NCBI RefSeq assembly: GCF_041821045.1
Contig: NZ_JBGUAW010000007.1
Span: forward strand, 1 to 64,000
Direction of reading: 5' to 3'
Length of the DNA: 64,000 nt
Source: Thiohalorhabdus sp. Cl-TMA
Lineage (GTDB): Bacteria > Pseudomonadota > Gammaproteobacteria > Thiohalorhabdales > Thiohalorhabdaceae
Shown: piece after piece, positions 1-64,000 of the stretch
Numbering within the stretch: the first letter of the stretch is position 1
Layout: every line of letters begins with the position of its first letter
Made by a program: the position numbers and the translations under genes
Notes under the pieces: model-generated
Databases searched by the model: none
The model's input: the letters and a program-made list of their open reading frames with translations, nothing else
What the model was told of the DNA's origin: nothing

Positions 1-81
1 GAGGTCCTCAAGGCCTACTACGAGTCAAACCCCGACCGCTTTCGGAGGAAGCCACATAATCCCCCGAGTCCCGACATATAA
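1..81 (+). CDS. IS3-family transposase, C-terminal end (partial)
   Basis: Frame 1 is open from the window edge and ends with TAA at 79-81, giving 26 residues. The stretch AYYESNPDRFRRKPHNPPSP resembles the very end of IS3/IS481-type integrase-core transposases, where a YY-x-NPxRF motif is followed by a proline-rich tail. The usual terminal W-I-N is absent, so this copy ends slightly early. The catalytic DDE core would lie left of the window. It sits just beyond the end of the copper efflux operon and may mark an island edge. The identification rests on a short tail only. Confidence 0.55.
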   Translation, partial: EVLKAYYESNPDRFRRKPHNPPSPDI

Positions 82-131
82 GGATCGGCCCCGTCCGACC
101 CGGCCCTGAACCTCTGACTCAACCCTTACGG

Positions 132-3100
132 CTATCTCTGCCTTACCCGCCACCCCTGCACCCACCGATAAACCACCGGAATCACAATCAAGGTCAGGAT
201 AGTGGTCGTCACCATTCCCCCCACCATGGGCCCGGCGATACGCTTCATGACCTGCGAGCCGGTGCCGTGGCCGATCATGATGGGCAGCAGGCCCAGCGTG
301 GTGGCGAGCACGGTCATGGCGATGGGGCGGATGCGGCGCAAGGCGCCGTCCATGATGGCCTCACGCAGGCCGCCTTCCTCTTCCAGTCGGCCTTCCTCCC
401 GGTAGCGCTGCACGGCCAGATTCAGGTAGACGAGCATCACCACGCCGATCTCCACCGCCACGCCGGCCAGGGCGATGAAGCCCACCCCCGCGGCGATGGA
501 GAGGTCGTAGCCGAGCAGGTAGAACAGCCAAAAGCCCCCCACCAGGGCGAAGGGCACGGTGCCGAGGACCACGGCCACCTCGGTGAGGCGGCGGAAGTTC
601 AGGTACAGCAGCAACGCGATGATCACCAGGGTCAGCGGCACCAGGAGCTGCAGCTTGGCCATGGCCCGCTGCATGTACTCGTACTGCCCGGACCAGGTGA
701 GCGAGTAGCCGGGCGGGATGTCCACCTGCTCCGCCACCGCCTTTTTCGCGCGCTGCACGTAGGTGCCGATGTCCACGTTCTGGATGTCGAGGTAGACGTA
801 GCCATTCAGCCGGGCGTTGTCGCTCTTGATCATGGGCGGGCCGGTCTCCACCCGGATGTCCGCCACCTGGGTCAGCGGCACCTGGGCGCCCGTCGGCGTG
901 GCCACGCGCACCTGGCGCAGCTCCTCCAGGCGGTCGCGGTACTCGCGCGGGTAGCGCAGGTTGATGGGGTAGCGCTCGCGGCCCTCTACGCTCTGGGTGA
1001 CGTTCATGCCGCCCACGGCGGTGCGCACCACCTCCTGCACGTCGGCGACGTTCAGGCCGTAGCGGGCGGCGAGCGCGCGGTCCACGTCCACCGAGACGTA
1101 GCGGCCGCTGGCGGTGCGCTCGGCGTAGGCCGACGCCGTGCCCGGCACCTCGGCGAGCACCTGCTCGATGCGCCCGGCGAGCTCCTGGATGCCGGCGAGC
1201 TCGGGGCCGGCCACCTTGATGCCCACCGGGGTCTTGATGCCGGTGGCGAGCATGTCGATGCGCGTCTTGATGGGCATGGTCCAGGCGTCGGTGAGGCCGG
1301 GGATGTCGATGGCCCGGTCCAGCTCCCGTTTCAGCTTCTCCACCGTCATGCCCTCCCGCCACTCGGACTTCGGCTTGAGGGTGATGGTGGTCTCGATCAT
1401 GGTCAGCGGCGCAGGGTCGGTGGCGGTCTCGGCGCGGCCCACCTTGCCGAAGGTAGTCTCCACCTCGGGGAAGGACTGGATGATCTTGTCGGTCTGCTGC
1501 AGGAGCTGCTTGGCCTTGCCGATGGAGATGCCCGGGTCGGTGGTGGGCATGTACAGCAGGTCGCCCTCCCACAGCGGCGGCATGAACTCCGTGCCGAGCT
1601 TGCTGTAGGGGTAGTAGGTGGAGGCGAGCACGGCCACGGTGAGGGCCACGGTGGTCTTGGGGAAGCGCAGGGCGGCGCCGATCACCGGCCGGTAGGCGGC
1701 CGTCACGGCGCGGTTCACCGGGTTCTCCGACTCGCCGCGGATGCGGCCGCGGATGAAGTAGCCCATGAGCACCGGCACCAGGGTGATGGACAGCCCGGCG
1801 GCGATGGCCATGGCGTAGGTCTTGGTGAAGGCGAGCGGCGCGAACAGCCGGCCCTCCTGCGCCTCCAGGGCGAACACCGGCACGAAGGACAGGGCGATGA
1901 TGAGCAGGCTGAAGAACAGCGCCGGGCCCACCTCCACGGCGGTGCGGCGCACCACCTCCCAGCGCTCCGCCTCCGGGTCGCGCTCCAGGTGCTTGTGGGC
2001 GTTCTCGATCATGACCATGGCGCCGTCCACCATGGTGCCGATGGCCAGGGCGATGCCGCCCAGGGACATGATGTTGGCGTTGATGCCCTGGTAGTACATG
2101 ACCACGAAGGCGCCGAGGATCCCCAGCGGCAGGGCCACCACCGCCACGAAGGTGGAGCGCAGGTGGAACAGGAAAATCAGCGCCACCGCGGCGACGATCA
2201 GCAGCTCCTCGATGAGTCGATCGCGCAGGGTGTCCACGGCGTCGGTGATCAGCCCGGAGCGGTCGTAGGTGGGCACGATCTCCACGCCCTCCGGCAGGCC
2301 GTCCTTGAGCTTCTCCAGGCGCGCCTTCACCCGGTCGATGGTGGCCAGGGCGTTCTCGCCGTAGCGCATGACGATGATGCCGCCGGCCACCTCGCCGTTG
2401 CCGTTCAGCTCCGCCACGCCGCGGCGCAGCTCCGGCCCAAAGCGCACCTCGGCCACGTCGCGGATGTGGATGGGCGTGCCGTCACTGTCCACGGCCACGG
2501 GGATGGTGCGCAGGTCGTCCAGGGAGTCCACGTAGCCCCGGGCGCGCACCATGTACTCCGCCTCGGCCATCTCCACCACCGAGCCGCCGGCCTCCTGGTT
2601 GCCGCGCTGGAGCGCCTTTTTCACCCGGGACAGCGGGATCTCCAGGGCGAGCAGCTTCTCCGGGTCCACCACCACCTGGTACTGGCGCACCATGCCGCCC
2701 ACGGCGGCCACCTCGGCCACGCCCTCCACGGTCTGCAGCTCGTACTTGAGGAACCAGTCCTGCAGGGAGCGCAGCTCGGCCAGGGAGTGCTGCCCGGTGC
2801 GGTCGACTAAGGCGTACTGGTAGATCCAGCCCACCGAGGTGGCGTCGGGCCCCAGGGAGGGCTGGACGCCGTCGGGCAGCTCCGAGGCGGCCTCGTTGAG
2901 GTACTCCAGCACCCGCGAGCGGGCCCAGTACATGTCGGTGCCGTCCTCGAAGACCACGTAGACGTAGGAGTCGCCGAAGAAGGAATAGCCGCGCACCGCC
3001 TTGGTGCCGGGCACGGAGAGCATGGTGGTGGTGAGCGGGTAGGTGACCTGGTCCTCCACCACCTGCGGCGCCTGGCCGGGGTATTCGGTCTTGATGATCA

Positions 3101-3239
3101 CCTGGACGTCCGAGAGGTCCGGAATGGCGTCCAGGGGCGTGCGCAGCATGGCGAAGATGCCCCAGCCCAGGAGCAGCAGCGCACCGACCACCACCAGGAA
3201 GCGATTAGCCAGGGACCATTCGATGACGCGGCGGATCAT
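132..3239 (-). CDS. cusA: Cu(I)/Ag(I) efflux RND pump CusA
   Basis: Inner-membrane proton-driven RND pump that exports monovalent copper or silver through the CusCBA tripartite channel. At 1035 aa it has the family length. The N-terminus is a membrane helix (residues about 13-32) ending in the family-typical TPLDAIPDLSD. The three methionines of the CusA metal path are in conserved contexts: LLYMPT near residue 563, LTMIETT near 613 and DMLATGI near 662. This favours Cu/Ag over the divalent CzcA class. The relay aspartate is in MVDGAMVMIENAHKHLE (near 403). The ATG overlaps the cusB stop (ATGA), indicating translational coupling. It is the last gene of the operon. Confidence 0.93.
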   Translation of the reverse strand: MIRRVIEWSLANRFLVVVGALLLLGWGIFAMLRTPLDAIPDLSDVQVIIKTEYPGQAPQVVEDQVTYPLTTTMLSVPGTKAVRGYSFFGDSYVYVVFEDGTDMYWARSRVLEYLNEAASELPDGVQPSLGPDATSVGWIYQYALVDRTGQHSLAELRSLQDWFLKYELQTVEGVAEVAAVGGMVRQYQVVVDPEKLLALEIPLSRVKKALQRGNQEAGGSVVEMAEAEYMVRARGYVDSLDDLRTIPVAVDSDGTPIHIRDVAEVRFGPELRRGVAELNGNGEVAGGIIVMRYGENALATIDRVKARLEKLKDGLPEGVEIVPTYDRSGLITDAVDTLRDRLIEELLIVAAVALIFLFHLRSTFVAVVALPLGILGAFVVMYYQGINANIMSLGGIALAIGTMVDGAMVMIENAHKHLERDPEAERWEVVRRTAVEVGPALFFSLLIIALSFVPVFALEAQEGRLFAPLAFTKTYAMAIAAGLSITLVPVLMGYFIRGRIRGESENPVNRAVTAAYRPVIGAALRFPKTTVALTVAVLASTYYPYSKLGTEFMPPLWEGDLLYMPTTDPGISIGKAKQLLQQTDKIIQSFPEVETTFGKVGRAETATDPAPLTMIETTITLKPKSEWREGMTVEKLKRELDRAIDIPGLTDAWTMPIKTRIDMLATGIKTPVGIKVAGPELAGIQELAGRIEQVLAEVPGTASAYAERTASGRYVSVDVDRALAARYGLNVADVQEVVRTAVGGMNVTQSVEGRERYPINLRYPREYRDRLEELRQVRVATPTGAQVPLTQVADIRVETGPPMIKSDNARLNGYVYLDIQNVDIGTYVQRAKKAVAEQVDIPPGYSLTWSGQYEYMQRAMAKLQLLVPLTLVIIALLLYLNFRRLTEVAVVLGTVPFALVGGFWLFYLLGYDLSIAAGVGFIALAGVAVEIGVVMLVYLNLAVQRYREEGRLEEEGGLREAIMDGALRRIRPIAMTVLATTLGLLPIMIGHGTGSQVMKRIAGPMVGGMVTTTILTLIVIPVVYRWVQGWRVRQR

Positions 3240-5275
3240 GAATGGGCCTCCGGGCCGGCATCAGCCCCCCTGTGGGAGCGGCTTCCAGCCGCGACAGAAA
3301 ACCCTAAGCTTTCCCGAATCCCAAACCGAAAGGCGTCGCGGCCGGAGGCCGCTCCCACTGGGGGCATTACCAGCGCGTGCTCTTCGGAGGCCGCCTTCAC
3401 AGGAGGCATTGCGGCAGCGGGCACCCGATCCCGATCGCGCTGAGCCATCCCTTTGGTCAGGATTGCCCACCCGGAGGAGGCCTTGGTGGCAGCGGCCTCC
3501 CGGCCGCGACGGCTTCCGACCGCAATAGGCCGGGTTAAGGCCCCCGAACGATTCAACCGAAAGGCGTCGCGGCCGGAGGCCGCTCCCACGGGGGGCGTTA
3601 CCGGGGCGTGCTCCCCGGAGGCCTCCTCCACGGGAGGGATTGCGGCCTTGGGCGCCCGATCCGGGGCGAGCCGAGCCGTCCCCTTGTCGAGGATTCCCCA
3701 CTGGGAGGGGATCCCTGTGGGAGCGGCCTCCTGGCCGCGACGCTTCGATTTCCCACCCCACTTGCCCGGCTCTCCGCCCCCATCCAGGCCGGGCGCGCCC
3801 AGCAGGGAGGTCTTCTCCTCCATGGAATGGCCTTCATGGTCCATGGGGGAACCGGCATCCTCCTCCATGGACTCTTGGTCCATGTCGCCGTGATTCATGG
3901 AGTCACCGGAGCCGTCCTTCCGCCCCCTGTTCGTGTCCCCGTGATCCATCCCCTCCATGTCCTTCTTCTTCTCCCCCGAATCCATGCGCTCCATGGCGGC
4001 GCCGAAGTCGCTCTCGGCGTCGAGCAGGAACTGCCCCGACGTGACCACCTTCTGCCCGGCGGCGAGGCCCTTGCGGATCTCCACCCACTCGCCGGACTCC
4101 ACGCCGGTTTTTACCTTCACCGGCCGGAAGCGGCCCTCGCCGAGGGCGGTGACCACCACCTCACGCTTGCCGGTGCGGATCACGGACTCGCGCGGCACGG
4201 CGATGACGTCCTTTTGCGGGTCGGCGTGGATGACCGCCTTGGCGAACATCTGCGGCTTGAGGGTGCCGTCGGGGTTGTCGAAGACCAGGCGGGCGTTGAC
4301 GGTGCGGGTGTCCGGGTCCATGTAGGGGTATACGTAGTCCACCTTGCCCCGCCACTCGCGGCCCGGGTAGAAGGGCAGCTCCAGGGTTACCGGGTCATTC
4401 TCCGCCACCCACTCGGCCTGGTAGGCGTAGACGTCGGCCATGACCCACACGGTGGACAGGTCCGCCACGGTGTAGAGGTTCTTCTCCGGGGTGACGCGCA
4501 TGCCCTCGCGCACGCCGAGCCGGGTCACCACCCCGGCGTGGGGCGCGCGCAGCACCACGGTGCGCTGGATCTCGCCGGTGCGGCGCAGCTCCTCGATCTC
4601 CTCGGGGGCGATGCCGTAGAACAGCAGCCGCTCGCGGGCCTGACGCACCATGTCCTCCATGGGCGAGACGGCCCCGGAGCCGCCCAGGCGCTGCTGGCGG
4701 CGCAGGGCGAGCAGGTATTCCTCCTGCGCGGTGACCAGCTCCGGCGAGTAGATCTCCAGGATGCGCTCGTCCACCGAGACCCGGTCGCCCTCGGCGTCCA
4801 GGTAGAGCTTCTCCACCCAGCCCTCCACCCGGGTGTGGATGTGGCTCACCTTGCGCTCGTCGTAGGTGACCGTGCCCACCGTGCGCAGGGTGCGGTTCAG
4901 GGTGCGGCGCTCGGCCTGGGCGGTCTTCACGCCCAGGTTGTTCACCACCTCCGGGCTGATCTCCACCGTGCCGGGCTTGCCCGCCGCCTCGTCGGCGTAG
5001 ACGGGCACCAGGTCCATGCCCATGGGCGACTTACCGGGCTTGTCGCGGCGGTAGGAGTCGTCCATGGGCGCGACCCAGTAGAGGACCTCGCGTTCCTCCT
5101 CGCCGCCGTCGTCCCTGTTGGCGGCCTGGCCTCCGGAGCCCTTGCCGCCGGATGCGGCGCCGCCGGTTTCCAGGCCCAGCCAGGTGGGTTGGTAAACGCC
5201 CACCCCGTAGAGTGCCCCAACGCCCAGGGCCACGCCGATTACCAGGAGGAGGGTGGATTTCAGAGTCGAGCTCAT
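3236..5275 (-). CDS. cusB: CusB-like periplasmic adaptor with repeat-derived C-terminal tail
   Basis: Periplasmic membrane-fusion protein linking CusA to the outer membrane channel. It has an N-terminal membrane anchor (about residues 7-27) and a heavy-metal-binding segment (YWVAPMDD, then PGKSPMGMDLVP) that carries the CusB-type methionines. HlyD-type lipoyl/barrel domains run to about residue 430. A Met/His/Asp-rich stretch with MDHGD, MNHGDMD and MDHEGHSM motifs follows at about 440-495, a plausible extra metal-binding tail. At 679 aa it is about 170 residues longer than I expect for the family. From about residue 510 the frame reads through five REP-like palindromes and a diverged 231-bp tandem repeat (PPVGAASGRDAF appears twice). 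The ATG at 5275 is preceded by AAGGAAG. The N-terminal two thirds are secure; whether the tail has a role is unknown. Confidence 0.9.
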   Translation of the reverse strand: MSSTLKSTLLLVIGVALGVGALYGVGVYQPTWLGLETGGAASGGKGSGGQAANRDDGGEEEREVLYWVAPMDDSYRRDKPGKSPMGMDLVPVYADEAAGKPGTVEISPEVVNNLGVKTAQAERRTLNRTLRTVGTVTYDERKVSHIHTRVEGWVEKLYLDAEGDRVSVDERILEIYSPELVTAQEEYLLALRRQQRLGGSGAVSPMEDMVRQARERLLFYGIAPEEIEELRRTGEIQRTVVLRAPHAGVVTRLGVREGMRVTPEKNLYTVADLSTVWVMADVYAYQAEWVAENDPVTLELPFYPGREWRGKVDYVYPYMDPDTRTVNARLVFDNPDGTLKPQMFAKAVIHADPQKDVIAVPRESVIRTGKREVVVTALGEGRFRPVKVKTGVESGEWVEIRKGLAAGQKVVTSGQFLLDAESDFGAAMERMDSGEKKKDMEGMDHGDTNRGRKDGSGDSMNHGDMDQESMEEDAGSPMDHEGHSMEEKTSLLGAPGLDGGGEPGKWGGKSKRRGQEAAPTGIPSQWGILDKGTARLAPDRAPKAAIPPVEEASGEHAPVTPPVGAASGRDAFRLNRSGALTRPIAVGSRRGREAAATKASSGWAILTKGMAQRDRDRVPAAAMPPVKAASEEHALVMPPVGAASGRDAFRFGIRESLGFSVAAGSRSHRGADAGPEAHS
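3272..3741. repeat. Five REP-like palindromes inside the cusB coding region
   Basis: Copies lie at 3272-3295, 3335-3358 (inverted), 3486-3510, 3566-3589 (inverted) and 3717-3741. Each has the form GTGGGAGC...CCGCGAC, and adjacent copies alternate in orientation as in BIME arrays. The block also contains a diverged direct repeat of 231 bp. For example, the segment starting ggcgtcgcgg is at 3332 and 3563, and the ggatt segment is at 3460 and 3691. Because 231 is a multiple of three, the cusB frame survives through all units. Confidence 0.85.
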
Positions 5276-5334
5276 TGGGTGCTTCCTTGGCGAATCGGGT
5301 TGTCCGGAGCGGGCGTTGATGGAGCCAGACCGCC

Positions 5335-5421
5335 GTGGGAGCGGCTTCCAGCCGCGACGATCCGTTTTCCGTTTCGAGAGCCACCCATGGGAAAGGCGTC
5401 GCGGCCGGAGGCCGCTCCCAC
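5335..5421. repeat. REP-like pair between cusB and cusC
   Basis: Two inverted copies of the REP-like element, at 5335-5358 and 5398-5421, fill the 201-bp gap between the TolC-family gene and cusB. The pair could form a long hairpin within the operon transcript and affect relative expression of the cus genes. That role is inferred. Confidence 0.8.
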
Positions 5422-5476
5422 GGGAGGCGCCGATACCGTTAGAGGACGATCCCGGCCGCGACGCTCGAAACCGGCC

Positions 5477-6754
5477 TCAATCCGCATGACCGGCTCCCTT
5501 CCCCCCGGCGGCCAGGTACAGCAGGTCCGCCTTGGCCTGCTCGGCGTCCACGCGCAGCCGCCAGAGGTCGAGCTGGTGCTGGAAGTCCTCGATGCGGGCG
5601 CGCACCAGGTCGAGGAAGCCCAGGCGGCCGGTGGTGTAGGCGGCCACGGAGGCCTCCACGGTCTGCTCGCTCTCGGGGAGGATGGTGTCCTCGAACAACG
5701 CCACCCGCTCGCGAGCCGCCTCCAGCGCCGCCCGCTTGGATCGCGCGGTGCTGCGCAGGTCGAGGAGCATGGTCCGCCGCTGGCGCTCCAGGGCGTCGCG
5801 CTCGGCAAGGGCGGCGGCGAGCATGCCGTCGTGCTTCGCCTGGTTGAAGATGGGCAGGGACATGCGGAAGCGGGCGGTGACGAAGTCCGCCCAGGCGCCG
5901 CCGTCGGGCTCGCTGCCGGGCCGGTGGCCATAGACGAAATCCACGCCCATGTCCGGGTAGTAAGCCTTCTCCGCCAGGTCCACGCCCGTGCGGCGCCGCT
6001 GGATGCGGGCCTCCATGGACTGGACGCTCGGGTGGTCCGCCAGACCTTTCGCGAGGGCCTCGCGGGCGGGCGGATCGGGAAGCTCCGGCAGGGCGTCGGG
6101 CAACCGGAAGCGGCCTTCCCGCCCGGCCAGGAGGTTGGCCAGGCGGCTATCGGCGGTGGCCTTGCGGCGCTCCAGCTCGGCGCGCTTGTCCAGGAGCTTG
6201 TCGCGCTCCAGATTGGCGAGCAGCACCTCCTGCTGCAGGCCCTTGCCCACCCGGTACTGGGAGCGGGCGATGGCCAGCAGCTCCTCGAACAGGGCCAGGT
6301 TCTCCTCCACCACCGCCAAGGCCCGGTCCAGATAGAAACGCTCCAGCCACGCCTTGCGCACCCGGCGCACCAGCTCGGCGCGGGTATCGGCCCGCTTCCA
6401 GCGGTAGGCCTCGCCCTTCTCCTGCGCCCGGCGCTCGCGCAGCGCCAGGGTGCCGGGCGCCGGGAAGTCCTGGTGGAGGCCCACCTGCACCTGGGTCATG
6501 GGCTCCTGGTCGAGGGCGAAGGTATCCGTGGGCACATTGGATAGGCCCACCGACATGCGCGGATCGGAAAGCGTGCCCTCGGCCACGGCGCGGCGCTCGG
6601 CGCCACGGATGCGCGCCTCCAGATCGGCCAGGGAGGGATGGTTCTGGAGGCTGCGGGACTCGGCCCGCTCCAGGGTAAGCACGGGACCCGCCGCCGGCGC
6701 GGCGGCCAGGGACCCGGCGAACAGGCACAGGAACAACGACAGGGAAATACGCAC
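5477..6754 (-). CDS. cusC: TolC-family outer membrane efflux protein (CusC-like)
   Basis: Outer membrane channel of the Cus-type efflux system. It has two repeats of long amphipathic helices typical of the OEP/TolC family (about residues 20-215 and 225-425) and a cleavable signal peptide (SLSLFLCLFAGSLAAAPA). I chose the GTG start at 6754 because AGGAG lies seven bases upstream. An upstream TTG at 6772 is in frame but lacks such a site. The length of about 425 aa fits CusC/CzcC. There is no obvious lipobox cysteine, unlike E. coli CusC. It is encoded just upstream of cusB on the same strand, so it probably serves the same pump. Confidence 0.85.
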   Translation of the reverse strand: MRISLSLFLCLFAGSLAAAPAAGPVLTLERAESRSLQNHPSLADLEARIRGAERRAVAEGTLSDPRMSVGLSNVPTDTFALDQEPMTQVQVGLHQDFPAPGTLALRERRAQEKGEAYRWKRADTRAELVRRVRKAWLERFYLDRALAVVEENLALFEELLAIARSQYRVGKGLQQEVLLANLERDKLLDKRAELERRKATADSRLANLLAGREGRFRLPDALPELPDPPAREALAKGLADHPSVQSMEARIQRRRTGVDLAEKAYYPDMGVDFVYGHRPGSEPDGGAWADFVTARFRMSLPIFNQAKHDGMLAAALAERDALERQRRTMLLDLRSTARSKRAALEAARERVALFEDTILPESEQTVEASVAAYTTGRLGFLDLVRARIEDFQHQLDLWRLRVDAEQAKADLLYLAAGGKGAGHAD

Positions 6755-6832
6755 GGAACCGCTCCTGAGCAAGGACAGGACGCATACCGCCGGCGCCCTG
6801 CCGGACGCCGGCGCCCTACGGAGCGGTTCGGA

Positions 6833-7219
6833 TCAAATCAGGAAGCGGCGAAGGGAGAGATAGCGGGGAACGGGTCCGGTTGCACGGCTCGGCGCCGGTC
6901 CGGCGCGGGATTCGGGGAGCCGGGCGGGCGCCGCCTTGGGCGCCGGGTGGGCCGGCAGGGCCGCCGGCAGAACGCCTGGGCCGTTGCTGTCCAGCGCGGC
7001 GCGGTTGGCTTCCAGGTCGCAGTGGAAGCAGGTGTCGTCGCCATGATGCCCGCCGCCGTGATGCCCCTGGTCGCCGGGCGCGCAGTGGGCGCACGCCTGC
7101 TCCGCCATCCCCGTGCCCATGGCCGTGCACGGCGCCCCGGCCACCAGCAGGGCCAGGGCCCAGAGGACGGTCAGCCAGCGCCGGGGAAGGGCGCGGGAAT
7201 CGGCGGGGCGGAGGTTCAT
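6833..7219 (-). CDS. Small exported Cys/His-rich protein of the cus operon
   Basis: A 128-aa protein with a basic N-terminus, a hydrophobic segment (LTVLWALALLVAGAP) that reads as a signal peptide or anchor, then a cluster AHCAPGDQGHHGGGHHGDDT followed by CFHC. This cluster looks suited to binding copper or another soft metal. The C-terminal half is Ala/Pro/Arg-rich without recognisable structure. It is the first gene of the operon, 78 bp before the cusC start. It does not resemble CusF closely. A DUF2946- or CopL-like role in copper handling is possible but only suggested by context and composition. Confidence 0.6.
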   Translation of the reverse strand: MNLRPADSRALPRRWLTVLWALALLVAGAPCTAMGTGMAEQACAHCAPGDQGHHGGGHHGDDTCFHCDLEANRAALDSNGPGVLPAALPAHPAPKAAPARLPESRAGPAPSRATGPVPRYLSLRRFLI

Positions 7220-7311
7220 GGCTTCGGGGTCTGCTCCTTTTTCAGACAGAGCATGGCTCTGATTGGGTCCGGAACGGCATCCTAGCCAAGAGCGCCCCTT
7301 CGGGAAAAGGC

Positions 7312-7443
7312 GTCGCGGCCGGAGGGCGCTCCCACCAGGGGCAGGGCCGCCGTGGGTGGCCGCTTGCCGCCGGGCGCGGCTTCTTTCCCTGCAAGGCTCC
7401 CCATCCAGAGTAGGCCCCTGTGGGAGGGACCTCCGGTCCCGAC
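7312..7443. repeat. REP-like pair upstream of the cus operon
   Basis: REP-like copies lie at 7312-7335 (inverted orientation) and 7420-7443, in the 250-bp gap between nsrR and the cus operon. The second has compensating changes (GGGAGGGACCTCCGGTCCC), so its stem is kept while its sequence differs. This supports selection on structure, or an independent variant of the element. I see no other clear feature in this gap. Confidence 0.75.
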
Positions 7444-7469
7444 TGGTCGGACCGGGGAGCCCAGAACGT

Positions 7470-7907
7470 TCAGGTCGCCGGTGCCTGGTCGAACAGCGCG
7501 TGGAGGATCTGCTCCTGCTGCACCACCAGATCCGCCAGCGTATAGCTGTCCAGGACGGCCAGGAAGGCGTCGCGCGCCTCGCCCAGGGCCGTTCGCAGCC
7601 GGCACGGGGCGATGATGGGGCATTCCGTGCCGACGCAGTCGATGATGTCCAGGTTCTCTTCCATGACGCGCACCACCGCGCCCACCCCGATCTGCTCGGG
7701 GGGCATGCCCAGGCGGATGCCACCGCCCTTGCCACGCACGGTCTGCAGGTAGCCCTCGCGGCCCAGGACGTTGACCACCTTCACCAGGTGGTTGCGCGAG
7801 ATCTTGTAGACCTCCGCCACCTCGGTGATGGTGGCCAGCTCGTTATTGCGTGCCCCCAGGTACATGAGCACCCGCAGGGCGTAGTCGGTATGTCGCGTCA
7901 GACGCAT
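7470..7907 (-). CDS. nsrR: Nitric-oxide-sensing Rrf2-family repressor NsrR
   Basis: Rrf2-family winged-helix regulator that holds an iron-sulfur cluster and loses DNA binding on reaction with NO. At 145 aa it has the family length. The N-terminus MRLTRHTDYALRVLMYLG is typical, including the Asp8 reported as a cluster ligand in Streptomyces NsrR. The three cluster cysteines are C91, C96 and C102 (C-VGTE-C-PIIAP-C), the spacing of E. coli NsrR. It is transcribed divergently from the CuA/heme-copper cluster. It therefore probably represses that cluster and perhaps itself, which strongly suggests the cluster handles NO. Confidence 0.92.
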   Translation of the reverse strand: MRLTRHTDYALRVLMYLGARNNELATITEVAEVYKISRNHLVKVVNVLGREGYLQTVRGKGGGIRLGMPPEQIGVGAVVRVMEENLDIIDCVGTECPIIAPCRLRTALGEARDAFLAVLDSYTLADLVVQQEQILHALFDQAPAT

Positions 7908-8011
7908 GTTCTTCCCCTTCCAGAACCGACATTCTAATCGCTCCGGTGCCCGTCGGCTAGGCGGACGCGCGCCCTGCCCGCCTTGGACACCTCCTCTATT
8001 AGGGGTTGCTT

Positions 8012-8025
8012 TTGGAACCGGTCAA
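8012..8025. promoter_or_regulatory. Candidate FNR/DNR-type site
   Basis: TTGGA-ACCG-GTCAA matches the Crp/Fnr consensus TTGAT-N4-ATCAA at 7 of 10 positions, including both outer TTG and TCAA cores. It lies about 45 bp before the CuA-subunit start and immediately upstream of the NsrR-type inverted repeat. An FNR with intact cysteines is encoded at 23356-24102. Anaerobic or NO-responsive activation is inferred. Confidence 0.45.
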
Positions 8026-8027
8026 AT

Positions 8028-8056
8028 TTAAAGTTGTACTAACAATGCAACTTTAA
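8028..8056. promoter_or_regulatory. Inverted repeat, candidate NsrR operator
   Basis: Perfect 9-bp arms TTAAAGTTG and CAACTTTAA with an 11-bp spacer sit in the nsrR / heme-copper cluster intergenic region and end just before the ribosome-binding site GGAGGAGG. One helical turn between half-sites, AT-rich arms and the divergent NsrR gene make this the best operator candidate in the gap. It does not match the E. coli consensus base for base. Confidence 0.6.
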
Positions 8057-8070
8057 CGGAGGAGGCCCCC

Positions 8071-8607
8071 ATGCACCAGGAGATCGCGTGGCAGGTATCC
8101 CTGCTGGGGATCCTGTTCATCGCCGCGGTGTTCCTCTTCGTGTTCCTGCGCTCCAGCGATTCCACCGAATACGGGCCCGTCCAGAAGCGCTTCTACCGGG
8201 TACGGGCGTTCTGGTTCTGGGCGCTGGTGGCGGTAGGCGGCTGGCTGTCCGTGGAGACGCTGGCGAGCCTGCCCTACGCGGCCACCCACGGCCAGGCCGA
8301 GCAGTCCCCGGCGGTGGCCGTGGATGTAACCGGGCACCAGTGGTACTGGGACATGAGCCGGACCGAGGTTCCCGCCGGACGCACCGTGGAGTTCCGCATC
8401 ACCTCCGCGGACGTGAACCACGGCTTCGCCATCTATAACGCCGACCGGGAGGTGGTGGCCCAGACCCAGGCCATGCCCGGCTATACCAACAAGCTGCGCC
8501 ACACCTTCCGCGAGCCGGGCACCTACAAGGTCATGTGCCTGGAGTACTGCGGCCTGGCCCACCACAACATGACCGCGCAGATCACGGTCACGGCCCGCGA
8601 AGGCTGA
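8071..8607 (+). CDS. CuA-containing subunit II of heme-copper (sNOR-type) reductase
   Basis: Electron-input subunit that passes electrons from a periplasmic donor through a binuclear CuA centre to the catalytic subunit. It has 178 aa, short for an aa3 subunit II. Two membrane helices (about residues 8-28 and 45-65) precede a cupredoxin domain. CuA ligands are visible: H117 (VNHGF), then C156-LEY-C160 with E158, H164 and M167. The start follows a strong GGAGGAGG. It is first in the cluster, 15 bp before the catalytic gene. Its sequence alone would be annotated cytochrome c oxidase subunit II. The NsrR context and partner subunit favour NorS of the norSY-senC-orf1 type. Confidence 0.85.
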   Translation: MHQEIAWQVSLLGILFIAAVFLFVFLRSSDSTEYGPVQKRFYRVRAFWFWALVAVGGWLSVETLASLPYAATHGQAEQSPAVAVDVTGHQWYWDMSRTEVPAGRTVEFRITSADVNHGFAIYNADREVVAQTQAMPGYTNKLRHTFREPGTYKVMCLEYCGLAHHNMTAQITVTAREG

Positions 8608-8622
8608 AGGGAGGAAAAAGCC

Positions 8623-10101
8623 ATGAGCAATCCGTACCAGCCCGACACCGAGCTCGGGCGTCCCGAGCGCCAGGTGGTGCTGGCCTACATGGGCACCGCC
8701 GGGATTCTGCTGCTGCTGATGATGGCCTTCGGCCTGATTATGCGCCTCGCGCAGGGCGACCTGCTGGGCGTCGCCCCCGACTGGTTCTACCGCATCCTCA
8801 CCCTGCACGGCACGGGCATGGTGGGCCTAGCGGGACTCGCCGGCGCCGGCATCATGTGGTACTTCCTGCGCAAGCACGTGCACCTGTCCCTGCCGGTGGC
8901 CTGGACCAACCTGGTGCTGTTCCTGATCGGCGTGGTGCTGATCCTGGGCGGCGTCCTGGCGGGCGGCTACGCGGGCGGCTGGACTTTCCTCTACCCCCTG
9001 CCCGCCAAGCCCATGGGCATGTGGTCCACCACCGGCGCGGCCGCCTTCCTCACGGGCCTGCTGCTGATCGGCGTGGGCTTCCTGCTGCTGCACCTGGACA
9101 CGGCGCGCGGCATCGTCGCCCGCTACGGCGGACTGGGCAAGGCCCTGGGCTGGCCGCAGCTCTTCGGCCGCAACGACGGCAACGCGCCGCCGGCGCCGGT
9201 GGTGGCCTCCACCATGGTGCTGATCGTCAACATCCTGGGGCTGGTGTCGGGCGCGGCCATCGTGGTGATGAGCCTGATCAACCTGTACTTCCCGGCCTTC
9301 CAGGTGGACCCGCTGCTGGCCAAGAACATGATCTACTTCTTCGGCCATGTGTTCATCAACGCCACCATCTACATGTCCGTGATCGCGGTCTATTCCCTGC
9401 TGCCGCGCTACACCGGCCGGCCCTGGAAATCCAGCACCAAGGCCTTCCTCGGCGCCTGGACCGCGTCCACGGTCATGGTGGTCATCGTCTACCCCCACCA
9501 CATCCTCATGGACTTCGCCCAGCCCCAGTGGCTGCACGTCATGGGGCAGATCATCTCCTACACCAGCGGCCTGCCGGTGCTGGTGGTGACCGCCTACGGC
9601 GCCATCACCATCCTTTACCGCAGCGGCATCCGGTGGGACCTGGCCTCCGGGCTGCTCACCCTGTCCGCCTTCGGCTGGGCCGCCGGCACCATCCCCGCCA
9701 TGGTGGACGCCACCATCGTGGTCAACGAGGTGATGCACAACACCCTGTGGGTGCCCGGGCACTTCCACTTCTATCTGCTGCTCGGCGTCATGGCCATGGC
9801 CCTGGGCTTCATGATCTGGATGGCCCGCACCTACGGTAACGGCAATAGCAGCTTCCTGGACGGGCCCGCCTTCTGGCTGTACGCCCTGGGCGGCCTGGGC
9901 CTGGTGGGCATGTTCCTCATGGGCGGCCGCGAGGGCGCGCCGCGGCGCTTCGCCGAGTACCTGGAGCCCTGGGTGCCCTATGCCCAGTGGGGCGCGCTGT
10001 TCGCCGCGCTGGTGCTCCTGGCAACCACCGTGCTGGTGGCACGCTTCTTCGGCCAGTTCCTGGCCGGGCGGCAGGAGGCGTCGGATGCGCGCGTGGCTTA
10101 G
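8623..10101 (+). CDS. Heme-copper catalytic subunit lacking the oxidase tyrosine, probable sNOR-type NO reductase
   Basis: Twelve-helix-type membrane subunit of 492 aa. Heme and CuB ligands are present: H62 (TLHGTG, low-spin heme), H242 (GHVFIN, CuB), H292 and H293 (YPHHIL, CuB), H380 and H382 (PGHFHFY, high- and low-spin heme). In O2-reducing A-type enzymes the CuB histidine starts HPEVY and the Tyr four residues on is cross-linked. Here that residue is Asn246, so the standard proton/electron-donating tyrosine is absent, as in nitric oxide reductases. With a CuA subunit, SCO protein and small membrane protein in order, this matches the sNOR family described in ammonia oxidisers. An odd oxidase remains possible without biochemistry. 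Confidence 0.85.
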   Translation: MSNPYQPDTELGRPERQVVLAYMGTAGILLLLMMAFGLIMRLAQGDLLGVAPDWFYRILTLHGTGMVGLAGLAGAGIMWYFLRKHVHLSLPVAWTNLVLFLIGVVLILGGVLAGGYAGGWTFLYPLPAKPMGMWSTTGAAAFLTGLLLIGVGFLLLHLDTARGIVARYGGLGKALGWPQLFGRNDGNAPPAPVVASTMVLIVNILGLVSGAAIVVMSLINLYFPAFQVDPLLAKNMIYFFGHVFINATIYMSVIAVYSLLPRYTGRPWKSSTKAFLGAWTASTVMVVIVYPHHILMDFAQPQWLHVMGQIISYTSGLPVLVVTAYGAITILYRSGIRWDLASGLLTLSAFGWAAGTIPAMVDATIVVNEVMHNTLWVPGHFHFYLLLGVMAMALGFMIWMARTYGNGNSSFLDGPAFWLYALGGLGLVGMFLMGGREGAPRRFAEYLEPWVPYAQWGALFAALVLLATTVLVARFFGQFLAGRQEASDARVA

Positions 10102-10681
10102 CGCCATCGGGGCGGCCGTCCTGGGGACGGCCGCCCTCTTCTGGGGAACCGACGGCTTCCGGGCCCTGACGGCCGAGACCGCCCGCCGGATCGCCGTGTC
10201 CGAGCACCCGCGCGCGGTGCCGGACCTCCGCCTCCAGCTGCAGTCGGGGGCGGAGGCCCGGCTCCGCGATCTGCGCGGCGAGCTCGTGGTGGCCACCTTC
10301 ATCTACACCCGCTGCACCACCATGTGCCCCATGCTCGGCCTGCGCATGAAGCGGATCCGCGCCGCGCTGCCCGAGGGCGCGGCGGGCGCTGAGGTCCACC
10401 TGCTGAGCCTCAGCTTCGACCCCGAGCACGACACGCCGGACCGGCTGGCCGCCTACGCGGGCCGGTACGGGGCGCGGCCCGGCCACTGGTGGGTGGCCCG
10501 GCCCCGGAAGGGCCTTGAGGGGATACTGGATACCTTCGGTGTGGTGGTCCTGCCCGACGGCCGGGACGGCTTCCGGCACAACGGCGCCTTCTACCTGATC
10601 GACCGCGCGGGCCGGCTCACCGGCATCTATCCCGACGACAAGCCGCAGCGGGTGGCGGCGGCGGTGGAGGCGCGCCTGTGA
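10085..10681 (+). CDS. senC: SCO1/SenC family copper chaperone
   Basis: Membrane-anchored thioredoxin-fold copper chaperone that metallates the CuA centre of the partner subunit. It has 198 aa with one N-terminal helix (residues 5-20). The copper-binding CTTMC motif lies in YTRCTTMCPM, and a distal histidine in FRHNGAFYL is in the expected place. The ATG at 10085 overlaps the end of the catalytic-subunit gene by 17 bp and follows GGAGG, so the two are co-translated. Confidence 0.88.
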   Translation: MRAWLSAIGAAVLGTAALFWGTDGFRALTAETARRIAVSEHPRAVPDLRLQLQSGAEARLRDLRGELVVATFIYTRCTTMCPMLGLRMKRIRAALPEGAAGAEVHLLSLSFDPEHDTPDRLAAYAGRYGARPGHWWVARPRKGLEGILDTFGVVVLPDGRDGFRHNGAFYLIDRAGRLTGIYPDDKPQRVAAAVEARL

Positions 10682-11110
10682 TTCTTGCATGCCGCATTCG
10701 CCCCCGCCGACTCCCGGGTGCCCAGCCCGCCGGACCCTCCGAGAAGTCGGGACCGGGAGGTCGCTCCCACAGGGCGCTGTTCGGCCAGGGCGAAGCCCGA
10801 ACGGCTGGACCTCGATTCGGGCAGACACCGGGGATTCCGGAATCCCCGCAGACCATGGAGAGAAAGGCGGCCCCATGACCCGTCCCCGCCCAGTTCCTCC
10901 GGTCCCCGCGGTCCGGGGTGGCCGCTGCTCCCGCGGAAAACCGGTTGGCCGTCGTGGGAGCGACCTCCCGGTCGCGACATGCTCGAAGGAGCGCGCCCGT
11001 TGGATACCCGGCAGCACCCCGGCGCTTGCTTTCCCCGATAGGGGGTCGCCGCCTGAAAGCCGCTCCCACGGGGCCCGGTTCGGGGGCTGGGAGCCCCGGA
11101 AGGCGGCCCC
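10682..11110. repeat. 429-bp REP-rich insert with duplicated start-codon region
   Basis: No convincing gene. Three REP-like copies are present at 10746-10770, 10954-10978 and 11045-11069. A 19-bp direct repeat AAGGCGGCCCCATGACCCG occurs at 10864-10882 and at 11100-11118, where it contains the start codon of the following gene. The first copy looks like a relic of that gene start displaced when the REP block arose. Several long open frames through the block are translations of the palindromes. Confidence 0.75.
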
Positions 11111-11701
11111 ATGACCCGCGCTTCCCGCAACGCCCTGGCGGCCGGGCTCGGCCTGTGGGCTCTGCTCGCCCTGCCGCCCTTGCGGGTCGGCCTGGAGGCC
11201 ACGCTCGCCGGGCACATGGCGGTCCAGCTGCCCCTGCTGGTGGCGGCGGGCTGGTGGCTGGGCCGGGTGCCCGGACCGGTGCGGGCGGACGAGCTGGCCG
11301 GCTTCAACCGCTTCGGGGCGCCCGGCGTGCTGCTGGCCGCCTTCACCCTCGCCTTCTGGCTGCTGCCCCGCTCCCTGGACGCGGCCCTCCAGGATCCCGC
11401 CTGGGAGGCGGCCAAGCTCCTGAGCGTGCCGCTTCTGGCGGGCGTCCCGCTGGGCCGCAGCTGGCCGCGCCTGCCGGGCCTGGGCCGCGCCGCGCTGTGG
11501 GCCAACCTCCTGCCCATGCTGGGGGTGATGGGCTGGGTCTACATCCAATCGCCGGTGCGGCTCTGCAACAGCTACCTCCTCGACCAGCAGGACCTGCTCG
11601 GCCGGGTGCTCCTGGGCATCGCCGCGCTGCTGGGGCTGTACTGGGTGGGCTGGACCTTCTTGGGAGGGCTGGGCCGCCGCCTGGCCCGGGAAACGGACTA
11701 G
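11111..11701 (+). CDS. Small integral membrane protein, orf1 of the NO reductase cluster
   Basis: A 196-aa protein with about five to six hydrophobic segments (near residues 15-30, 38-55, 72-90, 105-118, 134-150, 165-185) and short charged loops. I recognise no catalytic motif. Its position after CuA subunit, catalytic subunit and SCO protein corresponds to orf1 of the reported norSY-senC-orf1 gene clusters, which is also a membrane protein of unknown role. The REP block separates it from senC, so it may be transcribed separately or at a lower level. Confidence 0.7.
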   Translation: MTRASRNALAAGLGLWALLALPPLRVGLEATLAGHMAVQLPLLVAAGWWLGRVPGPVRADELAGFNRFGAPGVLLAAFTLAFWLLPRSLDAALQDPAWEAAKLLSVPLLAGVPLGRSWPRLPGLGRAALWANLLPMLGVMGWVYIQSPVRLCNSYLLDQQDLLGRVLLGIAALLGLYWVGWTFLGGLGRRLARETD

Positions 11702-11774
11702 CGGGAAGGGAGAGGGCGATCCAGAGGACCAGGGAGCGGCCGGGGCGGGCCCCGGCCGCGCTCCGGAGGCGCTT

Positions 11775-12293
11775 CTAGAAGTGCAGCAGCATTCCGCCGG
11801 TGAGGTGGGAGAGGTCCGCCTCGATCCGGGTGTACTCCACGAACCCGGAGACCTGGCTGTTGAAGCGGTACTGTCCGCCCAGGCCCCAGCTCAGGCCGAT
11901 CTCGCTATTGCCGTCGTCCCCTTCCGGATTGATGTCCTCCCAGAGCAGGCCGAGGCGGCCCTTCAGCGAGACCCGGCGGTCGGGCAGCGGCACCATGTAG
12001 GTGGCGTAGCCGCCCAGGGTGGTGAAGCTGACATCTCCATTGCCACCGCGGAAGCCGTCCCGCTCCGGCTCGAAGAGGGAGTGCGTCAGCTCGCCTTCCA
12101 GCCCGAAGCCGGGGGATACGCGGTCCATCCGCACGCCCGCCTTCAGGGACATGGCCACGCCGTCGTCGAACCCGGGCACGGACTGGACCGCCAGGCCGGC
12201 GCCCAGGTATCCCGGGTTTTGCGCCCCGGCCGCCGGACTACCCACCGCCAGCCCGGTTATGAGGACTCCCGCGCCAAGCGTTCGTCTAATCAC
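11775..12293 (-). CDS. Outer membrane beta-barrel protein
   Basis: Predicted porin-like barrel with a signal peptide (LGAGVLITGLAVGSPAAGAQ) and alternating-hydrophobicity strands ending in a terminal aromatic (GGMLLHF), the usual BAM recognition end. I prefer the GTG start at 12293 because GGGAG precedes it by six bases. The upstream ATG at 12323 has no ribosome-binding site and follows directly after a strong hairpin. The 172-aa size fits an eight-stranded OmpW/OmpA-like barrel. Function unknown. Confidence 0.72.
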   Translation of the reverse strand: MIRRTLGAGVLITGLAVGSPAAGAQNPGYLGAGLAVQSVPGFDDGVAMSLKAGVRMDRVSPGFGLEGELTHSLFEPERDGFRGGNGDVSFTTLGGYATYMVPLPDRRVSLKGRLGLLWEDINPEGDDGNSEIGLSWGLGGQYRFNSQVSGFVEYTRIEADLSHLTGGMLLHF

Positions 12294-12335
12294 TATCCAC
12301 TCCCTTTTTCTCGTGCGTTTCATGCTTTGTCCGAC

Positions 12336-12359
12336 GCGGCCGGGCGGATGCCCGGCCGC
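12336..12359 (-). terminator. Hairpin between hisC and the barrel gene
   Basis: Perfect 10-bp stem GCGGCCGGGC/GCCCGGCCGC with a 4-nt loop. There is no U-run after it on the minus strand, so termination of hisC by this hairpin is only possible, not shown. A second small palindrome (CCGGGACAGTGTCCCGG) is at 12369-12385. Confidence 0.35.
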
Positions 12360-12514
12360 CTTCCGTTACCGGGACAGTGTCCCGGGGCAGCAATCCATCA
12401 TGACACCTTGCGCGGGCGGAATCACCTGCCGCTGACCGGCGACACCCGGGCACTCGGCGGGTTTGGGAAGGGGGGACGGCAGCGAGTCGGAAGAGGGGGC
12501 GGCGGGAGCGCCCG

Positions 12515-13582
12515 TCAGCCTGCGGAGACGGCGTCCAGGGCCGCCAGCAGGGCGTCGTTCTCCTCGGGAGTGCCCACGCTAATGCGCAGGCCGTCGGCCA
12601 GCTCCTCGGGCTCCGGAAAGTAGCGGATGAGCACGCCGCGCGCCTTGAGTGCCTCGTACCAGGGCCGGCCGTCGCCGTCGGGGACACGGGCGAACAGGAA
12701 GTTGGCCTGGCTCTCGGCCACGCCGAGGCCACGCTCGCGCAGGGCCGCGGCGAGCCGGGTCCGTTCGCCGATCACCGCGTCCAGGTTGGGGCGATAGGCG
12801 TCGAGGTTGTCCAGGGCGGCGGTGGCCGCGGCCTGGGCCAGGGCGTCCACGTTGTAGGAGTCCCGCACCTTGTGGAGCTGCGCCGCCGCCTCGGGGTGAG
12901 CGAAGCCCAGGCCCAGGCGCAGGCCCGCCAGGGAAAAGCCCTTGGAGAAGCTGCGGGTGACGATCAGGTTGGGATGGTCGGCGAGCAGGGAAAGGCCGTT
13001 GTCGTCGGCGAAGTCGGCGTAGGCCTCGTCCAGCACCACCGGCGCATCCACCGCCCGGCACAGGGCCGACACCTGGTCCAGGCCGCAGGCGAAGCCGAAG
13101 GGCGCGTTGGGCCGGGTGATGAGCACCAGGGCGGGGTCCGCGTCGGCGATGGCCCGGATCAGCAGGGACCCCCCCACCCCCCAGGGCACCTCGCGGTAGG
13201 TGCCACCCTGGATGGCGGTGAGGGTCCCGTAGAGGGAGTAGGTGGGCGCGGGGGCCACCACCTTGGCACCCGGGGCCACGAAGGTCCGCAGCAGCATGGT
13301 GAGCAGGTCGTCGGAGCCGTTGCCCACCACCACCTGGTCCGGCTCCAGGCCGTAGGCCCGGGCGGCGGCCTCGCGCACAGGGCGCGCATCGGGCACCGGA
13401 TACCGGCGCAGCGCCGGTCCGGCCACCTGCTCACGGATGGCCGCCAGGACCACCTCGGGCGCCGGGTAGGGATTCTCGTTGGTGTTGAGCTTGATGACGC
13501 GCTGGCCGGGCGCGGGCTGCTCCCCGGGCTGGTAGCCGGCCATGGCCTGGATCTCGGGGCGGGCCCGATGGGAAATTGACAT
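12515..13582 (-). CDS. hisC: Histidinol-phosphate aminotransferase
   Basis: PLP enzyme of histidine biosynthesis converting imidazole-acetol phosphate and glutamate to histidinol phosphate. At 355 aa it has the normal length. The N-terminus has KLNTNENPYP, the substrate-binding signature of HisC. The PLP lysine is in TRSFSKGFSLAGLRLG, and DEAYADF and NGSDD motifs are in place. It stands alone here and not in a his operon, so it may be a second copy or act on phenylpyruvate or another keto acid. The start ATG lies 80 bp from the divergent cupin gene. Confidence 0.9.
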   Translation of the reverse strand: MSISHRARPEIQAMAGYQPGEQPAPGQRVIKLNTNENPYPAPEVVLAAIREQVAGPALRRYPVPDARPVREAAARAYGLEPDQVVVGNGSDDLLTMLLRTFVAPGAKVVAPAPTYSLYGTLTAIQGGTYREVPWGVGGSLLIRAIADADPALVLITRPNAPFGFACGLDQVSALCRAVDAPVVLDEAYADFADDNGLSLLADHPNLIVTRSFSKGFSLAGLRLGLGFAHPEAAAQLHKVRDSYNVDALAQAAATAALDNLDAYRPNLDAVIGERTRLAAALRERGLGVAESQANFLFARVPDGDGRPWYEALKARGVLIRYFPEPEELADGLRISVGTPEENDALLAALDAVSAG

Positions 13583-13662
13583 GCCTTCTCTGCCCTACCC
13601 TACACTGACGGTCCGTTTTCCGCGGGAAGCTGCAAGACCCCCACTGTCCAGCGAGGATAGCC

Positions 13663-13941
13663 ATGCACAGCATCGAAGTTCGCCGGCCCACCGAGGAAGA
13701 GCTTCAGGACCTCGGGGTCCGTGACTGGCCGCTCTGGGAGAAGGGCGAATCCCGCTTCCCCTGGACCTATGACGAGCAGGAGGTGTGCTACCTCATTGCG
13801 GGCCGCGTAACCGTGGAGCCCGAAACGGGAGCGCCGGTCACCTTCGGCGAAGGCGATCTGGTGACGCTCCCGCGGGGCATGCGCTGCACCTGGGACATCC
13901 ACGAAGCGGTGCGCAAGCACTACCGGCTCGGCGAGGAGTGA
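13663..13941 (+). CDS. Cupin-domain protein
   Basis: A 92-aa single-domain cupin (DUF861-like). It shows the RxPTEEEL N-terminus and WPLWEKGESRFPWTYDEQEVCYLI, typical of small cupins, followed by GDLVTLPRGMRCTWDIHEAVRKHY. The expected second-motif histidine is present (near residue 83), but the first motif has few histidines, so metal binding is uncertain. Function unknown; divergent from hisC. Confidence 0.8.
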   Translation: MHSIEVRRPTEEELQDLGVRDWPLWEKGESRFPWTYDEQEVCYLIAGRVTVEPETGAPVTFGEGDLVTLPRGMRCTWDIHEAVRKHYRLGEE

Positions 13942-13971
13942 AACGGCGGCAGGGCCTGCGCGGGGCGGGTC

Positions 13972-14388
13972 CTACGCTTCGTTCTGCTCCTTGTACTGCT
14001 CCAGCTCGGGCACGCCCTTGGCGTCCGGGATGCGAAGCTCGTTGGCGTTGACGAACTTCACCAGCTGCTGGAACAGCTCCGGGCGGTAGTTGCGCAGCTC
14101 GGGGTCGACGAGCAGGCCCTTCACGCCGTTATAGACGGTGGGCTTGATGTGCGGGGAATAGTGCAGCCGGTTATCCTCACCGAAGGAGGCGGCGTTGCCC
14201 GCGAACCGCTCCACCCAGTCGCTGGGCCGGAACTTGCCGCCGCTCAGGGTGACGCCCTCGATTACGATCATCTCGTCCTTGGAGGCGGCGCCTCGGGGCT
14301 CGCCCTCGCTATCGCTCATTTCCGGCAGGAAATCGGCCTGCGCTTCCCGCTGCTCCGTTTCCGACGAGGTAGCAATGCTAACAGCCAT
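13972..14388 (-). CDS. DUF3579 family protein
   Basis: A 138-aa soluble protein of unknown function. The core (IVIEGVT...GKFRPSDWVERF, RLHYSPHIKPTVYNGVKGLLVD) is the DUF3579 signature common in beta- and gammaproteobacteria. The N-terminal about 35 residues are acidic and probably disordered. A sigma70-like promoter lies about 100 bp upstream on the same strand. No operon partner. Confidence 0.8.
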   Translation of the reverse strand: MAVSIATSSETEQREAQADFLPEMSDSEGEPRGAASKDEMIVIEGVTLSGGKFRPSDWVERFAGNAASFGEDNRLHYSPHIKPTVYNGVKGLLVDPELRNYRPELFQQLVKFVNANELRIPDAKGVPELEQYKEQNEA

Positions 14389-14486
14389 TTGTTTAAATCC
14401 AGAACGTTCGAGACCCGCGCAGCACCGGATAGAGCACTGCCCAGGGAGCTCATGGTTGATTTAGGGTGGATAAATTAGAATTTTCA

Positions 14487-14515
14487 ATATTAGCATTAAG
14501 TGGTTCTCTATTCAA
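14487..14515 (-). promoter_or_regulatory. Sigma70-like promoter for the DUF3579 gene
   Basis: On the minus strand TTGAAT and TAATAT are separated by exactly 17 bp within an unusually AT-rich island (about 14440-14520) of this GC-rich window. The -10 lies about 98 bp before the DUF3579 start. The same AT-rich stretch could also serve the divergent aldo/keto reductase. Confidence 0.5.
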
Positions 14516-14657
14516 TTTCGACCTAACCCGCATGGGGTAAGCCTCCTTCCACGGGCGGCAAGCAGCCGGCCGAGCCCCGTTCTCGATTCCCGATAAGAAA
14601 GAGCCATCGGACCGCGCCGGAGCCAGCCCGGCGCGGTCCGCGAACCCAGGAGCCATC

Positions 14658-15710
14658 ATGCGCTACAGCCCGCTTGGCGAAAGTGACCTCCAGGTATCCG
14701 ACATCTGCCTGGGCACCATGACCTTCGGTGACCAGAACTCCCGCGACGAGGCCCACGCCCAGATCGACCGGGCCCTGGAACGGGGGGTCAACTTCATCGA
14801 CACCGCCGAGCTGTACCCGGTTCCGCCCAAGGCGGAGACCTATAGCCGCACGGAATCCTATATCGGCGACTGGATCGCCAAGAACCCCGGAAAGCGCGGC
14901 GACATCGTGCTGGCTACCAAGGTGGTGGGCCGCTCGCAGATGCTGCCCTGGATCCGCGGCGGCGACGAGCTGCCGGTGGTGGACCGCAGCAACATCGAGC
15001 GGGCCATCGAGGGCAGCCTGGAGCGCCTGCAGACCGACTACATCGACCTGTACCAGATCCACTGGCCGGACCGGAACGTGCCCAAATTCGGCGAGGCGCG
15101 CTTCGACCCGGAGCGCGATTGGGAGGCCCATCCGGTGCGGGAGCAGCTCGAGGTGCTCAAGGAGCTGGTGGACGCGGGCAAGGTCCGCTACATCGGCCTA
15201 TCCAACGAGACGCCCTGGGGGATCATGCAGTTCGTGCGCATGGCGGAGGAGCACGGCCTGCCCCGTCCGCTGTCGGTGCAGAACGCCTACAACCTGATCA
15301 ACCGCGCCTTCGAGAACGGCCTCGACGAGGTGAGCTACCGTGAGAACGTGGGCCTGCTGGCCTACTCCGTGCTCGCCTTCGGCCACCTCACCGGTAAGTA
15401 CCTGGACGGCGGCCAGCCCGAAGGCGCCCGGCTGACGCTCTACCCGAAGTTCGGCAACCGCTACGCCAAGCCCGGGGTGGAGCCCGCCTGCCGGGAATAC
15501 GTGAACCTGGCCCGCGAGGCCGGCCTGGACCCCGCGCAGATGGCCCTGGCCTTCGTCCGCCAGCGGTTCTTCACCGCCAGCACCATCATCGGCGCCACCA
15601 CCATGGAGCAGCTCGACGCCAACCTCGACAGCACCGAAGTAACCCTGGACGAGGATCTGCTGCAGGCCATCGACGACATCCACCGGCGCTACACCAACCC
15701 GGCGCTCTGA
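14658..15710 (+). CDS. tas: Aldo/keto reductase (Tas-like)
   Basis: NADP(H)-dependent (beta/alpha)8 oxidoreductase of 350 aa, close to E. coli Tas in length and motifs. The catalytic tetrad is visible as D and Y in DTAELYPVP, K in ATKVVG and H in QIHWPD. The cofactor end is near STIIGATTMEQL. The physiological substrate is unknown. The ATG follows AGGAGCC. A REP cluster lies downstream. Confidence 0.87.
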   Translation: MRYSPLGESDLQVSDICLGTMTFGDQNSRDEAHAQIDRALERGVNFIDTAELYPVPPKAETYSRTESYIGDWIAKNPGKRGDIVLATKVVGRSQMLPWIRGGDELPVVDRSNIERAIEGSLERLQTDYIDLYQIHWPDRNVPKFGEARFDPERDWEAHPVREQLEVLKELVDAGKVRYIGLSNETPWGIMQFVRMAEEHGLPRPLSVQNAYNLINRAFENGLDEVSYRENVGLLAYSVLAFGHLTGKYLDGGQPEGARLTLYPKFGNRYAKPGVEPACREYVNLAREAGLDPAQMALAFVRQRFFTASTIIGATTMEQLDANLDSTEVTLDEDLLQAIDDIHRRYTNPAL

Positions 15711-15760
15711 AGGCCGGCATGGCCGCCCCGGAGGGGCATTCCGGCCAAATTCGTCGTTTT

Positions 15761-15880
15761 GTGGGAGCGACCTCCGGTCGCGACGCCTTTCCCCGACTCG
15801 GCTAGTCGCGGGCGGGGGCCACTCCCACGAAGGGGGCCGGTTGGCAAGGGAGCCCTGTGGGAGCGGCCTCCGGCCGCGAG
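15761..15880. repeat. Three REP-like elements between convergent genes
   Basis: Copies lie at 15761-15784, 15805-15828 (inverted, degenerate) and 15857-15880, in the 274-bp gap between the convergent aldo/keto reductase and nitroreductase genes. Such a position is typical for REP elements, which may stabilise or terminate transcripts. Nothing else is evident in the gap. Confidence 0.8.
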
Positions 15881-15984
15881 GAATCGCTTCTGCCCACCGG
15901 GGCAGTCGCCAAGCCCCCGGAGCAAGCCAAAGCGCTCGCATCGGGGGCCTATTTCCCCCGCAGAGGCCGCGGTCGGGGCGGGCC

Positions 15985-17043
15985 TCAGTCGGTCCGCGGA
16001 TAGAGGGGGAAGTTGGGGGCGGGCGGGTTGAGGACCCGGTGCAGCCGCCTGCGCGGTAGGGGGGGGCCGGGGCGGGCCCTGCCCACGCGCATCACCAGCT
16101 GCGGATGTTCGCAGCCGAGCAGTTCGGCGGTCCGCGGCCGAACCCCGGGATCGGCGGTGAGGACCGCTTCGGGACCGAGAGCCACCCCGGCATGGGCCAG
16201 CTCCAGGCCGAGGCGCTGATAGGCCCGGCCCGCGGCGAGCCATCCCCGGGGATCGTCCCGCTCCGTGGCCAGGACGAGCAGTGCCGGGGCCTTGCGCATG
16301 CGCCGGGCGGCCTTGCGCTTCGGGTGAAACAGCCCGGGCATCCGCAGCATGGCCCGCCGCACGGCTTCCGCCAGCCAGCCGGGGACCCGGCGCCGCCGCA
16401 GGAGCGGCATGCCGTCCCGATACTCCTCCAGCGCGGCGGTGTCCTTGCGCAGCCAGTGCAGCAGCTCGCGGCGAAAGGCGGGCCGCCGCCACTGGTCGCC
16501 CACGGCCTCGGCGGCGAGATCCGCCACGGCTTCGCGCCCGGCTTCCGCCACCCAGTCCAGCCGGACGGCTTCCAGCTCCAGGGAGCCCACCATCTCGCGC
16601 ATGGCGGTGTCGGCGGTGCCGTGCAGCGGGCCGTGCGCGGTGCGCCGGAGCGCCTGCAGCTCCACCCGGGGGTCCGGATCGGGGAGCGCCCCCGGCTCCC
16701 CCAACCGGATGCGGGCCACGGTGGCCCCTTCCTCCCCTTCCGGAAACCATTCGAGAGTCGGCGCGTGTCCCAGGTCCGCAGCGGCGATCAGGAAGTTCTC
16801 CAGCGCCGCGCCAAGGGCCAGGAACTGAAGGCGCCCCTCCGGATCCGCTTCCGGTAGGCGTCGGCTGACGTCCCGCTGCAGATCCACCACGGCGGAATCC
16901 TTGCTGCGGAAGCGCCAGGGCTGCGTGTTGTAGGGGGACGGCGCCATGCCGGCCCTGCCCACGAGGTAGTCCAGCCGCCGCCCGGGCTCCGCGTCGTGCA
17001 GAAGCTGCCGGGGGTCCGGCGGCAGGCCGTCCTCTTCCGCCAA
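15985..17043 (-). CDS. Nitroreductase-fold protein (Acg-like)
   Basis: A 352-aa protein resembling the Acg family of degenerate FMN nitroreductases. It has a duplicated fold with APSPYNTQPWRF (the nitroreductase SxxNxQPW motif) near residue 40 and an ALxxGAALENFLIAA helix. The C-terminal half has ALGPEAVLTADPGVRPR. I chose TTG at 17043, one base after the stop of the upstream cbbY gene, because GGAGG from the end of that gene lies just upstream; the next in-frame ATG would truncate the motif. Substrate unknown; the tight spacing argues for an operon with the phosphatase. Confidence 0.75.
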   Translation of the reverse strand: MAEEDGLPPDPRQLLHDAEPGRRLDYLVGRAGMAPSPYNTQPWRFRSKDSAVVDLQRDVSRRLPEADPEGRLQFLALGAALENFLIAAADLGHAPTLEWFPEGEEGATVARIRLGEPGALPDPDPRVELQALRRTAHGPLHGTADTAMREMVGSLELEAVRLDWVAEAGREAVADLAAEAVGDQWRRPAFRRELLHWLRKDTAALEEYRDGMPLLRRRRVPGWLAEAVRRAMLRMPGLFHPKRKAARRMRKAPALLVLATERDDPRGWLAAGRAYQRLGLELAHAGVALGPEAVLTADPGVRPRTAELLGCEHPQLVMRVGRARPGPPLPRRRLHRVLNPPAPNFPLYPRTD

Positions 17044-17044
17044 T

Positions 17045-17833
17045 TCAGGCCTCCGTTTCCCGGTTGGTGACCCGGTCGGCGAACAGATCACGCAGGTAGG
17101 CCAGGTCCACGGCACCGTGGCCGGGCAGTGGCGCGCCCCCGAAGAGGAGCCGGGCCGGTTCGCTATCGGGCTCGCCCAGCCGGTCGTACACGGCCAGGGC
17201 CCCGGGGAATTCGCGGTTCTGGGTGTACTCGCTGGTGGTGACGACCACCGGGATTCCGGCGGCCACCGCCGACTCCACGCCCGGCGGGGAATCCTCCACC
17301 GCGAGGCATTCGGTCGCGGAGAGGCCGAGGTCGGCCAGGGCCTTGTCGTAGGCGTCCGGAGAGGGCTTCTTGGCGGCCACCTCGTCCCCGGCCACGATCA
17401 CCTCGAACCAGTCGGCGGCCTCCGGGGAAAGCGTGTGGGCCAGGAGCTCCATGAGCGGCGCGCGGGTGGTGGTGGTGGCGATGGCCAGCCGCACGCCCGC
17501 CTCCCGGGCCTCCCGCAGCAGCCGCATGATGCCGCTGCGCGGCGGCACGAGGCCCGCCCGGATGCGCTCCGTGTAGACCTCGGCCTTGCGCTCGTGCAGG
17601 CCCTTGACCCATTCCCAGTCGGGCTCCGGCTCGCCCTTGCGGGCGGTCCAGTAGTGGCGGATGCGCTCCTTGCCGCCGGGCACCGCCAGCAGCTCCCCGT
17701 ACAGGTCGGGGTCCCAGCGGTCCGTCAGTCCGGCCTCCTCGAAGGCCTGGTTGAAGCCCACCCGATGGGCGTCGCGCTCGGTTTCCGCGAGCGTGCCGTC
17801 CACGTCGAAGATCAGCGCCTTCAAGCCGCTCAT
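17045..17833 (-). CDS. cbbY: HAD-IA hydrolase, CbbY-type
   Basis: HAD phosphatase of 262 aa. Motif I is FDVDGTLAETE, motif II TTTT, and motif III plus acidic pair KKPSPDAYD...VEDSPPGVESA. The sequence GGKERIRHYW and overall layout are those of CbbY, which removes the Rubisco inhibitor xylulose-1,5-bisphosphate in autotrophs. Other sugar-phosphate HADs share much of this, so the autotrophy inference is moderate. The following nitroreductase gene starts one base after its stop codon. Confidence 0.8.
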   Translation of the reverse strand: MSGLKALIFDVDGTLAETERDAHRVGFNQAFEEAGLTDRWDPDLYGELLAVPGGKERIRHYWTARKGEPEPDWEWVKGLHERKAEVYTERIRAGLVPPRSGIMRLLREAREAGVRLAIATTTTRAPLMELLAHTLSPEAADWFEVIVAGDEVAAKKPSPDAYDKALADLGLSATECLAVEDSPPGVESAVAAGIPVVVTTSEYTQNREFPGALAVYDRLGEPDSEPARLLFGGAPLPGHGAVDLAYLRDLFADRVTNRETEA

Positions 17834-17845
17834 GATCGCTCCTAT

Positions 17846-18832
17846 CTATGCAGCCACTCCCGTCAGCGAGGAATGGATTATCCAGGATATATAAGCCACG
17901 TAGGCCGCTACCAGGACTCCACCTTCCAGGCGATTGATCCGATAGAGGCCGCGCGGGCCGTTGATGAAAAGCGGGCCCAGAAGCAGGGTCAGGCCGATGA
18001 GCACGGGCAGGTCGCGCACGATGGCGTCGGGCCCGGCGGGCATGCCGCCGATCATGGCTGGCAGACCCAGTACCAGGAGGATATTGAGCAGGCAGGAGCC
18101 CACCACGTTGCCCACCACCAGGTCGTCCTCCTTCTTGGCCACCGCGGCGAGGCTCGCCGCCAGCTCCGGGAGGCTGGTGCCGAAGGCCACCAGGGTAAGA
18201 CCGATCACCAGGTCGGACATGCCCGCCAGCTCCGCCACCTCGGTGGCGCCGTACACAAGGCCCCGGCTGCCGAGGATCAGCGCGCCGAGCCCGAGGAACA
18301 GCCACAGCAGGGCCTTGCCCAGGGGCAGGGCCTCGGGGACGTCCTCGGTGACCTCCTCGAGGAAGGGGTCGCCGCTGGAGCGGCGGGAGTCGCGGAGGAT
18401 CCAATAGGCGTAAGCGGCCAGCCCCAGTGTCAGCAGGAAGCCCTCCAGCGGCTGCAGCGCCTCGTCCATGATCAGCGCGCCCAGCAGAACGGTCACGCCC
18501 AGCAGCAGCGGGAACTCGCGCCGCAGTACCTTGGAGTGCACGGTGAGGGGCAGCAGGACCGCGGAGATCCCGAGCACCAGGCCGATGTTGGCGATGTTGC
18601 TCCCCACCACGTTGCCGAAGGCCATGGCGGGCACGCCGGTGAGCTGGGCGGTGAGGTTCACCAGCAGCTCGGGCGCGCTGGTGCCCAGCGAGACCACGGT
18701 GAGGCCGATGACCAGCGTGGAGACGCCTAGGCTGCGGGCCAGGCCGCCGGCGCCGTGCACGAAGCGCTCCGCGCCCCAGACCAGGAGCAGCAGGCCGGCT
18801 AAGGCGATCGTCAGATCGAGGGCGATGGACAT
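17846..18832 (-). CDS. Calcium/sodium antiporter (YrbG/CaCA family)
   Basis: Inner-membrane cation exchanger of about 328 aa with ten helices in two inverted repeats. Both alpha-repeat signatures are present: SLGTSAPELLVNL with FGNVVGSNIANIG in the first half, and AFGTSLPELAAS with VGNVVGSCLLNIL in the second. An alternative ATG at 18853 adds seven residues but has no ribosome-binding site; the ATG at 18832 follows GGGGAAA. It lies 12 bp before cbbY on the same strand. Confidence 0.88.
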   Translation of the reverse strand: MSIALDLTIALAGLLLLVWGAERFVHGAGGLARSLGVSTLVIGLTVVSLGTSAPELLVNLTAQLTGVPAMAFGNVVGSNIANIGLVLGISAVLLPLTVHSKVLRREFPLLLGVTVLLGALIMDEALQPLEGFLLTLGLAAYAYWILRDSRRSSGDPFLEEVTEDVPEALPLGKALLWLFLGLGALILGSRGLVYGATEVAELAGMSDLVIGLTLVAFGTSLPELAASLAAVAKKEDDLVVGNVVGSCLLNILLVLGLPAMIGGMPAGPDAIVRDLPVLIGLTLLLGPLFINGPRGLYRINRLEGGVLVAAYVAYISWIIHSSLTGVAA

Positions 18833-18931
18833 CCAGTTTCCCCGCGTTGGCATCAGAGGCTAGGCTAGGGGCCTTCCGGGGCGGGCGGTGCTCCGCCCCT
18901 TTCCCATCCGGATCCAGGAGCTTGCCCGGCC

Positions 18932-19357
18932 ATGGCCGACCCCAGCCAGCGCAGTAATTGGCTCATTCCCGCCGCCGTCCTGGGCGCGGCGGTTCTTTTG
19001 CTGGTCCTGCTCCACCAGCTGGTAGGCGGACCGCATCTCCCCGCGCCGGAGGACTCGACGCCCCGGGAGGCCGCCATCCGGGCGGTGCGCACCGCGCCCG
19101 CCGACCCCTTCCGGTACGGCGGCCGCACCGTGGGCAGCGTGCTCGGTCAGATCGAGCCCCGCACCGGATGGCGGGATGCCGGCTGGTCGGTCCGGCCACT
19201 CGCCGAGGGGGGCTTCCGGGTGGTCCGCACCTATCGCCGCGAGGACGGGGCGGAGCGGACCTACGCCTTCACGGTGGCGGCGGACCGGGATCGGGTCTGG
19301 CCGGCCAACGGCCGCGCCCGGTCCCTCATGCACCGGGGCCCGCGCCCCGAGGCTTGA
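18932..19357 (+). CDS. Single-pass membrane protein of unknown function
   Basis: A 141-aa protein with one N-terminal membrane helix (about residues 11-27) and a soluble periplasmic domain. The domain includes DPFRYGGRTVGSVLGQIEPRTGWRDAGWSVRPL followed by a strand-rich stretch (FRVVRTY, ERTYAFTVAA). I do not recognise the family. It is divergent from the antiporter and lies upstream of argS. Codon use resembles its neighbours, so the frame is believable. Confidence 0.6.
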   Translation: MADPSQRSNWLIPAAVLGAAVLLLVLLHQLVGGPHLPAPEDSTPREAAIRAVRTAPADPFRYGGRTVGSVLGQIEPRTGWRDAGWSVRPLAEGGFRVVRTYRREDGAERTYAFTVAADRDRVWPANGRARSLMHRGPRPEA

Positions 19358-19653
19358 TCCCGCCCCGGCCGTCGGCGGGGAGCGGCCGAGGCCCGCAAAG
19401 TCGGGGGAGGATACCAGGACACGGCCCCCTTTGCCCGCTCCCCGACTTGGGGCGAGCAGCGGGATTCGGTTATCCTATTCACCCCGGCAGAGGCCCCGAC
19501 CGCTCCCGGATCGACCCGCTTCGGAACGCGGGCGCGCCGGGCGAGCACCGCGGTCCGGGCCCGGTTTCCGGCCGAGCTCGACCCCCGCCCCGGGACCCGC
19601 CGGTCCCGGCTCCGGGCCGTTGCAATCCCCCGCCCACCGTGACGGAGATCCTT

Positions 19654-21399
19654 TTGAACGCGCGACTCGTGCAGCTTCTCCAGGCCGCCTTCGGGACCAT
19701 TCAGGAACAGGGCCTGGTCCCCCCGGACACCGCCCCCGAGATCCAGGTGGAGCGCCCCCGGGAAGAGGGACACGGCGACTTTGCCACCAATCTGGCCATG
19801 CGCCTCGCCAAGCCCGCCGGCAAGCCGCCGCGCGAGGTGGCCGAGGCGCTGGTGCAGGCCCTGCCGGAGACCGATGCGCTGGCCAGGGTGGAGATCGCCG
19901 GGCCGGGCTTCATCAACTTCCACCTGGCCGAATCGGTATTCCAGGGCGTGGTTCCGGAGGTGCTGCGGGCCGGCGCCGACTACGGCAAGAGCCGGGCGGG
20001 CGGCGGCGAGCGGGTGCAGGTGGAGTTCGTCTCCGCCAACCCCACTGGTCCCCTGCACGTGGGCCACGGGCGCGGCGCCGCCTACGGCGACGCCCTCGCC
20101 CGGGTGCTGGACGCCGCCGGCTTCCGGGTGGAGCGGGAGTACTACGTCAACGACGCCGGCCGACAGATGAACATTCTGGCCGCCAGCGTCATGAACCGCT
20201 ACCGGGACCTGGTCCAAGGCACGGAGGGTCCGTTCCCGGAGAAGGGCTACCAGGGCCCCTACATCCGCGATATCGCCGCCGAGGTGCGGACGGAATTCGG
20301 CGACGCGCTGGATTGCGGCTTCGTCTACGCCGACCAGGAAGGCGATCCCGAGAAGGCCATGGACCGCCACATCGCCGACATCCGGGAGCGCATCGGCGAG
20401 GAGGCCTTCCGCGCCGTCACCCGGCGCGCCCTGGACCACATCCTGGGCGAGATCCGGGCGGACCTGGACGCCTTCGGCGTGCGCTTCGACACCTGGGCCC
20501 ACGAGCAGGAGGTGGTGGACCAGCAAGCGGTGGAGAAGGCGCTTGCGCACCTGCGGGAGAACGGCCACTTGTACGAGGCCGACGGCGCCACCTGGTTCCG
20601 CAGCTCCGAATTCGGCGACGAGAAGGACCGGGTGGTGATCCGCGCCGACGGGGTGGCCACCTACTTCGCCAACGACATCGGCTACCACTGGTCCAAGTAT
20701 ACCCGCGGCTACGACCACCTCATCGACATCTGGGGCGCCGACCACCACGGCTACGTGCCCCGGGTGAAGGCGGCCATGCAGGCGCTGGGCCTGGACCCGG
20801 CGGGCCTGGAGATCCAGCTGGTGCAGTTCGCCAACCTGTTCCGCAACGGCGAGAAGGTGGCCATGTCCACCCGCTCCGGCCAGTACGTGACCCTGCGCGA
20901 GCTGGTGGACGAAGTAGGCCGCGACGCGGCGCGCTTTATCTACGTGCTGCGCCGCTCCGACCAGCACATGGACTTCGACCTGGAAGTGGCCAAGCAGGAG
21001 ACCGAGGACAACCCGGTCTACTACATCCACTACGCCCACGTCCGCATCCAGAGCATCCGCGCCAAGCTGGAGGCGGCCGGCGCTCCCGCCCCCGAGGCCG
21101 GGGAGCTCGCGGAGGCGGATGTCTCCCTGCTGGCGGAGGAGAAGGAGGGGCGGCTGCTGCGGCGCCTGCAGCGCTTCCCGGAGACCGTGGAGGCGGCGGC
21201 CCTCGGCCGGGAGCCGCACCGCGTGGCGCGGTTCCTCCAGGAGGTGGCCGCGGAGTTCCATACCTTCTACAACAGCCACCGGGTCCTGGTGGACGACCCC
21301 GCGCTGCTGCGCGCCCGGCTGGCCCTTGTGGAGGCGGTGCGCCGGGTCCTGGGCAACGGACTCCACATGCTAGGCGTGGAAGCCCCGGACAGGATGTAA
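19654..21399 (+). CDS. argS: Arginyl-tRNA synthetase
   Basis: Class I aminoacyl-tRNA synthetase charging tRNA-Arg. It has an N-terminal additional domain, then the HIGH motif as NPTGPLHVGHGRG (near residue 130), a catalytic core with YHWSKY and DIWGADHHGY, and a C-terminal anticodon-binding domain with YYIHYAHVRIQS. I place the start at TTG 19654, which has GGAG six bases upstream and gives 581 aa, the normal size. A GTG at 19639 is an alternative. The much longer open frame upstream is an artefact of high GC. Confidence 0.93.
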   Translation: MNARLVQLLQAAFGTIQEQGLVPPDTAPEIQVERPREEGHGDFATNLAMRLAKPAGKPPREVAEALVQALPETDALARVEIAGPGFINFHLAESVFQGVVPEVLRAGADYGKSRAGGGERVQVEFVSANPTGPLHVGHGRGAAYGDALARVLDAAGFRVEREYYVNDAGRQMNILAASVMNRYRDLVQGTEGPFPEKGYQGPYIRDIAAEVRTEFGDALDCGFVYADQEGDPEKAMDRHIADIRERIGEEAFRAVTRRALDHILGEIRADLDAFGVRFDTWAHEQEVVDQQAVEKALAHLRENGHLYEADGATWFRSSEFGDEKDRVVIRADGVATYFANDIGYHWSKYTRGYDHLIDIWGADHHGYVPRVKAAMQALGLDPAGLEIQLVQFANLFRNGEKVAMSTRSGQYVTLRELVDEVGRDAARFIYVLRRSDQHMDFDLEVAKQETEDNPVYYIHYAHVRIQSIRAKLEAAGAPAPEAGELAEADVSLLAEEKEGRLLRRLQRFPETVEAAALGREPHRVARFLQEVAAEFHTFYNSHRVLVDDPALLRARLALVEAVRRVLGNGLHMLGVEAPDRM

Positions 21400-21403
21400 G
21401 CCC

Positions 21404-22114
21404 ATGGCCCGCTCCTCGAAACGCGGCCCCGCCCCCAAGCGCCGCGGCCGGCGCGGCTCCCGGCGCCGCAATTCCCGGCTCAGCCTGCTGCACGGTCTGC
21501 TGTGGTTCGCCGGCGGCATCGGCCTGGGCCTGCTGATCCTGCTGCCCTTCTACCTGCTCAGCGGCGACGATGGGGAAACACCCGCCCCGCCGGCGGAGGA
21601 GCAGGGACCTTCCAGCCCCGACCGGCCCCCGGAGCCGGAGGACACCCCGCCTCCGGAACCGCGGGCGGACCCGGCTCCGCGGGAGCGGGACGCCGACCGG
21701 GAGGAGTCGGGTTACCGCTTCTACACCCTGCTGCCGAAGATGGAGGTGGAGGTCCCGGAGCCGCCCGCCCCGGAGGCCTCTGAAAAAAAGCCGCCGACGC
21801 AGCAGCGCCGGCGGCCTTCGCAGCCATCGGAGAACGCGGAGAGCGAGCCCGTTCCGGATGGGCCGCCCGCGGTTTCCGAGGACGGGGCGTATCTGGTCCA
21901 GGTGGCTTCCTTCCGTGATGCGGAGGCCGCCGAATCCCTGAAGGCCCGCCTGGCGCTGAAGAGCCTCAAGGCGGAGGTGGTGCGCGCCGATCTGGACGCC
22001 CAGGGAACCTGGTACCGGGTGCGGCTGGGCCCCTACGCGGAGCGCTCGGCGGCCGAGACCGTCCGCCGCCGGCTTGCGGCGGACGGCATGGACGCCCTGG
22101 TCATGCGCCCCTGA
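21404..22114 (+). CDS. SPOR-domain protein (FtsN-like)
   Basis: Division-associated membrane protein of 236 aa. It has a basic cytoplasmic N-terminus (KRGPAPKRRGRRGSRRR), one membrane helix (about residues 30-48), a Pro/Glu-rich linker and a C-terminal SPOR domain (about 160-236: YLVQVASFRDAEAAESLKARL...VRLGPYAERSAAE) that binds denuded septal peptidoglycan. It starts 4 bp after argS; an argS-SPOR pair is common in gammaproteobacteria. Confidence 0.88.
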   Translation: MARSSKRGPAPKRRGRRGSRRRNSRLSLLHGLLWFAGGIGLGLLILLPFYLLSGDDGETPAPPAEEQGPSSPDRPPEPEDTPPPEPRADPAPRERDADREESGYRFYTLLPKMEVEVPEPPAPEASEKKPPTQQRRRPSQPSENAESEPVPDGPPAVSEDGAYLVQVASFRDAEAAESLKARLALKSLKAEVVRADLDAQGTWYRVRLGPYAERSAAETVRRRLAADGMDALVMRP

Positions 22115-22139
22115 GCAGCGCCGGGACGCGGCGGCCCAT

Positions 22140-23210
22140 TCAGGAGCCCGACCCCGAGCGCAGGGCCTCGCGGATCTCCTGCTCGGGGAAGCCCTTGAAC
22201 AGGCGGCCGTCGTAATAGACCGACGGCACGGAAGTCACCTGCATCTTGTTGGCGAACTCCCGGACCCGCTTCAGCCACTCCTCGCCCTTACCCGAGGACA
22301 CGCATTCCCGCACCCGCTCGGGCACCTCGACGCCCTCCTCCTGCAGGGTGGCGTAGACGTCCTCCACGTCGCCCGGCTCACTGCCCTTCAGGGCGTCGAA
22401 CATGCGCGATTGCCGCTCCGGAGTGGAGCAGGCCAGGACCTCGGCCTTGGGGCGGGCGTGCTTGTGCATCTCCAGCGGGAACCAGAGCAGGTAGCCGGAG
22501 AGGTCCTCCCGGTGCTTCTCGATCAGGGTATCGATGCGCCGCTTGGCCTGCTGGCAGGCCGGACAATCGGGGTCGGTGAACATGGCGAAGCGGACGGGGG
22601 CGCCCTCGGAGCCGTATACCGGCTTCAGCCCCTTCACCAGCTCCTTCCAGGACACCTGGCCGCCGGCCCACTTCTGCTTGGCCACCTCGGTGAGGTTCTG
22701 GTTGTCGGGGCCGAACAGCTGGCCCACCACCCCGAAGCCGTCCCCCACGTAGGCGGCCACTGGCTGGGCGCCGCGCTGCGGGACCTGCACCTCGAAGAGG
22801 AATTCCTTCACGCCTTCCAGGGGCGTATCGCCGGACTGCAGGAGCTTGCGGTCGAAACGCGGCGGCAGGCGGTTCTCCATGGCCTTGCGGGCCTTGTCCC
22901 GCGCATCCATGGACGGGTCGAGCTGATACATCTGGCCCATGAAGGCGTAGTCGGCGCCCTCGCGGATGTACAGCTCGATGGGGATCCAGCCACGCTGGGA
23001 CTGGGCCTCGAACACCGCCTTCACCCAGCCCTCAACGGGGGCTTCGCCCATGGACTTCTTGCGCGTCTCGATGTCCGGAGGTAGCAGGGCGTCCACCACC
23101 CGCAGCGCCTTCTCCTCCACCGCCAGCTCGTCATAGGCCGCGGCCGGCCCGGCCAGAACCGTGAGTCCGATGGCCAGCGCCAGCCACCCTATCCAGCCCC
23201 TCTTTCGCAA
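22140..23210 (-). CDS. Exported thioredoxin-fold protein with CPAC motif
   Basis: A 356-aa protein with a signal peptide (WLALAIGLTVLAGPAAA). The N-terminal domain of about 180 residues is of unknown type, and the C-terminal half is a DsbC/DsbG-like thioredoxin fold. The redox motif is DPDCPACQQAK and the cis-proline is in TSVPSVYYDG. The unusual N-terminal domain, in place of a DsbC dimerisation domain, suggests a specialised disulfide isomerase or reductase. It converges with the SPOR gene. Confidence 0.72.
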   Translation of the reverse strand: MRKRGWIGWLALAIGLTVLAGPAAAYDELAVEEKALRVVDALLPPDIETRKKSMGEAPVEGWVKAVFEAQSQRGWIPIELYIREGADYAFMGQMYQLDPSMDARDKARKAMENRLPPRFDRKLLQSGDTPLEGVKEFLFEVQVPQRGAQPVAAYVGDGFGVVGQLFGPDNQNLTEVAKQKWAGGQVSWKELVKGLKPVYGSEGAPVRFAMFTDPDCPACQQAKRRIDTLIEKHREDLSGYLLWFPLEMHKHARPKAEVLACSTPERQSRMFDALKGSEPGDVEDVYATLQEEGVEVPERVRECVSSGKGEEWLKRVREFANKMQVTSVPSVYYDGRLFKGFPEQEIREALRSGSGS

Positions 23211-23355
23211 TGGTCTCTCCCGTAATGCACTGTGCTCGTTGGCCGAATGCGCTCGGCCCCTCGATGCCGCCCCGGGAGGGCGGCCCCGGCAACCAGCCTA
23301 TCAGAATCGGATAGCGGCCCGCGCCATCAGCGATTGTCTGGGGAGCCGCGGCGCC

Positions 23356-24102
23356 TCATTCCTCCAGGGAACGGGCGAGGGCGCGCAGCCGTTCCGGATC
23401 GTGGATCCGCACCTCTTTGCTCTGCACGGTGGCCAGGCCCCGTTCGCGGAAGCGGCGGAACAGCCGGCTCACCGTTTCCGGCGCAAGACCTAGGTAGTTG
23501 GCCAGGTCGCGGTTGGAGATCTTGAGACGGAACGTCGTCGCCGAGAACCCCAGCTTGGACAGCCGTCCGGACACATCCAACAGGAAGGCGGCGAGGCGGG
23601 GATCGGCCACGGCCTGAGCCTGGTTGCGGCGCTCCCGGTCGTCCTGATGAATCTCCCGACTCATGAGGCGGAAGAGCTGCTGGCGCAGGCCGCCGATGCG
23701 TCCGGCCAGGTCGTCCAGCCGGTCGAAGGGGATTTCGCACAGGCTGGTGGTGTCCAAGGCACGGGCGGAGCAGGCATGGATGCCGCCCGAAATGGCGTCC
23801 AGTCCCACCAGCTCCCCGGGGAAATGGAACCCGGTGATGTGCTCCTCGCCCTCCGCCTCCAGCAGGTAGGTCTTGAGGACGCCGGAGCGCACCGCGAACA
23901 GGGCCCGGAAAGGATCGCCCTCGGCATAGGCGAGCTCCCCCGCGGCCAGCGGACGCTTCCGCTCGATGATGCGGTCGAGCTGTTCGAGGTCGTCCTTATC
24001 CAGGCCGTAGGGGAGGCAAAGCTCCTGGATGCTGCACCCCGCGCAGACCGCCCGCACGGATTCCAGATCGACAACCGGGGTGGCGCGGTCGGAGCCCATC
24101 AA
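23356..24102 (-). CDS. fnr: Oxygen-sensing regulator FNR/Anr
   Basis: Crp/Fnr-family activator of anaerobic metabolism, 248 aa. Cluster cysteines C20, C23 and C29 have exactly the spacing of E. coli FNR, and a fourth is in GIHACSARAL. The cyclic-nucleotide-binding-like beta barrel precedes a helix-turn-helix whose recognition helix contains ETVSRLFRRF, giving the E-x2-SR contacts for TTGAT half-sites. It probably controls the heme-copper cluster through the site at 8012 and other anaerobic genes. Confidence 0.92.
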   Translation of the reverse strand: MMGSDRATPVVDLESVRAVCAGCSIQELCLPYGLDKDDLEQLDRIIERKRPLAAGELAYAEGDPFRALFAVRSGVLKTYLLEAEGEEHITGFHFPGELVGLDAISGGIHACSARALDTTSLCEIPFDRLDDLAGRIGGLRQQLFRLMSREIHQDDRERRNQAQAVADPRLAAFLLDVSGRLSKLGFSATTFRLKISNRDLANYLGLAPETVSRLFRRFRERGLATVQSKEVRIHDPERLRALARSLEE

Positions 24103-24307
24103 CGGTTCCCTTCATGGCGGGAGCTGGGACTGAGACAGTGTCCGAGTGAAACAATTTCCCCGTACCGCATCAACCGAGCGATTCGTTCGGAAATCGCCCC
24201 GGCGGACGCGCGCGGACTGTCCGGAATCCACCCGGATTGCTCCACCGCAACCCTTGCCGTAGCTTGTAACGATCCGTTTGTCACGCAAGCCATGCAGGGA
24301 CCCGACC

Positions 24308-24625
24308 ATGAGCGAGCATCTTCCACAGTTCCACGTCGGACAGCTCATCCACCATCGGCGTTTCAATTACAGGGGGGTGATCGTGGGCGTGGACCCCGAG
24401 TTCCACGGCACCGAGGCCTGGTACCAGCTCATGGCCACCAGCCGGCCGCCCAAGGACCGCCCCTGGTATCATGTCCTGGTCCACAACGCCGGCCACCGCA
24501 CCTACGTGGCCGAGCGCAACCTGGAGCCCGACCCCAGCGGGGAGCAGATCGAGCATCCGGAGCTGGGAGTGTTCTTCAAGTCCTTCTCCGGCGGCGGCTA
24601 CGTGCCGCGCGGCGACGCGGAGTGA
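24308..24625 (+). CDS. hspQ: Heat shock protein HspQ
   Basis: A 105-aa hemimethylated-DNA-binding-fold protein of the HspQ/YccV family, an adaptor or specificity factor for Lon in enterobacteria. Family motifs are FHVGQLIHHRRFNYRGVIVG, DPEF and WYHVLVHNAGHRTYVAERNL. The ATG at 24308 has AGGGA at proper spacing; an ATG ten codons upstream does not. It is followed 6 bp later by the rhodanese gene. Confidence 0.9.
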   Translation: MSEHLPQFHVGQLIHHRRFNYRGVIVGVDPEFHGTEAWYQLMATSRPPKDRPWYHVLVHNAGHRTYVAERNLEPDPSGEQIEHPELGVFFKSFSGGGYVPRGDAE

Positions 24626-24631
24626 CGCCGG

Positions 24632-25111
24632 ATGCCATGGAGGAAGCGCGCCCTCATGCACCGCATCGTCCCGTTCCTGCTACTGGCGGCGGCCGGCCTC
24701 CCGGCACCCCGGGCGGCCGCCGAGCCCGCGCGGGTGGTGGAATCCTGGATGGAGGCGGCCCGCTCCGAGATCCCCGGCGTGAGCACGGAACGGCTCAAGG
24801 CGCTGGTGAACGGCGACCGGTCCTTCGTCCTCCTCGACGTGCGGCTTCCGGGTGAGCGCCAATCGGCCGGCGCCATCGATCCCTTCCGGGAGGTGGCCAT
24901 CCCCCGGGGCTATCTGGAATTCCGGGCGCCCCGCAAGCTCCCCGATACCGGCGCCACCATCATCGTGTACTGCGGGACCGGCAAGCGCAGCCTGCTGGCC
25001 GCCCGGACCCTCGAGCGCATGGGCTACACCGACGTCCGTAACTACAGCGACGGCTTCCGGGCCTGGAAGGAGGCCGGCCACCCGGTCCAGCCGCCCATGA
25101 GCGCCCCGTAG
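24632..25111 (+). CDS. Exported rhodanese-domain protein
   Basis: A 159-aa periplasmic sulfurtransferase-like protein. A signal peptide (IVPFLLLAAAGLPAPRAAA) precedes one rhodanese domain with the active-site loop YCGTGKRS, so the catalytic cysteine is present. An internal ATG at 24656 may be the true start, since it places the basic residue directly before the hydrophobic core. Together with the thioredoxin-fold exported proteins it suggests active periplasmic sulfur redox chemistry. Confidence 0.8.
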   Translation: MPWRKRALMHRIVPFLLLAAAGLPAPRAAAEPARVVESWMEAARSEIPGVSTERLKALVNGDRSFVLLDVRLPGERQSAGAIDPFREVAIPRGYLEFRAPRKLPDTGATIIVYCGTGKRSLLAARTLERMGYTDVRNYSDGFRAWKEAGHPVQPPMSAP

Positions 25112-25190
25112 CCGGCGCGCGCCGCCGACCGCCACCCCGGTCCGGCGGCGGAATGCACTTTCCCCTTCCATCGAGCTGGAGCCCCCCGGA

Positions 25191-27044
25191 ATGGAGAACC
25201 ACCTGGAGCTGGCCCTCATGATGGTGGTGGTCCTGGGCCTGTCGGCCCAGTGGCTCGCCTGGCGCTTCAACCTCCCCGCCATCGTGATCATGATCGCCGC
25301 CGGCCTCCTGGCCGGGCCGGTGCTGGGTCTGATTCAGCCCGATCAGCAGTTCGGCCACCTACTGACACCGGTGGTGGGGCTGGCGGTGGCCGTGATCCTT
25401 TTCGAGGACGCCTTCAGCTTCCAGCTCCACGAGGTGCGGCATACGGCCCGGGGTGTCCTGCGTCTGATCACTTTGGGGGTGCTCCTCACCTGGGCCTTCG
25501 GCACCGTGGCCGCCCACTACCTCGCCGGGCTCTCCTGGTCGGTGGCCACCGCCCTCGGCGCCATCCTGGTGACCACCGGGCCCACGGTGGTCGGCCCCCT
25601 GCTGCGCCAGGCACGCCTGAAGATGCGGCCCGCCTCCTTCCTCAAGTGGGAGGGGATCATCAACGATCCCATCGGCGCGCTCCTGGCCATCCTGACCTTC
25701 GAGTACCTCCTCCTGTACGGCAACGACAACGCCGTGCTGGTGGTGGTCCAGGGACTGGCAATCGCCATGGCCACCGCGGGGGTGGTGGGCGGCGGCGGGG
25801 GCTATCTGCTGGGCCGAGCCATCGCCCGGGGCTGGATGCCGGAATACCTCAAGGCACCGGGCATGCTGGGCGCCGTGCTGCTGGTCTACGCCGTGGCCAA
25901 CCTGTTCCAGAAGGAGGCCGGCCTGCTGGCCACCACCGTCATGGGCGTGGTCATGGCCAACATGGGCCTCGCCAGCACCCTGGAGCTGCGACGCTTCAAG
26001 GGGCAGGTGGTGGTGTTCCTGGTCTCCGGCCTGTTCGTGGTCCTCACTGCGGACCTGGACCCCGAGACCCTCATGGTCCTGGATGCCGGGGACGCCCTGT
26101 TCGTGGCCGCCATGATCCTGCTGGTACGGCCCGCGGCGGTGATGCTGGCCACCATCCGCACGCAGATGAGCTGGCAGGAGCGCCTGCTGGTGGCCTTCGT
26201 GGGCCCCCGGGGCATCGTGACCGCCGCCATGGCGGGCATCGTCGGCCCCAGCCTGGCGGGAGCCGGCTTCGCGGACGCCCGGGAGATCCTGCCCCTGGTC
26301 TTCAGCGTGATCCTGGCCACCGTGCTCTTTCACGGCTTCACCGTCGGGCCGCTGGCCCGGAAGCTGAACCTCGTGGCCGCCCGGCGGGACGGCGTGCTGA
26401 TCGTGGGCGCCCACGGCTGGACCCTGCGCCTGGCCACCCTGCTCCGGGAGCTGGAGGTGCCGGTGACCCTGGCCGACAGCTCCTGGCACCGGCTGCGTCC
26501 GGCCCGCATGGCGGGCATCCGGACCCAGTCCGGCGAGCTGCTCTCCGACCTGGGCCAGGAGCGGCTGGACCTGACCGGTACGGGCTATCTGCTGGCCGCC
26601 ACGGACAACGACGCCTACAACGCTCTGCTGTGCACCCAGCTCTCCCCGGAGCTGGGGCGCGGGCGGGTATTCCAGCTGGCGCCGAGCCGCGAGCCGGAGA
26701 AGGAGGCGCGCACCTTCAGCCGCACGTTCCGCGGCCAGGTGGCCTTCAGCGAGGAAGCCACCTTCGACCGCATGATGGAGCGGCACTATCTGGGCTGGGA
26801 GCTTCAGAAGACCAGGCTCACGGAGGAATTCTCCTACGACGACTTCCTCCACATCTGCCCCGTCAATGCCGAGAACCTGCTGCTGGTGCGGGAGAACGGC
26901 ATGGTGGTCTTCAATTCCCCCGAACAGCCCCTGGAGCCGGAAACGGGGGATACGCTGGTGTGCTACCGGCCGGGGCGCCAGGAGCACGCCCAGCCGAGGC
27001 TCGCCACCGGGGAGGCCTCCGGGTCCAAAGGCCGGGAAACCTGA
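25191..27044 (+). CDS. Na+/H+ (or K+/H+) antiporter, CPA1 type, with RCK-like domain
   Basis: A 617-aa cation:proton antiporter. Twelve or so helices span residues 1-405, with the CPA1 ion-binding Asn-Asp in WEGIINDPIGALLA. The C-terminal cytoplasmic TrkA-N/RCK-like domain has VLIVGAHGWTLRLATLLREL, and its last glycine-rich position is altered, so nucleotide binding may be changed. Likely roles are sodium or potassium extrusion and pH homeostasis. It fits with the Ca/Na antiporter and K channel in the window. Confidence 0.85.
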   Translation: MENHLELALMMVVVLGLSAQWLAWRFNLPAIVIMIAAGLLAGPVLGLIQPDQQFGHLLTPVVGLAVAVILFEDAFSFQLHEVRHTARGVLRLITLGVLLTWAFGTVAAHYLAGLSWSVATALGAILVTTGPTVVGPLLRQARLKMRPASFLKWEGIINDPIGALLAILTFEYLLLYGNDNAVLVVVQGLAIAMATAGVVGGGGGYLLGRAIARGWMPEYLKAPGMLGAVLLVYAVANLFQKEAGLLATTVMGVVMANMGLASTLELRRFKGQVVVFLVSGLFVVLTADLDPETLMVLDAGDALFVAAMILLVRPAAVMLATIRTQMSWQERLLVAFVGPRGIVTAAMAGIVGPSLAGAGFADAREILPLVFSVILATVLFHGFTVGPLARKLNLVAARRDGVLIVGAHGWTLRLATLLRELEVPVTLADSSWHRLRPARMAGIRTQSGELLSDLGQERLDLTGTGYLLAATDNDAYNALLCTQLSPELGRGRVFQLAPSREPEKEARTFSRTFRGQVAFSEEATFDRMMERHYLGWELQKTRLTEEFSYDDFLHICPVNAENLLLVRENGMVVFNSPEQPLEPETGDTLVCYRPGRQEHAQPRLATGEASGSKGRET

Positions 27045-27140
27045 AAGGGCCCGCCACCCTGCGGTGTGCGTAAATGCCGTTGCGGCCGGGGGCGGATCCA
27101 CCCGGACCAGGTATGCCGCCGTCCTCCGCGGCGACCCCCT

Positions 27141-27503
27141 TCACAGGAAGATGGAATAGCAGGTCCCGCCCCCGCGGCGCTCCGGATCTACCTCCGGGGC
27201 GTGGTGCAGGAAGCCGCTCAGGGTGTCCACGTCCGCGTTGTCCACGCCCGTGAACAGCACGCCGAGGCGGCCTTCGGTGCAGTGGACCACCAGGGCGGGC
27301 AGCCGGATGTAGCGGTCATCGCCCTCGGGCAGGGAAAGATCCACCTCCACCAGGCTTCCCGGCTCCAGGCCCAGGGCGCCGCAATGCAGTCGGGCCCCTT
27401 CGAGGCTGATATCCAGGGTGGAGCAAAACGCCACCGGGGTGCCCTGGTGACGGACCAGGACATGCAGATTGACGGGCCGGCGCCGGGCGCGACGATGTTC
27501 CAC
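27141..27503 (-). CDS. PilZ-domain protein
   Basis: A 120-aa stand-alone PilZ domain, a receptor for cyclic di-GMP. The arginine motif RRARRR is at the N-terminus and the second motif D-x-S-xx-G is in TLDISLEGARL. The c-di-GMP-making/degrading protein at 35831-38950 could supply the ligand. The C-terminal tail (RRGGGTCYSIFL) is atypical. Target unknown. Confidence 0.8.
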   Translation of the reverse strand: MEHRRARRRPVNLHVLVRHQGTPVAFCSTLDISLEGARLHCGALGLEPGSLVEVDLSLPEGDDRYIRLPALVVHCTEGRLGVLFTGVDNADVDTLSGFLHHAPEVDPERRGGGTCYSIFL

Positions 27504-27798
27504 GACCGCTTCCTCCTCGCAATTCCGTGCTTTGGATTGTCCACGAGGTCCGGAAAAAAGCGCGGCTGGCCGGGAACGCCGGTCCGCCCGCCATTACGGA
27601 GCCCCGTTCGCATTGAAGACGGGATTCTTGCCCAAAGGCGGAAGGCGGGGTATCGGGATGATCTTGGAAGCCCATGGGGACATTTCCCTAGGCCCGGGGA
27701 CAGGCTCCGGGCCCCGCCGGATTTCCCGCCGGAGGAGGAAGCGCTAGGTTCGGGGGAGAAGCACGCACAGCATCCGTCCTCACCGGAGGCCCTGCCCC

Positions 27799-28572
27799 AT
27801 GCCGGACCGCCTCGCCATCGCCCGCGACTGGCTTCCCCGTTATACGGGCATGCCCCTGGACCGGTTCGGGGACTTCATCCTGCTCACCAATTTCTACGGC
27901 TACGTGGAGTCGTTCGCCGAGGAGTTCGACGCCCCCATCCACGGGCTGGACCGGCCCATGCAGGCGGTGACCAACCGCCAGGGGGTCACCCTGATCAACT
28001 TCGGCATCGGCACGGCGAACGCCGCCACCATCATGGACCTCCTCATCGCCCGTCATCCGCGCGGCGTGCTGTTCCTGGGCAAATGCGGCGGCCTCAAGCA
28101 GTCCACCGAGATCGGCCATTTCATCCTGCCCATAGCCGCCATCCGCGGCGAGGGCACCAGCGACGGCTACTTCCCCCCGCAGGTGCCGGCCCTGCCTTCC
28201 TTCAAGCTGCACAAGCTGGTCTCGGAGAAGATCCTCGACCGGGGCCACGACTACCGCACCGGGGTGGTCTACACCACCAACCGGCGCATGTGGGAGCACG
28301 ACGAGCAGTTCGTGCGCAGACTGGAAGGGATGACCCCGATTGCGGTGGATATGGAGACCGCCACACTGTTCATTGTCGGTCACGCGAACGAGATCGCGCG
28401 CGGGGCGCTGCTGCTGGTCTCCGATCTGCCGCTCACCCCGACCGGCATCAAGACCGAGGCCTCCGACCGGGAGGTCACCAGCCGGTGGGCGCGGGACCAC
28501 CTGGCCATCGGCATCGAGGCCATGCAAGCGCTCGAGATAAGCGGCGAGCCCATCAAGCATTTCCGATACTGA
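27799..28572 (+). CDS. amn: AMP nucleosidase (short form)
   Basis: A 257-aa nucleoside phosphorylase-fold enzyme predicted to hydrolyse AMP to adenine and ribose-5-phosphate. Motifs include TNFYGYVESFAEEF, NFGIGTANAATIMD, the purine-binding DMETATLF near residue 187 and the base-contacting LVSDLPL. The short form lacks the N-terminal regulatory domain of E. coli Amn. The specificity assignment rests on resemblance to this short family. Confidence 0.8.
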   Translation: MPDRLAIARDWLPRYTGMPLDRFGDFILLTNFYGYVESFAEEFDAPIHGLDRPMQAVTNRQGVTLINFGIGTANAATIMDLLIARHPRGVLFLGKCGGLKQSTEIGHFILPIAAIRGEGTSDGYFPPQVPALPSFKLHKLVSEKILDRGHDYRTGVVYTTNRRMWEHDEQFVRRLEGMTPIAVDMETATLFIVGHANEIARGALLLVSDLPLTPTGIKTEASDREVTSRWARDHLAIGIEAMQALEISGEPIKHFRY

Positions 28573-28602
28573 GCCGTACCGGCGGGCTCATGGAGGGCCG
28601 TA

Positions 28603-29643
28603 ATGCGGTTCACGGGCCTCGTCCCCCTGCTGCTTCTGACACTGGCCACCGCGAGCTGCGGGGAGGTGGAGCCCGGGTCCTTCCAGGCCTTCGATACGGG
28701 CGAGGACGGCGCGGATACCACCGAATCGACCGTCAACGGGATCTGGACCGGCTCCTTCATCCCCCAGGGCGGGACCATCGGCCGATCGGCCACGGCGGTG
28801 ATCTGGGAGGGCCGGCTGCTGGTGCTCAGCTCAACGGCGGAGCTGGCCCACGCCGGCGAGATCACGGTGCGGACGACGACCACGCCGCTCCAGGAGACCT
28901 TCTCCGATCCGGGGACCCTGGAGCAGCAGCTCGATACCTCGCCCGGACCGACCTTCCCCCCGCCCCCGGATTTCGTGCCGGATCTCACGCCCACCAGCGA
29001 CAGCCTGACCAGCGACCCGACCCGTACCGGGGATCCGGCGGTTTCCCCGCGAACCGATTCCGCCCTGGATCCGCGCTTCACCACCGAATCCGACTTCGCC
29101 GCCGACACCACTCCGGATGACACCACCGCGGCCAACCGTACCGTGGAGGTCACCGGGGATATCCGCTCCTATTCGCCCGTGTCGGGCACGCCCATAGCCA
29201 TCGGGCAGATCAGCGGCACCGTCATCGCGCGCAGCCGCTTGCAGGTCACCGTCTCCGGCACGCAGCGCCCCGGGGTCCTGGAGCTGCGCTTCAGCGACCT
29301 GTTCCGACAGGAGGTGCTCGTTTCGGACCTGGTGGGCAGCTGGTCCATGACCCGCGGCGACCGGACCCTGACGCTGACCGTGGACAGCGCCGGCGCCCTG
29401 AACGGCAGCCGCTCGGACGGCTGCCTCCTCTCGGGCGAGCTGGAGCTGCTGCGCCGGGGCGAAAACCTGTTCCGCGTGGTCCTCTCCATCGACAACTGCG
29501 CGGCGGAGGATGGCCGGTACACGGGCTTCGCCTTCCTGGACCCCGAGACCCTGGGCCGGGAAACCGGCCTGGAGGCCTTCTGGATCCTTGCGGAAAGCGA
29601 CGGGGAGGACCGCTTCTTCAACGCCGTTCTCGACCGGCAGTAG
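28603..29643 (+). CDS. Putative lipoprotein with Thr/Asp/Pro-rich linker
   Basis: A 346-aa exported protein I cannot assign. The signal peptide ends LATASCGE, a near-match to a lipobox, so it is probably a lipoprotein. Two strand-rich domains (about residues 45-100 and 155-345) flank a low-complexity segment (about 100-170) rich in T, D, P and S. The second domain has a cysteine pair (GCLLSG, DNCAAED) that could form a disulfide. It lies 30 bp after the AMP nucleosidase gene. Confidence 0.6.
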
Positions 29644-29693
29644 CCGGACCACCCCAGCCGTGGGTGTCTTGTCACCAAGCGAGGGAAGGAACC

Positions 29694-30308
29694 ATGACGA
29701 CCCGGATACTGGTGCTTTACTACAGCATGTACGGCCATATGGAGGTGATGGCCAACGCCGAGGCCGAGGGGGCCCGGCAGGCCCCGGACACCGAGGTGGA
29801 GATCAAGCGGGTCCCCGAGCTCATCCCGGAGGACCGGGCCCGCGAGATCGGCGTGAAGCTGGATCAGCCGGCGCCCATCGCCGAAGTGGAGGAGCTGCCC
29901 CGGTACGACGGCATCCTGTTCGGCTCCCCCACCCGCTACGGAAACATGGCCGCCCAGATGCGCAATTTCCTCGACCAGACCGGCAGCCTGTGGCTGAACG
30001 GCGACCTCATCGGCAAGGTGGGCAGCGTGTTCACCAGCACGGCCTCCCAGCACGGCGGCCAGGAGACCACCCTCACCAGCTTCCACTCCACCCTGCTGCA
30101 CCTGGGCTTCGTGATTGCCGGGGTTCCCTACGCCGCCCAGGAGCTGCTTAATATGAACGAGATCACCGGCGGCACCCCATACGGGGCCAGCACCGTCACG
30201 GGCGGCGATGGCAGCCGCTGGCCCTCGGAGAACGAGCTGACCATCGCCCGCTATCAGGGCAGCCACACGGCCCGGCTGGCGGCGGCCCTAAAGGCGGCGA
30301 GCGCATAG
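29694..30308 (+). CDS. wrbA: NAD(P)H:quinone oxidoreductase WrbA
   Basis: Flavodoxin-fold FMN enzyme reducing quinones by two electrons, 204 aa. The FMN phosphate loop is YYSMYGHME, followed by [20 protein letters not shown] and [12 protein letters not shown], all WrbA signatures. The ATG at 29694 follows GGAAGGA. Its 3' end overlaps the convergent psiE gene by 21 bp. Confidence 0.93.
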
Positions 30309-30755
30309 CGCTATCGGGCGGGTCGGGCGCCAGGCGCGCTGCAGGTGTCCCGGCCGCTCCTCGGGCCGGGACGCGGCGGATTGCCGCTCCTTGCGCTCGT
30401 CCCGCTCCCGCATGAGCCAGTAGACGCCGCCCGGGGCCACCACGGCCACCGACAGCGCCATCACCTGGATCGCCGACGAGGACTCCAGGTCCAGGATGAT
30501 GAGCTTGCGGGCCAGCGCGAGGATGCCGAATACCAGGACGGTCTTTACCTGGATGAGGCTCGCCTCGCGCACCGCACAGCGCAAGATGGAGTGCTTGCGC
30601 TCCAGGGCGATGATCCCCACGAGCACCAGGGCCACCACCTGCTCGAACCGCTCGTAGAGCGCCATCAGATACCGCTCCCGGGGTGCCTGCTCCAATGCTT
30701 TTTGCACCTCCTTGCGCGTCTTCAGGGATTTCGGGCTCCGACCGCGGAAAATCAA
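30288..30755 (-). CDS. psiE: PsiE-family membrane protein
   Basis: A 155-aa phosphate-starvation-inducible PsiE-type protein with four predicted helices (about residues 38-50, 65-80, 83-90, 98-114). Sequences [21 protein letters not shown] are typical. The C-terminal tail is long and basic and overlaps the wrbA 3' end. Function is not established. Confidence 0.8.
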
Positions 30756-30921
30756 ATCTCCGGCTACATTCCGGTCCTATCCGGGAAGCCTTCCCTCCCA
30801 GGGCCTCTCGCATGAATCGCCGTCGAGCGACACCGGCCATGCCCGCGAAACCCACCCGGATGGTGCGGCGCTTCCCTTTCGCGGTATGCGGATTTTTTGG
30901 AGAATGCCGGAAAAACCGGGG

Positions 30922-33900
30922 ATGCGTCCCTTCCCCGTAACCCTCGAGATGGCCACGTCCCCCATGCACGATCCCTCGCATCCCGATGGCGGTACCCCCC
31001 TGAACAGCGCTAGCCAGCCGGCGGCCCCGGGAAGCGGCCCGCCATCCGAGGGCATGCGGTCGGGAGAAGACGCCCGAGGCGCCGCCCCGGACCACGGCCC
31101 GCCCGTAATCGTCGGCATCGGCGCCTCGGCGGGCGGCATCCCGGCGGTTCAGGAGCTGCTCGGGAACCTGCCGGCGGATATCGGCATGGGCTTCGTGGTA
31201 GTCCAGCACCTGGCGCCGGACCATGACAGCGCCCTCACGGACATCCTCCAGCAGCAGACGCCGCTGATCGTCCGGACCGCCGGCGAGGGCGTTCCGGTCC
31301 AGGCGGGGCACGTCTACGTCATCCCGCCGGACCGGAGTCTGACCATCCGGGGCGGTATCCTGCATCTGGAGGACCGCGACCAGCCCCACACGCGCCGGAA
31401 TCCCGCAGACCGCTTCCTCAACGCCCTCGCCCGTGACCAAGGCAACCGCGCCGTGGGCGTGGTGCTTTCGGGCAGCGGCTCCGACGGCACCCTGGGCGTG
31501 AAGGCCATCAAGACCGGGGGCGGCATCACCTTCGCCCAGGATGAGGCCTCCGCCGAGCACCCCGACATGCCCCGCAGCGCGGTGCGCAGCGGCCAGGTGG
31601 ATTTCGTCTGCCCGCCCCGGGAGATCGCCGCCAACCTGGCGCGCATCGCCGGCCACCCCTACCTCTGGAGCCATTGGCCCGAGCAGACCCCGTTGTCCGA
31701 GGAGGCCCTGAACCGCGTGCTCAGGCTCCTGAGGAAGCACACCGGACACGACTTCAGCGATTACAAGACCAGCACCATCAAGCGGCGCATTCAGCGCCGC
31801 ATGTCCCTGAACCAGATCAAGCAGCTCGACAGCTATGTCCGGCTGCTGAAGGCCCAGGGTGACGAGGTGGAGCGGCTGTTCCAGGACCTGCTGATCAATG
31901 TCACCGGCTTTTTCCGCGACCCGGAATCCTTCGAAGCCCTCAAGCACGCCGTCTTTCCCGCCATCACCCCCGACGGCGAGGCCGAGCGCACCCTGCGCAT
32001 CTGGGTTCCGGGCTGCTCCACGGGCGAGGAGGCCTACTCGGTGGCCATCGCCCTGCTGGAGTACCTGGGCGACGACTGGCTGCGGACCCCCATCCAGATC
32101 TTCGCCACCGACATCGACAAGGAAGCCCTGGACCGGGCGCGGACGGCCATCTATCCCGAATCCGTGGTCTCCCAGCTGTCCGCCGAGCGGCTGAGCCGCT
32201 TCTTCGTGCGCGTTCCCGGCGGCTACCAGGTGCACGAGAACGTGCGCAACCTGTGCATCTTCGCCCCGCAGGACATGGTGCAGGACCCGCCGTTCTCGCG
32301 GCTGGACCTGATCTGCTGCCGCAACGTGCTCATCTACATGGACCCGGTGCTCCAGAACCGGTGCCTGAACATCTTCCATTTCGCCCTGGCGCCGCATGGT
32401 TTCCTCATGCTGGGCAGCGCCGAGACGGTGGGCACCGATTCCGACCTGTTCGCGATGGTGGACCAGACGAGCAAGATCTACTCCAAGCGGGCCGTGCGCA
32501 CGCCAATGCCCACGATCAGCGGCGGCGCCGGCCATCCATCGGCGCCGGAAGCCACCGAGCGCCCGCCCTCCCCCGAGAACCTGGAGCGAAGGCTTCACCG
32601 CGAGGCCACGGACCACCTGCTGGCGGACTATGCGCCGCCGAGCGTGGTGGTGGATACGGGCATGAACATCCTCACCTTCCTCGGCGAGACCGGGCCGTAC
32701 ATCGCTCCCTCGCCGGGACGGGCCAGCCGCAACCTCTACAAGATGGCCCACCGGGACCTGCAGGCGCCGCTGCGCAAGGCCCTCACCGACGCCATGGCGG
32801 CCGAGCAGGAGGTCTGCGAGGGGAACGTCCGGATGCGCCGGGACGGGGACCTCCACTACCTCTCCCTGCGGGTTCGCCCCCTGCGCTCCGATCCCGGCAA
32901 GGGCCATTTCCTGGTGATCTTCGACCGGCCGGACCACCCGGTCCCTCCGGCTCCCGTTCGGCTCGGCGAGCAGCCCGAAGGCGAGCAGGACCGCTGGATC
33001 ACCGAGCTGGAGCACGAGCTCGCCACCACCCGGGAGCAGATGCAGAGCATCATCAACGAGCAGGTAACCACCAACGAAGAGCTGCAGACGGCGAACGAGG
33101 AGGTCCAGTCGGCCAACGAGGAGCTGCAATCCACCAACGAGGAGCTGGAGAGCGCCAAGGAGGAGCTGCAGTCCACCAACGAAGAGCTGTCCACCGTCAA
33201 TCGGGAGCTGGAGAACCGGAACCAGGATCTGAGCGAGGCCAACGGCGATCTCCACAACCTGCTCCGCAGTATCGACCTGGCCATCCTCATGGTGACCGAG
33301 GACCTGCGCATCCGCCGCTTCACCCCGCGTGCCAAGGAGCTGCTCAACCTGATCGACGCCGACACGGGCCGGCCCCTCACCGATATCCGGCCCAACGTGG
33401 AGCTTCCCGACCTCGCCCAGATGATCCGGGACGTGCTCGACATGGTGGGGCCCAAGTGCCTGGAGGTGCGCGATCACGGCGGCAACTGGTACGCGCTCAC
33501 CGTGCGCCCCTATAAGACCGAGGAGAACCGCATCACGGGCGCCGTGCTGATCTTCTCGGACATCTCGGACTTCAAGACCGACCCGCAGCAGGTGCGCCGG
33601 CTGGCGGCGGTGGCGCGCGAGGCGGTCCCCGCCATCGTGCTCGCCGACCTGACCGGCCGCATCCTCGCCTGGAACCGCGGCGCCCACGAGCACTTCGGCT
33701 TCACCGAGGCCGAGGCCGCCGAGCGCTCCCTGTGGGGGCTGGTGCCCCCGGACGATCACCAGGCCGCCCGGGCGCTGCTGGAACGGCTGCGCCAGGGCGA
33801 GCGGGTTTCCTCCTATACGGCCCGGCGCCTCACCAAGCAGGGAGAGATCCTTTCGGTCTGGGGCTCGGCCATCCCGCTGCGCGACCCCACCGGCCAGGTG

Positions 33901-33975
33901 TACGCCGCCTCGCTCATGGAGCGTGACATCGCGGCGCTACAGGATTACCCTGTTCCATCTAGGAATAGGCCGTAA
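30922..33975 (+). CDS. CheB-CheR-PAS fusion signalling protein
   Basis: About 1017 aa. A CheB methylesterase domain (about 62-245) has the catalytic triad visible in GIGASAGG, QHLAPDHDS and GSGSDGTLG. A CheR SAM methyltransferase domain follows (about 255-520, CCRNVLIYMD). Then comes a long heptad coiled coil (about 690-775, repeats of NEELQ) and two PAS domains (about 775-890 and 895-1015). No receiver domain or kinase is attached. The start is uncertain; ATGs at 30922, 30949 and 30964 are all in frame. The adjacent PAS histidine kinase is a likely partner. Confidence 0.88.
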   Translation: MRPFPVTLEMATSPMHDPSHPDGGTPLNSASQPAAPGSGPPSEGMRSGEDARGAAPDHGPPVIVGIGASAGGIPAVQELLGNLPADIGMGFVVVQHLAPDHDSALTDILQQQTPLIVRTAGEGVPVQAGHVYVIPPDRSLTIRGGILHLEDRDQPHTRRNPADRFLNALARDQGNRAVGVVLSGSGSDGTLGVKAIKTGGGITFAQDEASAEHPDMPRSAVRSGQVDFVCPPREIAANLARIAGHPYLWSHWPEQTPLSEEALNRVLRLLRKHTGHDFSDYKTSTIKRRIQRRMSLNQIKQLDSYVRLLKAQGDEVERLFQDLLINVTGFFRDPESFEALKHAVFPAITPDGEAERTLRIWVPGCSTGEEAYSVAIALLEYLGDDWLRTPIQIFATDIDKEALDRARTAIYPESVVSQLSAERLSRFFVRVPGGYQVHENVRNLCIFAPQDMVQDPPFSRLDLICCRNVLIYMDPVLQNRCLNIFHFALAPHGFLMLGSAETVGTDSDLFAMVDQTSKIYSKRAVRTPMPTISGGAGHPSAPEATERPPSPENLERRLHREATDHLLADYAPPSVVVDTGMNILTFLGETGPYIAPSPGRASRNLYKMAHRDLQAPLRKALTDAMAAEQEVCEGNVRMRRDGDLHYLSLRVRPLRSDPGKGHFLVIFDRPDHPVPPAPVRLGEQPEGEQDRWITELEHELATTREQMQSIINEQVTTNEELQTANEEVQSANEELQSTNEELESAKEELQSTNEELSTVNRELENRNQDLSEANGDLHNLLRSIDLAILMVTEDLRIRRFTPRAKELLNLIDADTGRPLTDIRPNVELPDLAQMIRDVLDMVGPKCLEVRDHGGNWYALTVRPYKTEENRITGAVLIFSDISDFKTDPQQVRRLAAVAREAVPAIVLADLTGRILAWNRGAHEHFGFTEAEAAERSLWGLVPPDDHQAARALLERLRQGERVSSYTARRLTKQGEILSVWGSAIPLRDPTGQVYAASLMERDIAALQDYPVPSRNRP

Positions 33976-34177
33976 CCATGAAAGGACGATTCGTGGACCG
34001 ACGGCGGGTCACGCCGTCGCGCCCATTGCGCTCCCGAAAGCCGCACGGCGGCATCCCCCCGACGGGGATGGCGGTCAGGGGGGGTAACGCAGGCAACCTT
34101 TACAAGCCGCAGGTCTTCATGAAGCGCCCGCGCTGCAGGGAAAGGGGGGCTCTCGGGTGGAGCAAGGAGGCCCAGGA

Positions 34178-35464
34178 GTGTCCTACAGCATGACCGCGGA
34201 GAACGAAAACCCGAGCCACGGTGCGACCCCCGACTCCTCGGATCCCGGCTCCGAGAGGCCGGATTCGCAGCGCCAGGGCAGCCTGCTGGCCTATCAGCGG
34301 GAGCTGGAGCTGCAGAATGCCGTGCTCCACGAGACCCAGGAGGCCCTGGAGGCGGCGCGCAACCGCTACATGGACCTATACGACTCGGCGCCGGTGGGCT
34401 TCGTTACCCTGAGCCCCAACGGTCTGATCCGGGAGGCCAATCTCACGGCGGCGGAAATGCTCGGCAAGGACCGACGGAACCTGCTGGGCCGACCGCTTAC
34501 CGCGTTCCTCGCCCACGGCCACAGCAGCCGCCTGTTCAACCACCTGCGCCGCGTCGCGGGAGCCGGCTCCCGGGTTACCACCGAGATGCACCTGCGGGGC
34601 CTCTCCGGGGAGACCCTCCCGGTGCGGGTGGACACCACCCTCTCCGAGCCCCAGGAATCGTCCCCCACCTACCTCACCACCCTCACCGACATATCCGAGC
34701 AGAAGCGCCTGGAGGCGGAGAACCGCCGCCACTACCGGGAGCTGGAGCAGCTATCACGGGCCGCGCTGGTGGGCGAGATCGCCTCCACCCTGGCCCATGA
34801 CCTGAACCAGCCGCTCGCGGCCATCAACAACTATGCTGCGGCGGCCCAGAACGACCTCTCGGCGTCCCGCTCCAACCACGAGCGCGCCCGGGAGGCCATC
34901 GCCAAGCTCACCGAGCAGGTGGGCTACGCCGGCGACCTGATCCGCTCGGTGCGAGAGATGCTGCGGCCGAGCGATTCCATTCAGGAAACCATCGACCTGA
35001 ACCGGGTTATCGAGGACTCCCGGCGGCTGGTCAAGAAGTTCGCCGAGGAGCACCAAACGGCGCTATGCATGGAGCTGGCCGAGGACCTGCCGCCGGTCAC
35101 CGGGAACGCCACCCAGCTCAAGCAGGTGGTGGTGAACCTGGCCATCAACGCCGTGGAGGCCTACGAGGGAACGGGGGCGAAACGGCCGGAAGTACGCTTC
35201 CGCACCAGCCGGGGCCTCTCGGGGGAGATCCTGGTGGAGGTCACCGACCAGGCGGGCGGCATGGACGAGGAGACCCGGGAGAACCTGTTCAAGCCCTTCT
35301 ACTCCACCAAGAGCGAGGGGCTCGGCATGGGCCTCGCCATCTGCCGGACCATCGTGGAGAGCCACGGCGGCTCGCTCTGGGCGGTACTCCACGAGCAAGG
35401 GGGCACCACCATGGGCTTCAAGGTTCCCGGCCCCAAGGAGGACCCCGACGCCGCGGCGGACTAG
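34178..35464 (+). CDS. PAS-domain sensor histidine kinase
   Basis: Soluble kinase of 428 aa with no membrane segments. A coiled coil is followed by a PAS domain (about 55-165, DSAPVGFVTLSPNG). The HisKA box LAHDLNQPLAAI has the phospho-accepting His near residue 207, and the HATPase domain has NLAINAVEA, GGMDEE and GLGMGLAICRTIV. I chose GTG at 34178 because AAGGAGG precedes it by seven bases; the longer GTG at 34157 lacks this. It probably works with the CheB-CheR-PAS protein. No intact response regulator is adjacent. Confidence 0.87.
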   Translation: MSYSMTAENENPSHGATPDSSDPGSERPDSQRQGSLLAYQRELELQNAVLHETQEALEAARNRYMDLYDSAPVGFVTLSPNGLIREANLTAAEMLGKDRRNLLGRPLTAFLAHGHSSRLFNHLRRVAGAGSRVTTEMHLRGLSGETLPVRVDTTLSEPQESSPTYLTTLTDISEQKRLEAENRRHYRELEQLSRAALVGEIASTLAHDLNQPLAAINNYAAAAQNDLSASRSNHERAREAIAKLTEQVGYAGDLIRSVREMLRPSDSIQETIDLNRVIEDSRRLVKKFAEEHQTALCMELAEDLPPVTGNATQLKQVVVNLAINAVEAYEGTGAKRPEVRFRTSRGLSGEILVEVTDQAGGMDEETRENLFKPFYSTKSEGLGMGLAICRTIVESHGGSLWAVLHEQGGTTMGFKVPGPKEDPDAAAD

Positions 35465-35473
35465 CCGCCCGCC

Positions 35474-35632
35474 TCAGGAGCGCTGCATGCGCTCCAGGGC
35501 CTGGCGCAGGGAGTCCATGGTCGGCGGCTTGAGCAGGTAGTCGTCGAATAGCTCGGCCGGCTCTCCCTCCACCAACAGCAGCCGCTGCGGGCGGTATTCC
35601 TCCTCCCCGTAGGACCGCGTCCGCAGGCGCAT
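35474..35632 (-). pseudogene. Miniature receiver-like ORF, probable response-regulator remnant
   Basis: A 52-aa frame reads PQRLLLVEGEPAELFDDYLLKPPTMDSL. It joins a beta1-like start of a receiver (LLVEGEP, compare LLVEDEP) directly to its last helix region (DDYLLKP...LRQALERM). The phosphorylated aspartate and the middle of the fold are missing. The frame stays open upstream of the ATG without another start. It converges with the histidine kinase gene. It is best read as an internally deleted response regulator, though a short functional peptide cannot be excluded. Confidence 0.4.
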
Positions 35633-35830
35633 GGAGGGGCGCTCAGGCCCGCGGGAACCGTTTCTCGCTGCGTACTGATTCGACCCGCTTTTCGGTGAGC
35701 GCCCGAGCGCCCATTCCCTGGTGGATAAGGTACCGACGGCGCCACCCCGCGGGTACGGCTCCCGCAGAACAAGGCGCTGTGCCTATCCGAGCCCTCCTTC
35801 CTCTGAGCGGGCGCCGCGACGTTCGGCGCG

Positions 35831-38800
35831 TCAGTCCCAAAGGCCGGGGAGCACCGGCGCGCCGCTGCGCAGGTAGGCGTGGAAATCCTCCTCTGCCATG
35901 GGTCGCCCGAACAGGTAGCCCTGTCCCGAGCCGCAGCCCCAGGCCTTGACCCGCTCGGCCTGGTCCCGGGTCTCGATGCCTTCGGCAACCGTACTCAGAT
36001 TGAGCGAGGAAGCCATCAGCAGGATGGTTTCGGTGATGGTGCGACTCTGGGTATTCCAGGCCAGGTCCTGGACGAAGGATTTGTCGATCTTCAGGGTCTT
36101 CACCGGCAGCTGCTTGAGGTTGATCAGGGAGGAATAGCCGGTCCCGAAGTCGTCCACGGCGAACTGGATGCCCCGCCGGTTCAGGGCGGCCATTTTGTTC
36201 GGCACGGAGGGGTCCTCCAGCAGTACGGTCTCGGTGATCTCAAGGATCACCATCCATCCCGGGAGCCCGGACGATTCCAGGGCGCCCTCCACCTGCTCCA
36301 CGAACCCGGGATGGGCGAACTGCCGGGGACTGACGTTGACCGCCAGGTGCCAGTCCCGGGGCAGCATGCCCCGCCGCCGCCATGCCTCGGCCCGTTGCAG
36401 GGCCTGCTGGAGTATCCAGCCGCCCAGCGGGACGATGAAGCCGTTCTGCTCCGCCAGCGGGATGAAGACGTCGGGGCCCACGGATCCGCGCTCCGGATGA
36501 TTCCAGCGCACCAGGACCTCGGCACCGGAGACCCGACCGTCCCCGAGCTCCACCAGCGGCTGGAAGTGCAGATCCAGCTCGCCGTTCAGAATGCCCAGCC
36601 GCAGCTCCTGCCCCAGGGAAAGCCGTTCCTGGATCGCCGCCAGGGCCTCGGGACGGAAGAATCGGATCTGGCCCTTGCCGGCCTGCTTCGCCTCGTACAT
36701 GGCAGAATCCGCGCGGCGCAGCACCTCGTCGGCCCGCTCCCCCGCCTCCACCGGGAAGAGGGAGATGCCCTGGCTGACGTTGAGGTGGAGACTGGTGTCG
36801 GCCACGGCCACCGGGGCTTCCATGGCCTCCTGCAGGCGCTCGGCCACCTGCTGGGCGGCATGGCCCGCCGCCTCCAGGGAATCGCCGAGATGGGGCAGAA
36901 GGATCACGAACTCGTCGCCGCCGAAGCGGGCCATGGTGTCCTCGGCCCGCAGCTCCCTTATCAGCCGCCCGGTAAGGGCCTTCAGCACCTCATCGCCCAC
37001 GGAGTGGCCCATGCTGTCGTTGACGGGCTTGAAGTCGTCCAGGTCGAGGAACAGGAGCCCGCCCACCAGTTGGTGCCGCTTGGCCCGCTCCACCTCCTCG
37101 CCCAGGCGCTCCACCAGCAGGGCCCGGTTGGCCAGGCCGGTCAAGGGGTCGCGGTAGGACAGGCGGGCCACTTCCACCTCGTGGGCCTTGCGCTCCGTGA
37201 GGTCCGTGCCGAAGCCGATCAGATAGGGCCGCTGATTGAGCGTCACCCGACGGCTCTGGAAATGGTAGGGAATGGGGGGCTTGCTCCGGGACAGGACCCA
37301 GGCCTCGGCCGTGTTCTCCCCCGCCTCGAAGACCTCGCGCATGCGCTGCCTGATGGCGGAGCGGTCCTCCTCCCGGATGAAGGCCAGGGGCCCCCGCTCC
37401 TGAAGCTCCTTCCCGGAGGCGCCCGTCACCCGTTCCATATTCTGGTTCCAGCGGACGAGCTGCAGGTCCTCGTCAATGACGTAGAACAGGCCCGGCAGGC
37501 TGTCTGTCATGGCCCGGTTGAAGTCCCGCTCCTGCCGCAGGCTCCGGTGCACCACCTTCTCTTCGGTAACATCCCGGAAATGGCAGGAATAGTGGGCCGG
37601 CTGCCCCCGGTGGTCCGCATGGCACTGCACCACCCCCACTACCGGCACCTCCTCGCCGCTCGCCGTGAGAACGGCCAGCTCGCCCTCCCAGGGACGTCCA
37701 GAGGCGGACTGGGGCATAGCCACCCCGCTCAGGAAGGCCCAGGCCCATTGCGGGTGGAGCTCCTCCAGGTACCGGGCCCGCACCTCCCCGTCGGGGGACC
37801 CGGAGACCAATTCCCGGGCCGCCCGGTTCAGGTAGATCAACCGTCGCTCGGCATCGGCGATCCCCACGAAGTCCGGGGTGCTCTCGACGATCTGGGCGAG
37901 GCGGTCCCGGGAGCGGGCCGTCTCCTCCGCCTCCGTGACATCGGTGAAGAAGCCCTCCAGGAAGGTCCCGCCGCTGTCCGGGTCCGGGACCGGGCGGCCC
38001 CGCTCCCAGATCCAGCGAATCCCGTCCTCGGGGTCCCGCAGGCGATAGCGCACTTCGTATGGGGCCCCCTCGGCCACCGCCGCCTGGACCCGGCCCCAGA
38101 CCGCCTCGCGGTCCTCCTCGTGGATCAGCCGGGCATAGGGATAGTGCCGACGGAACCGCAACGCTTCCGGATAGGCGGATGTCGAGGCTTCGGCCCCGAA
38201 GCTGAGGGGCTCCATGGTCCAGTCAGGATCGTTGCGGCACCGGAACACCGTTCCGGGGATGTTGGCCAGCAGGTTGCGCTGCTCCCGCTCCCGGAAGCGC
38301 AGCCGCCGCCAGACCGGCGTGATCTGGGCCAGGTAGAGCCCCGCCCCCGCCAGCCCCACCACCAGGCCGATGGCCCCGCTCAGCAGGCCGGAGGACCAGA
38401 ACGGCGCCCGGATCTCCCGGAGCGGGAGGTTCGCCACCAGGCCCATATCCAGGCCCGGAAGCGGCGCGTACGCCGCCAGCACCCGGGCACCCCGGTAATC
38501 CCTGCCCACCATGACCCCCGTGCCGCCCCTAAGCGCCCTGGACAGGGCCTCCGCCCGCCCGGCGCTCCGGGGGACACTGATGGCAGCACCGGACGCTTCC
38601 GGGCTCCGCAGGGGGATCTCCAGTCGCTCTCCGGAACGCTCGCCGACCAGAATCTCCCCCCGCTTGCCGAAGCCGTCGAGCCGGGCCAGTCCCCGCCGGA
38701 TCTGCGACAGAGTGGCCCGGCCGGCGCCGCCCGGCTGCCCCTCGGGAAGCCGTGCCTGGGTCCGGCGATCGAAGGCGGTCACCGCCTCGATCAGCGCGGC

Positions 38801-38950
38801 GCTGCTGCGCACCATGTCCCGGAGCCGGGCGCGCTGCTCTTCCATGCCGCTCTCGTACAGGAGATAAACCCCCGCGCAGGACCCCAGGACCGGCAATGTC
38901 AGGAGCAGAAGGGTTATTAGAATCGTTCGGGGCGGGAAGCCGCAATTCAT
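35831..38950 (-). CDS. PAS-GGDEF-EAL cyclic di-GMP protein
   Basis: A 1039-aa membrane protein that makes and/or breaks c-di-GMP. Two helices (about 9-29 and 188-208) flank a periplasmic sensor domain. Three PAS-type domains lie at about 225-340, 350-465 and 475-595. The GGDEF domain (about 600-755) has an intact RFGGDEF, and the EAL domain (about 780-1025) has EVLVRW in place of EALxRW plus VDDFGTGYSSL. Both active sites look usable. The two-base ATG context near 38950 has a GGGAAG-type site nearby. It could feed the PilZ protein at 27141. Confidence 0.9.
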   Translation of the reverse strand: MNCGFPPRTILITLLLLTLPVLGSCAGVYLLYESGMEEQRARLRDMVRSSAALIEAVTAFDRRTQARLPEGQPGGAGRATLSQIRRGLARLDGFGKRGEILVGERSGERLEIPLRSPEASGAAISVPRSAGRAEALSRALRGGTGVMVGRDYRGARVLAAYAPLPGLDMGLVANLPLREIRAPFWSSGLLSGAIGLVVGLAGAGLYLAQITPVWRRLRFREREQRNLLANIPGTVFRCRNDPDWTMEPLSFGAEASTSAYPEALRFRRHYPYARLIHEEDREAVWGRVQAAVAEGAPYEVRYRLRDPEDGIRWIWERGRPVPDPDSGGTFLEGFFTDVTEAEETARSRDRLAQIVESTPDFVGIADAERRLIYLNRAARELVSGSPDGEVRARYLEELHPQWAWAFLSGVAMPQSASGRPWEGELAVLTASGEEVPVVGVVQCHADHRGQPAHYSCHFRDVTEEKVVHRSLRQERDFNRAMTDSLPGLFYVIDEDLQLVRWNQNMERVTGASGKELQERGPLAFIREEDRSAIRQRMREVFEAGENTAEAWVLSRSKPPIPYHFQSRRVTLNQRPYLIGFGTDLTERKAHEVEVARLSYRDPLTGLANRALLVERLGEEVERAKRHQLVGGLLFLDLDDFKPVNDSMGHSVGDEVLKALTGRLIRELRAEDTMARFGGDEFVILLPHLGDSLEAAGHAAQQVAERLQEAMEAPVAVADTSLHLNVSQGISLFPVEAGERADEVLRRADSAMYEAKQAGKGQIRFFRPEALAAIQERLSLGQELRLGILNGELDLHFQPLVELGDGRVSGAEVLVRWNHPERGSVGPDVFIPLAEQNGFIVPLGGWILQQALQRAEAWRRRGMLPRDWHLAVNVSPRQFAHPGFVEQVEGALESSGLPGWMVILEITETVLLEDPSVPNKMAALNRRGIQFAVDDFGTGYSSLINLKQLPVKTLKIDKSFVQDLAWNTQSRTITETILLMASSLNLSTVAEGIETRDQAERVKAWGCGSGQGYLFGRPMAEEDFHAYLRSGAPVLPGLWD

Positions 38951-39018
38951 CTATGGGGGATCAACCGAATAACCGAGCATGTCAGGCGGTTTTTACATTC
39001 GCCCCCTATCGGAAACAA

Positions 39019-39034
39019 TACGAGAAAACTCGTA
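39019..39034. promoter_or_regulatory. Palindrome upstream of the GGDEF-EAL gene
   Basis: Perfect inverted repeat TACGAG-AAAA-CTCGTA lies in a relatively AT-rich stretch about 70 bp before the GGDEF-EAL start. It could be an operator or a hairpin in the leader. The rest of the 238-bp gap shows no gene. Confidence 0.35.
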
Positions 39035-39188
39035 CGGCCGGAACCACTCTGTGTTTTCCAACTACATCAAATCGAGCTTCCGGACACTGTATAGAGCGGA
39101 AGTCCATTTTCCACAAGAATCGGATTCTACCCGGGAACGCGTCGAGAACCGGTGCTCCGCATGCCGGGCTCCGCATGCTTGCGGCGCG

Positions 39189-40649
39189 CTAACCCGATCG
39201 CTCCCGGGCCAGCTCCCCGATCCGCCGCAGGGCCCGCTCGAAGTTCCCATTCCAGGGCTGCGCGCAATTGAGCCGGAGGAAATTCCGGAACCGCTGCGTG
39301 GGCGAGAACATGGGGCCGGGCGCTATGCTGATCCCTTCCGCGAGCGCGGCCTGATAGAGCGCCAGGGAATCCACTTCGGCGGGCAGCTCCACCCAGAGGA
39401 CGAATCCACCCTCGGGATCCGTCTGGCGCGTGCCCTCCGGGAAATAGCGCGCAACCGCGCGGCGCACCCGGGCCACGGCGCGGGCGTATTCGCCGCGCAC
39501 CCGGCGCAGGTAGCGGTCGTATCCGCCCCTCGCCAGGAAATCCGCCGCCGCAAAGCCCGGGAAGGCAGGCGTGGCGGCGCTGGCGGCGTACTTCAGATAT
39601 TCCAGGCGGTCCCGAAAGCGGCCGGGTGCTGCCCAGCCCACCCGCAGTCCCGGGGACAGGGTCTTGGAGAAGGAGCCGCAGTACAGGACCCCGCCGCGGT
39701 CCTCGTAGGCCTTGGCCGCCCAGGGGCGCGGCGCCTCGAAGGCCAGGTCGCCGTAGACGTCGTCCTCGATAAGCGGCACGCCCCGTTCCTCCAGCAACGC
39801 TACCACCTCGCGCTTGCGCCCCTCCGAGGCGCGGTGGCCGAGCGGGTTGCCGAAGTTGGGCATGAGCATGGCCGCCGCCACCGGCCACTGTTCCAGGGCG
39901 AGGGCCAGGGCCTCCGGCGAGATCCCTTCGTCCGGGTCGGTGGGGATCTCCAGGGCCCGCATGCCCTGTCCCTCGATGGCCTGAAGCAGCCCATAGAAGG
40001 TGGGCGACTCGATGGCCACCACGTCGCCCGGCTCGGCCACGGCACGCAGGGAAAGCACCAGGGCCTCCTGCGCGCCGTTGGTGACCACGATCTCCTCGGG
40101 GGAGAGGCGGCAGCCGGCATCCGCCATGCGGCGGGCGATCTGCTGGCGCAGCTCCACGGGTCCCGGCGGGAAGAGATAATCCGTGGCCCGACCCGGGTAG
40201 CGACGCGGCACCCCCGAGAAGGCCCGCTGCAGCCCGTGGGTGGGCAGGAACTCCGCGTGGGGAACCGCCGCGCCAAGCTGGACCGTGTCCGGCTCGTTGG
40301 CCGCCTGCACCACCCGCAGCACCAGGGCCTGCCCGGTGACCTGGGTGGGCTGCCCCTCGGGTCGGGTCCGCTCCGGGGCCTGCGGGGGCCGCTGGGGGCG
40401 CAGGCGCACGTAGTAGCCGGAGCGCGGCCGCGCCTCGATGACCCCGCGGTCCTCCAGGAGGTGCTGGGCGGCCACCACCGTGGAAACGCTGACGCCGAAC
40501 TGGCGGGCCAGCTTGCGCACGCCGGGCAGGCGGTCGCCCGGACCGTATACACCCGCTTCCACCTGCCCGGCAATGGATCCGGCCACTTCCTCATAGCGGA
40601 ATCCGGCCAACCGAAGACTCCTCCAATAGGGTATGGGCCGGTGCCGCAT
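39189..40649 (-). CDS. MocR-type PLP regulator (GntR-aminotransferase fusion)
   Basis: A 486-aa protein with an N-terminal GntR winged helix (about 10-80, QVEAGVYGPGDRLPGVRKLARQFGVS) joined to a fold-type I aminotransferase domain (about 110-480). The PLP lysine is in CGSFSKTLSPGLRVGW and NGAQEAL is present. Such proteins sense an amino compound through PLP and regulate nearby genes. The divergent methyltransferase at 40837 may be a target, which would place it at the edge of the methylated-glycine locus. Confidence 0.87.
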   Translation of the reverse strand: MRHRPIPYWRSLRLAGFRYEEVAGSIAGQVEAGVYGPGDRLPGVRKLARQFGVSVSTVVAAQHLLEDRGVIEARPRSGYYVRLRPQRPPQAPERTRPEGQPTQVTGQALVLRVVQAANEPDTVQLGAAVPHAEFLPTHGLQRAFSGVPRRYPGRATDYLFPPGPVELRQQIARRMADAGCRLSPEEIVVTNGAQEALVLSLRAVAEPGDVVAIESPTFYGLLQAIEGQGMRALEIPTDPDEGISPEALALALEQWPVAAAMLMPNFGNPLGHRASEGRKREVVALLEERGVPLIEDDVYGDLAFEAPRPWAAKAYEDRGGVLYCGSFSKTLSPGLRVGWAAPGRFRDRLEYLKYAASAATPAFPGFAAADFLARGGYDRYLRRVRGEYARAVARVRRAVARYFPEGTRQTDPEGGFVLWVELPAEVDSLALYQAALAEGISIAPGPMFSPTQRFRNFLRLNCAQPWNGNFERALRRIGELARERSG

Positions 40650-40836
40650 GCCGGCCCGGGGCCCATATCGCCAAGCACGGCGCCCGTCCCGGCGCAGGAG
40701 CGGGCCGCCCTACGCCGAAACTGTTCCGTCTCTCCGCGTAGCGAGCCGACTCTGTGATGATACGCAGTCCGTGGCAACCGTTCCATGCCGGGGAACCGGA
40801 CCGTGCATCCCTGAGGAAATGAGGAGCAGTAGCCCG

Positions 40837-41601
40837 ATGAGCGTTCGCAATCTGCAGATGGATCCGCAATCCGGCGAGCATACCCTCCGGTCCGCCGACT
40901 ACCGCGACCGGCTTGTGGATTGGGAGTCCCGGGCCGCTTCGGGGGGCGATTTCCTCGAGCGGCTCCTCCACCGGCAGGATGTCCGCAGCGTGGCCGACGT
41001 TGCCTGCGGAACCGGGGTGACCGCCCTGGGCCTGGCCCGGTCGGGACTGACGGTCACCGCCGCCGACGGCTCCCCGCACATGGTGGCAAAGACCCGGGAG
41101 GCGGCGGACGAGCAGGGGGTGGCCCTGGCCGATGCCCGGGTAGCGGACTGGATGCGGCTGGACCGCGACCTGGGGGCGAACCGCTTCGATGCGGTGGTCT
41201 GCCTGGGGGACGCCTTCAGCCACCTGTTCGAGAGCGAGGCCCGCCGCGACGCCGTGGAGGCCTTTTACCGGACCGTGCGTCCCGGCGGCCTGCTCATCCT
41301 GGACCACCGCAACTACGACGCCCTGCTGGAATCCGGGACCGGTTCCCGACCCTATCAGAGCGGCCAGGACGTGGAGGCCTGGCCCACGGCGCTCAACCGC
41401 TACCTGACCCGCTTCGAGTACCGCTTCCGGGACGGCGCCCGATTCCAGCGAAGCATGTACCCGCTCCGCCAGGACTACGTTTCCCATCTGCTCGAGGACG
41501 CGGGCTTCGTGGACGTGGAGCGCTTCGGTGACTTCCAACGGCCCTACAATCGGCTCGCGGCGCGCCTCATCCAGCAGGTGGGCCGCAAGCCGCGCGGCTA
41601 G
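40837..41601 (+). CDS. SAM methyltransferase, glycine/sarcosine N-methyltransferase-like
   Basis: Class I SAM-dependent methyltransferase of 254 aa. The SAM-binding motif is VADVACGTGVTALGLARSG and the acidic loop is AADGSPHMV. The segment GGLLILDHRNYDALLESG resembles glycine/sarcosine N-methyltransferases of halophiles. The ATG at 40837 follows GAGGAG. It stands next to dimethylglycine-demethylating genes, so glycine, sarcosine or dimethylglycine is a reasonable substrate, but this is not proven. Confidence 0.7.
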   Translation: MSVRNLQMDPQSGEHTLRSADYRDRLVDWESRAASGGDFLERLLHRQDVRSVADVACGTGVTALGLARSGLTVTAADGSPHMVAKTREAADEQGVALADARVADWMRLDRDLGANRFDAVVCLGDAFSHLFESEARRDAVEAFYRTVRPGGLLILDHRNYDALLESGTGSRPYQSGQDVEAWPTALNRYLTRFEYRFRDGARFQRSMYPLRQDYVSHLLEDAGFVDVERFGDFQRPYNRLAARLIQQVGRKPRG

Positions 41602-41803
41602 CCCGCCCCCCTGTGCGGGGCTGTCACCGACGCGCGTGTCGCCAGGAGCCAAGCGGGCGTCGTCCGCGCAACGGCTCCCGGCGGGCGCTTCAGCCATTGT
41701 TGAATGCACCGGAGCATCGCGAGCGCCGGAATCCCCCGGATCTCCGGCGCCGCGCCCCCGACGGCCGGCAATCCACACCGTCCTTGGAGCAAGGAGCGCA
41801 ACA

Positions 41804-43045
41804 ATGGCACAGACAGCCCCGCGTCATGTCCCCGTCAACCTGCGTCAGACCGGAAGCAACGGAACCCGGTTACTTGTAGACACGCGGGTGCGCAAGTCGC
41901 CCTTCTGGCATCTCTCCGTGGAGCACGGCTGCTGGTCGGCCACCGTCTACAACCACATGTACCATCCGCGCGCCTATATTCCCCTGGAAGAGGGCGGTCT
42001 CCTCAAGGAATACGAGTACCTCACCAACCACGTGACACTGTGGAACGTGGCCGTGGAGCGCCAGATCCGCATCAAGGGCCCCGACGCCCTGGACTTCGCC
42101 GACCTCCTGGTTACCCGGGACCTGCACAGGAAATGTCCGGTACCGGGGAAATGCCGCTACGTTCTCCTCTGCGACGAGTCCGGCGGCATCGTCAACGACC
42201 CCGTGCTCCTGCGGGTGGCCGAGGACGAGATCTGGCTATCCATCTCCGACTCCGACGTCCTGACCTGGGCCCGGGGGGTCGCCATGGGGCGCTCCTACAA
42301 CGTCGCCATCGACGAGATCGACGTTTCCCCTTTGCAGATCCAGGGCCCCAAGGCCAGGGACCTCATGAACCGACTGGTGGCCCTCGGCCGCATGGGCGCC
42401 GAGGTCCTGGAGCTGCGCTATTACCACATGTGCCACACGCGCTTCGACGGCATCGACGTAGTGGTCTCGCGTACCGGCTTCTCCGGGGAGATCGGCTACG
42501 AGCTCTACCTGCCCGAGGCGGACCGGCACGCGGAGGCCGTCTGGGGCGCCCTCATGGAGGTGGGCGCCGAGCTCCACATCCGGGTCATCGCCCCCAGCCA
42601 CATTCGCCGCCTGGAGGCCGGGATCCTCTCCTACGGGCAGGACATGGACCTCTCCACCAGCCCCTTCGAGGTGGGCCTGGGCTGGCAGGTGGACTTCGAC
42701 AAGGAAGACTTCATCGGCAAGCGCGCCCTGGCGGAGATCGCCCGGCGCGGGGTGGACCGCAGGCTGGTGGGCGTGGCCATGGAAGGCGATCCCATAAGCT
42801 GGTACCCGGCGGACTTCTATCCGGTGTACGAAGCCGCGGCGGACCGGGACATCGGCTATGTCACCAGCGCCTTCCAATCCCCTTCCCTGGGCTGCAACAT
42901 CGGGCTGGCCATGGTGCCCACCAGCCACGCGGAGCCCGGCACTCCCCTGCGTGTGGGCCTGCCGGAGCACCCCGAGCCCGTGCGGGCCGCGGTGGCGGAG
43001 GTGCCCTTCAAGGACCCCTTGAAACAGATCCCCAAGGCCAGCTGA
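41804..43045 (+). CDS. GcvT-fold demethylase, DmdA-like
   Basis: About 413 aa. It has the folate-binding aminomethyltransferase fold: TVYNHMYHP at the N-terminus, NVAVERQIRIKGPDALDF, DVSPLQIQGPKA, then the SRTGFSGEIGYELYL motif and a C-terminal barrel. The layout follows DmdA (DMSP demethylase) more than GcvT. In this locus an alternative is demethylation of a methylated glycine with transfer of one carbon to tetrahydrofolate. The ATG follows AAGGAG in GCAAGGAGCGCAACAATG. The substrate needs testing. Confidence 0.75.
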   Translation: MAQTAPRHVPVNLRQTGSNGTRLLVDTRVRKSPFWHLSVEHGCWSATVYNHMYHPRAYIPLEEGGLLKEYEYLTNHVTLWNVAVERQIRIKGPDALDFADLLVTRDLHRKCPVPGKCRYVLLCDESGGIVNDPVLLRVAEDEIWLSISDSDVLTWARGVAMGRSYNVAIDEIDVSPLQIQGPKARDLMNRLVALGRMGAEVLELRYYHMCHTRFDGIDVVVSRTGFSGEIGYELYLPEADRHAEAVWGALMEVGAELHIRVIAPSHIRRLEAGILSYGQDMDLSTSPFEVGLGWQVDFDKEDFIGKRALAEIARRGVDRRLVGVAMEGDPISWYPADFYPVYEAAADRDIGYVTSAFQSPSLGCNIGLAMVPTSHAEPGTPLRVGLPEHPEPVRAAVAEVPFKDPLKQIPKAS

Positions 43046-43157
43046 ACGGAATTCGTGGTCCCGCCCGCCAAGCCGAACGGGCGCCGGGCGGGGCGCCACC
43101 CATCTGGGCCGGACGCCGCGACCGGAAACGGTCCCGCCCCGGCGGGGAGCCGGAACC

Positions 43158-43559
43158 ATGCGCGAATCAACCCGTCAGCTACTCGGCCGCTACTTCCGTG
43201 CCTACAATGCGCGGGATATCGAGAAGCTGCTCCTCCTGGTCCACGACGACCTGCTGCACGACGTGGAAACCTGCCGGCGGGAGATCGGCAAGCAGGCCTT
43301 CGCCCGCTTCCTGGCCGCCAAGAACGCCCGCTGCGACGAGCATGTCTACGACCTGGAGATCCTGGTCAGCCGCGACGGCCGCCATGCCGCGGCCGAATAC
43401 AAGGTGCTGGGCTTCTTCCTGGAACCGGGTGACCGGCCCGCGCCGTCGGCGGAGACCTACCGGGTGGGTGCCGGGACCTTCTTCGATGTCCGCGACGGGC
43501 GCATCGGCCGGATCAGCAGCTACGGCGGACGGTGGGGGCTGTGGGGACAGGCGGCCTGA
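43158..43559 (+). CDS. SnoaL-like/NTF2-fold protein
   Basis: A 133-aa single cone-shaped NTF2-like domain (LLGRYFRAYNARDIEKLLLLVHDDL at the start, VRDGRIGRISSYGG near the end). Such domains occur as isomerases, hydrolases or ligand-binding modules, and no catalytic residue set is certain here. It follows the demethylase by about 110 bp on the same strand and converges with gbdR, so a role in the same pathway is plausible. Confidence 0.75.
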   Translation: MRESTRQLLGRYFRAYNARDIEKLLLLVHDDLLHDVETCRREIGKQAFARFLAAKNARCDEHVYDLEILVSRDGRHAAAEYKVLGFFLEPGDRPAPSAETYRVGAGTFFDVRDGRIGRISSYGGRWGLWGQAA

Positions 43560-43601
43560 GCGCGCCGGGCCCCCGCCGATCGGAGGCGGCGACCCGACCG
43601 C

Positions 43602-44708
43602 CTATCCCCGGTCCGGGGTCAGCACCGCCCTGGGCTCTCCGCTCCGCCCGGCCCCGGCCTGCTCCCACTCGGCCAGCGGCCCCTCCGGCAGCTCCCCGGT
43701 GTCCTCGGGAGGTTCCCCGGACGACCGCGGCCGGGTCTCGGGGTTCCGGCGCCGACGGTCGGCGCTCGGCGGCTGACCGAAGAAATCCCGGTAGCACTTG
43801 CTGAAGTGCGGGGCGGAAACGAAACCGCAGGCGAGGGCCACCTCGTGGATGGGTAGCGCGGTCTGGACCAGCAGCCGGCGCGCCCGGGCCAGGCGCAGCT
43901 CCAGGTAGTAGCGGGTGGGCGGGCAGCCCAGGTACTTGCGGGACAGCCGCTCCAACTGCCGCCGGGAGAGCCCCACGTAGCCGGCCAGCTCGTCCAGATC
44001 GATGGGCTCCTCGATGTTGGTCTCCATCAGGGCCACCGCCTCCAGCAGCTTGGGGTGGCTGGTGGCCAGCCGCTGCTGCATGGGGATGGGCTGCATCTGC
44101 TGCGGCCCCCGCATGTGCTCGCCCACGAACTCCTCGGAGATGGAGGCCGCCAGCTCCCGGCCGTGACGCTTGGCGATCAGGTGCAGCATCAGGTCGAGGG
44201 GGGCGCTGCCGCCCGCGCAGGTGATGCGGTTGCGGTCCACCACGAACACCTCACGGGAGATGTCCGCCCGGGGGAAGTTCTCGCGCATGCCCGGGATGTA
44301 CTCCCAGTGCACGGTGCACCGATAGCCGTCCAGCAGGCCCGCCGCCGCCAGCAGATGGCTCCCCGTGCAGATGCCTCCCAGAACCGTGCCGCCGCTGGCC
44401 AGGCGCCGCAGCCAGGAGGTCAGGCGCCGGTCGGTGGCCCGCTCGATGCCCGTGCCGCCGCATACCAGCACCACGGGCACATTGGGGGCATCCTCCAGGC
44501 TGTACTCGGGGATCAGACGGAATCCGTTGCTCGCCTCCACGGCGCTCCCGTCACTGGTGATCGCGTACCAGTTGAACAGGCATCGGCCGGTGAGCTGGTT
44601 GGCCATGCGCAGCGCGTCCACGGCCGCCGCGAAGGCGATCATGGAAAAGTTGGGGACCACCAAAAAGCCGAAAGAAGAAGGAGCGCTCAACGCCGTCATC
44701 TCTGCCAT
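43602..44708 (-). CDS. gbdR: GlxA/AraC-family regulator GbdR
   Basis: A 368-aa activator with a DJ-1/PfpI-like N-terminal sensor domain (about 12-190; GGICTGSHLLAAAGLL around the degenerate nucleophile elbow) and a C-terminal AraC helix-turn-helix (about 220-320; DELAGYVGLSRRQLERLSRKYLG). GbdR in pseudomonads senses glycine betaine and dimethylglycine and activates dgcAB and related genes. It is divergent from dgcA, as expected. The last 45 residues are a Pro/Glu/Arg-rich tail. Confidence 0.87.
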   Translation of the reverse strand: MAEMTALSAPSSFGFLVVPNFSMIAFAAAVDALRMANQLTGRCLFNWYAITSDGSAVEASNGFRLIPEYSLEDAPNVPVVLVCGGTGIERATDRRLTSWLRRLASGGTVLGGICTGSHLLAAAGLLDGYRCTVHWEYIPGMRENFPRADISREVFVVDRNRITCAGGSAPLDLMLHLIAKRHGRELAASISEEFVGEHMRGPQQMQPIPMQQRLATSHPKLLEAVALMETNIEEPIDLDELAGYVGLSRRQLERLSRKYLGCPPTRYYLELRLARARRLLVQTALPIHEVALACGFVSAPHFSKCYRDFFGQPPSADRRRRNPETRPRSSGEPPEDTGELPEGPLAEWEQAGAGRSGEPRAVLTPDRG

Positions 44709-45154
44709 CCTTGCAAGTCGCGCCGCAGGCGCGGGTGGTGGTTTTCATCCGTTCAGCCGACCGGAAACGGCGGGGGGGTCGGCAGCCGCAATCTGCGCCT
44801 TTCGCCTGTCCGGCCCATTTTCCCCCGCAGCTCCCATTCTTTTCCGAAAAATGCCGCCTCCCCTGTCGGCAGGGGGACATGGCCTTGCCCGTGCACGCCA
44901 TGGCCGCAATCCCCTAGCGTTTCGCGGTTTTTCCCGCCCCCTTCCCCGCCGCCCGGTTCCGGGCGGAAATACGGCTCTTCCCCCCTTTCCCGCTTGGACC
45001 ACAGGCGAAGCGGACGTGCGCGACGGGTGACGCATTTCGGCAAGGGCGCGTCGCCTGAGGACGGTCGGTCCGCGGGCTCCGGGGATAGGGTTGAATTGTC
45101 GCCGGCGGCAAATCCCGCGCCGCGCGCAACCCAGCCATCTCCGGGAGAAATGCA
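44709..45154. promoter_or_regulatory. gbdR-dgcA intergenic control region
   Basis: No gene is supported in these 446 bp. Two palindromes stand out: CCCCTG-TCGG-CAGGGG at 44870-44885 and the near-perfect TTGTCGCCGGCGGCAA at 45096-45111, about 45 bp before the dgcA ribosome-binding site. The second is well placed for activator binding. GbdR dependence is inferred from the gene context. Confidence 0.5.
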
Positions 45155-47206
45155 ATGGGTCAGTTCGACAGCCTCTTTCAGCCGCTCACCATCAAGAACG
45201 TGACCATCCGCAACCGGATCATGAGCACGGCCCACGCGGAGGTCTACGCCGAGGACGGCATGCCCGGGGAGCGCTACCGCCTCTACCATGTGGAAAAGGC
45301 CCGCGGCGGCATCGGCCTCACCATGTGCGGCGGCTCCTCCTCCGTGTCCATCGACAACCCCAGTCAGTGGTGGAGCTCGGTGGATGTGAGCAGCGACCGG
45401 GTGATTCCCTATTTCCGGGAGCTCACCGGTGCCGTTCACGACCACGGCGCCGCCATGATGATCCAGCTCACCCACAAGGGCCGCCGCAACCGCTGGGACG
45501 GCGGCGACTGGCCCCATCTCCTCTCGCCGAGCGGCGGCCCCGAGCCGCTGCACAAGGCCGACAGCAAGGCCATGGAGGCGGAGGACTTCGAGCGGGTGAT
45601 TCGGGACTACGCGGAGGCGGTGCGGCGCGCCCGGGACGGCGGCTTCGACGGCGTGGAGATCTCCGCCGCCCATGAGCACCTCATCGACCAGTTCTGGTCG
45701 CCGCGCTCCAATCGGCGCACCGACGCCTACGGCGGCAGCCTGGAGAACCGCATGCGCTTCGGCCTGGAGGTCTTTGCCGAGATCCGCCGGGTGGTGGGCA
45801 ACGACTTCGTGGTGGGCATGCGCATGCCCGGCGACGAGCTGCACCCGGACGGACTGGACCAGGCGGACCTGCGCGCCATCGCCGTGCGCTACGCGGGCAC
45901 CGGCATGGTGGACTTCCTCAACGTCATGGGCTCGGCGGGCGACACCTACGCCACCATCCCCAACGTGGTGCCGAGCATGGCCTTCCCGCCCCAGCCCTTC
46001 GTCCATCTCGCCTCGGGCATCAAGGCCGAGGTGGACGTGCCGGTGATCCACGCCCAGAACATCAAGGACCCCGCCTCCGCCGCCCGCCTCATCGACGAGG
46101 GCCACGTGGACCTGGTGGGCATGACCCGCGCCCACATCGCCGACCCGCACTTCGTCAACAAGGTGCGCGACGGCCAGACCGACCGGATCCGGCAGTGCGT
46201 GGGCGCCAACAACTGCATCAACCGCATGTACGACGGCCTCGACGTGCTCTGCATCCAGAACGCCGCCACCGGCCGAGAGCAGACCATGCCCCACGCCGTC
46301 CGCAAGGCGCCCATCCGCCGCCAGGTGGTCGTGGTGGGCGGCGGTCCCGCCGGCATGGAGGCGGCCCGGGTGTGCGCCGAGCGGGGCCACGACGTGACGC
46401 TGTTCGAGAAGGGCCCCCGGCTCGGCGGGCAGCTCGACCTGGCGGCCCGCGCCCCGGCCCGCGAGAGTCTGGCCGGGATCACCCGCTGGTTCGAGCTGGA
46501 GCTCAAGCGCCTTAACGTGGAGATCGCTCTTAATACGGAGGCGGACGCCCCCCGCATCCGCGACCTCCGACCCGATCTGGTGCTGCTCGCCACCGGCGGG
46601 GTTCCGGACCTGGACGCCGAGCCCGGCTGGCGGGCCGCCGAGGGCATGGTGGCGAGCGTCCACGACATCCTGGGTGGCGCGGTGGCGCCGGAGAAGAACG
46701 TGCTGGTCTACGACGTGCCCGGCCGCTACGCGGGGGTGACGGTGGCCGACCACCTGGCCGAGCGGGGCGCCCTGGTGGAGCTGGTCTCCCCCGACCCGGC
46801 GGTGGGGAGCGACGTGGGCGGCACCACTCAGCCCGTCTACCTGCAGCGCCTCTACGAGAAGGACGTGGTGCTCACCCCCAGCTACACCCTGCAGGAGGTC
46901 TACCCCGAGGGCGACCAGCGCATTGCCGTGCTCGCCAACGAGTACACCGGCAGCCAGGAGGAGCGGGCGGTGGACCAGGTGGTGGTGGACAACGGCACCC
47001 GCCCCGCCCATGACCTCTACTTCGCGCTCAAGGACAAGAGCCGCAACCGGGGCCAGGTGGACCTGCACGCCTTGTTCGCCGCCGAGTCCCAGCCGGAGCC
47101 CGAGGGTCCGGGAGACTTCACCCTCTACCGCTTCGGCGACTGCGTGTCGGGCCGCGACATCCACGGCGCCATCTACGACGCGCTGCGGCTGTGCAAGGCC
47201 CTGTGA
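45155..47206 (+). CDS. dgcA: Dimethylglycine demethylase flavoprotein DgcA
   Basis: A 683-aa protein of the Old Yellow Enzyme/trimethylamine dehydrogenase class. An FMN TIM barrel (about 1-350) is followed by an iron-sulfur region and a Rossmann domain (VVVVGGGPAGMEAARV, about 390-405). Family-specific segments include STAHAEVYAEDGMPGERY, CGGSSSVSIDNPSQWWSSVD and HEHLIDQFWSPRSNRRTDAYGG. The cluster motif reads CVGANNC...LDVLCIQN near 348, so the second cysteine of the trimethylamine dehydrogenase pattern is Ala. I recall the same in Pseudomonas DgcA. It oxidises dimethylglycine to sarcosine. The ATG follows GGGAGAAA. Confidence 0.93.
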   Translation: MGQFDSLFQPLTIKNVTIRNRIMSTAHAEVYAEDGMPGERYRLYHVEKARGGIGLTMCGGSSSVSIDNPSQWWSSVDVSSDRVIPYFRELTGAVHDHGAAMMIQLTHKGRRNRWDGGDWPHLLSPSGGPEPLHKADSKAMEAEDFERVIRDYAEAVRRARDGGFDGVEISAAHEHLIDQFWSPRSNRRTDAYGGSLENRMRFGLEVFAEIRRVVGNDFVVGMRMPGDELHPDGLDQADLRAIAVRYAGTGMVDFLNVMGSAGDTYATIPNVVPSMAFPPQPFVHLASGIKAEVDVPVIHAQNIKDPASAARLIDEGHVDLVGMTRAHIADPHFVNKVRDGQTDRIRQCVGANNCINRMYDGLDVLCIQNAATGREQTMPHAVRKAPIRRQVVVVGGGPAGMEAARVCAERGHDVTLFEKGPRLGGQLDLAARAPARESLAGITRWFELELKRLNVEIALNTEADAPRIRDLRPDLVLLATGGVPDLDAEPGWRAAEGMVASVHDILGGAVAPEKNVLVYDVPGRYAGVTVADHLAERGALVELVSPDPAVGSDVGGTTQPVYLQRLYEKDVVLTPSYTLQEVYPEGDQRIAVLANEYTGSQEERAVDQVVVDNGTRPAHDLYFALKDKSRNRGQVDLHALFAAESQPEPEGPGDFTLYRFGDCVSGRDIHGAIYDALRLCKAL

Positions 47207-47262
47207 GGCGCGAGAAAACGCCGAGGCGCCAAAGAGGCGAAGGAATCGGGCTGATCGTAAGT

Positions 47263-47332
47263 GTAGGAGCGGCCTCCGGCCGCGACCGGTTGCGCTTCTC
47301 CGAACAGATCGCGGCGAAGACGCCGCTCCTGC
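47263..47332. repeat. REP-like pair, GTAGGAGC variant, between dgcA and dgcB
   Basis: Copies at 47263-47286 and 47309-47332 (inverted) begin GTAGGAGC instead of GTGGGAGC, so they form a subclass. They lie in the 204-bp gap between dgcA and dgcB and may tune the ratio of the two proteins. A purine-rich string with repeated GCC/GAGGCG precedes them and has no clear role. Confidence 0.75.
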
Positions 47333-47410
47333 AAGGCCCCGTTGGCTCCGCCGGACCCCAGCCCTGGGCGCGAGACCCTTCCGGCCACAGAACACCACAG
47401 GAGCGCACCC

Positions 47411-49384
47411 ATGACCGCCCCCTGGATCCCCGCCCTGGTCATGCTCGCCGGCCTGGCCGCCACTCTGGCGGGGCTGGCCTGGCGCGCTCGGCTTTGGCTG
47501 ACCGGGCGGCCCGCCCGGGTGGATTTCCTGCGGGGGCTGGCCCGGATGCCGCGCCGCTACCTGGTGGACGTCCACGAGGCGGTGAGCCGCGATCCGGTGG
47601 GCGGGGCCGGGCGCGGCGATACGGGGCAGCGCATCGCCACCATGCACATCCTCACCGCCGGCGGCTTCACGGCAGCCTCCGTTTTGATCCTGGTGGTACA
47701 CGTTTTCGGCGTGGCCTTCGCGCCGCTGGCGGCCCTGCTCCTAGGCGCGCTGACGGTTATGGCGGCGGGCACCGTCCTGGTGGGCCGGCGGCGCCGCCCG
47801 GAGCACCGCGCCCCCCGCCTCTCCGGCGGCGGATTCAACCGGCTGCCCCTGGGACTCGCGGCTTTCGTGGCCTTCTTCTTCATCGCCACCCTGCCGCTCG
47901 CCGGGGTCTCCGGGCCTTTGGCGTGGGGCTCCCCGTTCGGCATGGCCCTGGTGGCGGTGGGCCTCTACGGCAGCCTGGACCTCTACGGCGGACTGGCCCG
48001 GGGACCTCTGAAGCACGCCGCGAATGGCGCCCTGCACCTGGCCTTCCATCCCCGGCCGGAACGGTTCCGGGAGGCCGACGCTGATTCCGGCAGCCCGGCG
48101 GCCCTCCGGCCCCTGGACCTGGAGGCCGAGCGCCTGGGCGTGCGGGAGCCCCGGGACTTCCGCTGGAACCAGCTGCTGGGCTTCGACGCCTGCGTGGAAT
48201 GCGGCCGCTGCGAGGCGGCCTGCCCGGCCTACGAGGCGGGCCTGCCGCTCTCCCCCAAGAAGCTCATCCAGGATCTGGTGGCTGCAGAGGCGCGGGGCGG
48301 CACCGACGCCGCCTACCAGGGCAGCCCCTACCCGGGCCGCCCCCTCGGCCAGGCCCGGGGCGGCCCCGATCATCCCCTGATCGGCGAGGAGGCCATGATC
48401 CACCCGGACACCCTGTGGGCCTGCACCACCTGCCAGGCCTGCGTCCACGAGTGCCCCATGATGATCGGCCATGTGGACGCGGTGGTGGACCTGCGCCGCT
48501 ACCAGACCCTCGAGGAGGGCGCCACGCCCGGCAAGGGCGCCGAGGTCCTGGAGGAGCTGCGCGCCACCGACAATCTCCACGGCCGGCCGCGGGAGAGCCG
48601 GCTGCACTGGGCCACCGACCTGAATCTGCCCCTGCTCGCCGAGCGGGGCGCCTGCGACGTGCTGCTGTGGACCGGCGAGGGCGCCTTCGAGATGCGCAGC
48701 CAGCGCACCCTGCGCGCCCTGGTGCGCCTCCTGCGTCTGGCGGGCGTGGACTTCGCGGTGCTGGGTGCGGAGGAGCGCGATTGCGGCCATGTAGCGCGGG
48801 TACTCGGCGAGGAGGCCGCCTTCCGGAATCTCAAGGAGAAGAACCTGGAAACCCTCGATCAGTACCGATTCAACCGGATCCTCACCCCCGACCCGCACGC
48901 CCTGCACACCCTGGCAAACGAGTACGACGGCCTCACCGAGCGCTGCGCCATCGAGCACCACAGCACCTTCCTGGCCCGGCTCCTTGCGGAGGGGCGCCTT
49001 GCACCCAACCGTCGTGCGGACGGCACCACGGTGACGTTCCACGATCCCTGCTACCTGGCCCGGGGCAACGGCGAGACCCAGAGCCCCCGGGACTTGCTGG
49101 AAGGCATCGGCGTGGAGGTGCGGGAGATGGAGAAGTCGGGCCTGCGAACGAGCTGCTGCGGCTGGGGCGGCGGCGCCGCCTTTACCGACGTCCCCGGCGA
49201 ACGGCGCATCCCGGACGTGCGCATGGATCACGCCCGCGCCACCGACGCTGAGACGGTGGCGGTGGCCTGCCCCAACTGCGCGGTCATGCTCGAGGGCGTG
49301 GTGGAGCCGGGCCCGGAGGTGGCGGACATCGCCGAGGTACTGCTGGAAGCCGTTGAGGAAGAGAGCATGGAGGCGGCGTCATGA
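47411..49384 (+). CDS. dgcB: DgcB, membrane iron-sulfur electron acceptor
   Basis: A 657-aa protein with four to five N-terminal helices (about 1-220) and a cytoplasmic ferredoxin-like domain with two 4Fe-4S motifs (CVECGRCEAACP, CTTCQACVHECP). Two CCG domains (HDPCYLARGNGE, SCCGWGGG) follow. It resembles the HdrD/GlpC-type quinone-linked proteins. It is thought to take electrons from DgcA through EtfAB to the quinone pool. The ATG at 47411 is the first in-frame one after the REP pair. Confidence 0.9.
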   Translation: MTAPWIPALVMLAGLAATLAGLAWRARLWLTGRPARVDFLRGLARMPRRYLVDVHEAVSRDPVGGAGRGDTGQRIATMHILTAGGFTAASVLILVVHVFGVAFAPLAALLLGALTVMAAGTVLVGRRRRPEHRAPRLSGGGFNRLPLGLAAFVAFFFIATLPLAGVSGPLAWGSPFGMALVAVGLYGSLDLYGGLARGPLKHAANGALHLAFHPRPERFREADADSGSPAALRPLDLEAERLGVREPRDFRWNQLLGFDACVECGRCEAACPAYEAGLPLSPKKLIQDLVAAEARGGTDAAYQGSPYPGRPLGQARGGPDHPLIGEEAMIHPDTLWACTTCQACVHECPMMIGHVDAVVDLRRYQTLEEGATPGKGAEVLEELRATDNLHGRPRESRLHWATDLNLPLLAERGACDVLLWTGEGAFEMRSQRTLRALVRLLRLAGVDFAVLGAEERDCGHVARVLGEEAAFRNLKEKNLETLDQYRFNRILTPDPHALHTLANEYDGLTERCAIEHHSTFLARLLAEGRLAPNRRADGTTVTFHDPCYLARGNGETQSPRDLLEGIGVEVREMEKSGLRTSCCGWGGGAAFTDVPGERRIPDVRMDHARATDAETVAVACPNCAVMLEGVVEPGPEVADIAEVLLEAVEEESMEAAS

Positions 49385-50526
49385 CTGATACACCGCGCCG
49401 GCGCGACCCGCGTGCGGAACGGGCCCGGCGGGCGCAGGGGGGCCGGCAACCTGCGACCGAGGAGCCCGGAGCCCCGGAGGGTCGGCAACGCCGGAATCCG
49501 CGCAGCGACCGGAACCGGCGGGGCCGCCGGAGCGGGGCTCCGGACCCGGTAAGGCGGGCTGAAGAAGGACCGCTGGCGGTGGAGGCTCCGGCCGGCTGGG
49601 TGCTGGCGGTTCCCGATCTGGCGGAGGGGCGGCTCAATGCCCACGACCGCGACGTGATCGGCGGAGCCCGAACCCTCGCCGACGCCCACGGCGGCGGCGT
49701 GGCGGCGGTGGCGTTCGGCGCTCCGGGAGCGGGGCTGGGCGCGGCCGGGGCCGACCGGATCCTGCACATCCCCGGCCCCGAGGACGCCTACGACCCCGAA
49801 GCACGTGCCGCGGCGCTCCTGACGGCCATGGAGGAGCTCACCCCCTGGCACGTGGTCCTTGCCGACACGATTCCCGGGGCCGGGGACCTGGGCCGCCGGG
49901 TGGCCGCCGAGCGCGGCGAGGGCCTGGCCGCCGACGTACGGCGTCTGGAAGCGGACCGCCTGATCTGCCGGGGCGACGGCGACCGCCGGGAATACCACCT
50001 GCGCCCGCCCCGCTTCGTACTGTTGGCCCCGGAGGGGGCGGAACCGTACAGCGGGCCGCCTCGGGAAGGCCGGGTGCTGCCCCGGCCCGCCGCCGCGCCC
50101 GGCACGGCCCTCGTGGATGAGGGCCCCATCCCGGTGGATGCGCGGTCCCTCCCCCTGGAGGAGGCGGACTTCATCCTCTCCGCCGGCAACGGGGTCAGCG
50201 ACTGGGACACCTTCCACCGCCTGAGCGCCGCGCTCGGTGCCGCCGAGGGCGGCACCCGGGTGGTATGCGACGCCGGGCTGCTGCCCCGCGAACGCCAGGT
50301 GGGCATCTCCGGGGCCCTGGTTGGGGCGCACTGCTACCTGGCCCTGGGGATCTCCGGCGCGCCCCAGCACCTTCAGGGCATCGAGGACTGCGCGCGGGTG
50401 GTCGCCGTGAACACCGATCCCTACGCCCCCATCATGAAGCGGGCCGACCTCGCCGTGGCCGGGGACGTGCAGGCGGTGATGGAAGCATTGCTCCACCTAA
50501 TGGAGGAGGAAGGCCATGCACCCTGA
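49381..50526 (+). CDS. etfA: Electron transfer flavoprotein alpha subunit (Dgc-linked)
   Basis: A 381-aa FAD-binding ETF subunit. The C-terminal FAD domain (about 255-380) has SAGNGVSDW, CDAGLLPRERQVGISG and LALGISGAPQHLQGI...NTDPYAPI. An Arg-rich disordered N-terminal extension (about 1-60, RRRDPRAERARRAQ) is also found, from memory, in Pseudomonas EtfA proteins of dgc loci. The ATGA overlap with dgcB shows tight coupling. Confidence 0.9.
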   Translation: MTDTPRRRDPRAERARRAQGGRQPATEEPGAPEGRQRRNPRSDRNRRGRRSGAPDPVRRAEEGPLAVEAPAGWVLAVPDLAEGRLNAHDRDVIGGARTLADAHGGGVAAVAFGAPGAGLGAAGADRILHIPGPEDAYDPEARAAALLTAMEELTPWHVVLADTIPGAGDLGRRVAAERGEGLAADVRRLEADRLICRGDGDRREYHLRPPRFVLLAPEGAEPYSGPPREGRVLPRPAAAPGTALVDEGPIPVDARSLPLEEADFILSAGNGVSDWDTFHRLSAALGAAEGGTRVVCDAGLLPRERQVGISGALVGAHCYLALGISGAPQHLQGIEDCARVVAVNTDPYAPIMKRADLAVAGDVQAVMEALLHLMEEEGHAP

Positions 50527-51328
50527 GATCGCGGTTCTGGTCTCCGCCGGGCGGCATCCGGCCTCCGGGCGGCCGCGCCGCGCCCCCGGCGATGCCCGGG
50601 CCGTGGAGCTGGCGCTGCGCCTGACGCCCCGCCCCCTGGTCCTCCACGCGGGCGACCCCGAGGAGCCGGCACTGCGGGATTATCTCGGCATGGGGGTGGA
50701 GACGCTGACGGTCCTGGAATGCCCCGACGAATCCGATCCCATCCCCTGCCTGGCGGCAACGCTGGAAGGGCACCGACCCGAGCTCATCCTCACCGCCCAG
50801 CGCACCGAGCACGGCCCGGCCACCGGCTACCTGCCCTACGCCGTGGCCCGCGCCCTGGGGGCCGCCCTGGCCCCCGCCATCCTGGACATCACCCCCGGCG
50901 AGCCGGATGGCTTCTACCTGGCGCAGGCCCTGCCCGGAGGCCGCCGGAGGAGCCTCCGGGCCCGGTCCCCGGTGGTGGCCACCGTGGACCGGGCCGCACC
51001 GGCGCCCCGGCCGTCCGCTTTCGGCCCGGCGCGGCGGGGGACCATCCACGTACAGCGGCCGGACGTCCCGCCCCCGACGGCGGATCGGCCCGAAGCCCAT
51101 CCGGCCCGCAGGCGCCCCAAACGCCTGCGGGCCGCGGAGGGGACGGCCGCCGAGCGCCAGGCCGCGCTGCGCGGCGGCGGTGGCGGGAACGGCCGGACCC
51201 TTGAAACCCCTTCCCCCCCGGAGGCGGCCCGGGCCATCCATGCCTTCCTCCTGGACGCGGGCGTGCTCCGAGCGGCCCCCGATGGGGCCCGGGAAGAAGC
51301 AGCGCGCCGGGATCGGGCGGCTCCTTGA
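50516..51328 (+). CDS. etfB: Electron transfer flavoprotein beta subunit (Dgc-linked)
   Basis: A 270-aa ETF beta subunit variant overlapping etfA by 11 bp. It has ILDITPGEPDGFYLAQALPGGRRR and VATVDRAAPAPR in the recognition-loop region, and GYLPYAVARALGAALAP, typical of the EtfB of dimethylglycine loci. The C-terminus is basic and Pro-rich. It completes the dgcA-dgcB-etfA-etfB operon. Confidence 0.87.
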   Translation: MHPEIAVLVSAGRHPASGRPRRAPGDARAVELALRLTPRPLVLHAGDPEEPALRDYLGMGVETLTVLECPDESDPIPCLAATLEGHRPELILTAQRTEHGPATGYLPYAVARALGAALAPAILDITPGEPDGFYLAQALPGGRRRSLRARSPVVATVDRAAPAPRPSAFGPARRGTIHVQRPDVPPPTADRPEAHPARRRPKRLRAAEGTAAERQAALRGGGGGNGRTLETPSPPEAARAIHAFLLDAGVLRAAPDGAREEAARRDRAAP

Positions 51329-51470
51329 GCCGCTCCTATCGGGCCTCACCCGCCGTAATCCTTTGTCCGGTGTGGGCTTTTCCCGCCGCCCTCTTTGGCG
51401 GCGGAAAAAGCTGGCCTACTATGGGGCTTCCATCGTCGCCCCTTCCCAGGAATACGGAAAAGCGAGGCCC

Positions 51471-51854
51471 ATGAACCTGGAAAAGACGATCTTCGCCTTC
51501 ATCACCGTTCTGGCCCTGACCATCAATTACGGCTTCTTTCTGGGCGATATCGACAACCCCATCCACCACAACGTCTACGAGCTGTACGCCGCCCTGGTGG
51601 TGAGCCTCATCGCCACGGTGATGAAGCTCGGCGAGCGCACCCAGATCGGCTCCCTGCTCCTGGCCACCAGCCTGGTGGCGGACGTCCAGCTCATCCTCGC
51701 CGCCATCGTCTGGGGCTGGGCCGCGCAGGCCACGGCGCACGGCATGACGCCGCACATCATGGCCGCCATCGTCTCCCTGTCCGGCGGCGCCCTGCTGGCC
51801 AATATCGTCTCGGTGGTGCTGCTGGTGGTGGAGACCAGCATGGGGCGGCGCTAG
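51471..51854 (+). CDS. DUF6394-like small membrane protein
   Basis: A 127-aa protein with four predicted helices (residues about 4-24, 38-55, 63-85, 94-120). It resembles the DUF6394 type often seen beside K+ channel genes. The start MNLEKTIFAF follows a weak GCGAGG. It lies 35 bp before the two-RCK channel gene and may form part of the channel or modulate it. No motif beyond hydrophobicity is evident. Confidence 0.7.
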   Translation: MNLEKTIFAFITVLALTINYGFFLGDIDNPIHHNVYELYAALVVSLIATVMKLGERTQIGSLLLATSLVADVQLILAAIVWGWAAQATAHGMTPHIMAAIVSLSGGALLANIVSVVLLVVETSMGRR

Positions 51855-51888
51855 TGGCCGCGCCGGACCGACCGCGGAGGGTCGCGTC

Positions 51889-53601
51889 GTGCAGGAGGTG
51901 ATCTTCCTGCTGTTCCGGCGCATGCGCGCCCCCCTGCTGGTTCTGATCGGCACCTACGCCGTGGCGGTCCTGGGACTGACCCTGGTGCCCGGGCGGGATG
52001 ATGCGGGCGACCTCTGGTACATGGACTTCTTCCATGCCTTCTACGTGGTGACCTACACGGGCCCCACCATCGGCTTCGGCGAGATCCCCTACGCGTTCAC
52101 CGGCGCCCAGCGGCTGTGGATGATGTTCGCCATCTACGCCACCGTCATCGCCTGGCTCTACGCCATCGGCGCCCTGCTGGCCGTCCTCCAGGACCCTGCC
52201 TTCCGCCGGGTGGTGGGCTTCAGCACCTTCCGGCGCAGCGTGCGGCGCCTCGCCGAGCCCTTCTACATCATCTGCGGTTACGGCGAGGGCGGCACCCTGC
52301 TGGTCCGGGCCCTCGCCGACGAGGGCATCCAGCCGGTGGTGATGGACCGCGACCAGGACCGCATCGACACCTTGAAGGTGGAGGGGCTCGGCCTGGAGAT
52401 TCCGGGCATCCAGGCGGACGCCGCGGACCCGGAGATGCTGGTCATGGCCGGCCTGAAGAAGCGGGAATGCGCGGGCGTGATCGCGGTCAGCCAGTCGGAG
52501 CAGGACAACCTGTCCATCGCCATCGCCTGCAAGCTGCTCGCCCCGCGCGTGCCCGTGATCTGCCGCGCCCGCTACCGGGATACCGAGGCCAACCTGGCCT
52601 CCTTCGGCACCGAGCACATCATCAACCCCTTCGACACCTTCGCCGAGCGCTTCGCCATGTCGCTGCGCTCGCCGGCCATGTACCTGGTCTACGCCTGGCT
52701 CACCGGGATCGAGCACCAGCCGGTGGCCCAGCCCATGGTCCCGCCCCGGGGGACCTGGGTGGTGTGCGGCTTCGGGCGGTTCGGCAAGGCCATGCGGGAC
52801 CGGCTGCACCGGGAGGGGGCGCATGCGGTGCTGGTGGAGGCGGATCCCGAGGGCACCGGGGCGCCCCTGGGGACCGTGATCGGCCGGGGTACCGAGGCGG
52901 AGACGCTGGAAAAGGCGAAGATCCACGAGGCCGACGGCATAATCGCCGGCACCGACAACGACGCCAACAACCTGTCCATCATCCTCACCGCGCGCCAGAT
53001 GAATCCCGGGCTGTTCACGGTGGCCCGGCAGAACCGCGGCTACAACCAGTCCATCTTCGACGCCGCCAACCTCGATCTGGTGATGAACGCGAGCAACATC
53101 CTGACCCGGGAGGTGCTGGGCCTGATCACCACCCCCCTGCTGTCGGACTTCCTGCGCCTGGCCGCGGCGCAGGACGACGACTGGGCCAATGTGCTCATCA
53201 GCCGCATGAGCGCGGTCATGGAGGACACCGTACCCGATACCTGGACCCTCGATCTCGCCCGCCATTCCGCCCCGGCCGCCCTGGATGCCCTGGCCGAGGA
53301 CCGGGATCTGCGCCTGCGCCACCTCCTGACCGACCCCCGGGACCGGGAGTCGTGGCTGCCGGCCGTTCCGCTCCTGCTCTACCGCGGGGCGGACTGCTGG
53401 CTGCTCCCGGACATGGATACCCCCCTGCGGCCGGGCGACCGCCTGCTGTTTTGCGGAAGCGACGTGCTGCGCTGGCCCATGGAGCGCATCCTGTCCGACC
53501 ACAGCGTGCTGGCCTACGTCCGCACGGGGGTGGAACGGCCGGGCGGCTGGCTCTGGCAGTGGCTGGAACGGCGGAACCGGGAACGGGCCGGGGAGGCATG
53601 A
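51889..53601 (+). CDS. Potassium channel with two RCK domains
   Basis: A 570-aa protein. A two-helix pore (about residues 14-34 and 83-105) flanks the selectivity filter TIGFGE, and two RCK/TrkA-N units follow: YIICGYGEGGTLLVRAL with an acidic nucleotide contact, and WVVCGFGRFGKAMRDRL. TrkA-C-like domains (about 300-370, 495-545) follow. It resembles Kch/MthK-type channels. The GTG start at 51889 has GGAGG upstream in ACCGCGGAGGGTCGCGTC. Together with the sodium and calcium antiporters it supports ion homeostasis. Confidence 0.87.
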   Translation: MQEVIFLLFRRMRAPLLVLIGTYAVAVLGLTLVPGRDDAGDLWYMDFFHAFYVVTYTGPTIGFGEIPYAFTGAQRLWMMFAIYATVIAWLYAIGALLAVLQDPAFRRVVGFSTFRRSVRRLAEPFYIICGYGEGGTLLVRALADEGIQPVVMDRDQDRIDTLKVEGLGLEIPGIQADAADPEMLVMAGLKKRECAGVIAVSQSEQDNLSIAIACKLLAPRVPVICRARYRDTEANLASFGTEHIINPFDTFAERFAMSLRSPAMYLVYAWLTGIEHQPVAQPMVPPRGTWVVCGFGRFGKAMRDRLHREGAHAVLVEADPEGTGAPLGTVIGRGTEAETLEKAKIHEADGIIAGTDNDANNLSIILTARQMNPGLFTVARQNRGYNQSIFDAANLDLVMNASNILTREVLGLITTPLLSDFLRLAAAQDDDWANVLISRMSAVMEDTVPDTWTLDLARHSAPAALDALAEDRDLRLRHLLTDPRDRESWLPAVPLLLYRGADCWLLPDMDTPLRPGDRLLFCGSDVLRWPMERILSDHSVLAYVRTGVERPGGWLWQWLERRNRERAGEA

Positions 53602-53651
53602 CAAGGACGACCGCCGACGCCCCCGGCGGCCCTCGGGGAGCCCCTTCCGGC

Positions 53652-53675
53652 GTCGCGGCCGGAGGCCGCCGCCAC
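53652..53675. repeat. Single REP-like element
   Basis: One inverted copy with a degenerate edge (GCCGCCGCCAC in place of GCCGCTCCCAC) lies downstream of the K channel gene, between convergent transcripts. Confidence 0.7.
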
Positions 53676-53736
53676 GGGTAACGCCCCCGATCCCGGGTTT
53701 TCCTACAAACCCTTCGGGCGGTGTTTACAGACGAAA

Positions 53737-53764
53737 GCGGCCGCCTCCCGAAGGAGGCGGCCGC
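53737..53764 (-). terminator. cUUCGg hairpin terminator of the dsb-ppi operon
   Basis: Perfect 12-bp stem GCGGCCGCCTCC/GGAGGCGGCCGC. On the minus strand the 4-nt loop is TTCG closed by C-G, the exceptionally stable cUUCGg tetraloop, and TTTC follows. It lies 28 bp after the cyclophilin stop. It may also act on the convergent K channel transcript. Confidence 0.7.
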
Positions 53765-53791
53765 TGGGTCCGGCTGGCGCGCGGGCCGCCG

Positions 53792-54388
53792 TCAGCCCGC
53801 CCCCGCTTCGCCATCCACTATCGTCGCTTTCTCGATGACGATGGGCTGACGCGGAACGCTGCGCGGGAAGCGGCCCTTGGGACCGGTGGGCACCTTGCCC
53901 ATGGCCCGCACCGTCTCCATGCCCGCCACCACCTCGCCGAAGACCGCATAGCCCCAGCCCCGCTGGGTCTTTGCGCGATGGTTCAGCGGCGGATTGTCGG
54001 TTAGGTTGAGGAAGAACTGGGAAGTGGCCGAATGCGGGTCGGAGGTGCGCGCCATGGAGATGGTGCCCGCCTCGTTGGTCAGGCCGTTGTCCGCCTCGTT
54101 GGGGATCGGCTCCCGCGTGGGCTTGTGGCGAAGGTCCTTGGTGAATCCGCCTCCCTGGACTACGAAGCCCGGCACCACGCGATGGAAGATGGTGCCGTCG
54201 TAGAAGCCGTCGCGGACGTAGCCCAGGAAATTGTCCACCGTCTTCGGCGCCCGTTCCGGGTACAGGGCGAGGACGACGGGGCCCTTGGTGGTTTCCAGGC
54301 GGACCCGCGGCCCCTTCTCGGCGGCGCCCGCCGGCGCCGCGAGCATCACGGCCAGGGCCAGCAGGCCCGTTCCCAGCTTTTTCGTCAT
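53792..54388 (-). CDS. ppiA: Periplasmic cyclophilin-type peptidyl-prolyl isomerase
   Basis: A 198-aa cyclophilin with a signal peptide (GLLALAVMLAAPAGAA). Catalytic and substrate-binding motifs are FHRVVPGFVVQGG (active-site Arg), MARTSDPHSATSQFF and AVFGEVVAGM. It assists periplasmic folding. Last gene of the operon with dsbG, 10 bp after dsbG. Confidence 0.92.
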   Translation of the reverse strand: MTKKLGTGLLALAVMLAAPAGAAEKGPRVRLETTKGPVVLALYPERAPKTVDNFLGYVRDGFYDGTIFHRVVPGFVVQGGGFTKDLRHKPTREPIPNEADNGLTNEAGTISMARTSDPHSATSQFFLNLTDNPPLNHRAKTQRGWGYAVFGEVVAGMETVRAMGKVPTGPKGRFPRSVPRQPIVIEKATIVDGEAGAG

Positions 54389-54398
54389 ATCCAGATCC

Positions 54399-55235
54399 TC
54401 AACGGAAGCGGCTCAGGGCCGGGTCCCCAGTGTCCTGCTTGGGCAGCCGATAGATCTCGGCCAGCCGGTCCAGGCTGGGCATGCCGTTGGCGGTCTTCAC
54501 CGCGCCGGCCTCGGTCTTGTAGAAGGTGGTTGGCGTGCCCTGCACGCCGAGCTCCTGCATGAGCTCCGTGTTGGCGCGAACCTTCTCCGCAGCCGGCCCA
54601 TCGGTGCTTTCCAGGGGCTCGATACCGCCCTGGTCGAAGGCCTGCTCGTGGCGGCGGATGGCGGCGGCGGAATCCTCCGCGCGGAGGATGGCGGCCGACT
54701 TGCCGAGACTGGAGCTCCGCAGCACCGCCACGGGCAGGTACCGCACCTGGAGGCCCTCCTCGTAGTAGGGCACCGTGGCCTTCCACAGGGCGTGGCAATA
54801 GGGGCAGTTGGGGTCGGTGAAGACGTAGACCACCCGCTCGGGATCCTCGGCGCCGGCGGCCACCCAGCTGGCCTCCTCCAGCTTACCCCACGCCGCCCCG
54901 AAATCGGGCTTCGGCATGTGCGCGTCGAGGTGCTTCTGGGTCAGGTTGCTGCCGTCCGCCCCCAGCATGGTGCCGGCCAGGACCTGCTGACCGTCGGGCG
55001 TGGCGTACAGGATCACCTCGCGGCCGCCGGCCCGGGCGGCATAGCCGGTCAGGTTGCCCGGGGCGTCGAAGCGGTTGACGATGTGCAGCCCCTGGTCCTT
55101 CAGGGCCTGGACCGCGGGGGGCAGGTCCCCCGGCGGTTCGGCGGCGGCCGGCGATACCAGCGCCCCGGCCAGGAGCAGAAGCGCGGCGCGGCCAATGACG
55201 GCGGGGCCGCGAGCGTAACGAAAGCGTCTAGGCAT
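54399..55235 (-). CDS. dsbG: Thiol:disulfide interchange protein DsbG
   Basis: A 278-aa periplasmic DsbC/DsbG-type protein. Signal peptide (AALLLLAGALVSPAAA), an N-terminal dimerisation domain (residues about 30-95), a linker, and a thioredoxin fold with DPNCPYCHALW as active site (CPYC, DsbG uses CPYC, DsbC CGYC). The cis-proline is in VQGTPTTFY. It repairs or protects cysteines in exported proteins. Confidence 0.9.
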   Translation of the reverse strand: MPRRFRYARGPAVIGRAALLLLAGALVSPAAAEPPGDLPPAVQALKDQGLHIVNRFDAPGNLTGYAARAGGREVILYATPDGQQVLAGTMLGADGSNLTQKHLDAHMPKPDFGAAWGKLEEASWVAAGAEDPERVVYVFTDPNCPYCHALWKATVPYYEEGLQVRYLPVAVLRSSSLGKSAAILRAEDSAAAIRRHEQAFDQGGIEPLESTDGPAAEKVRANTELMQELGVQGTPTTFYKTEAGAVKTANGMPSLDRLAEIYRLPKQDTGDPALSRFR

Positions 55236-55267
55236 GAAGCACCTCGTTGATGACCTGGGCCCGGGGC

Positions 55268-56077
55268 TCAGGGTGCGGTGATGCGGTCCAGCTGGTCCTG
55301 GAGGGCCGCCCGGGAGATCTCCCCCACGTGGGAGGCCACCAGCTTGCCCCGCCCATTATAGAACAGGGTGGCGGGCAGGCCCGCGGCACCGAAATGGGCG
55401 GCCAGGCGCCGCTCATGATCCAGGAAAACGGCGCGCGGAGCCAGCTCGAAGCGCCCGATGAAATCCGCCACTTTCCGCCGCGCCTCACCCTGGTTCACGA
55501 AGGCGAAGGCCACCTCCTCGCGGGCACGGGCGGCATCGGCCAGACGTGGCATCTCGCGGCGGCAGGGCGGGCACCAGCTTGCCCAAAGGTTCACCACCAC
55601 CGGCCCCCCGTCCGCACCGCCCAGCGGCCGGGAGCCGCCCGCCAGGGTGGGCAGGGGCTCCGGGGGCAGCTCCGGCGCGGAGCCGGCGTCCATCCAGTCC
55701 TGGGCGGCCGTGAGCAAGAGCCAAAGGGCCAGCCCGGCGGCGAGCGGAATCTGGGCCCGAACCTGCCGCTCCCGCGTGCCGCGGAACCGCCACAAAGCGA
55801 ACAGCGCCGCCGCGAAAACGCCCCAGGGCAGGGCGAACCCGCCCTGCCAGAAGAACAGGACGCTCCAAGGCTCGGCGGCGTACGCCTCCAGGTGGGTGAG
55901 CACATACCCGAGCCGTGCGGCCACACCGCCCACCAGGATGGCCTGCATCCCCCAGTCCCCCAGCCCCGGGTCGCGGCGCCGCAGCAGGGCGCTCACCAGC
56001 AGCACCGCGGCCAGCCCCAGCAGGGCGAACAGGCGGGCATGGGCCAGCGTGAAGGGACCAAGGCTTACAGCGTTCAT
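55268..56077 (-). CDS. Fusion of Lgt-like membrane domain and TlpA-type thioredoxin
   Basis: A 269-aa protein. The N-terminal half has about four to five helices with AARLGYVLTHLEAY...FFWQGGFALPWGVFAAALFAL, resembling part of prolipoprotein diacylglyceryl transferase, though the Lgt catalytic GRxGNFxNGE motif is absent. The C-terminal half (about 145-265) is a TlpA/ResA thioredoxin with WASWCPPCRREMPRL and cis-Pro LPATLFYN. It probably carries electrons to the DsbG-type protein at the periplasmic face. No lipoprotein acylation should be assumed. Confidence 0.82.
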   Translation of the reverse strand: MNAVSLGPFTLAHARLFALLGLAAVLLVSALLRRRDPGLGDWGMQAILVGGVAARLGYVLTHLEAYAAEPWSVLFFWQGGFALPWGVFAAALFALWRFRGTRERQVRAQIPLAAGLALWLLLTAAQDWMDAGSAPELPPEPLPTLAGGSRPLGGADGGPVVVNLWASWCPPCRREMPRLADAARAREEVAFAFVNQGEARRKVADFIGRFELAPRAVFLDHERRLAAHFGAAGLPATLFYNGRGKLVASHVGEISRAALQDQLDRITAP

Positions 56078-56096
56078 GGCGCCTCCGGGCCGGGCT

Positions 56097-56684
56097 TCAA
56101 TACCGGAACCCCAGCCGGACGGTGTGGAAATTGATGCCGGGATTGGGGGAGCTCAGGTTGGCATTGGAGGTATGGGAGTACCAGTACACCACCTCCCAGC
56201 GTTTCGTACTGCCCAACCGGACGCCCAGTCCCGCATGACTGCGGAACTGCAGCTTGCTTCCCAGATCCAGGTCACCGATGCGGGTATCCGACAGATACAT
56301 GGGGCCGCTCCCCGCTTCGAGGAACAGCCTGCCCCACGGCAGGTAGTGCAGCTGAAACAGCAGCCGCACCCCCGTCTCGTTGAGCGCCAGATTCTGCCCT
56401 TCCCCGGCGTTCCAGGTGCGGATGGCGCCCACGGTCAGCTCTCCGTAGGGCACGAGCGCCCACTGCCCGAACCGGGCCCGAGGCAGGGACCAGCGCCCGC
56501 TCAGGTTGAAGCGCCGGGCATCCACGGCCCGGGGGTCCACCCGGCTGGTGTCGCTGGTCCCCACTTCCAGGCCGATCCAGCGTTCAGCCGCGGCGGCCGG
56601 GGCGGCCAAGCTCCCGCCGACGATCAGGACCGCCAGAGCCCGGAGGCCGGACCAGCCGCTTCCCGTTCGGATTCGCCGCACCAC
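56097..56684 (-). CDS. pagL: PagL-like lipid A 3-O-deacylase with altered triad residue
   Basis: A 195-aa outer membrane barrel with signal peptide (ALAVLIVGGSLAAPAAAA) and terminal aromatic (LGFRY). It shows the PagL motif YSHTSNANLSSPNPGIN, so His and Ser of the catalytic triad are present. The position of the triad glutamate (NPGIE in typical members) is Asn here. Either the enzyme uses another acid or activity is reduced. First gene of the operon with the thioredoxin proteins. Confidence 0.8.
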   Translation of the reverse strand: MVRRIRTGSGWSGLRALAVLIVGGSLAAPAAAAERWIGLEVGTSDTSRVDPRAVDARRFNLSGRWSLPRARFGQWALVPYGELTVGAIRTWNAGEGQNLALNETGVRLLFQLHYLPWGRLFLEAGSGPMYLSDTRIGDLDLGSKLQFRSHAGLGVRLGSTKRWEVVYWYSHTSNANLSSPNPGINFHTVRLGFRY

Positions 56685-56851
56685 CTCCTCCCTCCTGGGA
56701 CGCGGGCGTCCCTGCTACCCGAAATCCCGATCCGGCGTCCCGCCCGCCTAGGGGAGAGCACCAGCCGGGTTCCATGCGCTCCCACCGTCCGGCGAGAATA
56801 AAGGCTTCGGAATCGCATCCCCAGCCACTCCCACCGGCGCAGGAGCATCCC

Positions 56852-57547
56852 ATGAGCGAATCGCAGCTGGACCAACGGACCATCCTCATCACCGGCGGTT
56901 CCCGCGGCATCGGCTACCATACGGCCGCCCGGGCCCTCGAGGCGGGCGCCCGGGTGCTCATCGGCGCCAAGCATCCGGAATCCCTGGAGCAGGCCCGCGC
57001 GGAGCTGCATGGCCACGGGGAGCTGGCGGCCAAGGCCGTGGATGTCAGCGATTACGCATCCATGGGGGCCTTCATCGAGGAGGGGCTCAACCGCTTCGAG
57101 CGGGTGGACGCCCTCGTCAACGATGCGGGCGTGGCCTGGTCGGGATCCTTCGCGGAGATGCCCCGGGAAGCGATCGACGCCGCGGTGGACGTGAACGTGC
57201 GCGGTGTCCTGTACGGCTGCCGGTTGGCGCTCCCCCATCTGATGGAATCCGGCGGCACCATCGTCAACCTCTCCTCGGGCGCCGGACGCACGGGCATCCC
57301 CGGGCTGGCGGCCTACTCCGCCTCCAAGTTCGCCGTCTGCGGCCTCACCGAGGCCCTGGCCGCGGAGGCCGGAGACTTCGGCGTGGATGTCTACGCCGTC
57401 TGCCCCGGCCGGGTGGCCACGGAGATGCAGGAGCGGGTCTCCGGGAAGCGCCAGGGCCTGCCGCCGGAGCGGGTGGCGGAGGCCATACTGAGCCTGCTCG
57501 GCCCCAGGCCGCCCATCCGCCCCGGGGAGTGCCTGGAGCCCCGCTAG
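56852..57547 (+). CDS. Short-chain dehydrogenase/reductase
   Basis: A 231-aa classical SDR. NAD(P) motif TGGSRGIG, NDAGVAWSG, the catalytic S-x12-Y-xxx-K (LSSGAGRTGIPGLAAYSASKF) and PGRVATEM are intact. The start has AGGAGC eight bases upstream. Substrate unknown. It converges with the membrane-protein gene. Confidence 0.87.
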   Translation: MSESQLDQRTILITGGSRGIGYHTAARALEAGARVLIGAKHPESLEQARAELHGHGELAAKAVDVSDYASMGAFIEEGLNRFERVDALVNDAGVAWSGSFAEMPREAIDAAVDVNVRGVLYGCRLALPHLMESGGTIVNLSSGAGRTGIPGLAAYSASKFAVCGLTEALAAEAGDFGVDVYAVCPGRVATEMQERVSGKRQGLPPERVAEAILSLLGPRPPIRPGECLEPR

Positions 57548-57603
57548 CCGGGACCCCGTTCCGCGCCGGGGCTGCTGCGTTTTATAACAGAATCGGGGCC
57601 GGA

Positions 57604-58764
57604 TCAGCCATCCGGATCCGTGGCGGGCCCTTCGAGGAGACGGTCCCGATCGCGCCGCAGCACCAGTACCGCCGCGGCCACGCATTCCAGGCCGAAGGGC
57701 AGGTAACCGGCGTAGCCCAGTGCCGGCATGGCGAACAAATGGAAGCGATCCACGTACGGCACGGTGTATTCCCAGCGCGCCAGGCTGCCCCAGTTCCAGA
57801 GCTCCCAGAAGAAGCCGCAAACCAGGCCCGCTAGGGCGGCCCGCCACATGGGCCGCCAGTCCCCTTCCACCAGGACCCCGAGCAGGGAGCGCTCTCCCGC
57901 CAGCTCCTGGACGCCAACCAGCATCAGCAGCGGGGCGACCCAGAGCAGTGGGAACAGCATCTCCGGGAGCACGCCGATGCCGAACAGGCCCACGCCACCG
58001 CCGGCTACCAGGGCCGCCGCCGCGGGCCGGTGCAGATGGGCCGCCAGCTCCGGCATGCGATCCAGACCCGCCTCCAGCCTGGGGAAAGTGGCCAGCAGGT
58101 CCCGCACCCCGAGGACCGCCGGCAGCACGGTGGCGAAGGGCAGGCTGGACAGCAGGAAGCGGGACCAGCCCGTCTGCTCTCCGGTACCCTGGTAGTGCCA
58201 ATTGCTGGCGAACTGGTTGAGGAACTCGAAGGTCCACCAGAAGGCCGCGCTGAGCGGGAACAGCAAGAGGAAGGAGGCCGGATGGCATACCGGCAAGGCG
58301 CGCCCGGTGCGCACCTGGACCAGGCCGTGCACCACCAGCACGAAGCCCAGCCACAGCGGTGTGAAGGTCTGCCGCCGCAATCCGTCCCAGGATTCCGGCG
58401 CGCCCCAGGCCACCGTCCAGGAAAGTGCGACCAGCGCCACGCCCGCCCAGCCCCACCACGGGAAGGGCTGGCCCCGGGAAATGAAGTGGCGCGGCGCCGC
58501 CCCGAGGATCCGGATCAGGAAGGGCGCCAGGGCCGCCGCCACCAGGGCGGCGATGACCGCGAACACCGGCCAGGAAAAAGCCGGAGCATCCCCGCCGCCG
58601 GGCTCGGGAGGCCATTCCAGATACCCCCCCAGGGCCCGCCCCGCCGTTCCCGCACCCGCGAGCGGCAGCCCGAGGATCAGCAACAGCAGCCCCCCGATCC
58701 GGGCGGCCTGCGGGCGGAATGCCTCTTCCTTCGCAGCGGAACCGGGAAACGGCAGTATGGGCAA
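57604..58764 (-). CDS. Multi-pass membrane protein of unknown function
   Basis: A 386-aa protein with about nine to ten hydrophobic segments. Recognisable conserved parts are FWWTFEFLNQFASNWHYQG and FFWELWNWGSLARWEYTVPYVDRFHLF, which repeat the aromatic WELWN pattern. I have seen this family only as hypothetical. No catalytic motif found. The 57548-57603 gap has a weak CCCCG/CGGGG stem followed by GTTTTATAA, perhaps a terminator for the SDR. Confidence 0.65.
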   Translation of the reverse strand: MPILPFPGSAAKEEAFRPQAARIGGLLLLILGLPLAGAGTAGRALGGYLEWPPEPGGGDAPAFSWPVFAVIAALVAAALAPFLIRILGAAPRHFISRGQPFPWWGWAGVALVALSWTVAWGAPESWDGLRRQTFTPLWLGFVLVVHGLVQVRTGRALPVCHPASFLLLFPLSAAFWWTFEFLNQFASNWHYQGTGEQTGWSRFLLSSLPFATVLPAVLGVRDLLATFPRLEAGLDRMPELAAHLHRPAAAALVAGGGVGLFGIGVLPEMLFPLLWVAPLLMLVGVQELAGERSLLGVLVEGDWRPMWRAALAGLVCGFFWELWNWGSLARWEYTVPYVDRFHLFAMPALGYAGYLPFGLECVAAAVLVLRRDRDRLLEGPATDPDG

Positions 58765-59094
58765 GGGAGACTCCTCTGATGCGCGTACCGGGAGCCGGGG
58801 AAGTAGCGCCCTGGATACCGGGCACCGACGGCATGCGGCCCCGTTCTACGTCAGCATGCTCGACGCCGAGCTCGGGGGTCCATGGAGACGCATACGGCCC
58901 GGTCAAGTGGAGAAGCTCCCACCAGCACCGCCAAGGGGATCCCGGCCGGAGCGCGGTGCCGGGACCGGAATCCCGCCCCTTCCTGCCGGCGCGGAACATG
59001 GACAAGCACCTGAGCCTTCCGGCCACCTGAAATTCGGGCCCTCCCCCGGACGGCCAGTCCTTCTCCCGGGAGTCCCCGGGCCCGAGCGTGAAAT
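58765..59094. other. 330-bp intergenic region without a supported gene
   Basis: Between the membrane-protein gene and the CHAD gene, both on the minus strand. Open frames here have no start with a ribosome-binding site and no recognisable motif. I see no REP copy or strong hairpin. It may hold the promoter of the membrane-protein gene. Confidence 0.6.
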
Positions 59095-60009
59095 TCAATC
59101 CGTAAGCCGCTCGTCGGCCTCCGCCTCCGCCTCGGCCAGCCAGGCCGCCCAGTAGCGGCCCGCCCGCTTACGAAAGGCCTTCGGCTTCTCGGCGTACACC
59201 CGTCTGCCCAGGGCCAGCGCCTCGCGCTGCAGCTCCCGCTGGCGGCCCGCCAGGAGGTGGTCCACGGCCTCGGGGGATCCCATGGTTTCAGGCAGGGCCG
59301 GGCCCTCCCGCAGGGAGTCGCGCAGCACCGCCAGGTCGTGGTCGTCGCCGAGCAGATCGGACAGGTGGTCCAGGGCGGCCTCGCGGGCGGCGAGCCCCTC
59401 CGGCCAGGCATCCACCACCAGCCGCAGGTGGTACCAGTGGTCCTTGACCCGCTTGCGCCACTCGTGGAGGAGGCCCGGCCCCGGATCCTCGCGCATCCGC
59501 TTCCACAGATCGCGCCCCCGTCCGTAGCTGATCTCCAGCCCCTCCGCCAACGGCTCGAAGCCCCGGCCGGGCAGCACCCAGTCCGCCATCTCGTCCTCGA
59601 GGGCTTCCAGACGCTCGGCCACCGCCGGCACGGTTGCGGGATCGTGCCCGGACCGGGCGGCATCCTTGCGGCGCACCAGCTCTTCCCAGAGGGCGTGCGC
59701 CGCCTCCGGGCCGAGGGCCGGAGCCGCCTTGTCCAGGGCCTCCAGCATGGCATCCTGGTCGCGAAGGGGAGAGAGCGTTCGGCCCGCATCGCGAAGGACC
59801 TCGTTGGCGGGCCGGCGGCGCTTGCCCAGCGGCCCCCGGGCGAGACGCAGCACCGACCGGGCCTTCTTCAGATGCTTGCGCGCCGAATGGATGTCCTCGG
59901 GAGTGTGGCCGCCGTCGCGCAGGTCGGCGACGGCACCCCGCACCTCGTCGCGGAGGACCCGGAGCAGCTCCGTTCCGGTCTGATCCGGGGTGGTGAGCAT
60001 ATAGGCCAT
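59095..60009 (-). CDS. CHAD-domain protein
   Basis: A 304-aa alpha-helical CHAD protein that binds inorganic polyphosphate. Two repeats carry the conserved basic His motifs: DIHSARKHLKKARSVLRL (near residue 41) and LHEWRKRVKDHWYHLRLV (near 185). The start ATG at 60009 is preceded by GAGGAGGAGG, and a second ATG at 60000 is also possible. An extremely long open frame overlapping this one to 63945 is a GC artefact. The neighbouring glucan phosphorylase suggests a storage-polymer context, but that is an inference. Confidence 0.85.
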   Translation of the reverse strand: MAYMLTTPDQTGTELLRVLRDEVRGAVADLRDGGHTPEDIHSARKHLKKARSVLRLARGPLGKRRRPANEVLRDAGRTLSPLRDQDAMLEALDKAAPALGPEAAHALWEELVRRKDAARSGHDPATVPAVAERLEALEDEMADWVLPGRGFEPLAEGLEISYGRGRDLWKRMREDPGPGLLHEWRKRVKDHWYHLRLVVDAWPEGLAAREAALDHLSDLLGDDHDLAVLRDSLREGPALPETMGSPEAVDHLLAGRQRELQREALALGRRVYAEKPKAFRKRAGRYWAAWLAEAEAEADERLTD

Positions 60010-60123
60010 GGGCCTCCTCCTCGATGCGGGCGCTCCGAGCGCCCGTGCCTGAAAATCGGGCTGTTTCGGATTTAGAGCCCCCAACCCGGCCCCGGGGTTC
60101 CCGAGGCCGGGCCAGGAGCGGAT

Positions 60124-61833
60124 ATGGCGGAGGGAAGCGCGGATCGCCGGGCGTTCTTCAATCAGCCCCACGTGGCCTATTTCTCCATGGAGATCGCCCT
60201 CGCCAACGGCATCCCCACCTACAGCGGCGGATTGGGCATCCTGGCCGGGGACACCATCCGCACCGCGGCGGACATGGCCCTGCCCCTGGTGGCGGTAACG
60301 CTGGTCAGCCGGCGGGGCTACTTCCGCCAGGAGCTCTCCCCGGAGGGAGAGCAGATCGAGCATCCCGACCCCTGGGCGCCGGAGGAGCGGCTGCGCAAGC
60401 TGCGCGCCATGGTGGCGGTGCCCATGAACGGCCGCGACGTCTGGGTGCAGGCCTGGCTGTACATCCACGAGAGCCGGCTCCTGGGGCGGGTCCCCGTGAT
60501 CCTGCTGGATACGGACTGCGGCTCCAATAGCCCCGAGGACCGCCGGCTTACCCACCATCTGTACGGCGGCGACGAGGCCTACCGCTTCAAGCAGGAGGTG
60601 GTGCTGGGCATCGGCGGCATGCGTCTGCTCCAGGCCCTGGGCGTGGAGGTCTTCCAGTACCACATGAACGAGGGCCATTCTGCCCTGCTCGCCTGGGCGC
60701 TGCTGCGCCGCTACGCCTACCCGCCCGAGGACGTCCGCCCCGGGGAATCCGCCTACGATTTTCACAGGGTCCGGAGCCTGTGCACCTTCACCACCCACAC
60801 CCCCGTGGAGGCGGGCCAGGACAAGTTCCCCTATTCCCTGGTGACGGAGTGCCTGGGAGACATGGCGGACCTCCCGGTGCTGCGCAGTCTGGCCGGCGAG
60901 GAGGCCCTGAACATGACCCGGCTGGCCCTCAATCTGAGCGAGTACGTCAACGGCGTGGCCAAACGCCATGCGGAGGTCTCCGCGCAGCTGTTCCCGGGCT
61001 ACCAGGTGCGCGCCATCACCAACGGCGTGCATCCGGATACCTGGGCCTCCGCGCCGTTCCACCGCCTGTACGACCGCCACCTGGTGGGCTGGGCGGTGGA
61101 GCCCGAGCTCCTGCGGCGAGCGGCCTACCTCCCCGATGCGGAGGTGCGGACCGCTCACCGGGAGGCCAAGGAGGCACTCATCGAGACGGTGCGGGAGCGC
61201 ACCGGGACGGCCCTCGACCCGGAAAAGCCCATCCTGGGCTTCGCCCGCCGCATGACCGCCTACAAGCGCCCCGACCTGCTGTTCAAGGACCTGGACCGCC
61301 TGCGCGCCATCGCCGCGCAATGGCCCTTCCAGCTGGTGATGGCGGGCAAGGCGCATCCGCAGGACGAGCCCGGCAAGCGCCTGATCCGGCGTATCCACGA
61401 CCACATGGGGGTGCTGAGCGATGTTCTCCCCATGGCCTTCCTGCCCGACTACGACATGGAGTGCGCCCTCGCCCTGGTATCCGGGGTGGATATCTGGCTG
61501 AACACTCCGCTGCGGCCCCTGGAGGCCTCCGGAACCAGCGGCATGAAGGCCGCCTTCAACGGCGTGCCCTCGCTTTCCGTGCTGGACGGCTGGTGGGTGG
61601 AGGGCTGGATCGAGGGGGTAACCGGCTGGGCGGTGGGCGACAGTGCCGAATCCGCCAACGGCACGGATGCGGAATCCCTCTACCACAAGCTGTCGGCGGA
61701 GGTGCTGCCCTGCTACTACGACAGCCCGGAGCGCTGGACGGGCATCATGAAGAGCACCATCGCCCTCAATGCCAGCTTCTTCAACACCCACCGCATGATG
61801 CGGCGCTACGCCACGGAGGCGTATCTGAGCTAG
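60124..61833 (+). CDS. glgP: Alpha-glucan phosphorylase (short GT35 type)
   Basis: PLP enzyme of 569 aa releasing glucose-1-phosphate from glycogen or maltodextrin. Motifs are YFSMEIALANGIPTYSGGLG at the N-terminus, HMNEGHSA, FTTHTPVEAG, NGVHPDTW, and PLP-lysine EASGTSGMKAAFNG near residue 475. It is shorter than classical GlgP (about 800 aa), being the bacterial alpha-glucan phosphorylase form without the extra N-terminal region. It starts about 110 bp from the divergent CHAD gene. Confidence 0.92.
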   Translation: MAEGSADRRAFFNQPHVAYFSMEIALANGIPTYSGGLGILAGDTIRTAADMALPLVAVTLVSRRGYFRQELSPEGEQIEHPDPWAPEERLRKLRAMVAVPMNGRDVWVQAWLYIHESRLLGRVPVILLDTDCGSNSPEDRRLTHHLYGGDEAYRFKQEVVLGIGGMRLLQALGVEVFQYHMNEGHSALLAWALLRRYAYPPEDVRPGESAYDFHRVRSLCTFTTHTPVEAGQDKFPYSLVTECLGDMADLPVLRSLAGEEALNMTRLALNLSEYVNGVAKRHAEVSAQLFPGYQVRAITNGVHPDTWASAPFHRLYDRHLVGWAVEPELLRRAAYLPDAEVRTAHREAKEALIETVRERTGTALDPEKPILGFARRMTAYKRPDLLFKDLDRLRAIAAQWPFQLVMAGKAHPQDEPGKRLIRRIHDHMGVLSDVLPMAFLPDYDMECALALVSGVDIWLNTPLRPLEASGTSGMKAAFNGVPSLSVLDGWWVEGWIEGVTGWAVGDSAESANGTDAESLYHKLSAEVLPCYYDSPERWTGIMKSTIALNASFFNTHRMMRRYATEAYLS

Positions 61834-61941
61834 TCCCCGGCCCGCACCCCGAATCGGGCCTCCCCTCGGGCCAGCACAAGCCGGCACCGGTAGAATGCCT
61901 GTATCCTTGTTCGGAAACGCTTCACCACGGCGACCCCATCC

Positions 61942-64000
61942 ATGAGCTTCGACCGCTTCCATCCCGCCGTTGCCGACTGGTTCCGGACGGCCTTCGGCGA
62001 TCCCACGCCCGTCCAGGCGGAGGCCTGGCCCGCGGTGGCCTCCGGCCGGCATGCCCTGATCGCCGCGCCCACCGGCTCCGGCAAGACCCTCGCCGCCTTC
62101 CTGGCGGCCCTGGACGATCTGGTCCGGCAGGCCGAGGCCGGTCCCCTGGAGAACGCGGTCCAGGTGGTCTACGTCTCGCCGCTTCGGGCGCTCTCCAACG
62201 ACATCCGCCTCAACCTGGAGGCGCCGCTGGCGGGAATCGAGGAGCGGCTGAACGCGGCGGGCTCCGCCCCCACCGGTATCCGCACCATGGTGCGCACCGG
62301 CGACACGCCCCAGGCGGAGCGCGACGCCATGCGCAAGCGCCCGCCGCACATCCTGGTGACCACGCCCGAGTCGCTGCACATCCTGCTCACCTCCGAGTCC
62401 GGGCGGGGCATGCTGGAGACCACCAGGACGGTGATCGTCGACGAGATCCACGCCATGGCCCCCTCCAAGCGCGGCGCCCACCTGGCCCTTTCCCTGGAGC
62501 GCCTGGAGGCGCTCGCGGACCGGCCGCTGACCCGGGTGGGCCTGTCCGCCACCCAGAAGCCCATCGTGGAGGTGGCGCGCTTCCTGGTCGGGGCCGGCCA
62601 CCTGGATGCCGAGGGCAATCCCGACTGCCGCGTCATCGACGCCGGTCACTACCGGCGCGCCGACTTGGCGGTGGAGGTGCCGCAATCGCCGCTGGAGGCG
62701 GTGATGGCCAACGAGGTGTGGGAGGAGGTCTACGACCGGATCGCCGACCTGGCCGCCGGGCACCGCACCACCCTGGTGTTCGCCAACACCCGACGCACGG
62801 CGGAGCGGGTGGCCCGCCACCTGGGCGAGCGCCTGGGCGAGGAGCAGGTGGCCGCCCACCACGGCAGCCTGTCCCGCGACCGCCGGCTGGCGGCGGAGCG
62901 GGCCCTGAAGCACGGCGAGATCCGCCTGCTGGTGGCCACCGCCTCCCTGGAGCTGGGCATCGACATCGGCGAGGTGGACCTGGTGGTGCAGCTCGGCTCC
63001 ACCCGCACCATCGCCAACTTCCTGCAGCGCGTGGGCCGCTCCGGCCACGCCGTGACGGCCACACCCAAGGGTCGGCTGTTCCCCCTCTCCCGCGACGACC
63101 TGGTGGAGTGCATCGCCCTGGTACGGGCCGCCCGCGACGGCGCGCTGGACCGGCTGTGGATCCGGGAGGCGCCCCTGGAGGTGCTGGCCCAGCAGATCAC
63201 GGCGGAGGTGGCCGCCGAGGGCGAGCTGGCGGAGGCGGAGCTGCTGGCGCGCTTCCGCCGCGCCTACCCGTACCGCGCCCTGTCGGACAAGGCGTTCGCC
63301 GACACCGTGCAGATGCTCGCCGATGGCTTCGCCACCGGGCGCGGCCGCAAGGGGGCGCTGATCCACCGCGATTCGGTGAACCGGGTGCTGCGGCCCAGGC
63401 GCGGCGCCCGCCTCACGGCGGTGACCTGCGCCGGGACCATCCCCGACCAGGGCGACTTCGACGTGGTGCTGGAGCCCGAGGGCCAGGTGATCGGCTCGGT
63501 GAACGAGGACTTCGCCCTGGAGGCCATGAGCGGCGACATCTTCCAGCTCGGCAACCGCAGCTACCGCTTCCTGCGCATCCAGGCGGGCCGCGTGCGCGTG
63601 GAGGACGCCAACGGCCTGCCGCCCAGCCTGCCCTTCTGGTTCGGCGAGGCGCCGGGGCGCACTGAGGAGCTGACCGCCTACGTCTCCGACACTCGGCGCG
63701 GGGTGGAGGAGCGATTGGGGCTGGCGCCGGATGGGCAGCCCGGAGTGGAGGATGGCGGCGGGGACGCCCTGGAGCCCGCCGTAACCTGGCTCGCCGGGAC
63801 CGAGGGCGTGACCCGGCCGGCCGCCGAGCAGGCGGTCGCCTACCTGGCCGCGGCCCGCTTCGCCCTGGGCGCGCTGCCCGCACTGGACACGGTGGTGCTG
63901 GAGCGCTTCTTCGACGAGTCCGGCGGCATGCAGCTGGTGGTCCACAGCCCCTTCGGCAGCCGGGTGAACAAGGCCTGGGGCCTGGCCCTGCGCAAGCGCT
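61942..64000 (+). CDS. lhr: Lhr-type ATP-dependent helicase (partial, runs off window)
   Basis: The frame from ATG 61942 is open to the window edge (686 codons). Superfamily 2 motifs in order: Q-like [11 protein letters not shown], motif [23 protein letters not shown], motif II DEIH in [16 protein letters not shown], then [34 protein letters not shown] and QRVGRSGH. This order and the post-helicase extension fit Lhr/Lhr-core helicases. The C-terminus is missing, so Lhr and the shorter Lhr-core cannot be separated. Confidence 0.9.

Follow-up and report, generated by a model that had tools for sequence, protein, structure and literature searches.

A gene cluster of the sNOR type in Thiohalorhabdus sp. 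Cl-TMA, probably under NsrR-like control and serving removal of nitric oxide

The window is the whole stretch of 64,000 nucleotides analysed (positions 1 to 64,000 of contig NZ_JBGUAW010000007.1). It carries genes for a CuA subunit, a heme-copper subunit, an SCO protein and a membrane protein, in this order and opposite an nsrR-type gene; the arrangement given in the initial annotation agrees with the open reading frames and the Pfam matches. The stretch delimited there starts at 8028, the exact first base of an NsrR-type palindrome. A copper or metal efflux operon (CusA/CzcA-CusB-TolC-like, 132-6772, minus strand) directly adjoins the copper-dependent NOR cluster. The features are as follows.

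7470-7907, minus strand: gene of an NsrR-like repressor of the Rrf2 family (Pfam Rrf2, 125.6 bits), divergent from norS.
8028-8056, no strand: NsrR-type palindrome TTAAAGTTGTACTAACAATGCAACTTTAA, upstream of norS, core at 8031-8053.
8071-8607, plus strand: norS, CuA (cupredoxin) subunit, Pfam COX2, two N-terminal hydrophobic segments.
8623-10101, plus strand: norY, heme-copper catalytic subunit I of the sNOR type, Pfam COX1 (169.7 bits), 492 aa.
9358-9360, plus strand: codon of Asn246 of norY, at the position of the cross-linked Tyr.
10085-10681, plus strand: sco/senC, CuA assembly protein, Pfam SCO1-SenC, with CxxxC (C77, C81) and H165.
10682-11110, no strand: block of REP-type repeats between sco and orf1.
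11111-11701, plus strand: orf1, membrane protein of about six helices, AF2 pLDDT 92.

The CuA ligands of NorS are complete (H117, C156, E158, C160, H164, M167) and are kept across 49 aligned rows. The second hydrophobic segment of NorS was seen by sequence inspection and lies under a simple hydropathy threshold. The start of sco is taken as 10085; the mechanical reading frame begins at 9980. Both cysteines of the Sco CxxxC motif and H165 are conserved in the alignment.

NorY has all six histidines: H62 and H382 for the low-spin heme, H380 for the high-spin heme, and H242, H292 and H293 for CuB, the roles being assigned by alignment to the ba3 oxidase. They are invariant across the sNOR clade. 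Asn246 aligns with ba3 Tyr237, the cross-linking Tyr; the motif is GHVFIN, against GHPEVY with the cross-linked Tyr in the A-type. Asn is found at this position in 42 of 42 sNOR-like rows compared, Tyr in A- and B-type rows, Gln in eNOR-type rows and Glu in cNOR rows. The alignment bears out the histidines and the exchange of Tyr for Asn246, both named in the initial annotation. That annotation had also raised a compensating Tyr as an objection; neither known cross-link position (Asn246 in helix VI, Val286 in helix VII) holds one. Val286 occupies the cbb3 cross-link column, six residues before the HH pair, where no Tyr was found in NorY and where the genome's own cbb3 oxidase carries Tyr. Tyr290, near CuB, was rejected as an essential compensating Tyr because Phe replaces it in two loci (L035 and L087). 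A compensating phenol could still come from Tyr250, the chief remaining candidate, which is invariant and lies one turn of the helix away from Asn246.

The ba3 K-channel residues Tyr237, Tyr244, Ser309 and Thr315 correspond in the alignment to N, V, V and G of NorY; the positions of ba3 Tyr248 and Thr312 are kept as Tyr257 and Thr323. Judged from these residues, NorY lacks a large part of the ba3 K-channel. A published table lists sNOR with active-site N and 0 proton channels (PMC8756737). The AF2 model of NorY (pLDDT 87) has the heme-copper oxidase fold, with a query TM of ~0.82 to the A-type and ~0.78 to ba3.

A maximum-likelihood tree of NorY was built with IQ-TREE under LG+C20 PMSF from 59 rows. 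Reference rows were A-type, ba3 (including PDB 2qpd), eNOR-type and the cbb3 and cNOR of the same genome, with bNOR, gNOR and nNOR left out. NorY groups with two genomes of the same genus (100/100) and lies in a clade that includes the sNOR of Ruegeria pomeroyi (100/99). The clade stands apart from A-type (100/100), ba3, eNOR-type (100/100) and own-genome cbb3 and cNOR rows. A phylogeny of the catalytic subunit had been proposed as the check on the initial reading; among these references, which hold no bNOR or gNOR, it puts NorY outside the A-type oxidases. Deep branches between heme-copper groups gave long-branch warnings, of which the placement of the NorY tip is independent. NorY is 49% identical to the orthologue of Ruegeria pomeroyi, whose sNOR is entered as 'Silicibacter' in a literature table (PMC8756737). 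Rows from Alpha-, Beta- and Gammaproteobacteria are intermixed in the tree, which suggests transfer.

Membership in the A-type, ba3, cbb3, eNOR or cNOR groups is rejected by residues and tree, and both lines support the reading first proposed, an sNOR-type cluster and not an O2-reducing A-type oxidase. The features of sNOR membership were found together: six His, Asn, an upstream CuA subunit, channel loss (from sequence), gene order and clade. On sequence grounds the cluster is another sNOR, since its gene order matches norSY-senC-orf1 of ammonia oxidisers; it belongs to a kind of copper-containing NO reductase that is known, though little studied, and is not a new system.

Two further subunit I genes, L063:5923-7494 and L095:3185-4720 (both minus strand), fall beside sNOR on a long branch. 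At the Tyr position they carry Glu (AHNLME), and Met stands for the second helix-X His (SGHTM); the CuA subunit paired with them is complete (CLEYCGIVHHAM). They may encode nNOR or a CuA NOR not described so far. Thermus thermophilus plasmid pTF24b carries an eNOR-type (Gln) cluster (L100:2983-5140), annotated as ba3 oxidase, with an Rrf2 regulator directly downstream. On contig C1 (about 438 kb), at L005:1426-3063, a GcvH-like gene is flanked by two small membrane proteins of ~154 and 168 aa; the first is COX1/ccoN-like, and the region adjoins a CRP/FNR-type regulator.

The genes norS, norY, sco and orf1 occur together and in this order in 45 loci, a few of them near-duplicates. A clear sNOR is present in 13 of 369 genomes of the same class. 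The order norSY-senC-orf1 is described from ammonia-oxidising bacteria (PMC4940428). In a deeper Asn-type group (L037, L047 and L092, from Acidimicrobiia, Thermomicrobium and one genome of the same class), norS and norY occur without orf1; in the Thermomicrobium cluster CtaG is found in place of orf1. Homology of orf1 to CtaG, an idea that arose from that cluster, found no support (hhalign probability 1.6%). No Pfam match and no PDB fold match were found for orf1; matches to DUF1404 were weak and limited to 5 of 21 members. In alignments W83-P86-R87-D90 and P148-R150-C152 of orf1 are invariant and K102 is near-invariant. These residues suggest a specific role for orf1, likely as third subunit or assembly factor. 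The REP-type repeat sequence that separates sco from orf1 spans 430 bp. Repeats of this family (GTGGGAGCGACCTCCGGTCGCGA) have 56 matches in the genome and also occur at 7313-7442, 15761-15879 and elsewhere. In relatives the sco-orf1 gap holds a different repeat block (G001) or no repeats (G002).

The repressor cysteines are arranged as C91-X4-C96-X5-C102, the NsrR-type spacing already pointed out in the initial annotation. The best NCBIfam model is NsrR, at 152.6 bits against a cut-off of 182, and the protein is termed NsrR-like because it stays under that cut-off despite the best score. The other two strong Rrf2 proteins of the genome look IscR-like and Suf-regulator-like. Upstream sites were scored in 40 sNOR loci with 100 dinucleotide shuffles each (floor p 0.01), using a consensus which we take to be the canonical E. 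coli NsrR site. The palindrome core of the window is at the shuffle floor. Matches to this E. coli NsrR consensus at p<=0.05 precede norS in 25 of the 40 loci (expected ~2) and reach the 0.01 floor in 17 (expected ~0.4); some of the loci are related, so that the counts are not fully independent. Fifteen of the 40 have no significant NsrR-like site. Near-perfect canonical sites are AAGATGCATACAAAATGCATCTT (L014) and AAGATGTATTTCAAATATATGTT (L020). The palindrome upstream of norS is conserved in G001, G002 and G021, where it is the sole perfect match genome-wide; the window's genome has three perfect matches, two of which adjoin genes with no evident NO link. The half-site is GTTG in the window and in G001 and GATG in most loci; the window and G001 also share the C-X4-C-X5-C arrangement of the repressor. 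Rrf2 genes lie near 24 sNOR clusters. A sigma-70 promoter scan found nothing. The link between NsrR and sNOR is not new, since NsrR is an established regulator of NO genes (PMC1274295) and an NsrR gene lies beside sNOR in Nitrosococcus oceani (PMC3772326). Its breadth across clusters is new, as far as the covered literature shows.

The host genome has a cNOR cluster on contig C5 (NorC, NorB, NorE/F-like, NorQ and NorD, named by sequence inspection), two NnrS proteins, and A-type and cbb3-type oxidases. NirK is absent from the genome, and no convincing NirS was found; the sole NirS-family match (30.5 bits) was rejected as NirS, being a YVTN-type beta-propeller lipoprotein-like protein. In at least 10 sNOR loci a formate/nitrite transporter gene lies directly downstream of orf1 (L046:7590-8408; also L007, L018, L020, L022, L028, L030, L031, L032 and L036). 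A formate/nitrite transporter also occurs in the Thermomicrobium roseum cluster (L047). The NO genes of the host and the transporter linkage point to nitrogen-oxide handling.

From the genes, residues, clade, operon conservation and operator-like sites we infer the following for NO turnover, electron donor, NsrR binding and physiological role. The divergent NsrR would repress the promoter region of norS-norY-senC-orf1. NO would destroy the Fe-S cluster of NsrR, free the palindrome at 8028-8056 and so switch on the operon. Cytochrome c would hand electrons to CuA of NorS, from where they would reach the low-spin heme and then the high-spin heme/CuB centre of NorY. There 2 NO would be reduced to N2O; the His-Tyr cofactor, on which four-electron cleavage of O2 depends, is lacking. 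The SCO protein would load CuA; orf1 would act as a third subunit or in assembly. Taken as a whole, the cluster is read as an NsrR-repressed sNOR that reduces NO to N2O, most likely for induced NO removal (probability about 0.8). This removal might proceed with O2 present, in a cell that has cNOR and lacks a recognisable NO-forming nitrite reductase. The NsrR-type sites, the transporter linkage and a host with cNOR and NnrS, and with no NirK or convincing NirS, favour NO reduction over O2 respiration. Counted against the NO-reductase and NsrR reading are the repressor score under cut-off, the loci without a site and the two unrelated perfect sites; counted against the removal role is the cNOR of the host, beside which it may be redundant.

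NO reductase activity is ascribed to sNOR mainly by inference, and it is disputed which of the two gases, NO or O2, the enzyme reduces in the cell. No purified sNOR is reported in the literature covered. For Nitrococcus mobilis, indirect evidence of NO reductase activity has been noted (PMC6967387). A paper of 2024 groups sNOR with the enzymes put forward on the basis of phylogeny and channels, separately from the biochemically characterised ones (PMC11388526). The sNOR of N. europaea is induced by O2 limitation and was proposed from transcriptomics to be a high-affinity oxidase (PMC6967387). An enzyme akin to B-type oxidases that reduces O2 with high affinity when O2 is limiting, and NO as a side reaction, would also fit the retained CuA and CuB ligands and the kept Tyr257 and Thr323 (ba3 Tyr248 and Thr312). 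It is unlikely here: the His-Tyr cofactor is missing at either known position, the K-channel is incomplete, control is of the NsrR type with nitrite-channel linkage, and A-type and cbb3-type oxidases are already in the genome.

In the heme-copper superfamily, an enzyme with Asn instead of the Tyr is expected to be severely impaired in four-electron reduction of O2. This general view makes it quite unlikely that the enzyme is a bifunctional scavenger of NO and O2, active when NO inhibits the other oxidases under microoxic conditions, even though A2-, B- and C-type oxidases are cited as reducing NO in a side reaction (PMC6967387) and bNOR and eNOR were suggested to be active under microoxic conditions (PMC11388526). 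Assignment to the other Asn-type CuA NOR, bNOR (qCuANOR type I), is very improbable. Asn, CuA, SenC and a membrane protein are common to bNOR too (PMC8756737, PMC3475470). The 492-residue subunit I and the two N-terminal segments of subunit II fit the shorter type II (1482-bp gene) and not type I (~1700-bp), as given in PMC3475470; bNOR is predicted to have one channel (PMC8756737), whereas K-channel residues are missing in NorY. The identity to the Ruegeria sNOR and the shared clade also speak for sNOR, in a tree built without a bNOR reference.

No NCBIfam model reached its cut-off for the catalytic or the CuA subunit; the best were CtaD/SoxB and CoxB, far under threshold, so that automatic naming would fall back on 'oxidase'. 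The Ruegeria pomeroyi orthologue is annotated as 'cbb3-type cytochrome c oxidase subunit I', and KEGG labels sNOR coxA (PMC11388526), in line with the misannotation as cytochrome c oxidase that had been predicted initially. As sNOR is usually named cytochrome c oxidase, the capacity to reduce NO and the production of N2O are underestimated. In the dispute on sNOR, the NsrR-type sites and the linkage to nitrite channels in many clusters are genomic evidence for the NO side. At roughly even odds, proteobacterial sNOR clusters form a portable NO-response cassette, in many cases with a dedicated NsrR, whose operator is nearly confined to norS, and in many cases with a formate/nitrite channel; the main function of sNOR would then be that of an inducible NO reductase, not of a high-affinity oxidase.

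The ba3 oxidase of T. thermophilus shares with the cluster the heme-copper fold, CuA and six His, and differs in cross-linked Tyr237, a full K-channel and a separate clade. The eNOR is likewise a CuA NOR related to B-type oxidases, but has Gln at the Tyr position and forms a separate clade. The bNOR (qCuANOR type I) has Asn for Tyr, a CuA subunit and SenC, and differs in a longer subunit I, one predicted proton channel and an extra 46-aa peptide (PMC8756737, PMC3475470). The qCuANOR type II of Bacillus azotoformans and Geobacillus (cbaB2-cbaA2-senC2-cbaC2) has the same gene order, a short subunit I with Asn, a subunit II with two N-terminal helices, SenC and a small membrane protein. It differs in its Gram-positive, menaquinol/cytochrome c context, and the available part of its account describes no NsrR link (PMC3475470). 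The sNOR of N. europaea (NE0683-86), N. oceani (Noc2969-71) and Ruegeria pomeroyi agree with the cluster in gene order and in having a CuA subunit, SCO, orf1 and the active-site Asn, and those of N. oceani and Ruegeria have an NsrR-type gene nearby, as in the window. From these known sNOR the cluster differs in the host lineage, in GTTG for the usual GATG half-site and in the REP block between sco and orf1.
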